From Datnioides undecimradiatus (Eukaryota; Chordata; Actinopteri; Lobotiformes; Datnioididae): DNA of 64,000 nt. Where the stretch lies: positions 10,870,023-10,934,022 of the forward strand of contig WARS01000013.1 in assembly GCA_008933995.1 (NCBI GenBank), written 5' to 3'. The notes under the pieces were generated by a model. It did not search any database. It was not told where the DNA came from and was given only the letters and a program-made list of their open reading frames with translations. A program made the position numbers and the translations under genes. This document shows positions 1 to 64,000 of this stretch, in pieces (within the stretch, counting starts at the first letter, position 1; each line of letters begins with the position of its first letter).

Positions 1-1125
1 GAGTACAAATTGTGTAATGCATTGTGTTTCCCCTGTCCTAATCAAACTTATTTGATAATCTAACTACCACAATGATAGTACTAAGTTCTCTGAGGTGTTC
101 TGAGTGATCTCAGTAACAGGTGTTGTTGTAATGCAGCAGCTAAAACAACAGTGCCTACTTGACAAAGGTGACCTCCAAAAATATAGCTGCTTTTTCAAAG
201 TTCTGAGTGGACACTGGGTTCTCTTTTTCTCTCCTCCACGTTGTTCCTTCAGACATCTGCCAATTTTCCTGAAACCTTACGCATGCAAATAGGTTTGATG
301 GAGCACATGAGCCCATAGCTGCTACTCAGCTGTTTCAGCTGCACTCTGCGCTGGCAAGTGATGCTGCAGTTTGTGTAAATATTACGCTACACTGTTAGTT
401 GAACCTGGTGTCACAGTGCAGTGAAATGTCAGAGCTGCTGGCAAGGCTTGCAGATTTAATCATGAGCTCTTTAGAGACTCACAGTTCATATTATCATTTT
501 AATTTTATGGAAAAGTAGAAACACAGCATCAATACAAACTAAATACTGCAAGTTAACACAAGGTTTGCATTGCACAGATTTATTTGGTTGATGTTTTCTT
601 TGTCGCCCCCCCCCATCTCTGATCCCATTATGGTTATCATTTGTTCAGACTTGAGAACGGTCCATAATAATCATACACTCTATATAGATTAGCTGTAGAG
701 CACAGTGCCCTTGCAAATCTAGTTCTCCTATAATGCATTTTATTGACAAGACTGACCCAGCGCACACATTGCAGATAAATGCTGACGAGACATCGCTAAA
801 TATGAACAACTTTTAGGTTCTATTTTCTGTTCACATTAAATCTGTGTTTGATGAAGCTGTAAAAAAAACACTCATTTCTCTTTTTGCGATGGTAACGCGC
901 TGCACGAGGATCCACGCCATGGAGAGAGAACGCGTTATTGTTTCTTTTCATCTTTGTTGGTGCATTTCTGAAAACGAACAAATGATGACTTCATCTTTAC
1001 GAGTTTGTCACTCTAGACCGGACTGAAAACATCCACCCCTTTCTAACCAAGAAGGAAATCGGGATATCATTGGAAATGTTTTATCTATCAAGATTGCATG
1101 CATAGAATAAACACATTGCTCTCAC
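1..1125. other. gene-free left edge
   Basis: AT-rich DNA with no exon pair, RNA gene or recognisable repeat family that I can support. A short poly-C run lies near 606-614. If the candidate minus-strand exon at 1,126-1,330 is real, this stretch would be the beginning of its first intron. Confidence 0.5.
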
Positions 1126-1330
1126 CTATGAAGCGCTGTATCCTCCGTAAGCAAGGCTGCTGCAGGCTACTGTATCTGACCCAAGCAGTATCCGCAGCTC
1201 CGGGATGATGCGCTAGGCTGAAGACTGAAGAGGAATAATCAGTCTTATTACCGGGAGTAAATCGTGTCTGTTGGAAAACAAACCCTTCCTTTAGAATATC
1301 TGCTCTGATCTCCAATGTTGGAGACACGGT
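1126..1330 (-). other. candidate first exon with splice donor (minus strand)
   Basis: Read on the minus strand, this stretch is richer in GC than its surroundings and ends in a good donor (CTTCATAG followed by GTGAGAGC; the donor GT lies at 1,124-1,125). A reading frame opens with an ATG at 1,327-1,325 and stays open to the donor, about 67 codons, but the peptide resembles nothing I know, so a 5' untranslated exon is as likely. The rest of the transcript would lie beyond the left edge of the window. The GC-rich sequence continues to about 1,500 and could be the promoter. This is inferred from composition and one splice signal only. Confidence 0.25.
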
Positions 1331-3439
1331 GGTACTTCAAAAGTGGAAACGCTGCAGAGCGCGGCTTCCAGTGATGAGCAGCTGCCTGGCGCAGGTCAGC
1401 TGGACTGAAACGCGTGGTGCCCAAACAGGCAACCTCACCATCTGTTCTGTCATCACTACCATGGGAACAAAAGTCCCACCCTGCCGGCCACGAGCTGTGA
1501 AATCTTATGGTGTGGCAGCTGGAGGAAGCAGTGGCATCTTATTGTTTGTTTGTTTTTGTTGTTTGATATCTTGAAAATGAGTTTGATTGTCACTTCTCAT
1601 GTCAACATAACCGAAGCCTATTCCTCATTAGGTAGGAGAAAACTTGAAAGCTTGCTTGAGAAGAGCATATCAAAAGATTATTGGGTGTCATGGACCCAGA
1701 GATAATATAAATTTAATTACTTTCTGATTAATAATTAATAATAATTATGAAATTAAATTGACTTTAAAGTGGATCTTATTAGCTCCCCACTCTTCCCATC
1801 TCTCTATAATACACACAAGCTTTGTGTTTCCTTTACTTAAGAGGACATTACAGGGACTTACATTAGTTTCCTGGAGACCCTAATCTAAAATGTAATGGTC
1901 TACATTATGGGGACTTTATGTCCTCACAACGTAACTAATACATGTATACACACACACACACACACATACACAAACACAAACACAAATCCAAAAACTGGCA
2001 CAGAGGAGGCTATCTTGCAGGAGAGATACGTCTCTCCTCTCAGACCTGTCACTTGTTTGGATTCTTCCTCCTCCACCTCCCCCTTCCTTCTCTAAGGGGA
2101 GCAGTGAAAATGACAACGTTTCATCACTTGATGTTTGAGCTGCTGCTTTGGGAGCTGCCTAACTCGTTCTTCATCTATACTGTAGCTACAGAGAAGAAAC
2201 GGTATTATATCTGTGTCAAGACAACGAGTGTGCCAAGCAGATGTCATCTGCAGGTTTTGGCTGTTTCTATTGGAATTAAGCAGAAAGTGATGTTTGTGTT
2301 TTCATTTCTGATTGAATATCAACACAATTTTTCTACAGAGAAGTTCTACATATTTTTTTAATCCAAAAACCTGGGCCAGCTTTGGCTTTAACTATCTCTG
2401 CTGAAATATCTTTAAGCACACTATTGAACCTCTCCTGGATGCTCCACAATTACTCCTCCTGTTTGTACAGTGTGTAGGCCATAATTGAATCCAGAAAAGC
2501 ACGTTTAAAGCTTCAACACATTTATGCAGTTTCCTTATTAATGAAATGCATAAAGAGTAAATACATCACTATGGATTTAGCCCAAAGGTTAATTCTGAAC
2601 ACAAACAGCCAAACACTACAAGGTTCAACAAAACTTATATTGTTTAGTTCATGAAATAGAGTAATTACCCTGATTCAGCCCTGAGTCATGGAGGTACAGT
2701 TACTGATTTTCTGTGATGCTCTATAATGCACTACCTAAAAAGAGTAAGTGCTAAAATAACAAAGCCATCAAGCAGATCCCTGCAGGTCTCTGTTACAACA
2801 TGATATGTATAGAGATTTATAGAACCCTGTTTATAAAGCTGAAATGGGACTGTAACAATGGGTTCAGTTGATTAACCACACCAGGTATGATTAGTCTTAC
2901 AATTGTCTTTTATTGTTCACCACACTGCTGTGTATCCGAACCTCCTTCCCCGTGAACCAGCCGTCCAGTACAGGTCCAGTCAATTCCTCTCTCTCCCTTC
3001 CCCGGGAGAGTGTTTTATCTCCTCCAGCCCCGGACGCTTTTTTTAATATGTAATGTTAAAATTTGAAGTAGATTCATTATTTCGTTATTATAATCAATTG
3101 ATATTAATTTTAAAAAAACCTGCCAGTTTTGAAAGTTGAAACATCTATCACTTCACCTTGGGATGACGTCTATAGGAGCTGTATTGACAGATTATTAATG
3201 ACAGTCCATGTAAACCTGCTACAGAAAACCTGAGCGGGAAAATGTCCAGTGAAGGTGTCTTTAGAGAAAACGACATTGTCACGTCTTCACATTGATGTTT
3301 TTGAAGGTTTTGAAGGTTTTGAATTAATGTTCAATAATTTAGGAACTATGCAGGAGTGTTTAGATTAGATTAAGATGACAGAACTGACACTAATTTCATG
3401 TCTGTGCAATCAATAGTGAGACAGAGTCATGAGACATAC

Positions 3440-3675
3440 ATCGCAACATAGCTTAGCTTCGCACAAGGACTAGAAACAGGGAGGAAACATCTGCTCTGTA
3501 AAGGGAACAATATCTGCAACAAAATCAATTTTCCAGTGCCTCTTAAACTCACTAATAGTTCTGTTTAGGCCTGACTATGTCTTGCCTGGGAGCAGTGACT
3601 TTCTCGAGCATATGTTAGCTTTCCTCCCGTGTTTCCATTGTTAGCGCTAAGCTAAGCTAACCGGCTGTATATTCA
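3440..3675. repeat. MITE-like interspersed repeat, copy A1
   Basis: The left end reads like GCTTAGC...GACTAGAAACAGGG and the right end like GTTTCCA...GCTAAGCTAAGCTAACC, so the two ends are imperfect inverted copies of each other. Fragments of the same element occur at 5,370-5,525 and 16,770-16,930. I recognise this sequence type as a very common short interspersed element of spiny-rayed fish. No coding capacity is seen, so it is probably a non-autonomous DNA-transposon derivative; I cannot name the family. Confidence 0.55.
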
Positions 3676-4783
3676 TTAAACCTTTGTGTTGTAGGGCCCA
3701 TCAGGAATACATTAATGTAACTATGCTGACTCATGATAGAGTATTAAACTAAAAACATGTTTTAGTCCTCTGCACACTGTGGTCTGAAACTTACAGGTAA
3801 TCTAAACTATGTTTTAAAATGATACTTTTTTAGATTGAGTACATGCAGCAAATATAGAGTGAAACCATTCTGAATACAAACGCATGTATGAAATTGAATT
3901 CATTTTGCTGGGGGGCGGGGCGTGGCTGGAACTTGTTCAGAACCCTTTGTGGTTTCCAAAAACTACACTGTGCGACCCGCTCATATCATTCTACCACCGC
4001 TTCAAATTTGATTCACCCGTCACTCTGTGTGTTAGTTAGCGACCAGCAAATCATAATTTCCCACCATTAACCTGCAGTGCTTGTGGTACGGTTGCTATGG
4101 CAACACCTCCCTCCCAAGAAAGGCGATGCAGCATATCCACCGGTTTATTAGATCTCTGATCACACAGCTCCCTCCACATGGCCATCTGGGAAAACCAGTC
4201 ACATAGAAACGTATGCCCCCCATTTTACCCCTTGCAAAGTCTTCTCATCATTTTGCCGCATTACATTCGGCTGAAGACAAGACAAGGTGTCATTTCTCTT
4301 GTCAGCAGTTTTTTTTGGTCATAGATCGGTAGAATATTAAATATATAAAAAGTGTTGAGGAGGCCTGAGATGAATGTTGGAAGAAAATAAAACGAATGCT
4401 GTGAAGTAGTCAAAGACCCACACAGACACATACTGTATGACTTCACTGGCAGTGAACTGGTGATGCCTTTGTCTTTAACAGAGGAATTTGTCTGAGTTCG
4501 CTCACAGTTTATCTGGATTACATTATATAATGTTAACGTAACAGGACAAATGTAGTACTTTTTAATTTGATTTTCTTGATTAAATGTGATCTTAATTGAC
4601 ATTAATATGAACAGCATGTTACTGCTCTGGAGCAGATGGCAGCCTCTGAACATTTAGCACATTTGCTACCTTGTTGTGACATTATGTCACTATCACACCA
4701 TTCTTGGTACCATTGCCACCTTCTGCCAGGCCCTAGCACAGACTGCTGTTGAATTGCAGATGTTGTCCTACTCACTCTCTCTG

Positions 4784-4788
<5 letters not shown>

Positions 4789-4819
<31 letters not shown>
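4789..4819. repeat. (CA)n microsatellite
   Basis: An almost pure CA dinucleotide run of about 31 bases. Neighbouring open frames on both strands are only translations of this run and its flanks. Confidence 0.95.
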
Positions 4820-4822
<3 letters not shown>

Positions 4823-5369
4823 TGCTTGCGTGTACATGACAAACTGTCACTCTCCAGAGAAAAGTGGCAATTCCTACTCTGTTTCAATTTCCTTTTCCAT
4901 AAACTAATACAGTGTTTGGCAGGGCTCAGCTCTCAGTCTGTGTCTCTCCTTCTTTAGGTGCAGGATGATAGGTGGAACAAATAAGGCATCTGCTAGGAGG
5001 TGGACACAGAAACAGAAACGCCTTACAATATAATACCATCCAACACAACAATAGCACAAACCACAGCCTCAGAAAATCCCCTCTGAGTTGAATCAGCATC
5101 TTCCAGTCTAACACAAATTGAACATTATGAGCCTCACTGAGGTTGATTTTATTGCAAGGTTGTTATATTGGATTGCAACAGAGTGTACAGGTGCTACTTA
5201 TATTGTTTCCTGTGTAGCTTTCACCTCACTTTATGTGTATTTCACACCATATATTACTTGCTCCAATTTCTAATCATGTAAATCCTCATTTTGGCAATCC
5301 AGTTATTTGCATAGTTGCTGAAGGTGATCAAAGAACATTGATGTTCGTCTCAAGCTAGGGCCAGGAGGC

Positions 5370-5525
5370 AATTAACTTAGCTTAGCATAAAGACTGGAAA
5401 CAGAGAGAAGCAGCTAGCCTAGCTACAAGCACCTGTAAAGCTCACTAATGAGCATGCTTATCTTATTTGTTCACTGACAGCTTGTGGTTTTCTGTAGGTT
5501 ATGTTGGATATGTCCTCACTATATG
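5370..5525. repeat. MITE-like interspersed repeat, copy A2
   Basis: It begins with CTTAGCTTAGCATAAAGACT, followed by GGAAACAG and CAGCTAGCCTAGCT. It continues through GTAAAGCTCACTAATGAGCA to a TGTGGTTTTCTGTAGGTTAT segment. It matches copy A1 at its left end and carries an internal part that A1 has only in diverged form. The right terminal repeat is not clear, so this copy is probably truncated. Confidence 0.55.
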
Positions 5526-6954
5526 GTTGCCAGGCAACCAGAGGATTTTGTAGTAAGTAACAATGCCCGGCCCTTAATAAAGAGTCTGGCTGAGTCATAT
5601 TTAAACATGCCATCCTGTATAGAAATGTGGGGCACTTCCCTTTCATTGCTGTTGGCATCAACTGTTTATGTCCAGTTGTATCGCCAAGGCTCAAGGTGAG
5701 TTTGAAATGTCTCCCCTGAATTGGTCTTAATAGGCACAGAGGTGATGAGGTCCTGAATCCTGTTACACATGTCACTTTGCATTAGTATCCACATTAGGGC
5801 CTGCCACTCTGCAACCAATCAGAGCCACTTAACAACAAAATCAACAGATCCCTTTATAATTGCTCCTGAGCAAAGCAATTTAGCAGAGGCTCTTGGGGAT
5901 TGACTTTCATTTGGGTTTGTCAAACACAGGCCTTGCTTGATTTGTTTTGGCCCAATCAAAAATTAAGATGTGTGCGTGTATGACTTTGTGATGATGCCGT
6001 TTGTACTCATTTGCCTTATGCAGAAATATATTAATAAAATTAATTGTTATTGGGCATAGGAATAGTGTAATAATAACCTGTTGTTAATCCATTTTATTTA
6101 TCCATCCTTCTTATGATTCCTCTCAAACAAACAAGATTTTTTATTCCTTTCAGTTCATTGCAACATAAAAACAGCCCATTAATATTTAATTGACATGTGG
6201 CATCAGCAGCTTTTACATCACTGATGTTTTGCAAAGGAGGAGGAGAGAACTGTTTTGACTGCCTTAATTTCATTAAATTTGTTGTTTTTTTCAACTTCAC
6301 ATTACAGACACAGCTGGGAGGACACAAGAAGAAAAAATGCCATCAAAGAGTTCTTGAATAAGTTAAATTCTCCATCGCTGCGATACTTTGCAAAGTAAGA
6401 CAGCACACAGTTAAAGATGTCTTTACCATCTGTGTCTCATCATTAAATAATTAGCAACAGTATGTTGAAATCATGGAGTCATACGGGCTGCATCTCCAGA
6501 GACCAAATCGGAAAAAGACAGAAAGGCTTGGAGTAAATAATGAAATAAGTTTACTTTGCTTTTTGTGTAGGTCACAACAACATAACATGTCTCTGAACAT
6601 CATGCTGTGAAGCTTCACATGTAGCGATATCTGGCATTTTTAGATACTGGTTGTTTCATGTTATAGCCTGGCCAATATAGCAATCAGCTGAATTTTTGGC
6701 CAAATTCTGCCTATTGAGGACATATAAATATCATATCAGTATATCATTCAGTCGACACAAACCTGTTTTTTTCTGATATACATATATATACGTAATCTAT
6801 TAATATTTCACCTGGAAAATCAGTCTGAATATCGGCTGCAAAAACTTCATATCTGTCGGGCTTTCTAATGTTTGATGGCCACAGATGTGATTTGTCTCTT
6901 ACTTGGGTTTTAATCATGCTTGATAGCAAAGTCTCTCTGTTTGTCAGTCAGTGG

Positions 6955-7235
6955 GTGCACCACTTAAGTCCAGACTGATTAAATCTCAATAATTATGACA
7001 TTGATTGTCAAGACATTTTAGATGGATTGTCGTGATAGAACACGATTTTATACAACATCAGGTCAAAATGGAAATAAGTCCAACACTTTTATTTCAGACT
7101 AAGTACCAGCAGAACTAATCACATTCCCATCAGTCGCAGCTGCAATTAACAACAGTGCTAATCAACAGACATTAGCATGCTAATGCACAAAACTGTGATG
7201 GTAGACATGGTAAATATTGCACCTGCTTTAGACTG
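6955..7235. repeat. interspersed repeat, copy B1
   Basis: It shares ordered segments with 27,540-27,990: a stretch like GATGGATTGTCGTGA, then CAGGTCAAAAT, then ACATTCCCATCAGTCGCAGC, then TTAGCATGCTAA, then GATGGTAGACATGGTAAA and CACCTGC. The common order over more than 200 bases shows that both are diverged copies of one element. I recognise it as a widespread teleost repeat but cannot name the family. No protein-coding sequence is seen. Confidence 0.55.
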
Positions 7236-9768
7236 CATTGTATTGTTATATGAGCATATTTCATATTTTAAACTTTTAGTGTGAAAATAAGAGGACAGAT
7301 ATGATGCATATTTAAAAGTAATAATGCAAATAGTACATTGCATTATATGATATGATTTACTGTAAACATTAGGTGTATTTAATAGCTTTTAGAACCCTCC
7401 TGTGCATGCACAGTAGGAACACACAGCTCAGGGCGCTGAACAAGTAGAATTGTGATTAGTGGGAGAAATTTTTCTTGTCTGCTCTTTTTTGTGCTCAAAC
7501 AAAAAAGAGGGAAGTCGGTGTCTCTCCCCATCCTCCATCCTTATCCCTCCCTGTTCACCCCTCCCTCTCCTGCATCAGCTGAACAAAGACAACTGCTCTT
7601 TGTTAGCTACATGCTCTGTGTGATACTTGGAGTCAGAATGTGTCTTTTCACTGATGCTGGTGGCAGAGATAGTCGTACTGCTGCGAATTTGTGTGTGTGT
7701 GTTGATGGGCAGCGTGGATGGGGGGAGGAAATAATCCTGAAGATAACATTAGGCCTTGTGTGTACAAGGTTTCTGTTTAGAGCATCAGCGCCTTTTTCAG
7801 ACATTTTCAATAGAGACAGAGTGTGTGTGGAGCTGAAGCAGCTGTCTCTATAAAAGTGCTTGATCCAGCACCTTTTCTTGCTCAAAACACTCCACCTTTT
7901 TGTTCTGCTGCTCTGGGTGCTTCAACTTGAAAAATATCTCATATTTTTTAAAAGCAGCTCTGCTCTTTTCCTGTCAGGAGGATGAGATGTTGTCAAAGAC
8001 ACAATACCCACACACAGCACTTCTTCCCTGTAGCCTCCCAGTGCTTTCTGGAGGTAACAAAATGCACAGTGTGCACAAGGCTTTAGGTTAAAAGGCAAGT
8101 CAGGTTGTCCTACTTTGAAAGATGCAAGGTGAATAAAACATATTGGAGTGATTAAGACCAGTGGGGTAGAGGATTTGCTTTTGGAGGAGAAGTGACGAGA
8201 GTGATGGAATTTCCATCCCTTCTGTCCCACCCATTTTGTCCATATATGGTAGCACTGATGTGCTCAGGGCTGATGAAGTGGTTCACCAGTCTGTTCTCTG
8301 AGGGTATTATTTGGGTGAGCAAGAGAAGGGGGTTGGTTGGCCTCCTTTACGTGTCTGTTCTCCTATGAAATACTTTTTTGTCTGCCTTACCCCTGTTTCT
8401 CACCTTATCTTTGGGGTGCTGATAGCCTTTTTGTGCTGCTTTGTAATTCTAGCTATTTACATTGTGCCATAGTGTCGGAAAAAAGCTCTCTCTTAATGAA
8501 TTATTTCTGTAACACGATGCTAATGTATGCATAACTAGACTGCCTTGTGCATAAGCAGCTGAGCGCCAGGTTGTGATCTGTCAGTGTGTGTGTGTATGTG
8601 CATTTCACAAATGTTACAAGTGTCTTCCTCAGAGGGTAAATCCTATGGAGTGTTAAGGTCACCTGGTGAATGGGATAATTTAGCTCCATTTCCTGGCTGG
8701 CTAATATCAATAGATGGAGAGTTAAAGAGCGTGAAGAGAGTGGGCGGCCATTAGCCCTTATAAATCATGCTGATTCTAGCGAGAGAGAGCTGAAGATAGA
8801 GAAAAGGTAGTGGGTGGGAGTGGTGGATGTCAAGGGCAGGAAAACTCCTGAGAATCAAGCTGAAAGAGTCTTTTAACTCCATCAGAATCACCAACTTTCT
8901 CACATACAGAGCAGCCTTTTATGGAAGCCTTAAGCACAAGATAAGCATTGTTAGATCAATATTAAACGTCCCTTAGCTCAAGTGTTATATAAAGAGATGC
9001 CTCATCACTGCTTACAGTTTTCAGAACAATTCTTATGATACATAAATTACCCACATGGGATCTCAAACACAGAAAAGTCCAGTGTCCTGTTAGATGGAGT
9101 GCTGACTGGCCTCTGCAGGTGATCCCTGTACATCCTCACAGCACTTCATCAGCTTCAGGACTAATTGCAGCAGCAGGATTCAGTGCAGTAATTGGAATGC
9201 ATTGGGGATTTTTTTTTTTTTTTTAAAAAGAGCTTCATTAGGCTAAATCAATAAAGTCTGCTCTTCAAAGGGACACAGTGAAGCAGTGTTACAACTCTTC
9301 CAAGCCTCATTACATTTGAATAATGAGTAAATATCACTTTGAGTAAACAAACAACATGCCCCGGCCTGTCTAACCTTGACATTCGGTTTTGTTACAGCTG
9401 ATTCGACCTCCCACAGCAACTCTCATATCTTTGCTGACAATGATGAAAAATATACAATGATTTTAACATAGGTTTATTAAGTTCTCTGCACATTATAAGG
9501 ACAATAGACTTTTAGCTAAGCCATTATTCCCCAATTTACATCTCATGTCCTGACAAGAGCAGAAGATATCCCCCTATATTCCTCAGCTGAGCTCTGAACC
9601 TAACAACCTTTGCTCAGTTAGAGGTCATAGATGTCTTTATGCCTTTATCTATGTGCCTCATCTGACACCTGGGGTGGCAACACCTTTTGTTCTTGGTGTT
9701 ATTTGATGTTGGTGTTATTCTTTCAGCTATAAACAAACACCAGGAGCTTCTGCCTTACTCTTAACACA

Positions 9769-9770
<2 letters not shown>

Positions 9771-9800
<30 letters not shown>
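9771..9800. repeat. (GT)n microsatellite
   Basis: A pure GT dinucleotide run of about 30 bases. Confidence 0.95.
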
Positions 9801-9804
<4 letters not shown>

Positions 9805-12800
9805 TTCTGTTCTTAGCTGCATAACCATGTTTTCCACCACTAACATGTGCAGATTCTAGGGGTAATCCCCGCTGCAGTCTTTTTTGACATGCTGCAGCCC
9901 ATGTCTGCTCCACTGAAACTGATTTCCTCTGTCAATGCTGTCACGTGGCGTTTACTTGTTGTCAGCTATCATTTCACACCAGCCAGTTCAAACCAGTTGA
10001 TTCCAGTTAATCAGCACATGAAATAATCCTAAAGCTAGCTAGAACTGATTCAAACACATTATGATATGAAAAGGTTTTTTGTTGTTTGTAATTGTTTGAA
10101 TTGTAGTCTTGGTCTTAGTTTTGTTTTTATGCTCCCTGTGGTTTATGTGTGCTATATGTGTACATCCCACTGCTGCATAACCAATTGCCCTATAGGGGTC
10201 TAATAAGGATATTGATTGCCGGATAGATGGATGGATTGATTGATTGACTGAATTCCTGTGCCCTCACAAATACTCCCATAATGACAACAGAAACTAAAAA
10301 AGCAGAGGAAACCACAGATACCACAGGAGTGTTGAGATCAAACAGTCCCAGGTTTGTATCAGTGGTGACCACTAGTCTTATCCTCACCCTACCTGTTTAT
10401 TTCGTCCCTCCCAGTGCTGTGTTCTTGTCACTTGGCACATTGAGACAAACATGAAATTTAAATATTAACCAGATCCACAGACAAGAAACGACATACACTG
10501 TGGGACAGTCGCACAGATGGTGGTAGTGGCGGTGGCAGCTAGAAACCTGCTCAGTGAAAGCATATCTGTACACCTTCAATGGTCAGACCACAGCCATCTC
10601 ATCAGAGATTTAAAGTGTGGTGACTGGAGTCCCATGGTATGGATACGTACCGTAGGTTAGGCTCAAAATGTTGGTTCATCCAGGGAAAATTATGATTATA
10701 TCAGCATAGAAAATGGACTCATGAAGGTACTGTGCATGTTAGTATGAAAAATTTATGTTTTGTTTTTTTTTAATTCAAAGTGGTCTAGCCAGCTTTAAGG
10801 GGGTTGTCTAAGAACAGTGGAGTTAAGTGACAGAGGGTCCCATTAGCCAGCAGCCCCATTTATGATGACTAGAGGCTGGAGGTTGATGCTGTATGTCGTG
10901 GAGGAGCTGAGTAGAAAAAGAAAGATATGATTAAGGATTTTCTTTCAGTCACTGCAGCTCAGAAATGTTGAGGTCACATCAGGGTTACAGTATCATTAGA
11001 TTGCTGTGCTATCACCCACCTCAGGCCACAGTTGGAGACATCTCTGCTCATTTGACCCAGAGCCAAAGGCAATGAAGTCATGCCAGAATTACTTTTAAGA
11101 CCTCTGCATAATACTATGGTTCCCACAGTCACAGTGTCTATCAGTGGCATCCTGCACCCCTCATGGAAATATAGCAGTGTGTTCAAGCATGCCTGTTGTT
11201 CCCCAGTGGAGAGTATGGTTCCATTTGGTATTTAAATGGGTCAAACTGTGTTGATTTATTCATGCTCTGAGTCTTTAGTGCCACTCAGCCTGACAGGCAA
11301 GCTCCGGGCTCAACTCCTCTGAACATAGACTCCTCATTCACCCAAGCCTGATACACCTCTGTGTAAAGTATATACACAATATACTTAGTTTCAGGGTACT
11401 TTTCCCTTTTTTTCATGGATCTACGTGATTTTAAAGTGTCACTGCAGAATTTCAGATACATGTCAATAAATCTTTGACATTACAGTGTTACTCAAATGAG
11501 ACTGTTATGACAAACCCGTCTGGCAGGCTCATTTTAAGTTCCTTCAAAAGTAATTTAGTCATTCTGTCCACAAATGATGGCAAATGTGAACTGATCAATA
11601 TTCAGTTGATTGATTGATTAATTGAAAATAAATAGGCAATAATTTTTTTAATTGATTCATCAAATAAGTGAACAGTAAAAATATATGTAACATGCCTGAG
11701 ATATGATTTTGATTTTGTTTGATTCTAATTAAGACCAAGCCCCTTGGATGCTCAATCCAGGACCAAGAGATTTTAAAAAATGCACATTGCTGCACCCTCT
11801 CCAATACTACCTGGCTCTAAAGGATGCATGTTTGTATTTCCTCCATCAGCAAGCTTTCAGACAGTGCTGTCAGATGTGAAAGGTATCCGCACCCTCTCAA
11901 TCTCTCTTTGAAATCTGCAGGCTGGCACTTCTGCTTTCATTGACTCTAGGTCACCTGTATCAGCGAGCAGTACAAAAAATAGGTGCATTGTTCACTGCAC
12001 TCAAACATGAAAAAATACTCATGAGACAAACATACACGCAGACAGCTGCTGACATACAGAGCTGCATTGTGGATTTTCACTCTAGGGAGGTGTAAATGAT
12101 GGAAAGAAGGAGAAAGGAGAGACGAATGGCAGCAAGTGGCTGACCCATGATATGCCTGTGGTGAAAGTCCTCACAAAGACCTGCTCACAGTGTAACAAAC
12201 AGGATGAGATTCTTATCAAGGTCACCACACAGCTGGGCTTGCCTCTGTTTCTTACACATTCATAGCCTATAGAAAGGTCATTTCTCTTGAATCAAAATTA
12301 TGTGTAAAGCTGTCATGTGACAAAAAGATAAAAATCAATAAACAATAGACTGAACTCCATTACACTGTAATTGTACTGTATCATAATCTATCTCAAGTCT
12401 CATTAATTAAGCTATGTCTTAAAGGCTTGTTCTGCCTTTTAAATTTAACGTGCTGCCCTAAAGTATGCATATTTGTAATGTAATGTAATGTATGAAATGA
12501 CTTCAGTAAATGCCCACTGGGTTGATATGCTTATTAAAAAAAAATTACATATATGTATTTTTCAATGGGCAGTGGTAGCCATCTGAAGGACAAGGGTAGT
12601 GTAGCAAAGTCCCTTACAATCAACCCCATAATTATTAATCAACAATCAACAAAAACAAAAAACTTGACACAAAGGTATTAAGAAACAATAATGTGACACT
12701 GGGCATTAGCAATATCCAGATTTTTTTTTCAAATGAGAATAATTTTTAACCACAAAACAACAGGAACAAAAGACTGAATCTAACAGATAAAGCCAAGACA

Positions 12801-14844
12801 GCAGGGGCTAAAGCAGATGTGTTAGTTTTAGAGGTTGAATATCGTAATAATAATAATATAACGCAGAATTCCCAGAATGTTTAAATTTGATTTAAGTGCT
12901 ATTTCACTTTGGTCCAATGCAGGGTGCAAAGGGGGACCTGGCAAGTGCTGATGCAACGTTTTAGTCCTGGGAAATCCACAGCAATTACACTAATACAGCA
13001 CCCTCTCAGTAGCCTCATTTGTTTAGCTTCCAATAGAGCTGACCAGATGGTCCCCTGAGCCTAGTGGTCTTCCATATTCATGAGATGAAGTTTGACCCTG
13101 CACCTCTGAAGGGCTGACCTCTAGCCCCGGCCCTTTAGGACATCAATAGGATATGGAATGGGCCAGAGGGAGAAGCATCACCACCAGGCACAACAACCCC
13201 CACCCACAGTCCCATGGGTGAGCAACCGACCCCTCTGACTGAAGGCACTGGATATGTGAACACAGTGTGACTGAGTGAACATAAGTTAGAAGCGAGCCTT
13301 CACACGAGTTCCCAAGCTTTGGTGGGGGCGTTGTCTCTGGATGTGAACATCTGTCCCAACCACATGGAGTCCTATACACTGAGGAGTTTGGAGTACAAGG
13401 ACAAAGCCAAAGAATCAAACTAATGTTGTCAGACCATGTCAACAGTGTTTAAGAGCATGGCAGTGAACTTTGACCTCCCCTGCCCAACCACTAGGACCAT
13501 CAAGTGGGGTTGTCAGTGCTTTTGAAGTAAACAGAGAAACTGTAAATCACTGGTCTGCATGATCAGTGATCAGGACAGTGTCTAGTATGTTTGCATTAAA
13601 ATGACACTGGAATATCAGACTGTGAAAAACACACTGTGCTGTGAATTACAAAAACTTTTTAAACTTTTTAAATTAAAGCTCCTACAGCTGAATTAAAACA
13701 TTACAATTCCAAGGGGTAATATTAATGCAAAGCTATTGACAAAGGTTTATTCAGTTTTGTAGATCGTACTTGCTCATTCATATTTGTAAACTTTTGTGTT
13801 AAATTGATCCCATTTGCTACGAAAAGACAAAATTGTAATCAGTCCTTACATAATTAACCATTATGTAACTGTAATCAAAGTGTTAGTCTGTGAAATCGAA
13901 AAGAATTGGTCCATGGTTTGAGTTGGCTTTTAGCCGCTAGTGATAGCTTACATTGCAAGTTATTTTCAGCTAACTTTACAAACTAACCCACACCATGCAC
14001 CAAAGCAAAGGTAGAGCTAACTATTAACTGGCAGACCTTAATTCATTTACTTGCCAACGTTATTTGGCTAACTGGTAAAATTAGTTCACCATGCTAATGT
14101 TTTTCATTATACTGCTCAACGTGATGCTGGCTGACACTTCTGGGGTGTGAGTGCGAGTTTGAATCCAAGCAAATGATGTTGACTGCAGCCACGTGTGTCA
14201 TTAATATCAAGGTTTTTCAGAAAGTAACACACAAACCCTTTAAAATACAGAAAAAGAAGCATCATTATAGAAGCTCAGCCAAAACCCACCCACACAGACA
14301 TATTGTGTGACTGTGCTCCTGCTGTCAAGGCACTCATCTGTTGACATAAGTGTATAAGAAATACATGTAGCCTCTGTTTTTTATTCCAAAAGCACAGCCT
14401 GGAGCCAGTTTTAATGACTGCATCTGTTACCCCCAGTCATTAGCTGTTACTCATTCATTCAACATCACACATCACTGGTACTTTTAGTGTCTGACTTCCT
14501 GAGAATGTAGTTACCGGAAATGTACAGATCAAAAGAAAGCTAATTATAAAGAAGTAGAGTAACAGTTTCCAGGAAATTAAATTGTTACAAAGCCAAAGAA
14601 AAAAACTGTAGTGTACAGCAGAGTTTCAGAGTCATGAGTGTTGATAAAGGGTGGCGTAAGATCCTAGATCCAAGTGTGAGATCCACAATTTGACTGTCAG
14701 ACAGTTTGTGCAGGCATGTTTATTTGTCACAAAAAAACAAAAGCATTAATTGTGCTATCATTAGCTGTAAGTTAGCAGGTTGTGAGAGTAAGCCTCTGAC
14801 CAAACACCAGCAACTTTTCTCTCTAGTCTTTTTCTCACACCTTT

Positions 14845-14939
14845 GTACATTTATAGAACAGATTCACAGAGATGGGAATATTTTACCTTGAGAGAAGATA
14901 AAATGTTCCCATCTCTGTGAATCTGTTCTATAAATGTAC
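14845..14939. repeat. 34-bp perfect inverted repeat (hairpin)
   Basis: The left arm (14,845-14,878) and the right arm (14,906-14,939) are exact reverse complements over 34 bases. A 27-base centre separates them, and its ends (ATTTTACC and GATAAAAT) can pair further with one mismatch. A transcript would fold into a long, nearly perfect stem-loop. The flanks are unrelated and no terminal duplication is obvious. It could be a recent templated inverted insertion, a small MITE or a precursor of a small RNA. The symmetry is directly visible; its meaning is unknown. Confidence 0.9.
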
Positions 14940-16769
14940 TTCCCCTCAGTTTCATGTCCAATGCAAATTTACACTGATTTCATCCATCTCAAATCTCATC
15001 TCAACTAATGTTTTACTGACACTAACACTTTAATATATGGTTTCTGTGACATTCTCCCCACTGTCCATACGATGAAGAGATTTGAAGAATAAGAGAACTT
15101 GCATGACTGTGAAATATTTCATTATCTAAACTCTCTAATCGGAGCAGTGGGTAAAAATCTGTAAGAGAGAGTGTCGGAGAGTGTAGAGGCTACAATTTAC
15201 TGTCCATTCAATAATGTTCCAGTTTTGAATGGTTTAAAGTGATATGATTAGGTGAGATTATATACAGCACCACACGATGGTAGCCTCTGCTTCTTCTCTT
15301 TCAGCTGCTGCAATGGCAGAAATATCAGCGTGGTTCTTTATTACTGATTTTATCTGGGCCTATTCAGCCGCAGTAGTTTACAGAGGCTGTGTGCCGGCAT
15401 ATAGTGGAGATGAGCCAGAGTGAAGATAACACTGCACATCCATCTAACTAATTGGCTCTATAATGCAGCCAGAGGAAAAAAAACCCTCTGATTTATAGGG
15501 CTTGAGAATGCAGTTTCTCGCTTTAAAAATATCTATCCTTCTCTATCAGCATGTGGCCAAATCTGAATTTAGAGCCCATTTACCAATTAAAGAATTTGGT
15601 CCATGATCTCATTTAAGGCATTCTGTCTGCAATGCCAAGTTAATATATGCCCCATGATAGAGACTTCTATTGCTCTGGCTCATTGTGGGCATTTGCTACT
15701 TGCTGAGTGTGTATTGTAAAGCAGACAAGAGACACAAATGTGCAACCCCGGAGCGATGCCACCTCTGGCAGGCTAAAAGCCTTCAGAGAGGTTTCGTACA
15801 AAAGAGATTCATCCATATAAGCCGATTATGTTCCTCCCAGAGATGATCATGTAGCACTTTATTTTGGGTGGCCACAAATTATCCCCAAATTATGTGCACA
15901 ATGGGATCTAATTAACAATTCATTCATAATTTACGCCCTCTCTCTGTTTCTGTCCTGACACTTCACAGCTTTAACAGGGACATGGCTGGTTTCTGTGTCT
16001 CATTCACACAAACTGTGCCCCTGAGGGAATGTCACGCACAGAGCTGACATACTATCTCATGACAGAGGGTAGACAGTCCTGTCTAGGCCTGTCACACTGC
16101 TCCACACTGCCACCACGGATACATGTCAGAATTTCCACCATCACACTTGTCACAGAGATTCTTGCTACTGTCGATACAGACCTTGTCACAGGAAATGACA
16201 GCAGGGAAGATTGTGGGAAGTCAGAGTTTGATAGCAGCTGGTTTCCATGTCAGACCACAGAGAAGAACAACATAAAAGGTGAGCATGTATGCAAATATGT
16301 ACCTTATTAATGAAAAAGACAATATTGTTCACATGCAGAAAACACGATTTAACCAGTGTTTACTGTCGTAAACTTTTCCCTCAGTCCTCCATGGAGCTGA
16401 TACACAAACCTGGCATTTAGCATTAGGTGGTAAACTTTATTCTACTCTTGCACAGGCTATTGTAACACACAGCATTGTTATAGGCTGAGCGTGACAGTGA
16501 GAGTTTGTTGTTCTACAGTGAGAAAGACAATTTTTAAAGTGTGGTCCTTACCCCCAAATTAGCAACTCGAGCTCTCCTTCTCAACGTATATGTTTCTCAA
16601 GGGTCATATTACCCTGTGTATTAAACATTACCCCTTTCTAGCAAGACATAATTTGTGAAGAATTCAAAAGGATTTATTAAAGCAAAAGGGAAATACACTT
16701 GCATGCATGCTTTCTTGCATGAGATGAGAGTTAGCTCTCTTATGCCTGTCTGTTCAATATGAACCTGAA

Positions 16770-16930
16770 GTCAGCAGTGTGTTACCATTACTAGGCATAC
16801 AGACTGGAAACAGGGTAAAACAGCCAGCCATTCAGCCAGCCACAAAGTTTGTTAGTTTTAACACTTACTTCAGTTTTTTATTGATTAAACAAATTAAGTA
16901 TAAAATGTTAGTGAGCTTTAAAGTTGTTGG
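16770..16930. repeat. MITE-like interspersed repeat, copy A3 (degenerate)
   Basis: It contains ACAGACTGGAAACAGGG, then CAGCCAGCC, then GTTAGTGAGCTTTAAAG. These match, in order, the left part of copies A1 and A2. The end is diverged and the right terminal repeat is absent. Confidence 0.45.
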
Positions 16931-19680
16931 TAAGTGAACACAGGCTCTTTTATGGTTGATAAACCATCTATCAATGCTTTATAGATCACTGATAACCAAA
17001 CAAATTTCAGGTTGCCAGGTTGGTTAGCGTTCATCCTTAGTAGGTCAGTATTAGTAAAAATTCACTTCCTACAAGCAAATATGTACCTCAGTCCTCAAGT
17101 GAAGAGCACTCAAACTCACTGTGACTCTTGGGTAAAGCAATAACATGCAGGTGTGGGTGACTTTTCAGCCCTGACTAAGACTTCCGTCTCTGTTGCAGGG
17201 ATCAAGGGCGGCACAGTCGATATCCCACAGATGGCAGGGGAACAATGCAATCCACGCAGCCAGCCAATCAGTGCCTCTTGACTCATTACTGGGAATGGGA
17301 GGCCTGGGGTAAATGGGTAAAAGCACAAGGTAAGGAGGTGGTAAATGATCCCACAGCTGTAGGAACAGGAGACGCCGCATTAGCCCTGTAATGAAGCACT
17401 GAGAGGCGACAGCCTTTAGGAAGCTTTTCATTTCAGAGGCAAGTTAAAGCTGAAGGGACCGAGTGCTGCACGACACTAAAAATATCAGCGGAGTGCCAGG
17501 TATCCTTTATCACTGATATGATCCTTCAGGGTAGTTCAATCAGGTCAATACTAAATTTTGACCCCTGACCTCGACCCATAACTCCCATCAATTCATCTGC
17601 CATCTGACTGGCATGCCTCATTAAGCTCTGGAGTTGGTTTAATCAGTTTAATGACAATGAAACCATTAAGGAAAATGCATGTGCTTGTTTTGCATGCCAT
17701 TTATCATTCCAACAAACATCCTGTAGTGATGCCATTAGTTTGTCAGGGTAGATACATTCATTACATTTTGTTTACCACGGCTTCAAATGTACCCGTACAA
17801 GTACTGGTGCTTATTAATTACTGAGGCTGCAGACAAATCGGTACGAGGTTACAGTAAAGTGTTACAAATGTAGCTAAGGCTACTACACTGCAAAGGTCAG
17901 CAGTCAACAGCTTCAGTGATAAAATAGTTCTTTTATATCAAAGACTCAAACATGTACTTACATGCACACACATTTACACAAATACACACCCAGAGATCAT
18001 ACTGTATCAAGTGAAAAGAGTGACAGACCTACCTGCCAATCATGTGGCTGCTCTATGATGATTGATTGGTTCCACTTGGTGCCCCCACACCATCAGTCAG
18101 AGGGAGGAGAAACCTTCATCAATATTAATTTTTTTCTCTCATCTATATTCACATCCTCATTCATATTCATCACTGGGTACACAGAGCAGATTAGGGAGCT
18201 TTGTGTGCATTTCTGTGGATCATTGTTTGAGATGAAGAGGTGGAGGACTGCCACGGTCTCACTGACATTGACACCACTTTGTGTCTGCAGGTTGCATTAA
18301 ACTCTCCCCTGAAAAGAAACCAGACAGAACATGTTGAGGGTTGTATTGAGTTAAGGTTTATGTGCACAATTTACACATAAAACTACATAATTTTATGAAG
18401 CTTCACATTGTTTGACTATATTCGAGGTGTCAAATGTATTTTAAAAAAATCAATTCTTCCTTGTATCCATTATTTGCTATATTGCTATTATTGATTGTTT
18501 TTCAGCAGAGACAAATGAGTAGATTAATCGGAAACAACCGGTAAGTCTGAATGGGAACAAAGGAAACTTTAATTCAACTCTAATTCTTGTCAAGACAAGA
18601 AAAAATGTCATCCTCATTATGTTGTAACATGAAAAAATGGGATTTAAAAAATCATTATAGCACATTGTCCATAAAAATGTCCACCCAGTTTATGTTGAGA
18701 TATTTCACTGGATAAGTGAAAACCTTTGTTGTTAACAATGGATGAAAAGCCAGGGCATCATTAAGACATAAGGATTCATCATTTAGGGACAATGAATGTC
18801 TGTTACAAAGATTTATATTTTCAATCAAGTGGTAACTAACCAATAAAACAGCATTTTTACCCATGATGCTACCATGGCTAAAAGTATTTCAAAAATATAC
18901 AAATATATAAAGAAAACTGGAGACAATGTCAATAATTACTTCAGTCATGAAAAAATACAGTGTGTCTGTATGTGTCAATAAAACTCATCACCATTTATAA
19001 CAATTTAGATCCGACTCATGTAGAACCACTGTTGCTGTATTCCCTCTGTAACTCTCTGAGTGGAAGAAGGGTTAATCTCAGCACAGAGAAAGCCCATTCA
19101 GACAAGACTGGACACACTCGCTCTGATCATTCATTATCAGTCCTGACAAAAAATTCACTCAGCTGTCTGACTTTGATTAATAACCCTGCAGCCATACATA
19201 AAAAAAAGGTTCTTTAAAGATTGTCCAATTAATTTGCCCCATTTTGGAAAAGGTGTGTGTTTTGCCTTTGTTGTTCTTTTATTTAATGTGTAGTCCATCT
19301 CTTTCTCTTCTCTTCTCCTCCCTCTGCCTCTCCTAACCACCCCTCCTCTAATTTCCCCTTATTTCTTCCACCTGTACTGTTCATTTTCCCCCAATCAGTC
19401 TCTAATTGTCTGCTTCACACTATGAGAAAGGCAGAGATAGAGCAGTCAGCACACACACACACCTACAGACACACACACAGGCACGCGTAATGGCATAGAG
19501 AAAAGAGGAGTAGGTCTGGTAAAGCTTGTTAAAAATGTACCACTGTGTGCATCATTTTTAATGACTTTGTTCCCTCTTGCCCTCTGCTTTGTATGATAAT
19601 GCTCTATGTAATTTACCATGTGCCATACTAAATGACAAACCTTGATCCACAGTTCATACCTCATTTTTGTGTGGTTGTAC

Positions 19681-19732
19681 TGTGTGTGCATGTGTGTGTG
19701 CGTGTGTGCGTGTGTGTGTGTGTGTGCACGTG
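19681..19732. repeat. TG-rich microsatellite
   Basis: A run of TG dinucleotides interrupted by CA and CG steps. Confidence 0.9.
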
Positions 19733-20510
19733 TTGTGGGTGAAATGGGGGAAAAATAAAGTTAAAACTGCTTTTTATGACAATAGACCTAATGAGATAAC
19801 TCCATAGGCCTTGCGTTTCCCCCTTTGTCTCAGCACCTCTTTTCTGTAGGTGTGCTGTAACTGCTGTAATCAGCAGAAAATTATTTTTTCAGTTACAAAG
19901 CCTTTCTGTCTTTTCTCCCTCAGCTGAGAGAGGCAGAAAGAATAATTGCTGCCCAGGCAGCAGGTGAGAGAAGCTGCACAGGCTCTTCATGCACAGTACA
20001 AGTACAGGACACAGGGCTGTGAACAGACTCATCCTCTGAGACTGAGATACACACCTCACTTCCACACTGTACCTCTTCTCTGGCTTAATATGGTGTGTTG
20101 TGCTTCGCATAGGCATCATTTGTTGTGCCTTATAGGAGTAGGTTATTAGCAAAAATTAATAATTATCTATGATAATTATTAATAGAAAGAATATTATTAT
20201 TAATAAGAATTAATAATTACGGGGCACCACCCTGGTATCAGGGACCAATAACCACTCGAAAATCAGTCTCACAAGCGTTCGCTTACAGATATCAGTACCT
20301 GGGAGATACTGATATGCACAAGACGAACAATGAAGGTGTGAATCCGAGCACTGACTCTTTTAACCAGCCTTTACAACAACACTTGTACAAACAATGCAGA
20401 CAACTTCTCTTTAAAACATAACAGAATTTATTAAAATCAATGATATCAATTAATAATCGATAACACCTCAATCAATAGACATCCATCATGTATCTATTCT
20501 AGATTATACA

Positions 20511-20534
20511 AGTGTGTGTGTGTGTGTGTGTGTA
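20511..20534. repeat. (GT)n microsatellite
   Basis: A short, nearly pure GT run inside the proposed LTR. Confidence 0.9.
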
Positions 20535-21258
20535 TGTAAAAGAGGAGGGGTGAGGTTGCGGACGTAAGGGGGGAGAGGGAGTACGTCACGCAAGAGCTTC
20601 GGTCAGAGGAAATGACCGCGAGGTTTGAAAAAGACAACGGCTAGTGGCGTCTGTGAGCTTAGCCTGTGTGTCTCTGAAAAATTAGTTTTCACCGGTGTAT
20701 ACCCGGTGTGTATGTGCGTGTCGGTTAAAGGGGGAAAGAAGGGAAGACACAGCACATAAGAAAAATTCTTCGGGCTCTGGTCGTCAGACCGTAGTATGCC
20801 CGATCAAAGAAATATGTGAGAAATGTGACGCTTGGTCCATTAATACAAAGCGCGGGACTTGTAGTCCGTTAACTTAACTTATACAGTAAAATTGTATAGA
20901 AAACACACTTAAAACTACCTCTGCCCAAATCAAGCCTCTTACGTGCCTACGAAGCAGGGAGATGTGTGAGATCCGTCTTTGGGTCCGGCTCGGTTCCTCG
21001 GCTCGGATAACGACGGTGGGCCGTGTCGCTCTGTCGGCGGGTTGCACGGCGGGTTGCAAGGGTTGAAGAAAGACGCAGCGGTCCTTTCTTCCTTCTGCAG
21101 GTACTTTGAGCACTGGCGGCGGCGGCGTCCATGGCGGCGGCGGCCAGGCAATCCTCCGCGATCAGCGGGAAGTGGCAAGTTGGGTCTGCAGGTACTTTAT
21201 TGAGAGCGCTGGCGGCGACGGCGTCTGCGGCGGCGGCGACTCTCCTTCGGATCCGGGT

Positions 21259-21493
21259 GGAAGAAGGTTTCACTCCCTTTTACGTCGTGACTAGCTGGGA
21301 GCTAGACACGGACTGGGAGCCAGGTGGAAGAAAGAAGGTTTCACTCCCTTTTACGTCGTGACTAGCTGGGAGCCGGGTGGCAGCCAACTAGACACAGACT
21401 GGGAGCCAGGTGGAAGAAAGAAGGTTTCACTCCCTTTTACGTCGTGACTAGCTGGGAGCCGGGTGGCAGCCAACTAGACACAGACTGGGAGCC
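21259..21493. repeat. 86-bp tandem repeat
   Basis: Two 86-base units, 21,322-21,407 and 21,408-21,493, are identical by eye. Both start AGGTGGAAGAAAGAAGG and end ACAGACTGGGAGCC. A third, upstream unit (21,259-21,321) lacks about 20 internal bases. The identity of the two full units indicates recent expansion or homogenisation. Each unit contains TTTTACGTCGTGACTAGC, a potential CRE-like site. Confidence 0.9.
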
Positions 21494-21534
21494 TAGATGT
21501 GAGGGTTGGTGCAGGTAATATACCTGCAAACATC

Positions 21535-21915
21535 TGGCCGCACAGCAGGGTGCTGGCGGCTATTGTCCAATGGGAGTCCGCACCCACCGGGGGGGGGACG
21601 ACAGAGGGGGTTAGGACGGAGATAGCCTGTGCTCCTTCCTGGTCTGGCCCTTTGATCTGAGACAAATGGAGCGGGGTGTTGGTGGTTCCCGTGCCGTTTG
21701 GGGGCCAGCGCTCACCAGGGGGGTGGCCGAGCAGGTAGGGGCGGAGGTGTCCCCCACTCCTGTGTGCTCTGGCCCATAGGTCTAAGATAAGGAGCAGCCA
21801 GGATGCTAATGGCTCCGTCCAACTGGGGGCTGCACCCAGCAGGGGGGCAGCAGAGTGAATGGGGATGGAGGTGTCCTGCATACCTTTGTGACCTGGCTCC
21901 CAGGTCTTAGACAAA
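21535..21915. repeat. degenerate tandem repeat of about 120 bp, three units
   Basis: Three successive stretches (about 21,535-21,670, 21,671-21,790 and 21,791-21,915) share the same order of elements: a GCTGGTGG/GCTAATGG-like start, then a TGGGGGC..GC..CACCAGGGGGG core, then GGGGCGGAGGTGTCC, then CCTGGCTCC, then AGGTCTTAGACAAA. Divergence between units is much higher than in the adjacent 86-bp repeat. No reading frame is conserved across units, so it is not a protein repeat. Confidence 0.7.
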
Positions 21916-22239
21916 GAGAGCAGCCATTTGGTTGGTCTGCAATCTTTGATCTGTATCAGACCTCAGGTCGTAAACCTTGTCGGGGGCCTGTTGTCTGTAT
22001 GAGGCCCAACAGGTGAAAATTAGTCCACTTCGTTCAAACTGCCACCAAAGAATCAAATTCTAGTATATTTTCTATATATAAAACCATATTTCTACAATCT
22101 GATTGGCTTTCTGGCTTCCTTCATGCAAAGCCTGTTTTAAAAATGCTGCTCTAGATAGTCTTGCTCTGACATTATTAACAAACTTTGTAAACTTCTACGT
22201 ATATTTACATGCTTTAAGATCTCAGTAGGCAGGCCCCTT

Positions 22240-22390
22240 GGTTTCTAAGAAAAATCCTCAGGAAATAGATCCCTTTCCTCCTGAGCCCCATCTCTTCGGC
22301 ATAAACTCCCAGCTGCTGTCAAAGAAACTGCCCTCCTTGTGATTTTCAAATCCAGACTTAAAACCTTATTTATTCTCGCTGTCTTAAGAG
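22240..22390 (+). mobile_element. LINE reverse-transcriptase ORF remnant
   Basis: One frame from about 22,294 reads KLPAAVKETALLVIFKSRLK followed by TLF. This fits the conserved extreme C terminus of fish non-LTR retrotransposon proteins, which typically reads WN.LP...R...S...FKS.LKT.LF. The frame is broken just upstream and no further domain can be followed, so it is a short dead fragment. The family (Rex1, L2 or similar) cannot be decided by eye. Confidence 0.45.
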
Positions 22391-25300
22391 TGTGCATAAC
22401 TTTCTAAATTCGATGGGATTAAACTGTCTCTACAGTGCAGCTGGGGCTTGGCTCAGGCATATTTTACTGTAGCTTTGCTGAATGGTTTCAGCAGTAGTTA
22501 AGTGAACGGGGCACAGTGTCCAGCAGTTAGGGTTTCATGTATGCTGTGTCCTGTTTTTACATGGCTGCTACCAATCCCAAATATCCTAGAGACTATTTCC
22601 AGTTTTTCACCCAACTTAACTTCTACCTGGTCTTCCATGAACTCCAAAATGTTCACCCTAATTATGCTTTTTTAATTATTTTGTGGTCATTTTTAAACCT
22701 CTTAAGCTCCTATTGCACCCAAGCCAACTGAGGAGGGAAGATTTCTCCTTGAATAATTTGTTGTCAAATCTGTCTTTGTCTCAGAGAGCTTGAGATGTTA
22801 GCCATTGTTAATGTACCTTTTAAAGCCCAATTAGACAATGAATGGGATAATAGAAATACACTTGATTTGACTTTGCTGGAACAGGATGTCCTCCAATAAT
22901 AAGGGTGGAGCCAATGATAAATCACAGAGTCTGAACAAGCAAGAAGCGCAGAGACAGCTGCTGACTCGTCTCTGGTCTTCTCCATGATTCTTTAAAAAGC
23001 TCTGTACCATCTGGGTGGAAAAACACAAGTTATTTAAAATGTGGATCTCAGGCAAAACTGCCAACATTCTCTGTGGCTGCTGGCAACAAATAAACTGAAA
23101 AAAGTTTGTCTCTACAAACTCTACAGTGTCTCTACTTAAAGTGCACTGTCCAAGGAAGTATTAGTTCTAAAATACCCTTGAACAATGTCCTGAATCCATA
23201 TTAGGATAGAGGCTATTACAACGCAACTCTACACCACATTCATGCATCTTTCGTTTCTGTGTTTAAACTAAATGATAACACACAGTTTGTATTGGTACAG
23301 GTAAATGTGCAACCCCATCCTCCTATCTCATGCACACACAAAGATATGCAATCATATTCTGGTGAATGGCAGATTTGATAGTATTGGATGATATTTATAA
23401 GGTGAGTCTGTGTTCATTACAGCCAGTAGTAAAATGTGTCATTCATCCCCAGAAAAACATCCCAGAAATTACATTGTATTGACTATTGGGTCAATTATAC
23501 AAAATGAGCCATGAGACAAAATGTTTATGTATACATATATAACACATATATAAAACAGTGCTATTAAGATAATCAATGTGACATGATGATAAAGAATGCC
23601 CCTAAAATTGCGTCTCAGTGGAAAAAAAAAACAGGCACTTAAATAGACGGGTCATTAAACTGATGAAATCCTCTGTTTGCTTGTCCACTGGTTTCTGTTC
23701 CACCAAATTAATAATTTCTGCAGTCACACAGTAATAACACTGGAAAACAATTCCATTTTAAACCCACTCCCATATGCTTTCATTATGCCAAAAAACAATA
23801 CCCAACAATTTCACTTTTGTCCTTAGAGAGACAAGAAATTGTTGCTGCTTGCTCAGCTTGTTTTGCTTTGTTCCTTCTTTATTTTTCTCCTCTCAGCTCT
23901 TGTTTGCTCTGCAGCAGGAAGCATCTGATTAAAAACACAATCAGCACGACCGCGGGCCTCATGCCTTCTAATCAAACCATAATGGGGGTTTACCATGCAT
24001 TATCTCTGACTGGGATTTAATGAGACTTTAACATGCATTATCTCAAAGTGAAATTTAATAGCAGTATCCAGGGGGCATTTGCGATCCCATCTGTATCTCT
24101 TTGCCAAGTCTAAGTCAGAGGAAGCAAGAGCATAAAAGGTGAGGCGAGACTTGTCTTCAGCTCCAGACCAGGCTTGGATACATCCCTGCAACAGATGCTC
24201 TACCTCTGTTTGCTGTCGGGGATGGGATGACTTTCCATCTGGTTGCTTTGCCCTTGTATGTTTGTTTGGAACATCAAGGTGCCGTAGTGAGCAGAGAGCC
24301 TGTCCTTCAACTACTGTAGAAGGCCCTGGTTTGAGCAACTTTGCCAGCCAGCATCACCCTGCTGTTGTGTCCTTGAACAAAACTATGGCTCCTGCACAGC
24401 TTCGGGGCCACAGTAAAGTAGCTGAAGGGTAAGAAAAAGAGACACTTTTCTTTAGTGATCAATAGATTTTCAGAAAAAACTTTCCCATCAAAGGTTTTAC
24501 AAAACAGCCAATTAAGCAAGCTGAGGAAATTCTCTTTTGTTCTGCACAGTAGCAAAGCCGACACAAAACTCTCTGACTCAGATCATTAGACCACCCTTTT
24601 AAGTACAAAAAGAAAAAAAAAACTTTAAAGTTCAGACTCTCTCTTTTTTGATCTCACTGATTTTCAACACATAAACCTTTCCTTGCAGTTGTGAAAGCGT
24701 TAAATGTACCACGAGCAGTTGCAATGGTCAGTTGTTGCTACAGTAGTACTTTATAGTAACCACATGTCATCCCATGCTGCACACAGCGTGCCAGAGGACA
24801 CATGTTGGTGACAGAGACAGGAAAAATGCCACATATTGAAGACATGTGACAAAATGACCTCTGGAGTGGAGAGCTTGATTGTGTGTGGGTCAAAGCTGTG
24901 CTGGAAAAATTGATGAATAATTGATTTTACTCTAATGGGTGCATTTGTGTGAGTGTTGCACTCTATCTTGTTTACTTGTTGATATTCACTGCACTGTACC
25001 ATTACATGACAAAACATTAAAACTTTTTTTTTCAAATAATGCCCCCCCCAAAAATAATGTCTCTTATGTTTACATAGGACTGCTTTACTTGTAAAAACAA
25101 AAATGAAGAGTTACTGTATGTTATGAAATCTGGTGATGGACAGGTTTGTTCTTCCTGCCACATGTCTCCTGTTAGTCTTTTCCATGTCACAGTATACTGA
25201 GAAAACACTGCTGTGCCATCAAGAATGGCAGGAAAGTCATCACCTCACCATGTCAGCCTGTCCATAGGTTCACTGCCGACATTATTCCTGCAAACCTAAT

Positions 25301-27539
25301 TAACAATATCATACCATCAGCCACAATCCCTTGAATGCATGACAAGCAGCCAGGAGGGGAGTGTGAAAGTATTAATATTTATGGATCCATTCAGTAGTGA
25401 ACAGAGAAATGGACTAAATTAGCAAGTCTAATGCTTTGCAATGCTGTAATCCATTGCAAGGGGAGAAAATTGATACAGTACCCGCTATCCAAATGATCGG
25501 TGGTGTGCTGCCATCAGGGTTGATTTTAGAGCTGAGAGGCTCTATTTTGTAGTATTTACCTTGTGCTGTGCTGCACATTCAGAATAGGATGTGCCTTATG
25601 AAGCTGTATAAAATACAGATGGCTAGGGCATCTGCATTATGGCATCCGTCTCTTTCTCTCCCTCTCCTCCTGTCTCATTCTCCATCCTACAAACTTTTAA
25701 TGAGTCATAATCTGTGTAAGGCAGTGATTAGATTTAATGAGGTGCCAACAACCTTGGGTTGACTCAACTCAGCAGCAACTCGCTCACTAATTTGTGATAG
25801 AGCACAGCCAAGCTTTGGACCCTATGACAGACACACAATGCAAGCGAATATGGGATTAAGCTCCTAAGAGTTTGCATTTTTTTTTCTTTGTTGATTTCAA
25901 GACCCATAGTAATTGGCAAGGATGTCAAATCTGAATTGAAAAGTGAGAACAGGGTAAACTTTCATTGAAGCATTTTGTAGTTAGATTTTTGTTCTTGCAG
26001 CTTCCCAGGAAGCAGAGTTTCTCAGAGATATCAAAGATGGCTGTGAAGATGGAGAAGAGCAATATGGACCCCTGAAGCAGGTACCAGCCTGAGAAGATAA
26101 GACAGAATTTGTGGTCTATTACAGCCATCATACAGTAGTTGAATTAAACAAATGTGTTATTTATACCCCATGTCTTTTGTAAGTTGTAAGTAAATCACTA
26201 TAAATAAAATGAATATGAAAGAACAGTGTGTAGATGAATTATCTGCTGCAATAAATGCTGCAATAATTTTTTTTAAAATATAAAACATTATCACATTAAT
26301 TCTTGTGACTTACGTGAGGAGATGTTCATTCACTCATTACAGCAACATATAACTCACCCAGCATGGATTTATGACTAAAGACACCTGAGAATGAACAAGC
26401 AATGATAAAACACCTCCTGTGTAAACACTTATTAAAAACTGCTAATAAACTGTGGCCTGCCTCCATATTTTTTCATGATCAAACAGACTGTCATACCCAT
26501 CCAACTGGTGTAGTGGAGCTTCATTGGGGTGGCTGAGTCATGAGGCATCATCTCACTGTGTATTCAGACAAGCTATTGCCTTCACTTCACACTCAACAAA
26601 CCAGTCTCTGTCAGGCCATAGGGCAGTGTGCTGAGTGGTGCCTTTCCACCAGTAATGAGCTCCTTTAGCAAATCAGCTCTAAGTGCATGTTTTCAATGGG
26701 ATGCACACACGCTTACACACATAGAGCGTTGCCATGAGCTCCGTCCTTGATCTGGGTCATGCTCTTAGCAGTTGAGAAGGGCTCTCATTTATGTGTGTGC
26801 CCGTGTGCACTCACCCTGTGCGCTAGTTATCTACTGCAGCCCCAGACTGAAAGCACCAGCAATGTGGATCCCCTGTTGTGAAATTCATCTGCTATAATGC
26901 AGTGACAAACAACAGGGGTGGAAGCATCATGGCTTTGAGTAATAGACAGAATAATGTTGCAATATAGACAATACTGCGCAAAAATGCATAGTGTTTTCCC
27001 ATTTGTATTGTGTGTTTCTCTCGGGTAGGTAGAAGCATTCAGATAAAGAAGTAAAACCACAGAATCATAAAAACGGTCCATAAACTTCTTATGTTTAACT
27101 TTTACTGCGCCTCATTAAAACCAATAAACCACAAAAATGAAGTGCAAAACCTAACGGGTGAATTTGTTGGATTTAATGATCAATAAATGTGTGTGCGATC
27201 AGGAGAGTCAATGCCTTTTTGTTACTACCTCTTCAACAAAATAAAATAAAGAATAAAAAGCTAGACTGGCACTTCAGTGACTAGCAGGTGATCTGACATA
27301 AACATAGAATGCTGCTGATTGCTTTTCCAGTTAATTAGAAAATATTCAGTGGAAACAACTGTATGAAAAACAGCTCAAACTGCTGAGGTAATATGCATTT
27401 CCTTGTGGGACTAAAACACAGCACACTTGCATGGGGAACTAGTGCAGTGTTGGAAGAAGTGCACATTTTTATTTGTGTGCACACTAATTGTATGGGGAAA
27501 TAACTCGCTTACAGTTGTCAGTTGATCAGTCAGTCCACC

Positions 27540-27990
27540 ACTTTGATCCTGAAACATTGCACCAACCGTTTGATCAATTGTCATTAAATTCTCTACAGAC
27601 GTTCATGGCATGAATGAGTCATAATGACTTTGGTCATGACTTTTCCTCTTGCTTCACCATGAGGTTTATAACTGTAGCTTTGAGTGAAATGTCTCTACAA
27701 CTCTTGGACAGATGGCCATGGCAATTCTTCCCTCTCAGGAAGAATTTTAATGCTTTCAGTGATCCCCTGACTTTTCCTCCAGCACCTGCGAAGGTCAAAA
27801 TTTTAATTTCTCCAATACTTGCAAAATGTATCTCCTTCAGCCTCAGCGGCACATTGTTTGGTGCTGCCTAGCAAACGTTAGCATGCTAACAGGTAAACAG
27901 TGATGGTTATGTTGATGTGCATATCAAATGTTATACCTGCTCAGCATCAGCATGTTATCATGGTAACATTAGCGTTTAGTGCGATACAGT
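27540..27990. repeat. interspersed repeat, copy B2
   Basis: The longer of the two copies of repeat B. Recognisable parts in order: GAAATGTCTCTACAACTCTT, GGACAGATGGCCATGG, GATCCCCTGACTTTTCCTCC, AGGTCAAAATTTTAATTTCT, TTAGCATGCTAACAGG, and CATCAGCATGTTATCATGG. The tail alternates TTAGCATG-type motifs, typical of this common teleost element. There is no protein-coding sequence. Confidence 0.6.
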
Positions 27991-29092
27991 CTCAATATAG
28001 TCTTGCAGACTTACTTGGATGACTGTTGCCACCAACTTGTGCATTAGTCAATGACCAGGACCAGGAAAATAGTTTATACCCTAATTATGTACGTAAAATA
28101 GAAATAAAATAAACTGATTTGTTATTTGTGAGCATTTGTTTGACTCTGAGACTAAGGAAGATCAGCAGCTGAGGGAGGGGGATACAGCCACAGAAATGAT
28201 GTCAGGTTAGGAGATCATCAGGGAAATATGTAGGCCGATCTCAAGGGGAGGACATCACGTACCATCCAATACCAAGAGTCGGCACTCTTTCATTCTTACC
28301 AAGACCATACCAAATATTCTGTTCGGGTGGATTGAAAACATACTCTTGGCACTCTATGGCATGATTGCTTTTTGTCCACTCGTTCATTGTCAAATGAGCC
28401 AAACCTCCTCTCCACCCTCTCTTCTTATGAGACCAGTCATCTATCTCTCTGACTCATTCCCTCAAATGGGAACCACTCCTCCTTATTCACCCAGCGGAGA
28501 GATTACAAGCCCGGAACAGATGAGATGAAGTGCACAGCATTGCTGAGATATGGACCTACAGTCCACAGCAGACAGAGAAGGGGAGGATGACATTGCGCTG
28601 ATGTGCAGAAATTCTAGTTAAGTGTCGTAGTTTTATGCCAAACCTCACTAGAGGTTTTACCCAATCCTAAAAAAAAACAAACAAAAAAACAGTGATTGTA
28701 AAAGAGATCATTAACAGATTTTCAAAAAGCCTGAATAGTTTCAAAAGCCAAAGAAAAAGCAAGTACGGAGTGTCCTTGCTGCCATGTCCTTGCTGGAGCA
28801 GTCAAACCAACTGATTAATGATCCTGGAGTGAGAAACACACACAAAGGCGAGCAGGTACTTTGGGAATCAATTCATCACACTTTATTTTGTGTGACCCCA
28901 GCTGATGTAGTGGCTAGAGAGCAGCACAACTCCCTCTCAGCACAAACGTATGGGTGTAGTATCGAACACATACATGCTCACAAGCACAGTGGCCTTATGA
29001 GACGACAAGCCCACCACTAACAAATCAAAACCATAGCTCTGCTTTATTGGCACGAGTATGACTTTGGAGAGACTGAGGTAAGGCGAGTGCAT

Positions 29093-29120
29093 ACGTGTGT
29101 GTGTGTGTGTGTGTGTGTGT
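29093..29120. repeat. (GT)n microsatellite
   Basis: A GT dinucleotide run just downstream of the 3' end of the sorting nexin gene. Confidence 0.9.
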
Positions 29121-29163
29121 TTAATTATCAGGCAGCCATCCCTCTATCTTTGATGTAAATTTC

Positions 29164-29169
29164 TTTATT
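29164..29169 (-). promoter_or_regulatory. poly(A) signal of the sorting nexin gene
   Basis: AATAAA on the minus strand, 125 bases beyond the stop codon, with a GT-rich stretch further downstream. It implies a 3' UTR of about 150 bases. Confidence 0.7.
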
Positions 29170-29293
29170 TACACTTGTTGTAACTGAAGCTAATAAAACA
29201 ACAGACTACAGCACAACAGGGTGAAGGGTATGTTTGGGTCATCCCGTGCTATGTTTAGACACAGTGAGGATGCTTCATTTAGTGCAGGGGTCA

Positions 29294-32200
29294 CTAGGCC
29301 ATCCCTCTAAAGGCTTGCAGGTGCTGGTTAAACTGGTCAACATTCTCTTTGGCTGTAAGAAGCTGCTTTTCACACCACTGAACCAGAGCCTGCTGCAACA
29401 TCTCCACACGAATGGCATGGAGCCGCCCAATCTGGAATAAAAACACATTGCAAGCATGTTAATACATACAGTCAACAAACAGGATGTCAGTCAATACACT
29501 AAAGATGAGTAAGCCATGCATTATACCTCCTGTTTAGCCACTCCACAGATGTTATCAAACTCTGTCTCCGCTGCTTTCTTCACCTCCTCCATCTGATGAA
29601 TATGGAGAGAGTGTCATCATCATTATATACTTGGTCTTCATTAGAGTGAATATAATGCTTGTGCCTGATGCCTTTGAATCATTTAAGCAAAACGTTACTG
29701 ACACCTGCTGGTCACAAGGAGGCACAAGCACCTGATATGGCAGTGTGATTTTGTAATATGTGGGTACAAACACTCACAGCAGCCTTCTTTACAGGTTTGG
29801 CCTTCTCTGCATTCCTTCTGGCAGCCTCTAACTCCACCAGTTTACAGGTTCTCCTGAAGAGCATCTCCTGCATTGGGCATAATAACCATGTTACAAAACT
29901 GAATATTTGTCATTTGCCTCAGTGTCACATTCAGCTTTTATTTCATGCAGTTCATGGTAGATGCAGAGAAAACTTTTCTACATAAGATGAACATTAATTT
30001 TGTGTTAGGACGAGGCGACACACCTTTTCTGCTTCCTGGTAGCGTGACTCCAGGTCCAGGCCTAACCCAAGAGTGCTCATGTTGTTCTCAGCAACACTTG
30101 TCATATTTTTCTGCCCACACATAAGCACATTATGTGCAGCTCATTTGGCAAAGCAATTGTGCAACACAATGTAATTCTATTTCTATTTGCAAAGGATAAA
30201 CAACCTACCTTCATAGAATCAAAGACTTCAGATAATTTCACACACGCCCTGTAAGAAGAAGATGTATTTTTTATCATCCTACGATTTTATCATAATTTGT
30301 ATAAAATGTTCAGAGGCATTCACTTTGAGTACATTTGATACTGGCATGGGACCAATCCTACTGTTGTCTCACTTGGAGAAAGCCTGTTTGTCAGGATCCT
30401 CCCCTGGTTCCACGCAGAGATGCAGAGCAGCTGAGAAGTGCCCACAAGCCACTGCTATTTCTGCAGACAGACAGAATATATAACACACACTTACATCAGA
30501 CACTTATAGAATTTGTGTTGCAATGCATATTAACACATATTCTCCAGTAGATATTAATGGTGAATTTAAACACAGATAAACCCTACATAACACAATTTTC
30601 TTGTTTGACCTCTCAAGCTGTTAAACAAAAAGCAGCAGTTTCCCTACTTTGCTCAGTTAGCACCACGTCCAGAAATCTCTGTAAGAAAAACAAAAGGGTT
30701 TTAACTAATAAAAAGAAAAAAAAATCAAACAGGATAGTGTGTCTGTTTGTGAGCAAAGAAAAACAGGGAAGAGGACAAACTCGAAGATGAAAAACAAACA
30801 GGTCCCTGGCTCACCTCAGCAGTGGTCTTGGTGTAGCCAGTCAGAATGAGGTTAAGATCACGTTCAGTTTGAAAGAACTCATCCACATCCTGTGGACACA
30901 CACATATTACAGCAGAAAAAGCTGCAGGATATACAGGTATAGAGGCTGTAAATGTCTATTGGTATGAGTCCCTGTTGTGTACCTTGTGGCCTTCTTTCCT
31001 CATCTCTTCCACAGCTTGACTCAGTCGGTTGAAAATGTTTTTCCTTACTCTCTGTCTGCCTGGAGGCTACACACAAGCAAACAAATAAGCTTGGACATTT
31101 TTTAAAGCTGAACATAGTATATCAGACCTCCCCAACATGAGAGGAGGTCTGTTAGATGGACACAACAAAAAGAATGACTTTTAGTGCCTAATTTTGCCTC
31201 AGCATTAGAAAATGAATATCATGTACAGGAATCAACACACACATACATTCCTGGAAGATGCATTGATATCGTTTTGCCTATCCCTCTGCTAAACCTGCTT
31301 ATTCTCGTTAGACAACATTCCAGACTCTAAGACAATCTGTCTCGGTCAGACAGGAAAGATCTCACTGTATCATTATCATCATCAAGTCCTGAAACAACCT
31401 GACACAAACTCTGACTTTAATACAGCTACGAGGCAGAATTACTGTGCATGTGTATACCTGCATATAAACATCCTTACTTGTGTTTACAATACATTTATGA
31501 TTCAGCACTGACAGAATGCTTTGCTTTTTAGAGAGACACTTTGATCTGTATGATTTACTCTTTATACTGTTATTATACTATTATCCAAACGGTGATATCG
31601 TCTATGTGCTGCATGCAACCACTGGATTAACATTCATCTAAATTAAGGTTTTAAGGAAACAGCTTATATATTTTACTCTTTGAGGTCTTTTTACATCTTC
31701 TTGATGTTATTTGCAGGCTGATGGTTTGCACTCTCACTCGCCCTTTTGAGAAGTTTAAATGGACTCACTTTGTGACATTTTATCACCCTGTTTAGGGTTT
31801 TGTCCTTCTTTTCAGTTAAACTATAACCGTGTCTCCACATATCACTGTTAACAGGCTCCGTCATATGTGGCCATTGGTTAACAGGACACTAATGCATCAT
31901 GTTGGTCACTTGTCCAGTTTGGCTACAAACATAAATGCACTATAGTTCTTGAAAGCAGCACAGACAGTTCAACTGGGCTTTTTCCCCTCTATATATTTGG
32001 AGGTCACTTTATTTGTCTATGAATCTCTCCATTGTCTGCTGAAACAGTGTTAGTCAAAGTTCAAGCATTTATTATCTGTCTCTCTTGTAAAACAATATCT
32101 TTAGGCACCCTTTTGTGACATAAAATTCTTTTCTCTGGCTAATCATAAACAAAGCAGATTTAAATAAACAAGTAAAGAGTTGTTATTTTGTGTCCTCTTA

Positions 32201-33723
32201 CGTCTGAGCTTGTCAGGAAGATCTCCACTGCTTTGTTTTTGCTGAGTATGTTGTGTGTGGCAAGTTGCTGGAGGTATATCTCCAGTGCTTTACAATATAG
32301 CTGCCACTCTCCTAAACCAAGGAAACCTGCATAAAAAACCCCAAAACATCCAAACAGCTCAACCATAGCACTCCCTATCACGCTCAACACACAACAACAG
32401 ATACTGTGATGAAATGATAAAATTTAGTAGATTTTACTTTGAAATCTTACTTTAATGGAGGCGGTCCTTGGATGTACTCACCAAGCTGTTTCATAACCTT
32501 TGCAGATGCATTAAGCTGAGCCTTCACAGGAAGAGGAGGAAACTTGAAAAAAAAGAGAGGGAGCAACTTCATTATTCTCCTTATTGTTTTTAAGCAAGAT
32601 TCCCTCTATTGTTTTGACCACAAAACAAAACGCTCTTTTTACTTGGTGCTTGGCTTTATTTAGGTACCTTGAAAGTGCACAGAGCTTAGGTTTACAGCAT
32701 ACACACATTATGCCCTGAATCAGCTATTACTAAGCATGTGCTTGTGTAATGTTTCACAAACACCACTGTCATTCAAGGAAGAAGCATAAAAAATACTTCC
32801 GGCTAATTGCCTTTTCTTGAGGAAAAACATCCAATCGCACCACAAAGCTTCTATTTCATTGTTTACAGTGCCAGGGCAGCTTGGATAAAGGCAGCACTAA
32901 GATCAGCTTCTTGGCAGTAAAAAAAGGGAAAGGTGGAAACATTTTGAAAGGGTCATAATGCTCCCCATAACATGGATGGCAGTAATCCACAGTTTGGTGA
33001 GTTTTTCAGTTACCAAAGCACTGTGATACAAAAACACATAACTCTAAACACACCCCTGACTCTCTGAGACTACAGGAGGCAGTTAGGAAAACAGATAACA
33101 GAAAGCAGCTGACAATGACTGAGCAACCAACAGACTTCAGTGCTAATCTCCTTGATCTGTTGTCAGAAAAGTGTGAAGAAGTGTAGTTGATGAAATACAG
33201 GACTGACTATGACTCCTTGAATCCCGGGCACATCCTCCTGAGAGAACAGGTGCTGCTGCAGCCATTCAAAATCATCATAAGTCCGGTCCACATGGTACTC
33301 CCCTGTCCCAGACAGCTGGCACAGACAAGAGATACAACACATCAACACTATATTAATATTCAAGAAAACTGACCTTTTCGTGCATTCTTTTCATTCATCT
33401 AGATCTAATGTTTGCAGCAAAAATCAAGTAAATGATATTTTTTTACCTTTTGAGAAACAATTAGAAAGGTAAGCGTGTCCCCATCTTTCAGCACCTCTGT
33501 CACCTTGATATTGTGACCATGGACACTCAGAGAGGTCACTTCTTTTACCTCTTCCTGTAATCAAAAACAATGTGGATCTCAATATTATCAATGCAGTAGC
33601 TGGGAGTTAAAAACTTCACCAAGCACCACACTGGATATGTAGACGTCTGGATGCAATGAAAAGGCTGTCACATGATACCAAGAGGTAGTCAGAAATAACA
33701 TTCTCAGGCAAACTTACCATCAT
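29294..33723 (-). CDS. sorting nexin, SNX5/6/32-like (PX-BAR)
   Basis: Coding exons on the minus strand, 5' to 3': 33718-33723, 33447-33554, 33208-33315, 32482-32542, 32202-32326, 30983-31066, 30815-30889, 30648-30678, 30373-30460, 30209-30248, 30024-30110, 29778-29867, 29527-29592, 29294-29431. They join in frame to 368 codons plus stop. Residues about 8-136 form a PX domain with a proline-rich turn (FPPLP, 75-79). The signature reads R49-T50-Y51, so the second Arg that usually contacts the 3-phosphate is missing, as in SNX5/6/32. Residues 137-368 are a helical BAR region opening with DVDEFFQTERDL, close to DVDDFFEQEK in SNX5. Members act on endosome tubules with retromer-type cargo sorting. 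The protein is about 35 residues shorter than SNX5. The start is the first of two tandem ATGs after an in-frame TAA. The exact subfamily is unsure. Confidence 0.85.
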
Positions 33724-34200
33724 TGTCAAGCTGGTAACGTTTCCAGTGTTATATCTGCTTTGTCGAATGCTTGAATCTCCTTAATCTTGATGAAAGTGAG
33801 AAAACCTGCAAAGATTGTTTCGCCTTATATCGGCTTCAGCACACTCACACTCCAAATGCTGAGCAGGCACAGGATATCCTTTGGGTCAAAGTGCACACTG
33901 GTCCTGTGAGAAATGGAGGAAAACAGTCCTAAATCTAAAGTGCTGGCGCAGGGAAAACAGTGAGCAACTGGTGGGTTAGTCAGTAACTCAGGACCTTCGA
34001 CACACCCACACAGGAAAAACGGCATAACGGTCCAATCAGTTCCCTTAGCTGTCAACCTTACAATCTCACAAACCTGTAAGCACCCATTGAACCTAACAAC
34101 TTATCCCATAAAGAGCCAGAATACACACAGCTACTGAAGCATCTATAAAGCTAGCTGAATTTCTACATACAGACTACAAGACACACACACTGAGTTTCCC
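33724..34200 (-). other. 5' UTR/promoter region of the sorting nexin gene
   Basis: On the minus strand the coding start is preceded by an acceptor (ATCTTTGCAG, near 33,812). A possible upstream exon at about 33,851-33,905 is flanked by CTCACAG and GTGAGTG, so the 5' UTR is probably spliced. The transcription start is not identifiable. The 3' end of the DNAJB9-like gene lies just to the right, so the two minus-strand genes are separated by only a few hundred bases. Confidence 0.4.
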
Positions 34201-34215
34201 ATTCAATATGGACAC

Positions 34216-34221
34216 TTTATT
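34216..34221 (-). promoter_or_regulatory. poly(A) signal of the DNAJB9-like gene
   Basis: AATAAA on the minus strand, about 73 bases beyond the stop codon. Confidence 0.7.
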
Positions 34222-34293
34222 TTCAGTAGAGAGACAACATGTTAACAAACAACAACAAATTTATACAGGATTCAGGTTAAAGGTGCTAGATAT

Positions 34294-35336
34294 CTAGTAG
34301 TGGTAATCTTCTTCATCTTCACCCCCATCTGCAAAAATAAAGGTGAAGGCGGGCTCTTCAAAACCGTAATGTTCATGGAAAATGCCACCGTCCTCCACAT
34401 CATGATGAACGATCCAGTGGAAGTCTGGCTCCTCCATGAAGGGACTATCATCAAAGTCATGGAAGATGTCTGCAAAATGGAAGTGGAAATTTGCCTCGTA
34501 TTCATCCTCAGGATCAGTGGGGGAGTCATCTTTTAGGAAAGCCTCATGACCCATGCTGTCATACACCCTCCTTGTTTCCTTGTTGGAGAGCACCTTGTAT
34601 GCTAGAAGAGGAGAAAGCATTGCTTTGGGTGAGATACACTCAGTTACAGGTTCATACTGGGTGCACCAAGCTGAAAGTAACAGTCTGTAACAACAGTTGC
34701 AATAAATCCTGCCTCCTGAAGCATTTTGGTGTTTGATAACACTAAATGTGCTGTTGAATTTGTATTGCATTACACTGTTTTGTTGTTTGTTTGTTTTTAA
34801 TATCTTCCATCCCAGTTATATAAGTGACAAATAGTAAAATTTGTAGAATCTGTAGTTTTGAAAACAAAACAGTGTAAGTTTCTTGAATGTTGGATTTGCT
34901 GTAGCAGATGTTGTTAGGCTGCATCACTTCAAGATGGGTCTGCTTCAAAACTGGCTGTTTTATGTTAAGTTGATAAAAACTGTTTTAAAGTGATTACACC
35001 ATTTTATTTTTGTTAATGACTTGTTCACCATTATAAAAACTACACTAAAAAAGGATTATTTTTTTAAAGGAATGTTTTACCTTCAGCAATCTCCCTGAAA
35101 GTCTTCTCTGCCTCGGCGCTCTTATTCTTATCGGGGTGGTACTTAATGGCCAGCTTGCGGAAATTCTTCTTTATCTGGCTGTCAGTTGCAGTTGGCTCAA
35201 CATTGAGAGTATCATAGTAATTTCTGCTTGTCTCTGGGGCAGCAGGCAGGACTTCAGATAGGCAGAGCTGCAGGACCACGCAGAGCTGCAGGATCACGCA
35301 GACTTGCATCCAGTGCAAAACACCTTGCGCTGCCAT
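34294..35336 (-). CDS. DNAJB9-like ER J-domain protein
   Basis: Coding exons are 35081-35336 and 34294-34601 (minus), with intron 34602-35080; together 187 codons plus stop. Residues 10-31 are a hydrophobic signal peptide or anchor. Residues about 39-108 form a J domain with NYYDTLNVEP, the HPD tripeptide at 67-69 (KYHPDKNKS) and a helix IV ending YDSMGHEAF, very like DNAJB9 (ERdj4). The J domain stimulates BiP ATPase, and DNAJB9 works in ER-associated degradation and restrains IRE1. The remaining 79 residues are acidic and rich in Phe and His (FHFHFADIFHDF), end EDEEDYHY, and lack the cysteines of the human tail. Human DNAJB9 is 223 residues, so the tail is short and unlike it. No KDEL-type signal is present. 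It could be a divergent paralogue and not the main orthologue. Confidence 0.85.
35263..35298 (-). repeat. 18-nt tandem duplication inside the signal peptide
   Basis: Two adjacent 18-base units, 35,263-35,280 and 35,281-35,298, differ at one base. They encode the repeated VILQLC / VVLQLC of the DNAJB9-like hydrophobic leader. Confidence 0.85.
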
Positions 35337-36550
35337 GCTGGGCGCCTAAGCAGAGATGAGCAAGTTTGGTGTTACACAAAGAAGTTATCTGGAAGTACAG
35401 TTACCTTGCGGTTTGGGAGGTCATCTGCATATTTACATAGTGTAAAAGCTGTTCAGATTACACGTCAGCAGTACCAGTACTCTGCAGCCGAGCGGACAAC
35501 TCTTCCCAGACCCTGTCTCAAAGAATTAGTTTACCAAAATCGACTGACAGCTTTAAGACTCAAGATTGTTAACGCCTCCTCCAGCCGAAATACGCACAAA
35601 ATGTGGAAGTGAAAGTGCATGAAACTAAATGCAACCTCTCACGGCTGTTCCAAACTGAGCTCGTGGTCGTTCAGCAAAACCATTACCACCGGGTCTCTAG
35701 AAAAATGTCTGATTCTGCTTTTATAAAGCAAACAAAGTAGATACACATTGGTTGCAGTTCGGGAAAGTCACCACTAGATGGTAAGGTGGCGCTAAGAGGA
35801 AACGGTGAGGAAGAGGATCATCTTCTTCGTTGGTACTGAAAGATGCATGAAGAAATGTGGTAAACAGCACCGGGGCCTTGAAGAATTGTCAAAAATAACA
35901 CACAAGCCTGATAGCTTTTGTTAGCAGGAATAGCTGCGTAGATTTCATGAATCAGGGAAAGGTGTTTCTGCGAGAGAGTTAGTCGTCAGTTCTCCGGACA
36001 CTGTTCATAGTTTCCAGGTAAGACATCATAGCATTTAGCAAGTTAGCCAGATAACGTTCGCAAGCTAATATTAGCCTAAAATGGTGGCACCAACTTATTC
36101 AGGTACAGGGCACGACAGACTGTGCTTCCTTTACCGACCTTTAGCCCTGTGCATTGAGTTTAGCCTCGCATGATATGGACCCAGTTGTTGTTTAGTGTTA
36201 TTTTAACATCGTGCTGGCTGCTGTTGACCACTCGTTGACAATAACACCACCAGTGTTACTCAATATTTGCCGGTTGTTGTCACGTGCTGGCTGTTTTTCA
36301 GCCCTCGCTTTATCCAGTTGAACCAGGAATTCCTTCCCAAAATCTTTCATGTCCATGTTCTGCTTTACCTTTAATGCTAATGTTTCAACTTGGGTTTATG
36401 TTTTTATCTTGCAGATCTTTAGGGGATTGCACTGCTCCAAAGAAAATCTGTTCATGACTTCTTTACCTGTGTATGTGAATGTTTGCCAGGTCACGTCAGC
36501 CCCCCTCATACACATGAGTGCCGTTTTCTCCTCGCGCTGGGCCGAGCGCC
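35337..36550. promoter_or_regulatory. head-to-head promoter region with zc3h10 5' UTR
   Basis: The DNAJB9-like gene starts leftwards and zc3h10 rightwards from this interval, so the two probably share or abut promoters. For zc3h10, a non-coding exon ends at 36,017 (TTTCCAG followed by GTAAGA) and the next begins at 36,415 after ATCTTGCAG, 136 bases before the chosen ATG. The interval is richer in CpG than the left half of the window. I see no convincing TATA box. Transcription start sites cannot be placed. Confidence 0.5.
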
Positions 36551-38869
36551 ATGCCTGACCGGGACAGTTCCTACCTGTCAGGTGGTGGTGGGAGTGCTGG
36601 TAGTCTGGGTGAGGAAGGAGGACCTGGGTCTGGTTTGGCAGGGGGCTCCACAGAGGGCAGAGGAGGTTCAGGAGGAAGTGTTGGAGGCAACGTCTCTGGT
36701 TCTGGGAGCATGGGGGGTGGAGGGGCGCTAGGAAATGGCAACAGCTGTGGGAACGGGGGAGGTGGGGGACAAGGTGCAGGACTGGCATTGGACGGTGTCT
36801 GCAGGGACTTCATACGCAACGTCTGCAAGAGAGGGAAGCGCTGCCGCTTTAGACACCCAGACTTCAATGAAGTTCCAGACCTCGGAGTGCAAAAGAATGA
36901 ATTCATCTTCTGTCATGACCACCAGAACAAAGAGTGTATGCGCTCCAACTGCCGCTTTGTCCATGGCTCTAAAGACGATGAAGACTATTACAAGAAAACA
37001 GGAGAGCTGCCCCTCAGACTGAGAGGCAAAGTTGCAGCACGGCTGGGCCTGTCTCCCATGGATCTTCCCCATAGCCGTGGGGAGGTCCCTATCTGCAGAG
37101 ACTTCCTGAAGGGAGAGTGCCAGAGGGGCAATAAATGTAAATTCCGCCATGTCAAAAAAGACTATGAATATGAGCCTTCCAGGGTTGGAGTCGGTGGTGT
37201 CGTGGGGCCAGGTACCAGTGGAATGGTGAATGCTGGTGGAGGGATAGGTGGTGGTGGAGGAGGTGCCTGTGGAGGAATGCAAGGACTTGTTGGAGGTGGA
37301 GGAGGAAGTAATATGATGGGGATGGGTTGTCCTAGCCTGGGCGGGTGCAGAGATCCAGGTATCTCAGGAGTTGGGGGAGTAGGTGGAGGTGGTATGAGCG
37401 GCTGCCTGTCTATAAGCTCTGCAGGGCAGCGACGTTATGACAGAAGCTCATGCTCTGTGTATGACCCTCTGCTTGAAAGTGGGCTTTTTGATGCTGGCTC
37501 CCTGGAGGCCTCAATGGACCACACCGCTCTGCAGTTGAAGAGGAGGCGTTTGGAGGGGCTGCGTTTGGCAGATGGGAGTGGAGGAGGACACTATGAGCTG
37601 GGAGTACAAGCCACCTTGCCACCACGTCCTCTGGAGTACAGGTTTCTAGAGGAAGAGAACTCACTGCTGAGGAAGAGAGTGGAAGAACTGAAGAAGCAGG
37701 TTAGAATGAGAGGTGGAAAAAATAAGCATGTAAACATAATTTGTATCTTTGTGCAATCCACATAAGAAATTACACCAGATCTTCCCCTCATGCATTGTGG
37801 TTCATTCAAGTCTAAATACATGATTTTATTTACTATGAAATATAATTTGCCTTTTTAATAACCAATACCAGATACAATAGCATTTGAAACAAAGTTAAAA
37901 ATATCAGAGGAGTTGATGCAAAACGATTGCAGCATGACAGATTAATGTTAATGTACTCTAAAGTTTGTGACCTGAACAGGATCAACTACAAGTTTAATAC
38001 AGAAAAATATGAGTTTATCTTCCTTTCTGTATTATTGAACAGTAAGAATTGTAGCCAAGCTGAGATATAGCAGACCTATTTCAAACCTAAGGAAGGGTTT
38101 TTCCTTCACTGTCACCTGACTAAAACAGCAATGAATTTATTTGGGAATGTTTAAAGGATAAGATCTTCTGTAATATCACATGACACAAACAGTGTGGGAA
38201 GAGTAACCATTTCTTGTTTTTTCTGTACAAACTTATTTAGTCAAACCTGCAATTATGTTTAGTGATTATGTCTAGAGTTGCCTGTCAATAAACCGTTTTC
38301 TTTTTAAACCCAGTGCACAGGCATTTTCTCTAACCAATGTATTGTGTGTTTCTCAGGTTTCAAATCTCATCGCCACAAATGAAGTTCTTCTGGAGCAGAA
38401 TGCCCAGTTTCGAAGCCAGGCCAAGGTCATGACGCTGTCTTCCACTCCTGCACCCACCGAACAGAGCCTGGCACCCCCTGTGGGCGCAGTGAGTTCCTAC
38501 AATCATGGCATAGCCCAGACTCACACTACCCTGAGCAGCGCTGGACTGCAGCCTCGGCCTGTGACCCAGCAAGACCTGGTTGCTCCTACTGGCGCTCCTG
38601 CAGCGCCCCCAACAAATGCTGCCCCACCTACAGCCCCTCCACCTCACCTCAACCCTGAGATCACCCCCCTCTCAGCTGCCCTTGCTCAAACCATCGCACA
38701 AGGGATGGCACCACCTGTTTCTATGGCACCAGTGGCTGTATCTGTGGCACCAGTGGCAGTGTCCATGACACAGCCCCTGCCTGGCATTACCATGAGTCAC
38801 GCCACCACTCCAATGGTCTCATACCCGATAGCAAGTCAAAGCATGAGGATCACAACTCTGCCTCATTAA
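36551..38869 (+). CDS. zc3h10: zinc finger CCCH-type containing 10
   Basis: Coding exons are 36551-37699 and 38357-38869, joined in frame to 553 codons plus stop. Three CCCH fingers: residues 84-102 (C-x7-C-x5-C-x3-H), 121-138 (C-x7-C-x4-C-x3-H) and 182-200 (C-x7-C-x5-C-x3-H). A leucine-rich coiled coil, YRFLEEENSLLRKRVEELKK and onwards, runs through about 363-405 across the splice junction. The C-terminal Pro/Ala-rich region ends SQSMRITTLPH, almost identical to the human ending. ZC3H10 is known as an RNA-binding regulator that inhibits some pre-microRNA processing and affects mitochondrial function. The start at MPDRDSS matches the mammalian start; an in-frame ATG 33 bases upstream would add 11 residues. 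It is longer than the human protein because of Gly-rich stretches at 11-78 and 213-284. esyt1 follows on the same strand, as in mammals. Confidence 0.95.
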
Positions 38870-40270
38870 CTAAATAAGTGCAGTACTGTAGTACTCACAA
38901 TCTGGCTGTAGCATCCTTAAAATGGATTTTTAACTAAGATTGTGCTCCTCTGTGTTATGGGAGACTGATGACAAAGCAGTGAATGACTGTGAGACAGCAA
39001 GGCGTAAACGTAAGGGTGAGCTTCTCCATCAGAGGGCGGCATTAAAGACTTTTAAATTCAGCCTCCCTGACTTTACATTGTGTGACAACATCTCACGTGC
39101 ATATTCTTCCTAACTGACCTGTGAACAGCTTTCAGTACCAAAGGGATCTGTTCAAACATAGGCACCTGAAACAGCAGCAAACTGCAAAGATGTGGGGGCA
39201 TCAACAACATTTGATCTGCAAGACTGCTGTGCCATCCTTGTGGGTACATGAAAACTTTGGAAGCATATTTTTGTGTCTTGTTCTGGTGTAAATTAACTTT
39301 GGTACTTTGCACATTTAAAAAAAAAAAAGAATAACACACTCAAACAGTGAATCTTGTGTTGTCTGTCACTTTGTTTACACTTCTGTGCACTTTTACTTTT
39401 ACATGCACATGTCACACAGGTAGAATAGAGCACCCCTGCCCATAGATGGACAGTTTCAGTAGCAAATGCTTGTACTGACATCCCATTGCTTGAGTCATTT
39501 GGGTGGAGTCGTGTAGTGCAAACCTGAATTCAATACCCCTGCTTCTTCAGCAGCCTCATATCCGTGTTGCTGTTCAAACACGTGGGATGTTTGGTGTTTG
39601 TGTGTCATAAGCACTGGGAGGCATGGCCCACAGTTGTGTGCTCACACCGGATTTAGGGATTGAGGAGAATGCACAGTCTGCTGTTTTTAAAACAAACTGG
39701 AGCAGCAGAACTGGTGTGTTAACGTTGTGACACCGAATGGCGGACATATAGCTCTATCTCCTTGAAGTGAAGCTGTTAATATGGTTTATATGACAGGTAC
39801 CGTCGCGAGTTAGAAGGTTACATTTGACCAATACAAGAAAGGTTTCGATTACGTAGCGACTGCGTGACAACTGTGACGCTGCAGTAATAACAGTAATTAG
39901 CGCAAATTTGATGACCGCGTTGCTGCAGCAGCGAAAGAGTCAAAGATGCGTTTTTTTCCTCAGTGGGCGTGTTTTCTTTCAGATAACGGGACTGTGCGAG
40001 AAGAGCTCAACTTGTCTTCGGCCTCTTCTCCCGAACCTCGTCGGATTCAGTAAAACTGCTAACAAGTATAATGTTTTCAGAGCCGTGAAGAGGATGCGAC
40101 AGTGAAGAAGCCTGCACGAGCCGCTACGCATTTGTTCTAACGTAAGCTGCCGTTAGAAATGAGACATTAGAGGAACCGTTTGTGCCGTTCAGACGCACTT
40201 TTTCCCATTAATTTTAATCCAGCGGTTACGTATTAGTGATATATTCTGGGCTTAGACAATACTAATAGTT
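38870..40270 (+). other. zc3h10 3' UTR, then esyt1 promoter and 5' UTR
   Basis: A possible poly(A) signal of the ATTAAA type lies at 39,041, 172 bases after the zc3h10 stop. The stretch from about 39,700 is richer in CpG and probably holds the esyt1 promoter. An in-frame TAG at 40,253-40,255 precedes the esyt1 ATG. No other gene fits here. Confidence 0.5.
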
Positions 40271-43200
40271 ATGCAAAGCGACAAATCTCAACCGAGTGAG
40301 CCTAAGGGCGCTGAGAAGAAAGCGCTGAGCACTGTGGCGACAGAAGCTCCTAAACCGAAGGGGATAAGTGCCGTCGCGGTGCTGTGGACGTTTGGGAAAT
40401 GCCTGGGAGCCTTGCTGCCCGTCTACCTGGCCGGGTACTACCGGGTCAGCACCAGTCTGTTGGTGTGCGGCATGATGGTCTACACGGGATGGAAACATGC
40501 CCGAGAAGCCAAGGAGGCGCGCCTGAGGTCGGCCATACAGTTTCTCAACAACGAGGAGGAGTATACATCCATGAAAGTGTCCAAAATCAAGCGAGATCTT
40601 CCTGCGTGGGTGAGAAATGAGCCTGCAAACTGTCAGCGTGTCTTATACCTTTATGAAATATCCACACATCAGCTCTCTACTAACTTCGCGGATCCCATTT
40701 TGACCTAGAGTAACCCCGCGTTACGCGTAATAAATCATAATATGTGAACCCTAAAATCATAATCTCGCCAGCATGCACCCGCTGCAGGGGTTTTCCAGTA
40801 AATCAGGCCAGTCATATCTTATTTTTAGCTAATACGGCATAGGTCCAGTCTTTGTCCAGTCCACTTTTAATGTGGATTTTCTGCAAATGTATCTAGGCGG
40901 GTAGATCATATTAGAAACATAAACTTTTAGTTTCATCAAGAAAACATTGGAGGAAACGTTTCCCATCACTCACTTCTGTGTGAATAAGATGCAGCCACTG
41001 CTCTTGATTCTTGATACTCTCTTAAAAACAGTTTTTCTTACTGTCCCCAAATGATATTAAGGTCCTAATTATAAGATGCATGTAAGCAGATGTGCAAAAG
41101 TCCCTTTTCGTTGTATGCCCTTTGTTTCCACATTACTTTTACACTATTTGTTCTCACGTTATTTCTACTAAGGCAGTTGCAAATTTGCCTTGTATCTGTT
41201 TGCATTTCAAGACCAAACTTGTTTGAAAGCATAATGTGGAAATTCTGAAAACATTGCAACTGCAACAAAACAACCCATAAAACTACTGGGTCCTGTGTGC
41301 AGTTTCAACCAATGTGACTAGAAAAAAAAGTCAATAAGCATCACAGTCTTGATTTGCCTGCTATACATCCTTAGGGTATATGCACCTAAAATATAAAACC
41401 CGCATGGGGCTGTTTGGACCACACCCTGTTCCTGTGGCTACTTGTCATTGAGTGATTTCAGTGATTGCTTGCATAAGCACACAGAATGCATGCTCCACAT
41501 CAAAGTATTCAAAACAAGGTATTATCATGTTGTTCCCTGGTGTTTCTCTCCAGTATGAATAACAAATGGAATGAATAAGAATTGATTCTGAGATTTTCAC
41601 ATTTCTTATGTTTAAAACTGGGTGTAACAAGCACTTTGGTGAAATTATCAGTGCTTTTGATGACATTTCCAGCTGTCAAAGGAATCCTTTCCCTACCCTG
41701 TTGTTGTTTACTAGGATTAATGGAGTATGTGCCTATTGTTTTTCTTCCTTTCAGGTCAACTTTCCAGATGTTGAGAAGGTTGAGTGGCTGAATAAGGTAA
41801 AATGTCAGTGGTTTCCTATTACACTTCACCTTTCTACTGTATGACATTAAACAAAGAGGGTTGTTTTCCTCCTTTAGTAAGCCCACAGCAAACACATGCA
41901 TCTGTCTCTTCAGTTGCCCAGCTGCTGTGCTGATTGACAGTCAGTAGAGTATGCTACGCTAGCTGTTAGTAGCTGATAGATTGTAGCACTACTGCTGTTG
42001 CTGCCATGTTCCAGAAAAGGCCACACCCCCATTAGTCTAGCCACTTTGTCTGTACTGCAGTGAGCAGGCCCTGTGCCAGGCAACTCTCTCAACATTTCCA
42101 TTTCATTGCTGGCTAGCTCACAGGAAGGAGGAGGAGCTGCCCAGCCCCCAAAACTAAATTAAACCATGACATTGCCCCCCTTTTTTGCTTCCTTCTAGCC
42201 CAGAGAAGCTAGAGACATTAATATAGACATGCAGAAATAAAAGTATTCGTGCTAACAAGACCACGAGATCCAAGTGACAGAGTGCCAGACAAAGCAGAGG
42301 TTTAAGACACGTTACTGGAGGGGGTGGTCAGCAGATTCCCTCGTTGTGCTTTATCCTTCACAGAAGCAGGCAGCTGATGACTCATTCTCTACTTATGCCA
42401 CACTGTAAACGAACTCTGGGTTTCTTTTTTTCACAGTTACACAAGCGCGCAAGCAAACACTGGCTTTGCTTTTGGTTCTTTCCCACTTAAAATAATACCA
42501 AACATGTTTATGTAACAACATTTATATTTTGCATGAAGTATTACCACGTAGTGTTCTTGATTCAGTATGCTATACACAAGGACCCAAAGTAGATGTTGAA
42601 CAGCTGAGGAGGCCCAACTGGTCTGCAGCTGTCATTCTTCAGTCTTTGCATATGAAAGCCAAAGCATGTGACAGATTTTTCCATGAGGTTAAAATGACAA
42701 AGTTTTCTTACAGAGAACGCCTAGTTGCAGGGATATATGTTGTACATTATGATTTATCATCACTCATAAAAAAACATATCACTGCTGACATGTCTAGGTG
42801 CTGCAGCAGGTGTGGCCATTTGTTGGCCAATACCTCGAAAAACTGCTGGTGGAAACCATTGCCCCATCAATCCGAGCCTCCAGCACCCATCTCCAGACCC
42901 TCAGCTTCACAAAAGTAGACATGGGAGACAAGGTGATGCCACTAATAGCTTAACTAAAAAATGATACTGCCATGAAGAATCGCAAAAGTGATGCATGCCA
43001 TTTATATCGTTTAAATAAATGTGTTGTCTGTTTGCTCCAGGCCATGAAGGTTGTAGGGATTAAGGCACACACAGAGAATGACAAAGGACAAGTCCTGCTG
43101 GATCTGTATATTAGGTAAATATTTATCCATTGTTCTTTGTGAGTCACCGCCACGTCCGTGTTCCAACTTTTAAAAGGCACTGTTGTCTATGACATTTTTG

Positions 43201-43982
43201 TTCTTCTGTCCTCAGCTATGTTGGCAATGTTGAGATCAATGTTGAGGTTAAGAGGTACTTCTGCAAAGCTGGAGTCAAAGGAATACAGGTCTGTCATTTC
43301 AAGCTTAAAAGTATAATTTGACTGAATTACAGAGTAACATGGCATTAATAGAGACGACATCACAACCATGCTTTTTCCCTACATGTCTTCAGCTACATGG
43401 GATGATGCGGGTGATTCTGGAACCTCTGATTGGAGATGTGCCAATAGTTGGTGCGGTCACCATGTTTTTCATCCAGCGGCCTGTATGTCCATACACATTC
43501 ACCTCTGTTTGTCCTTTTCTTGTTGCCTCTCAACCCCCACTTCTGTGACTATCATGTATCTCAGTATATATATAGTCTTGTATGCATTTCCTGCTATTGA
43601 TTTCAAATCTATCCTGAATGATTTACATCACACAGCACATTTCTCTGTCTTATCTCTTCCAAGAAACTAGACATCAATTGGACTGGACTGACAAATTTGT
43701 TGGATATACCTGGACTAAAGTGAGTTATGCTGAAATTGGTTTACACATTAATAACAACCACAACTTTACAATAAACAAAATCTCACACTATTTTATTCAT
43801 GTATGGGTTTTATTATAGTGTGTACATTTGCATTTAAATGCTGTTTGTTTTTTTGTCTCAGTGTCATGTCTGACAGCATGATCATGGATGCTATTGCCTC
43901 CTTCTTGGTGCTACCCAACCGTTTGGTTGTCCCACTGGTTCAGGGTCTGCATGTGGCCCAGCTCCGCTCTCCGTTGCCCAGG
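40271..43982 (+). other. esyt1: esyt1 exons 1-8: ER anchor and SMP domain
   Basis: Exons: 40271-40609, 41755-41796, 42798-42932, 43041-43114, 43216-43288, 43393-43482, 43664-43719, 43862-43982. Exon 1 (113 codons) carries the hairpin: ISAVAVLWTFGKCLGALLPV and the following VSTSLLVCGMMVY, with basic residues after it. Exons 2-8 encode the SMP domain. Landmarks shared with human ESYT1 are FPDVEKVEWLNK, VWPFVGQYLEKLL, KRYFCKAGVKGIQLHG, ILEPLIGDVP and FLVLPNRLVVPLV. Intron 2 (41,797-42,797) contains an open frame that is only intron sequence. Confidence 0.92.
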
Positions 43983-46900
43983 GTAAAGTAGAATATTCAC
44001 AGACTACAGACAGAAGGACACTATTTGATATAATTACGCACCTCATGTAATACCAACATATTATATGTTTGACTTTTTCTTTCTTAGGGGGTGGTGCGCA
44101 TCCACCTAGTGGAGGCACAGAATCTAGCAGCAAAGGACAACTACGTGAAAGGGGTAATGGCTGGCTTGTCTGACCCTTATGCCATTTTAAGGGTTGGCCC
44201 TCAGACCTTCACATCCAAACACATTGACAACACAGACTCTCCCAAATGGGAAGAAGTGTATGAGGTATGAAGCAAAGTTTTACAGTTTGAAGTTTGTGTC
44301 ATCATGTGCATATAAAAGTTTTGGAAGAGTCATATGTCATTTCACATTTTTCTGTGTTTGGCGAATCAGACTGTTACACATACAGCGATGAGAATATTCA
44401 TTGTCACTCATGGTCACATGTAGCTGTAGCCAGCTTCCATACAAATCCCCCTGTCAGTCTTCATGTCCTTGTGTGTGTCCGCTACATCAGGTCATAGTCC
44501 ATGAAGTGCCTGGTCAAGAGTTGGAAGTGGAGGTATATGACAAAGACCCAGACCAGGATGATTTCCTGGGCAGGTACATATGCATAGTTCATGTCTCCCG
44601 TGTGTCTATGTTGAATCTTGCATTGTCACCTTTCATCAGTCATCTGTCATGGCAAGGTGGAAAAAGAACACATCTTTTTTCCTTTATTTGAAACATGATG
44701 ATAATTTTATTGTTTATTTAATTCTGTTTTACACACCACCAGGACCAAATTGGATTTGGGCATCGTAAAGAAATCCATAGTTGTGGATGATGTAAGTAAA
44801 ACACTATTGTCATGACATTCACCGTTTGTATAAGCACCGCTATGATCTTTGGATTGTCAATATGTGTCTGTGACTGTCTTCCTAGTGGTTCACTTTGAAA
44901 GACACTCCGTCAGGGCGTGTTCATTTCCGACTGGAGTGGTTGTCATTGCTGCCCAGCACTGATCGGCTAGAGCAGGTTTGAGTCACTCATTTCCACTGAT
45001 GATCTATAGTAAAACATTTGCGTGTGTGAATGGCTTATTCATCATTGTGTTAAACATTTATACTGAAAAAACGTGTTTGTGATTTTCCTCTAGATCCTGA
45101 AGAGGAATGAAAATGTAACTAGCAAGGCTGGTGATCCACCCTCTTCAGCCATCTTAGTTGTATATCTGGACAAGGCTGAGGCACTTCCTGTGAGTCAAAT
45201 GTCTCTACCCTCTGTACCCACATTCGTGCTGAGCACAGAGCTGCTTCCTGTGTGTGTGGTTAAACCGAGGCAGAGCAGTTAACTGCCACCTGTCTGGCAT
45301 TCCTCAAAGTTGTTGGCTTGGCCTCTAAGCCTGTGCACGCCTGTGCACTCTAGCATGCGGGAGTGTGGCTAGCTTTATCAAAGGCTGTTAAATACAGATT
45401 GTACTAATATCTGCTGTTATGCCATCCACTAAAGGGAACAGAAGTGACAAAATTGTTGGAATGAAACTCAGCCTTTGTGGTTTCTTTCAAAGATTTATAC
45501 TTCCTGATTATGCCATGCAGTATGTTGCTTCCTGTCAGCTATTTGTACTGTTGCTATGGTAGCCTTATACACAGCATTATTCACATCAACGATGTGTTGT
45601 CTGAATGATAGATAAGTCTATTTATTGTTCCACTCTTGGTTACAGAATGCCATTGTTCACATGCCTTACTGCGTGTTCATATTTGTCTGTGAATTTGTCT
45701 GTGACTCTGTGTCTTTTAGATGAAAAAGGGAAATAAAGAGCCCAATCCTATGGTGCAGTTGTCTGTGCAGGATATCACTAGAGAGAGCAAGGTATATCTC
45801 CTAGAAAAGTCCATCAAAGCACATGAGATTGTGTTTCTAATTTATTTCCATTTTATATGCATCCTATTTATTCTTGCCTTTAGACTTGCTACACAACCAT
45901 TAATCCAGAATGGGAGGAAGCCTTCACCTTCTTCATCCAGGATCCTCGCAAGCAGGACATAGACATTCAGGTAACAGCTCCTCTGATGAGTGCACTAAAC
46001 TTTGTGTTTGATATTCTGAAAGCCAAATATGTACTCGTCTTATTTTGACTCTCCATGCTAAATCAACCAGGTGAAGGACGCTGACCGAGTGCAGACGCTG
46101 GGCAGTCTGACTATCCCTTTGTCCCGCTTGCTGTCCAATTCTAATCTTTCTCTGGACCAGTGGTTCCAGTTGGACAACTCTGGATCCGCCAGTCGCATCT
46201 ATATCAACACAGTTCTGAGGGTAATTGGCAGCAAGGCACATATGTTGCACTTCATATGACCATTTAATGAATGCCATCTTATCTACCATTTCCTTGAATT
46301 TAGTCACTTTCTTTGCTTCTGTATGTCCCTTTACTATTAATATATAGGTTCTGTGGTTAGATGAGGAACGTATTCTATCTGATGTGTCCTCTTCTCTGGA
46401 TGCCGGACTGTCCAAACAGCGGCCCCAGCAGACATCCCCTCATTCCAGCTTTGCCACAGAGGTAATAGAGGACTGTAGAATTCTGACTTTGACTTAGGAC
46501 TGACTCTTTTTAGGATAAATTTCACATATGTTGCTACCCTAATGAGTTTGTATTTTTTTCAGGGACTGCTTAGAATTCACCTTTTGGCAGGGCAGAATCT
46601 TGTTCCAAAAGATAACATGATGGGAGGCATGGTCAAAGGCAAGAGTGACCCCTATGTCAAGATCAACATCGGAGGAGAAACATTCACAAGTCGGGTGATC
46701 AAGGGTAACCTTAACCCCACGTGGAATGAGATGTATGAGGTAAGTATAGAGGTTATTTATTAAACATAAATGTAACCTTTTAATTGTTGTAGGATTAATA
46801 AAAGTGTCTAAGGTTTTCACATATATATATATATAATGGTCTGGTTTGAGAGTCATTTGACAGTTTTGTCTTTGTTTCAGGTGATTCTTACGCAGCTACC

Positions 46901-49900
46901 TGGCCAGGAGCTGCATATTGAAGTGTTTGATAAAGACATGGATATGAAGGATGATTTCATGGGCAGGTACAGTAGCTATAAAAATTCCATTATCAAACAA
47001 GATGGGTAGATTTAGTAAAGATACCTTCTAATCTCACATATCCCAACATGCAGGCTGAAGATCAGTCTGAAGGACATCATCGATTCTCAGTACACTGACC
47101 AGGTGGGATCCTTCTAACCAAAAAATGTATACGTGCATAAACATGTTTAGCTTCAAAGACCGCACTCAAAGAAGCTCCAAGCCAACATGTGAGCCTGCCA
47201 TTCCTTAGGTCTAATTCATGTGAATGAGCAGGTCTCTAACACACTTTGTTAAGACACTTAACCCTCTCCAACCTCCAACTATCATGTGGTGTCAGACATA
47301 ATATGTTTTAAAGTCTTGACCACTGCTTCAGCAAATCTGCAACTGAAATATGAGTAAAAACCTGCACAGAGTGAAAGTGACTCTATATGAGAAGACTTTG
47401 GGTTTTTAATCCTTATTTGTTTAATTCTATTTACCCCATGCAAAGTTGACAGTCTTGTGGTCCTTGCGCTGATGCTCTTGATCCTACTTCCTCAAAGGAA
47501 TGAAGGCTTAGTCCAGAGGACGTGAAGAGTCTCTGACAATGTTCAGCGCTAGTGGTCAACTCAATTTAACTCCCCTGACTAACCTTTGAGGTCACTGTTA
47601 TTGCAGCTGGAGAACCAAATGGTGATGCAGTATACTAGCATACTCCCCACCATGTCTCTGTAGAATGTTTTGTTAGGGGGCAGTGATGATTGTTTAGAAA
47701 TAGAAAGTGTATTCTCTGCTGGACCCATTTCAAAAACTGTAGTGTTTGTCACCTAGGTGACTTTTTTCTCAAAACTCTGCACTCCAAGGAACTTGATGTT
47801 TTCCTCAATGATTTTCAGCACTTAAAAGCATTTAGTATGTGAGAAAAAGAACAAGCAGCACAAACATCTCATGTTTTAGCAACATCACATAACCACTGTT
47901 GTTTCCTTTGTTTCCACCATGCCCTGTATTTCCTGCGTTAAAATGACCCCATATTCTCTCTTAGTGGTACACTCTCAGTGATGTGAAGTCTGGTCGAGTT
48001 CACCTGGTGCTGGACTGGGTTCCAACAGCCTCCGAGTCAGACAGATTAGATCAAGTTAGTATTTCCAGATAAATCATGTATTGTTGGACTCTTGCTCCTT
48101 AGCTTGGTTCATACTGACTGGTTCATTCTTGTGTCCTCAGGTTCTTCACTTCCATTCCAAACAGTCCTACCAAAACAAGGCAGTTCCTTCAGCAGGCCTA
48201 CTGTTTGTCTTCATTGAGCAAGCAGATGGCTTACCAGTGAGTCTTAAATTCCTGAAGCTTAGGAGATTTCAGGAGATGCAGTTGTTGCTCATAATTCACA
48301 TGCCTTTATTACTATTGCCTTTTTGTTTCTGTACAGGTTAAGAAGAGTGGCAAGCAGCCAAAAGTGGGAGCAGAGGTTACTCTTGGAGAGACGTCCCGTA
48401 AAACTACAGTAAGACCTCAAACATCACTCAGTTTAGGTGTGATCAGTGTCCTGTGTTCACTGTAATTGTGACACAGTATTAACAATACTGACTGACTCTT
48501 GTATCTCTGAAGGTGTGTGATCGGACCACGTCACCTCAGTGGAATGACGCATTCTGCTTCCAGGTTCAAAACCCCAGAGAGGATATTCTTGTTGTTAAGG
48601 TACGCCAGTTTTAGTACATAAACAAGTGGAACAAACGTCAGTCATGTAGATGCAAAGATTGTAATCTCTGAAACATAGTAACTGGTCCTGTGCTTACAAC
48701 CTGTGCTGTGTTTCTCCAGCTCTCCCACAGCTGGACTTTGCCCATTGGTTCCCTGGTGGTTCCAATCAGAGAGTTGCTCGTTGAACCAGAGCTGGTCCTG
48801 GACCAGTGGTTTCATCTGGATGGAGCGTCACCTGAGAGTCAGGTTCTTCTTAGGGCTGAACTCAAGGTGGGAGAACTCTCTTACTGTTGCTCTTGTCATT
48901 TTCTATATAGTATATGACCTTTAAATTATTTTATCTCCATATCACTTTCACTTTGCATCTTTTTTTCTATGTGTCCAAATGTGTTTACCTGTAACATAGT
49001 TATATTTGTATATATTTTTACTTTTACTAAGTGTAACAATGTGAAATATGTCTTGCCGTTGCTTTTTATCTGGATGTCTCAGTCTATTGTGCAGTCAGTT
49101 TGCACCTGTTTTCCCCATTGTTTAAATATGAGGCATTTGAGCCATTTGTTTAATTTTGTGCTTTATTTTTATTTAAAACCAAGGCTGTTACAAAGTTGGT
49201 TAATGAAGTGACATGATGATTATGTCGATTCAACTACAGATGCTGATTCCAAGCAAATGTCCAGGTGCTGATGATAAGGCTAAGGTCACCTTAGTGTCAG
49301 ACCCTTCCCCTGCTCAACGAAAACAGGAGACAGACACAGTGCAGAGGTGAGTTGGTGAAGTTTTCATTCGAATGGTCTTTCCCTGCTTTTCCTTTGTTTT
49401 TTTATTGCTGATCTTGTTTTTAGGTCAAGTTCAGTGGACGCTCCTCCTGTGGAGACTCTTGTCCCTTCAGTGACATCACATGAAGATGTTGACATAAAGG
49501 AAATAACCACTGATGTGACTGAGGAGAAGGTAGAAGAATCACCGAGCCCTGCCTCAGCACAACCTCCCCATACTTCCCCAGATCTCAGCTTTGCCAGTGA
49601 GGTAGTATGACAAAATAGTGATCTACAGTAACAGATACATGTGACAAATTTAATAAAATTCCATTTAATAAAAAAAAATTAGAAAGTTAAATGTTCCCTA
49701 TCTGTAGGGGCTGCTGAGAATCATCCTTTTGGAGGCCCAGAGTCTGGTTGCCAAAGATAACAAGATGGGTGGTATGGTGAAGGGCAAGAGTGACCCCTAT
49801 GCCAAGATCAATGTTGGAAAGTTTGCCTTTAAGAGTAATGTAGTCAAGGAGAATCTCAACCCAGTCTGGAATGAGATGTACGAGGTGGGTATGAAGGAGT

Positions 49901-52900
49901 TGATCGGCTATGAGCGTGAATTTGAATAACTGCAATAATCCAGTCTAATCTAAATGCTCCGTATTTCCCCAGGTGGTGCTGAGGCCTCAGTCAGGGCAGG
50001 AGGTCCAGGTAGAGCTGTATGACAAAGACATAGACAAAGATGACTTCCTGGGAAGGTAATGCCTAATGTGGAGGTTTCTAGTTAAGTCTAGTCTAGCTCT
50101 AATCTCAATTGCCTCAGCAAGGTATTCAGTGGATCGACATGTATACAGGCCCATAGTTATTGAAATTACAGATATATTACCATATGGTGTATATTTGAAG
50201 ACTGATTTAATGAAAAATTAGCATTTAGTGTGTCTCAAATCATCATTCTACTTCTTCTGTGTTTGCTTTTTATAATATAGGAAAATATTAATGATGTATT
50301 TTTGTATGGCAGTTTATGGGTTGAGTTTCATTTTCACAGATTTTGCATCTAACTCATGCTAATGTGTAAAATGTGCAGATTCAAAATCGGTGTGGCTGAC
50401 ATTATCCATTCCCAGTACACAGACCAGGTCAGTATTACCTGCCTTACTGTGTCAGCGTTTTTGCTGCAGTGTAATCATAGGCCCCTAATTCAGGTGTACA
50501 TCTGTTTTAGTGGTACACCCTGAATGACGTGAAGTCTGGACAAGTTCGCATGATATTGGAGTGGGTACCAACAGTGTCCCATAATGCCACACTGGACCAG
50601 GTTAGTCTAATCTGTATCAATTGTCTGGCTCTTCTTTCTTATTCATGCACACTATTAATCGTTTGCACCACCTATTCCTCCCACATCTGCACTGCTTCAA
50701 ATATGAGTCTCTGCTCAGTTTACTGTGCACACCAGTGCTGAGTCATTGTGATGTATTTTTAATTTGATCCATTGCCGCAGGTGATGCAGTTGCAGACTCT
50801 CCAGTCTTACCAGAACAAGGCCATTCCCTCTGCAGCCCTGCTCTTTGTGTATGTGGACAGAGCACACTCATTGCCTGTAAGTGCCTTGCAATGTGTTGCA
50901 CTAAAAAACACCTTTTTAAGTATATTGCCATGGACTTTTAGACTAATTTTAACAACAGGTCTACTGTTGACATTAAGTGAAAAACTCATTCACCTGCCTC
51001 TTAAGATACTGTTTTTGTCCTGGATGGAAATAAACAAAGACTTGAGAAACAGTTGCTGCTAGCTGAGTAACAGTCACCGATGTTGGATTGTATGATACAC
51101 AGATGTGAGTCAGACGTGTTTTGTTTTTTTAAAAGAAAGGGAAGTTGGATTGGATTTTGACCCATTGCTGCCTTAATTACAGAGAGTGAATGCAAACTAT
51201 TCACATAATGTTGTGTTCTTTGTCTTTCTGCATCCAGTTTAAGAAAAGTGGGAAAGAGCCTAAGGCTGGGGCTGAGCTTGTTTTTGGAAACACAACCTAC
51301 AAAACCAAGGTTTGAGACTGATTTAAATTAAATAATACTGAATTAAATAAAAGCGCACTTTGACTATGCCAGACTATCACCAATGAATGTTAATGAATGT
51401 GTAAAAATACATCGTTTAACCTGTTTCTTCTTTGATTGATCGTTAATCATTTTGTCATTAAAATGTCATGATAATGTCCCCATGACCTTTTCACAGAAAC
51501 CAAACCAGTTTGCTGCAATGGCTCAGAATTTTTTGATAAATGACAAAAAGTTGTTATGTTAAAATTTGAAAGAGCTTAACTGAGGCACCCCTCACTGGTA
51601 GAAGTGAAAAAGACACAAGGCTTGATAACAGTGCCTGCTTGTACCACCACAATGCTGTTCAAAGTACCCACTGAAACTTTATCAAAGAAGAAACAACTTT
51701 ATCTAAGTGCAGAGACCATAACCCCTCACCCAACTCATCCCTCCTGTTTTTCTATCTGAAGGTATGTGAAAGCTCCAGATCACCTCAGTGGAATGAGGCG
51801 TTTTACTACTTTGTTCAAGACCCCACAAAGGAGATTCTCATCATAAAGGTGAGTGAACAGCGTGTCTCACAATATTCATTCACCTGCTGCATGTGTCCTT
51901 AGCATCTCCACCTCTGACCGACATTATTAATGTGTCCTTGTCTCTGTAGTTGTCAAGTGCATGGGACCAGCCAATGGGATCTCTCGTAGTTCCTGTGCGA
52001 GATCTGCTCTCTCAGCCGCAGCTGGTCCTGGACCAGTGGATGCCTCTAGATGGAGCTTTACCTGAAAGTGAGATCCTACTGAGGGTTGAACTCAAGGTAA
52101 AAGAATACACACACGCACACACACAGGGTTATTACCATTGTCACTGATACACAGAATAACCAAATGGGAATGTACTGTTGGCAGATGCTAAGCTCAAGGA
52201 TGACTGAAGCCCCACAGCCCTCTGTGAATGCTTCAAAGAAAGAGGAAATGCTCATTCCCACTGATCAGACCTTCAAAGCAGCCAGTGAGGACAGAAAAAG
52301 CTCAAAGCTACCAACAGATGAGTAAGTGTTATGTGCCCGATTTGATATGCCATAAGCATCAAAACCATACCACTCAGTGTAATTTAAATATAAAGAAGCA
52401 CATGCTGGTTGTGGTCTGGTTGTGGTGTTTTGTGACATCAGTGTGTATTTTCAGATTGGCTGCAGTATCCAGCCAGCTTGAACACTCTGAAGCAGCAGAA
52501 TCAGACACTGCAGCCTCCACAGAAGATGCTGGTCCTGCTGAACCAGCTGCCATTCACACTGCACCTGATTCATTACCTGCTGCTGCAGTGAGTCACAGTA
52601 CACCGTACTTAGTCAATATTAACTTTAACTTGTCTGATTTCCCCCTGCACAACCATCATGTAATTTTCCTCAGCTGGTGCAGGAAACAATGGATCTAGAA
52701 GATCACCCCACACAGTCAGACACAGCAGATGAAGGAAACTTTGAACCACAGCAAATAAAGACAGGGGGGTGAGCTCCACATCATAGCAGCCCTTTCTTTG
52801 CTTCAAAGATCTATCAGTGGAAGAATAGAAGGAAACCTAACTTGAAACATTTCTGCTCTGTTTCTGTGTGTGTAGTATTGGTTTAGACAACCTTGCTCAT

Positions 52901-53728
52901 GCCACAGTGACTGGTCTTCCTGCTGAAATCCAGGACCCAGCAGAGGAAACCCCCAAAGCTGGTGAAGTTCTTCCACCACACACCACACCCAAACAGGATT
53001 TTGCTAAGGAGGTGGGTAAAGACTGTGCCTTCATTTGCAATTTTTTATATATATTCATAATTTGAAAGAAAATTGAAAACACAGCTGCAGTGTACAGGAA
53101 GGATCATTAATTTTTTCTGTACAAAACAAATGTCAGGGCCAGTGTTATGAAAAATATGTGTTTGATAAGAGATAACGTTAACAATAACATCATGCCAGTC
53201 ATTCATTATCCTCAGTCTTAGACGGTGAACTGATGGTGCTGAATAATTTCAGCCTCACATGTTGGTTTTTCTGAGTAATCCCACTATTTTTTTTTCCAAA
53301 TATTATGAATGTGCCACTTCCTCTTGTCCTTAAATACTTAACTATGTTCTGCTAGGCAGATTTCAGCTTCCTCTGCTGTTTTTTGGAACTCGTGTATGCT
53401 TTGCTAAATTTTTGCAGAACAGCAGGAGGCTCCAATTAAAACGTGTGCCAGCTATTGTATTGTACAATATACAGAAGTCAGGTTTGAAGTAGGAGCTTTT
53501 ACTAATGTAGAAACAAGAAAAACAAGTTCATGGAGCAAACTTAGATAAGGAAACTTGGCTTAAAAAGATTCTAAAGGCGGTAACTTTTTAGGAGTGCTCA
53601 TATGTCAAAGTGCCATTTATGATTTTGAAATGATTAAAATAACTTAATTTGATAGGAAACAAACATCCAAGTAGTCTGAAAATGTTTATGGTTCAAAAAT
53701 TCCCAAGTTTTTTTTGTAAACAAAGCTT

Positions 53729-53764
<36 letters not shown>

Positions 53765-56700
53765 CTTTATTCATCCCAAACTGGGAAATTTCAATGTTGC
53801 AGCAGCAATTAACAATTAACAAGCACCCAGCATTACAATAGACAATATACAAAACTATTTACAAAGATAAAAAGAGATAAATATATATAAGAAAATATAT
53901 ACAAAAAAGTACAAAGTAAAGAATAAATCTACTAAAGTTTCCAGTGACGTGTGCCAGAAGTGTGCAAGTGTCTGCTGTTCTTACAGTTTGTCATCTGACA
54001 CGCGCAGATGAGGAGTTGTAAAGTCTGATTGCCTGTGGCAAGAAAGACTTCCTGTAGCGGTCCTTGAGACAACGAAGCTGCCTGAGCCTTTTGGAGCCTT
54101 TTTAATCTCATGTTTTGATAAAATGTTCTGAAATTATGACATAAGGAAAACAAAGCTTATTTAACAGTTATATTCATGGTGTCCCCAGCTGTGGAAGCTG
54201 CTTACGTCATGTGCTCAGTGACTTCCTGTGTGCATTTTAACATGCACAATGCTCATCCTGTAGGGGCTGTTGAGGATTCACCTGCTGGAGGCTCAGAGTC
54301 TGGTGGCCAAGGATAACCTGATGGGGGGCATGGTGAAGGGCAAGAGTGACCCCTATGTGAAGATCAACATAGGGGGAGTTGGGTTCAAGAGTCATGTTAT
54401 CAAGGAGAATCTCAACCCAACATGGAATGAAATGTATGAGGTATGAAGTTGGTTTCAGGATTGTATATTGTCTTGATTGCACCATATGCACAGTATTTTC
54501 TATAAATTTGGGTTGTATTTGTTTTAAAGGTGGTTTTGAGTGGGAGCAGCATCCAGGAAATCAAGTTTGAAGCATTTGATAAGGATTTAGACTCTGATGA
54601 TTTCCTTGGCAGGTGTGTGTCATCTGTATTTGTTAATAATGTTTAATTAGATGCTGATTTGCTTGGTAAGAATTCTAAAAAAGATACACCTGTAAATGTA
54701 CATATTTTTTCGAGGAAATGCATTAATGCATTTAATAAAACCAAAGAAATGAGAGAGTTGTCAGAGGTTCTTGAAATCCTACAAAGTGTATTAAAGAGCT
54801 TATGTAGAGCCTGCTAGTTCTCATTACAACAGTTTTCACTATCAACAACTGTGCCATGTTTGGTACCTGAGGAAATGGGTTTTGAAATTGATTGAAAAGT
54901 CTGTGAATTTTAAGATTTCAAAAAGTGTGGGAATGTATAACCTGTACCTGTAAAGGGTCTGCATTATTATTGTCTGCTATTTCCATTAGATACTTTTTAT
55001 AAACCTTTAATGCCAGAATAGAACATTTTCTGTTTCTGTATATACGACACTGAAATTTAAATCGTATTGTTAACCATACGCCTGTTTTATTGTTCACAGA
55101 TTCAGTGTTAAGCTAAGTGAGGTCATCAGGTCCCAGTACACAGATCAGGTTAGTTAATAATTCATACTTGAAAGTTATACCAAGTGATTACTAATCTGTT
55201 CTGTGTTACTTCGGTATATAAATGGTGTTGCCCTCCTTCTTCTTAACTGTCCTTGTCTCTGCTGCAGTGGTACACTCTGAATGATGTGAAGTCTGGACGT
55301 GTTCACTTAATACTGGAATGGGTTCCCACAGTGTCACATTCAGACACACTTGACCAGGTTGGTCCTTACCGATGTTTACAGCTCCAACCTTTACTCTCAG
55401 TTTATTTACATTTTCTTTGAACATTGACTGTTAAAACAGATGTTGTTCAGTCACATTCCAACATGCGACTTGCCTCAGTCACATTGAAAGATACTGTCAG
55501 CCCTAACTGCCTGTGCTCTGTGTTGCAGGTACTGCAGCTTCAATCTCTCCAGTCTTATAAGAACAAAGCTGTCCCTGCTGCAGGTCTGCTCTTTGTCCAC
55601 ATAGAGAGAGCACATTCATTACCTGTAAGTAACCTGCAATTTGTTTACATACTCAAGTATAGTTAACAAAAATGATTTCTCACATAATAATCCTTGTCAC
55701 TGCCTCTCCCTTCCATAACAGTTGAAGAAGAGTGGAAAGGAACCCAAAGCAGGAGCTGAGCTTGTTCTCGGTGAAACCATCCACAAAACCAAAGTGAGGC
55801 TCTTAGCGTTGTACTCAGTCTGATTAATTATTACTGTAATCTGATATATCACATCATGTCTTTGTCATTTTGTCTTTGAAGCTGTGTGACCGTAGTGCCA
55901 GTCCTCAGTGGAGTGAATCTTTCTACTTCCTTGTCCATGATCCTAAACATCAGATGCTTGTATTAAAGGCAAGTCATTTATTTGCATTGTCTGAAGGATC
56001 TATGTTTACATTCAACAACATTAACAGTGTGAATTTTTCATCCTCTCTCTCTTTCGCATCGCAGTTGTCCAGTGGTTGGGACCAGCCAATGGGATCTTTG
56101 GTTGTTCCTGTCAAGGAGCTGCTTGCACAGCCACAGTTGGTCCTTGACCAGTGGTTCCATCTGGATGGGGCCTTACCTAATACTCAGATCCTGTTGAGAG
56201 CTGAACTCAAGGTGAGAAAGCAAACACATCTGCCCCCCGCCAACACACACACACATTTTTTTGGTATTCAACAACTATCATTATCAGTAATGACTCTTGT
56301 TTCTTCTATTCTGAATTTGTTTTCAATAGATCCTAAAGTCCAAAATGGTGGATATGATCAGTTCAGGGACTCTGCCCTGTGCTGCCTCTGCCTGTGGATT
56401 TGGAAATGGGCAGGTGAAGTTGTCTCTTTCATATGCCTCGCCGGACAGACAGCTCATTATCATCGTCCACGCCTGCAGGTCTGCTTTCTCAATTAGTGTG
56501 CCAAAACACTCAGTCAGATTGTCAGTCAGTCACAAGGAATGTACTGTTGTTATAGTTATAGTCCTTCAATTCAGAATTTATCACAAGTTTATTTTTCTTT
56601 CAATATTATTGTGGCACCTCTTGGTTTAATGGTTAAATTACTCAGAGTTTAAATACCTCATGTCTCATTTCAGGACCTGACTACTCACAGTATAGGTAGA

Positions 56701-57942
56701 CATGTCTGTTTGTCTGTTTGCTAAAAGGTCAGATTTTATTGACTTGCCACATGTTGCTGCTGTGAAAGTCACTACGACCTAATTGAAACCACCATCTATG
56801 ACACGCACTGACACTGACATGTTAATTTATATCTCTGATTTAAAGATATGGACATAAGAAAAACCAATAAAATTTAACAAAGGGATGACATTGTTGATGG
56901 CAGCTAATATTAACAATAAGGAATTCACTCTTTACACATTGACTCCCTTTAATAGAGGCATTATACTTCAGTAATATACGGGGACTTTTGAGTATTATTT
57001 GGTTTTAACATGTATACCAATGAAAGATGTTTTTTCTTTCTTTGTACAGAGGTCTTTTGTCTCAAACTAAAGATGGTGTCGACAGCTATGTCTCCCTCAT
57101 GCTGTTGCCAGATAAAAGCAAAGCCACCAAGAGGAAGACAGCAGTTAAGAAACGAGACCTGAACCCAGAATATAATGAGAGGTAATTAACTATCTAATTG
57201 TATTGTCTTTGTATCCCTGTGCAGATTTTTTTGTTAAATCTCTGAAAATCTTTCTCAGTGTTTTCATTAAATGATCTTTTGTCAATTTCTTGAAGGTTTG
57301 AGTATTCTCTGCCTGCGGATGAGATGAGATTCAGGCGCCTCAGTGTATCAGTGAAGAATAATTCGGCCTCGTTCAGGAGCCGTGATGTCATTGGTCAGGT
57401 CAGTCTGATTCCTATTATCACCACCCCCTGAAACCCTAATATGGTTAAAAAAATACCATGACACAACTGGCAGGCCGTTGTTATGCAAGTTCACACTTTA
57501 CAAGAGCTAGCGGAAAACACAGCGCAAATACGTACGTTTAGATGTACATGGATTTCAACTGGGCCTTTTGCCACATGTCATCCTTTCCCTTTTTCCCCTG
57601 GCTTTCCTGTCTCCCTCAGGCTGTCACTGTCAATAAAGAAGGAGGAAGAATCTTAATCTCTAAATTAGTTTCGATCTGTTATATGTTTTTGATATGTTAA
57701 TACCTTTTCTCTATTCTTTAGGTACAGATCGAGTTGTCTCAACTGGACCTGACTGCTGGTGTCACAGAATGGTGAGCAGCGCAGACTGAACTTTGTCCAG
57801 ACTAAAGTTAAAGTGACACTCTACATAGAATGCCTGTTCTCTACTTTTCCATTGTTTAATGATCACCACTAATAAAGGCATTTTTGATAAACTCTTTTAA
57901 ACTCTCTATTCCAGGTTCACTCTGAAAGATGAAGCCGAATAG
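40271..57942 (+). CDS. esyt1: extended synaptotagmin 1 with nine C2 domains
   Basis: Fifty-two coding exons (listed in the module entries below) join in frame to 1,833 codons plus stop. Order: a double hydrophobic hairpin anchoring it in the ER (about 32-75), an SMP lipid-transfer domain (114-310), then nine C2 domains. Human ESYT1 is 1,104 residues with five C2 domains. Here the C2C-C2D pair occurs three times (617-884, 980-1246, 1414-1680), followed by a final C2E-like domain. E-Syts tether the ER to the plasma membrane in a Ca2+- and PI(4,5)P2-dependent way and move glycerolipids through the SMP. The start is supported by an in-frame TAG 18 bases upstream and by the match to the family N terminus. 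Repeat copies differ by about 10 of 59 residues in the compared exon and have unrelated introns, so this is not an assembly artefact. Weak point: isoforms skipping modules are possible. Confidence 0.93.
44088..46220 (+). other. esyt1: esyt1 exons 9-16: C2A-C2B module
   Basis: C2A exons: 44088-44264, 44491-44573, 44743-44791, 44886-44975 (177, 83, 49, 90 nt). C2B exons: 45094-45189, 45720-45791, 45884-45970, 46071-46220 (96, 72, 87, 150 nt). Residues 311-443 and 444-578. C2A has Ca2+-ligand acidic residues in loop 1 (AAKDN, LSDPYA) and loop 3 (YDKDPDQDDFLGR). C2B (LKK-type start MKKGNKEPNP, loop 3 VKDADRVQ) lacks the full set, as known for the human protein. Confidence 0.9.
46348..46461 (+). 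other. esyt1: esyt1 exon 17: linker before the first C2C-C2D copy
   Basis: A single 114-nt exon, residues 579-616, polar and low in structure, ending SSFATE just before GLLRIHLL of the next C2. Confidence 0.88.
46563..48866 (+). other. esyt1: esyt1 exons 18-25: C2C-C2D module, copy 1
   Basis: C2C exons: 46563-46739, 46881-46966, 47054-47102, 47965-48054 (177, 86, 49, 90 nt). C2D exons: 48141-48236, 48337-48408, 48513-48599, 48720-48866 (96, 72, 87, 147 nt). Residues 617-884. The C2C copy has KDNMMGGMVKGKSDPYVK and FDKDMDMKDDFMGR, with one extra codon in the second exon relative to the other copies. The C2D copy lacks the acidic loops. Confidence 0.9.
49240..49601 (+). other. esyt1: esyt1 exons 26-27: second linker
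   Basis: Exons 49240-49346 and 49424-49601, residues 885-979. Rich in Glu, Ser, Pro and Thr, probably disordered, ending DLSFASE. The matching end with exon 17 (SSFATE) suggests that the linker end was duplicated with the module. Confidence 0.88.
49708..52096 (+). other. esyt1: esyt1 exons 28-35: C2C-C2D module, copy 2
   Basis: Exons: 49708-49884, 49973-50055, 50379-50427, 50511-50600 (177, 83, 49, 90 nt), then 50781-50876, 51238-51309, 51762-51848, 51950-52096 (96, 72, 87, 147 nt). Residues 980-1246. The first C2 keeps KDNKMGGMVKGKSDPYAK and YDKDIDKDDFLGR. The second reads FKKSGKEPKAGAEL and lacks acidic loop residues. Confidence 0.9.
52185..53011 (+). other. esyt1: esyt1 exons 36-39: third, long acidic linker
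   Basis: Exons 52185-52321, 52455-52587, 52674-52768, 52876-53011. Residues 1247-1413, 167 residues rich in Ala, Glu, Pro, Ser and Thr with no domain that I recognise, ending DFAKE before GLLRIHLL. It is four exons long where the first linker has one. Confidence 0.82.
53729..54147 (-). mobile_element. 5'-truncated LINE insertion in an esyt1 intron
   Basis: The element is flanked by an 11-base direct repeat, AAACAAAGCTT, at 53,718-53,728 and 54,148-54,158. On the minus strand it encodes the end of a LINE protein (SFLPQAIRLYNSSSARVR then stop), continues through an untranslated part and finishes GGGATGAATAAAGTC followed by (TATC)n at the plus-strand left end. This is the usual 3' end of teleost non-LTR elements (Rex or L2 type; family not decided). 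It lies antisense to esyt1 in the intron between exons 39 and 40. Confidence 0.8.
53730..53764. repeat. (GATA)n microsatellite, LINE tail
   Basis: A pure tetranucleotide run that forms the 3' tail of the antisense LINE fragment. Confidence 0.95.
54264..56211 (+). other. esyt1: esyt1 exons 40-47: C2C-C2D module, copy 3
   Basis: Exons: 54264-54440, 54530-54612, 55100-55148, 55268-55357 (177, 83, 49, 90 nt), then 55529-55624, 55722-55793, 55882-55968, 56065-56211 (96, 72, 87, 147 nt). Residues 1414-1680. The first C2 keeps KDNLMGGMVKGKSDPYVK and FDKDLDSDDFLGR; the second lacks them. The intron after 55,968 starts GCAAGT, so it is a GC-AG intron. The exon end is fixed by the length and sequence of the other copies. 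Confidence 0.9.
56330..57942 (+). other. esyt1: esyt1 exons 48-52: final C2E-like domain
   Basis: Exons 56330-56478, 57050-57181, 57296-57398, 57722-57771, 57915-57942. Residues 1681-1833. Landmarks shared with the human C-terminal C2 are GQVKLSLSYASPDRQL, IIVHACR, SYVSLMLLPDKSK and KKRDLNPEYNERFEY. The exon layout differs from the C2A-D modules, in line with a separate origin. It ends WFTLKDEAE. This domain helps plasma-membrane binding in mammals. Confidence 0.9.
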
Positions 57943-59533
57943 TTCCTATGCTTGCTGATGTCGTCGTAATAAAACAGTGATGATGTCATCACTCAGTGTG
58001 GCATTGTGCCACTGCTGCAGCTCACCCTGATGCCTTCTCTATCCCACATTTGCATACAGTACCACTGTGGAAGCCTGTACCTGCATCCATCCAGCTCTCT
58101 GTGTATGAACATATAATATAGAATTGGACGGCACTGTGTTTTATTCATGTACATCAATACTCTCACCAAAGATAAGGCTGAAGTAGCTGAGTTGTCAAGG
58201 ATAGAATGCAAGTTTGTACTGAGTGAAGGTAACTTTACTATATGAAGAATGCTTTGGATTTGAGTTCTAAGATTGTGAGGAGCAAGTGAAAGATGAGCAG
58301 AAAAAAAGAATGAAGTCACATTTTATTGGTTTGTTTGCTTTACTTGCATCAGTGCTTTAAATATCAGAATATCTTTCTTGTTTGAAGCACAGTAATATTT
58401 TCAAACAATTTTTTATGCACTGCTTATGAACGCTAATACCAATTCAGTATTTTGGATCTGTTATAACAGACTTACATTGAAGTTATTTTACAGTATATTT
58501 TACAGCACTTTGCTTCATTTGCCTCTGAAAATAAATTTTATAAGATTTTTTTTCTACAAGACATGCCTTTGTTACACCTATATCCCAATTAAATCATTGT
58601 AAGTTTGATTTTGTGTATATTTGCAAAGCTGATGGATCAGATCTGATACTGTTTATTGAAAGGTGGTATTAAAAATAAAAAGATTTTGCACATGTCATGT
58701 TTTGGTTTTGAGAGTATGTTTGTTTGATTTAATATTTAACAGCTTTATTTATCTTATACATTGTTTTATTACCAGTTCTGATGTGTGTATTTTTTATCTC
58801 TGCCTTCCTTTAAATCATTTAAAAAAACAATTATTCTGCTGTGGTACGCAGTGGATGATTTTGATATTCAAATATCAGATATTCGGCAGGTATACTCTGT
58901 ATGAAACATTCTTGCCAATGATGATTGAACTGCAGGGATGCAGGGAAATGTCAAATGTAGGAGATGATCATTAAGAAAAATGTCCTTGACTAACCTCTCA
59001 AGAAAAACTCAACAAAAAACAAACAAAAATCAGGTTTCTTTAATTTTGCATTATCAACAGTGACAATAAAAGTACTCTGATATAGCAAGTAAAAGTAGTG
59101 ATACTACAAAATATTCAGTTAAAAGTAAAAGTCCTGCATTCAGATGTTATTTGAGCAGAATTACAGAATGAGTATGAGCAGCAAAACATACTTAAAGTGC
59201 CCAAAGTAAAACGACTCATGCAGAATTACCCATCAGTGTGCATTAATAAGTAAGCATCGCTTTACTGTTGCAGCTGGTAAAGGTCCGAATACTTTATGGA
59301 CTGCCGTAGTGTTGCATCTATAATAATACGGGATATATTTAAATTTCACCTCGTATTTATATTATGGATGTGTACCAGCATATACGTACTTGTAATTGAA
59401 GCTGTCAAATGGTGAAGTGAAAGCACGACATTTTACCCCGAAATGTAATTCTAACTACATTTTTTTAGTACTTGATCACGCGGGTGACTCCACCTATTAG
59501 TACTCAATAACAGAGAAAAGTCGGCCTTTAGCG
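57943..59533. other. esyt1 3' UTR and esyt1-dtx3l intergenic sequence
   Basis: An AATAAA lies at 57,968-57,973, only 26 bases after the esyt1 stop. A second one near 58,530 suggests a longer alternative 3' UTR. The rest is AT-rich with no gene that I can support; open frames on both strands are short and featureless. Confidence 0.55.
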
Positions 59534-59574
59534 TGACGTCAAGTGTCTCGCGGACCCATGACACTTTCACTTTC
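59534..59574 (-). promoter_or_regulatory. dtx3l: CRE and ISRE core in the dtx3l promoter
   Basis: A perfect CRE palindrome, TGACGTCA, is at 59,534-59,541. TTTCACTTTC, the reverse complement of GAAAGTGAAA (GAAANNGAAA ISRE/IRF core), is at 59,565-59,574. Both lie just upstream of a non-coding first exon whose donor (GATAGCCAG followed by GTAAAG) is at about 59,613. Mammalian DTX3L is interferon-induced, so the ISRE is expected to be functional. Binding is inferred. Confidence 0.65.
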
Positions 59575-59934
59575 GATTATCAGGAAGAAGCATCGTCCAG
59601 AGCCGATAGCCAGGTAAAGGCAATCATACCTCAGAAATGTATGTTTTAACTTCTGTTAATATGTTCTAAAGGTTAAGAAAATGGCTGTGGCATAATGCTG
59701 TGTTGAAATATCGGAAATTAGTAAACAGGAATGCTAAATGTTGGCCTGTAAAAGTTATTGTTGTAACCGAAAGTAGAATCGAGCCATATCATTATTAGTT
59801 GCGCATAATGTCGACATTTAACATACACGCACACGATAATTAAAAGATGTTGGTTGTTTGATGTGACAAAGTGACTTCGGTAAACACCGCTGTCATCCAT
59901 GTCTCAAAATATCAGGAGCAAGAAGACTGTCAAA

Positions 59935-63439
<3,505 letters not shown>

Positions 63440-63770
63440 AGATCCAAAGTGGCTGAGGAGAGTGATGACTATTGAAAAGAAGCACTAAATGGAATGGACA
63501 AACTCTGGTACCACGTCTTGTAATTCTTCATTTAATCAGTAATGGTTGCTTTGAGGGGTGCCAGACAGCGTTTACGGCTTAAAAGTTAATCGTTTTGCAA
63601 TATGTTGTTTTGGGTTTTTTTTTACCTTTTAGGCACGGTTCTCTTTGATGAATGACTTCCTCCATATTTTGTTGATTGATAAAGCTTTCAATTTATAAAA
63701 TCACAATATTGATATTTGCATCTATAACTTTAACTATGTCTACAGTACACACCTGATTTACAGTACAGCT

Positions 63771-63776
63771 AATAAA
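63771..63776 (+). promoter_or_regulatory. dtx3l: poly(A) signal of dtx3l
   Basis: AATAAA in ACAGCTAATAAAGGAT, 332 bases after the stop codon. Confidence 0.65.
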
Positions 63777-64000
63777 GGATTAAACTAACCCGCAATGAAT
63801 CATCACTGTTTATCAAAACATGTTGAGAACAAAACACATTGTCTTGTTTTCTGTACAATTTTTAAAATTTTATTTATAACAATATCTGTTATTTAGTTTG
63901 TAAAGTACTCCAGCAAAAATTAAACATTATTCTCTTTCCAGAAGAAAGTCTGAGCCTCCATGCATTGTGTACTATAAAAGCTATGTGTCATTTTTCATTA
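63777..64000. other. right edge, no gene seen
   Basis: AT-rich sequence. A TTTATT (AATAAA on the minus strand) near 63,870 could be the 3' end of a convergent gene beyond the window, but nothing else supports that. Confidence 0.3.

Follow-up and report, generated by a model that had tools for sequence, protein, structure and literature searches.

With high confidence, the gene described here is teleost esyt1b, an extended synaptotagmin that joins an SMP lipid-transfer domain to nine C2 domains. It lies in a 64,000-nucleotide stretch of DNA from Datnioides undecimradiatus (the window). In its sequence, a two-C2 module of eight exons occurs four times (units AB, CD, EF and GH) and is followed by a single last C2 domain. 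The nine-C2 architecture of esyt1b has been known for fish since 2007, and the window gene is a correct rediscovery of it in one more fish genome. The additions made here to the known architecture are small, namely the aspartate pattern of the C2 domains, the sister grouping of units EF and GH, and the acidic linkers around the added units.

The published accounts agree on the main features in the passages available from them. Craxton 2007 (PMC1976326) gives zebrafish FAM62A2 nine C2 domains versus five in FAM62A1, and Craxton 2010 (PMC2823689) states that an internal duplication in fish esyt1b adds four C2 domains. Takifugu, Tetraodon, Gasterosteus, Oryzias and Danio are the fish named in the abstract of the paper on the esyt1b duplication. 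Moreover, a G3 article of 2012 (PMC3484663) reports nine versus five C2 domains, with an increase in all teleosts examined and a likely origin early in the teleost lineage.

Gene model and domain architecture

Exons were first picked out by eye and the list was afterwards refined with a script; the resulting model of 52 exons is therefore a prediction. It splices to 5,502 nt without a single internal stop codon (Table 1). Of its 51 introns, 50 are of the GT-AG type and one, following exon 46, is GC-AG. This intron begins at 55,969 with a GCAAG donor; all other donors in the model are GT.

Table 1 Features of the esyt1b-type gene, in positions of the window
Feature	Position	Strand	Basis
Esyt1b-type coding region, 52 exons, 1,833 aa, start to stop codon	40271..57942	+	Open spliced model; SMP and nine C2 domains
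Exons 3-8, with most of the SMP lipid-transfer domain (Pfam: aa 118-296; domain start in exon 2)	42798..43982	+	Gene model, Pfam
Exons 9-16, C2A-C2B module (unit AB), most diverged repeat copy	44088..46220	+	Exon lengths and phases; 38-41% aa identity to the other units
Exon 17, linker C2B-C2C, 38 aa	46348..46461	+	Gene model
Exons 18-25, unit CD (C2C-C2D)	46563..48866	+	Repeat search, gene model, Pfam, identity comparison
Exons 26-27, acidic linker C2D-C2E, 95 aa; terminal stretch resembles the end of exon 17	49240..49601	+	Gene model
Exons 28-35, unit EF (C2E-C2F)	49708..52096	+	Repeat search, gene model, Pfam, identity comparison
Exons 36-39, acidic linker C2F-C2G, 167 aa	52185..53011	+	Gene model
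Exons 40-47, unit GH (C2G-C2H), GC-AG intron after exon 46	54264..56211	+	Repeat search, gene model, Pfam, identity comparison
Exons 48-52, last C2 (C2I) and stop codon; by position the counterpart of mammalian C2E	56330..57942	+	Gene model, Pfam

In the predicted protein, a hydrophobic stretch is visible at about aa 32-74, a candidate for the N-terminal membrane hairpin of extended synaptotagmins, and Pfam places one SMP domain (PF17047, E 1.2e-78) and, downstream of it, nine C2 stretches. The sequence-only reading had proposed that the gene encodes nine C2 domains, mammalian ESYT1 having five, and had expected nine matches in a search with the C2 profile; exactly nine were obtained. Furthermore, when the nine pieces of the protein were submitted separately, every one cleared the Pfam C2 cut-off of 22 bits, the lowest score being 40.7. 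A weak match to MLVIN_C in the protein and in its sister gene fell below the cut-off of that family and was dismissed as chance.

The protein belongs to the ESYT1 subgroup, as exon lengths, exon phases and the unit tree show a repeat of the C2A-C2B module that yields C2C-C2D. It further carries four C2 domains gained by internal duplication, and a five-C2 sister gene accompanies it, as is the case for teleost esyt1b. The name esyt1b is based on this architecture (nine C2 domains and a five-C2 sister gene), the fish sequences compared being those of its own genome.

The repeated eight-exon module

Repetition is evident independently of the gene model. A repeat search run without the model found the first exon of the block in register at 46,557, 49,702 and 54,258 (73% and 81% identity to the reference copy over 185 nt), and the other block exons fall in further repeat families, several of them with three copies. 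In the gene model, the exon lengths are 177-86-49-90-96-72-87-147 in unit CD and 177-83-49-90-96-72-87-147 in both EF and GH, with the same phases as in CD. Thus the three eight-exon blocks first noticed in the sequence-only reading were recovered with their coordinates, lengths and phases. Unit AB, with lengths of 177-83-49-90-96-72-87-150, is homologous to the CD block, which brings the two-C2 module to four copies. Every module starts and finishes in phase 0, so that a whole module could be added without breaking the reading frame.

At the amino acid level, CD is 63.3% identical to EF and 68.5% to GH, and EF is 72.7% identical to GH; identity of AB to these three is lower (Table 1). This supports the earlier proposal that the blocks encode homologous C2 pairs and that repetition of the C2C-C2D block supplied the four extra C2 domains. 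Among CD, EF and GH, 26-30% of nucleotides and 27-37% of amino acids differ, with dN of 0.19-0.24 and dS of 1.2-1.7 (NG86). With an amino acid identity of 63-73% and a dN well below dS, neither chance similarity nor a recent duplication introduced by the assembly is a likely source of the three units, which have the appearance of old, constrained copies.

Acidic linkers, 95 and 167 aa long, flank the added units. The former, between C2D and C2E, holds 18 acidic and 8 basic residues, and the latter, between C2F and C2G, 32 and 11, respectively. The linkers preceding CD, EF and GH have similar ends (TSPHSSFATE, TSPDLSFASE and TTPKQDFAKE), as has the corresponding linker of the sister gene (TTPDPEFATE). 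Owing to this likeness, part of the linker seems to belong to the stretch that was repeated. Additionally, an AGAT tandem repeat occupies 53730-53860 in the intron between the C2F-C2G linker and unit GH, and the stretch adjoining it resembles what we take to be a common fish repeat element.

Sister gene and order of duplication

A second esyt1 gene was found by comparing a shortened window protein with the 581 Mb of the same genome (497 contigs), 44 of 161 candidates being scored; a further esyt1 copy is thus conceivable. This esyt1a-like gene lies on contig C469 of the genome (G000) at 5,334,957-5,347,496, its last exon left out. Its model without that exon (1,081 aa) contains one SMP domain and five C2 domains. 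It has a single C2C-C2D block, whereas the window gene has three blocks and nine C2 domains. Exon lengths of its AB and CD blocks are those of the window gene, except for 83 where the CD unit of the window has 86. When the window gene's 32 module exons were searched one by one, 30 matched best in the one AB or the one CD block of this gene. For the remaining two, the 17-aa exons 20 and 42, that search gave no credible match in the esyt1a-like gene and only chance-like matches elsewhere. The AB units of the two genes share 70.5% of their amino acids, and the CD unit of the esyt1a-like gene shares 63-65% with CD, EF and GH of the window. The divergence of the extra units is thus similar in degree to that between the two genes.

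Four trees of the units were built, with six or seven units in each. EF groups with GH as its sister, with support of 99/97 in the treekit protein tree, 98/97 in a second protein tree and 98 with codon positions 1+2; the value drops to 61 with all codon positions. A group of CD, EF and GH that leaves out the CD unit of the esyt1a-like gene is supported at 90.7/85 in the second protein tree and at 92 with codon positions 1+2, and the treekit protein tree gives no resolution for it. Against this grouping, the tree from all codon positions joins the esyt1a-like CD to the window CD at 64. Two trees (85-92) would thus place the first duplication later than the divergence of the two genes, whereas one opposes this at 64, so that either order may apply. 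NG86 estimates of dS between the esyt1a-like CD and the window units were undefined in two of three comparisons and 2.5 in the third.

Putative calcium-binding domains

Aligned to C2A of ESYT2, four of the nine domains (C2A, C2C, C2E and C2G) have aspartate at all six compared loop positions, which we take to be Ca2+ ligands. The full set is missing from C2B, C2D, C2F, C2H and C2I: C2B keeps two of the six, C2F and C2H one each, and C2D has lost most of them. This pattern predicts four putative Ca2+-binding modules instead of two. In the last C2 domain, C2I, 22 residues are basic and 18 acidic; among the other eight, basic residues outnumber acidic ones only in C2H (15 versus 14).

It is also conceivable that the two extra pairs have lost Ca2+ binding and serve only as structural spacers. 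The long acidic linkers hint that reach may be the decisive property, and the case for Ca2+ binding by the extra pairs comes from sequence. However, C2E and C2G retain all of the compared aspartates, which F, H and D have mostly lost and B in part, and we regard a pure spacer role as unlikely.

Reality of the repeated blocks

The blocks might be real and the modules skipped in most transcripts, in which case the usual protein would have five or seven C2 domains. Phase 0 at both block ends means that skipping could keep the frame, and arthropod Esyt2 has mutually exclusive alternative exons, according to the relevant passage of Craxton 2010 (PMC2823689), which also warns that predictions without transcripts need validation. 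Yet such skipping needs the simultaneous loss of eight exons, the frames are open in all units with dN well below dS, and the papers of 2007, 2010 and 2012 (PMC1976326; PMC2823689; PMC3484663), in the passages at hand, count the added domains in the product. Inclusion of the modules is therefore strongly preferred, and regular skipping is judged very improbable. Errors in which an assembly represents one block several times do occur in general; here such an artefact found no support and is rejected as having practically no chance of being correct, given the divergence between the units noted above, intron lengths that differ between blocks, linkers unequal in length and exon number, and the identical architecture described for other fish in the same three papers as far as they are available.

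Neighbouring open frames

Upstream of esyt1b, an open frame at 36,518-37,765 (+ strand) encodes CCCH zinc fingers and is presumably ZC3H10-like. Since we take ZC3H10 to adjoin ESYT1 in human, the neighbourhood looks conserved. A downstream frame at 61736-63343 (+ strand) has RING finger, Deltex C-terminal and DTX3L KH-like matches and is, as these matches predict, a deltex-3L-like E3 ligase gene. Additionally, a 173-aa frame at 34294-34815 (- strand), one part of which appears DnaJ-like by eye, had no Pfam match at E 0.001.

Comparison with known extended synaptotagmins and implications

The window gene shares with teleost esyt1b (zebrafish FAM62A2) both the nine C2 domains formed by repetition of a two-C2 module and the five-C2 sister gene, and no architectural difference between them was found in the passages available. 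In tetraodontiform fish, a single phase-0 intron of the added part has been lost, as the corresponding passage states (PMC2823689), whereas all seven introns are kept in each unit of the window gene. Mammalian ESYT1 (FAM62A) has in common with it the SMP domain, C2A-C2B, C2C-C2D, the last C2 domain and the repeated two-C2 module; it is described, in the part of the source available, with five C2 domains and two module copies (PMC1976326), compared to nine and four in the window. ESYT2 (PDB 4NPJ, 4P42) has a homologous C2A-C2B pair, with 49% amino acid identity to unit AB, and only three C2 domains in all according to the available text of PMC6141807, in contrast to nine in the window gene. Among the papers listed by searches of the open-access literature, no title or abstract start deals with the function of the nine-C2 form.

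In mammalian E-Syt1, as described in the available parts of two papers (PMC6141807; PMC10023780), Ca2+ works via C2A and C2C, and C2E binds PI(4,5)P2 of the plasma membrane. The window protein may operate in the same manner. Ca2+ acting on the first C2 domain of each pair (A, C, E and G) would promote plasma-membrane binding and lipid transfer, the last C2 domain would serve as the PI(4,5)P2 anchor, and the SMP domain would move the lipid. Moreover, the two extra pairs and the long acidic linkers probably extend reach and add membrane-binding sites. We infer that the protein is a longer tether under Ca2+ control, its putative Ca2+-binding modules numbering four instead of two. A more specific proposal, put forward tentatively and with less than even confidence, is a Ca2+-stepped tether in which four Ca2+-binding C2 domains, each paired with a non-binding one, are carried on long acidic linkers. 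Such a tether might respond to Ca2+ more steeply or more sensitively and reach further than five-C2 E-Syt1, and esyt1a and esyt1b might split the work at contact sites by range or by Ca2+ threshold. The presence of five-C2 and nine-C2 forms of E-Syt1 in one animal represents a natural comparison, through which the influence of linker length and of the number of Ca2+-binding C2 domains on contact distance and Ca2+ dependence could be tested.
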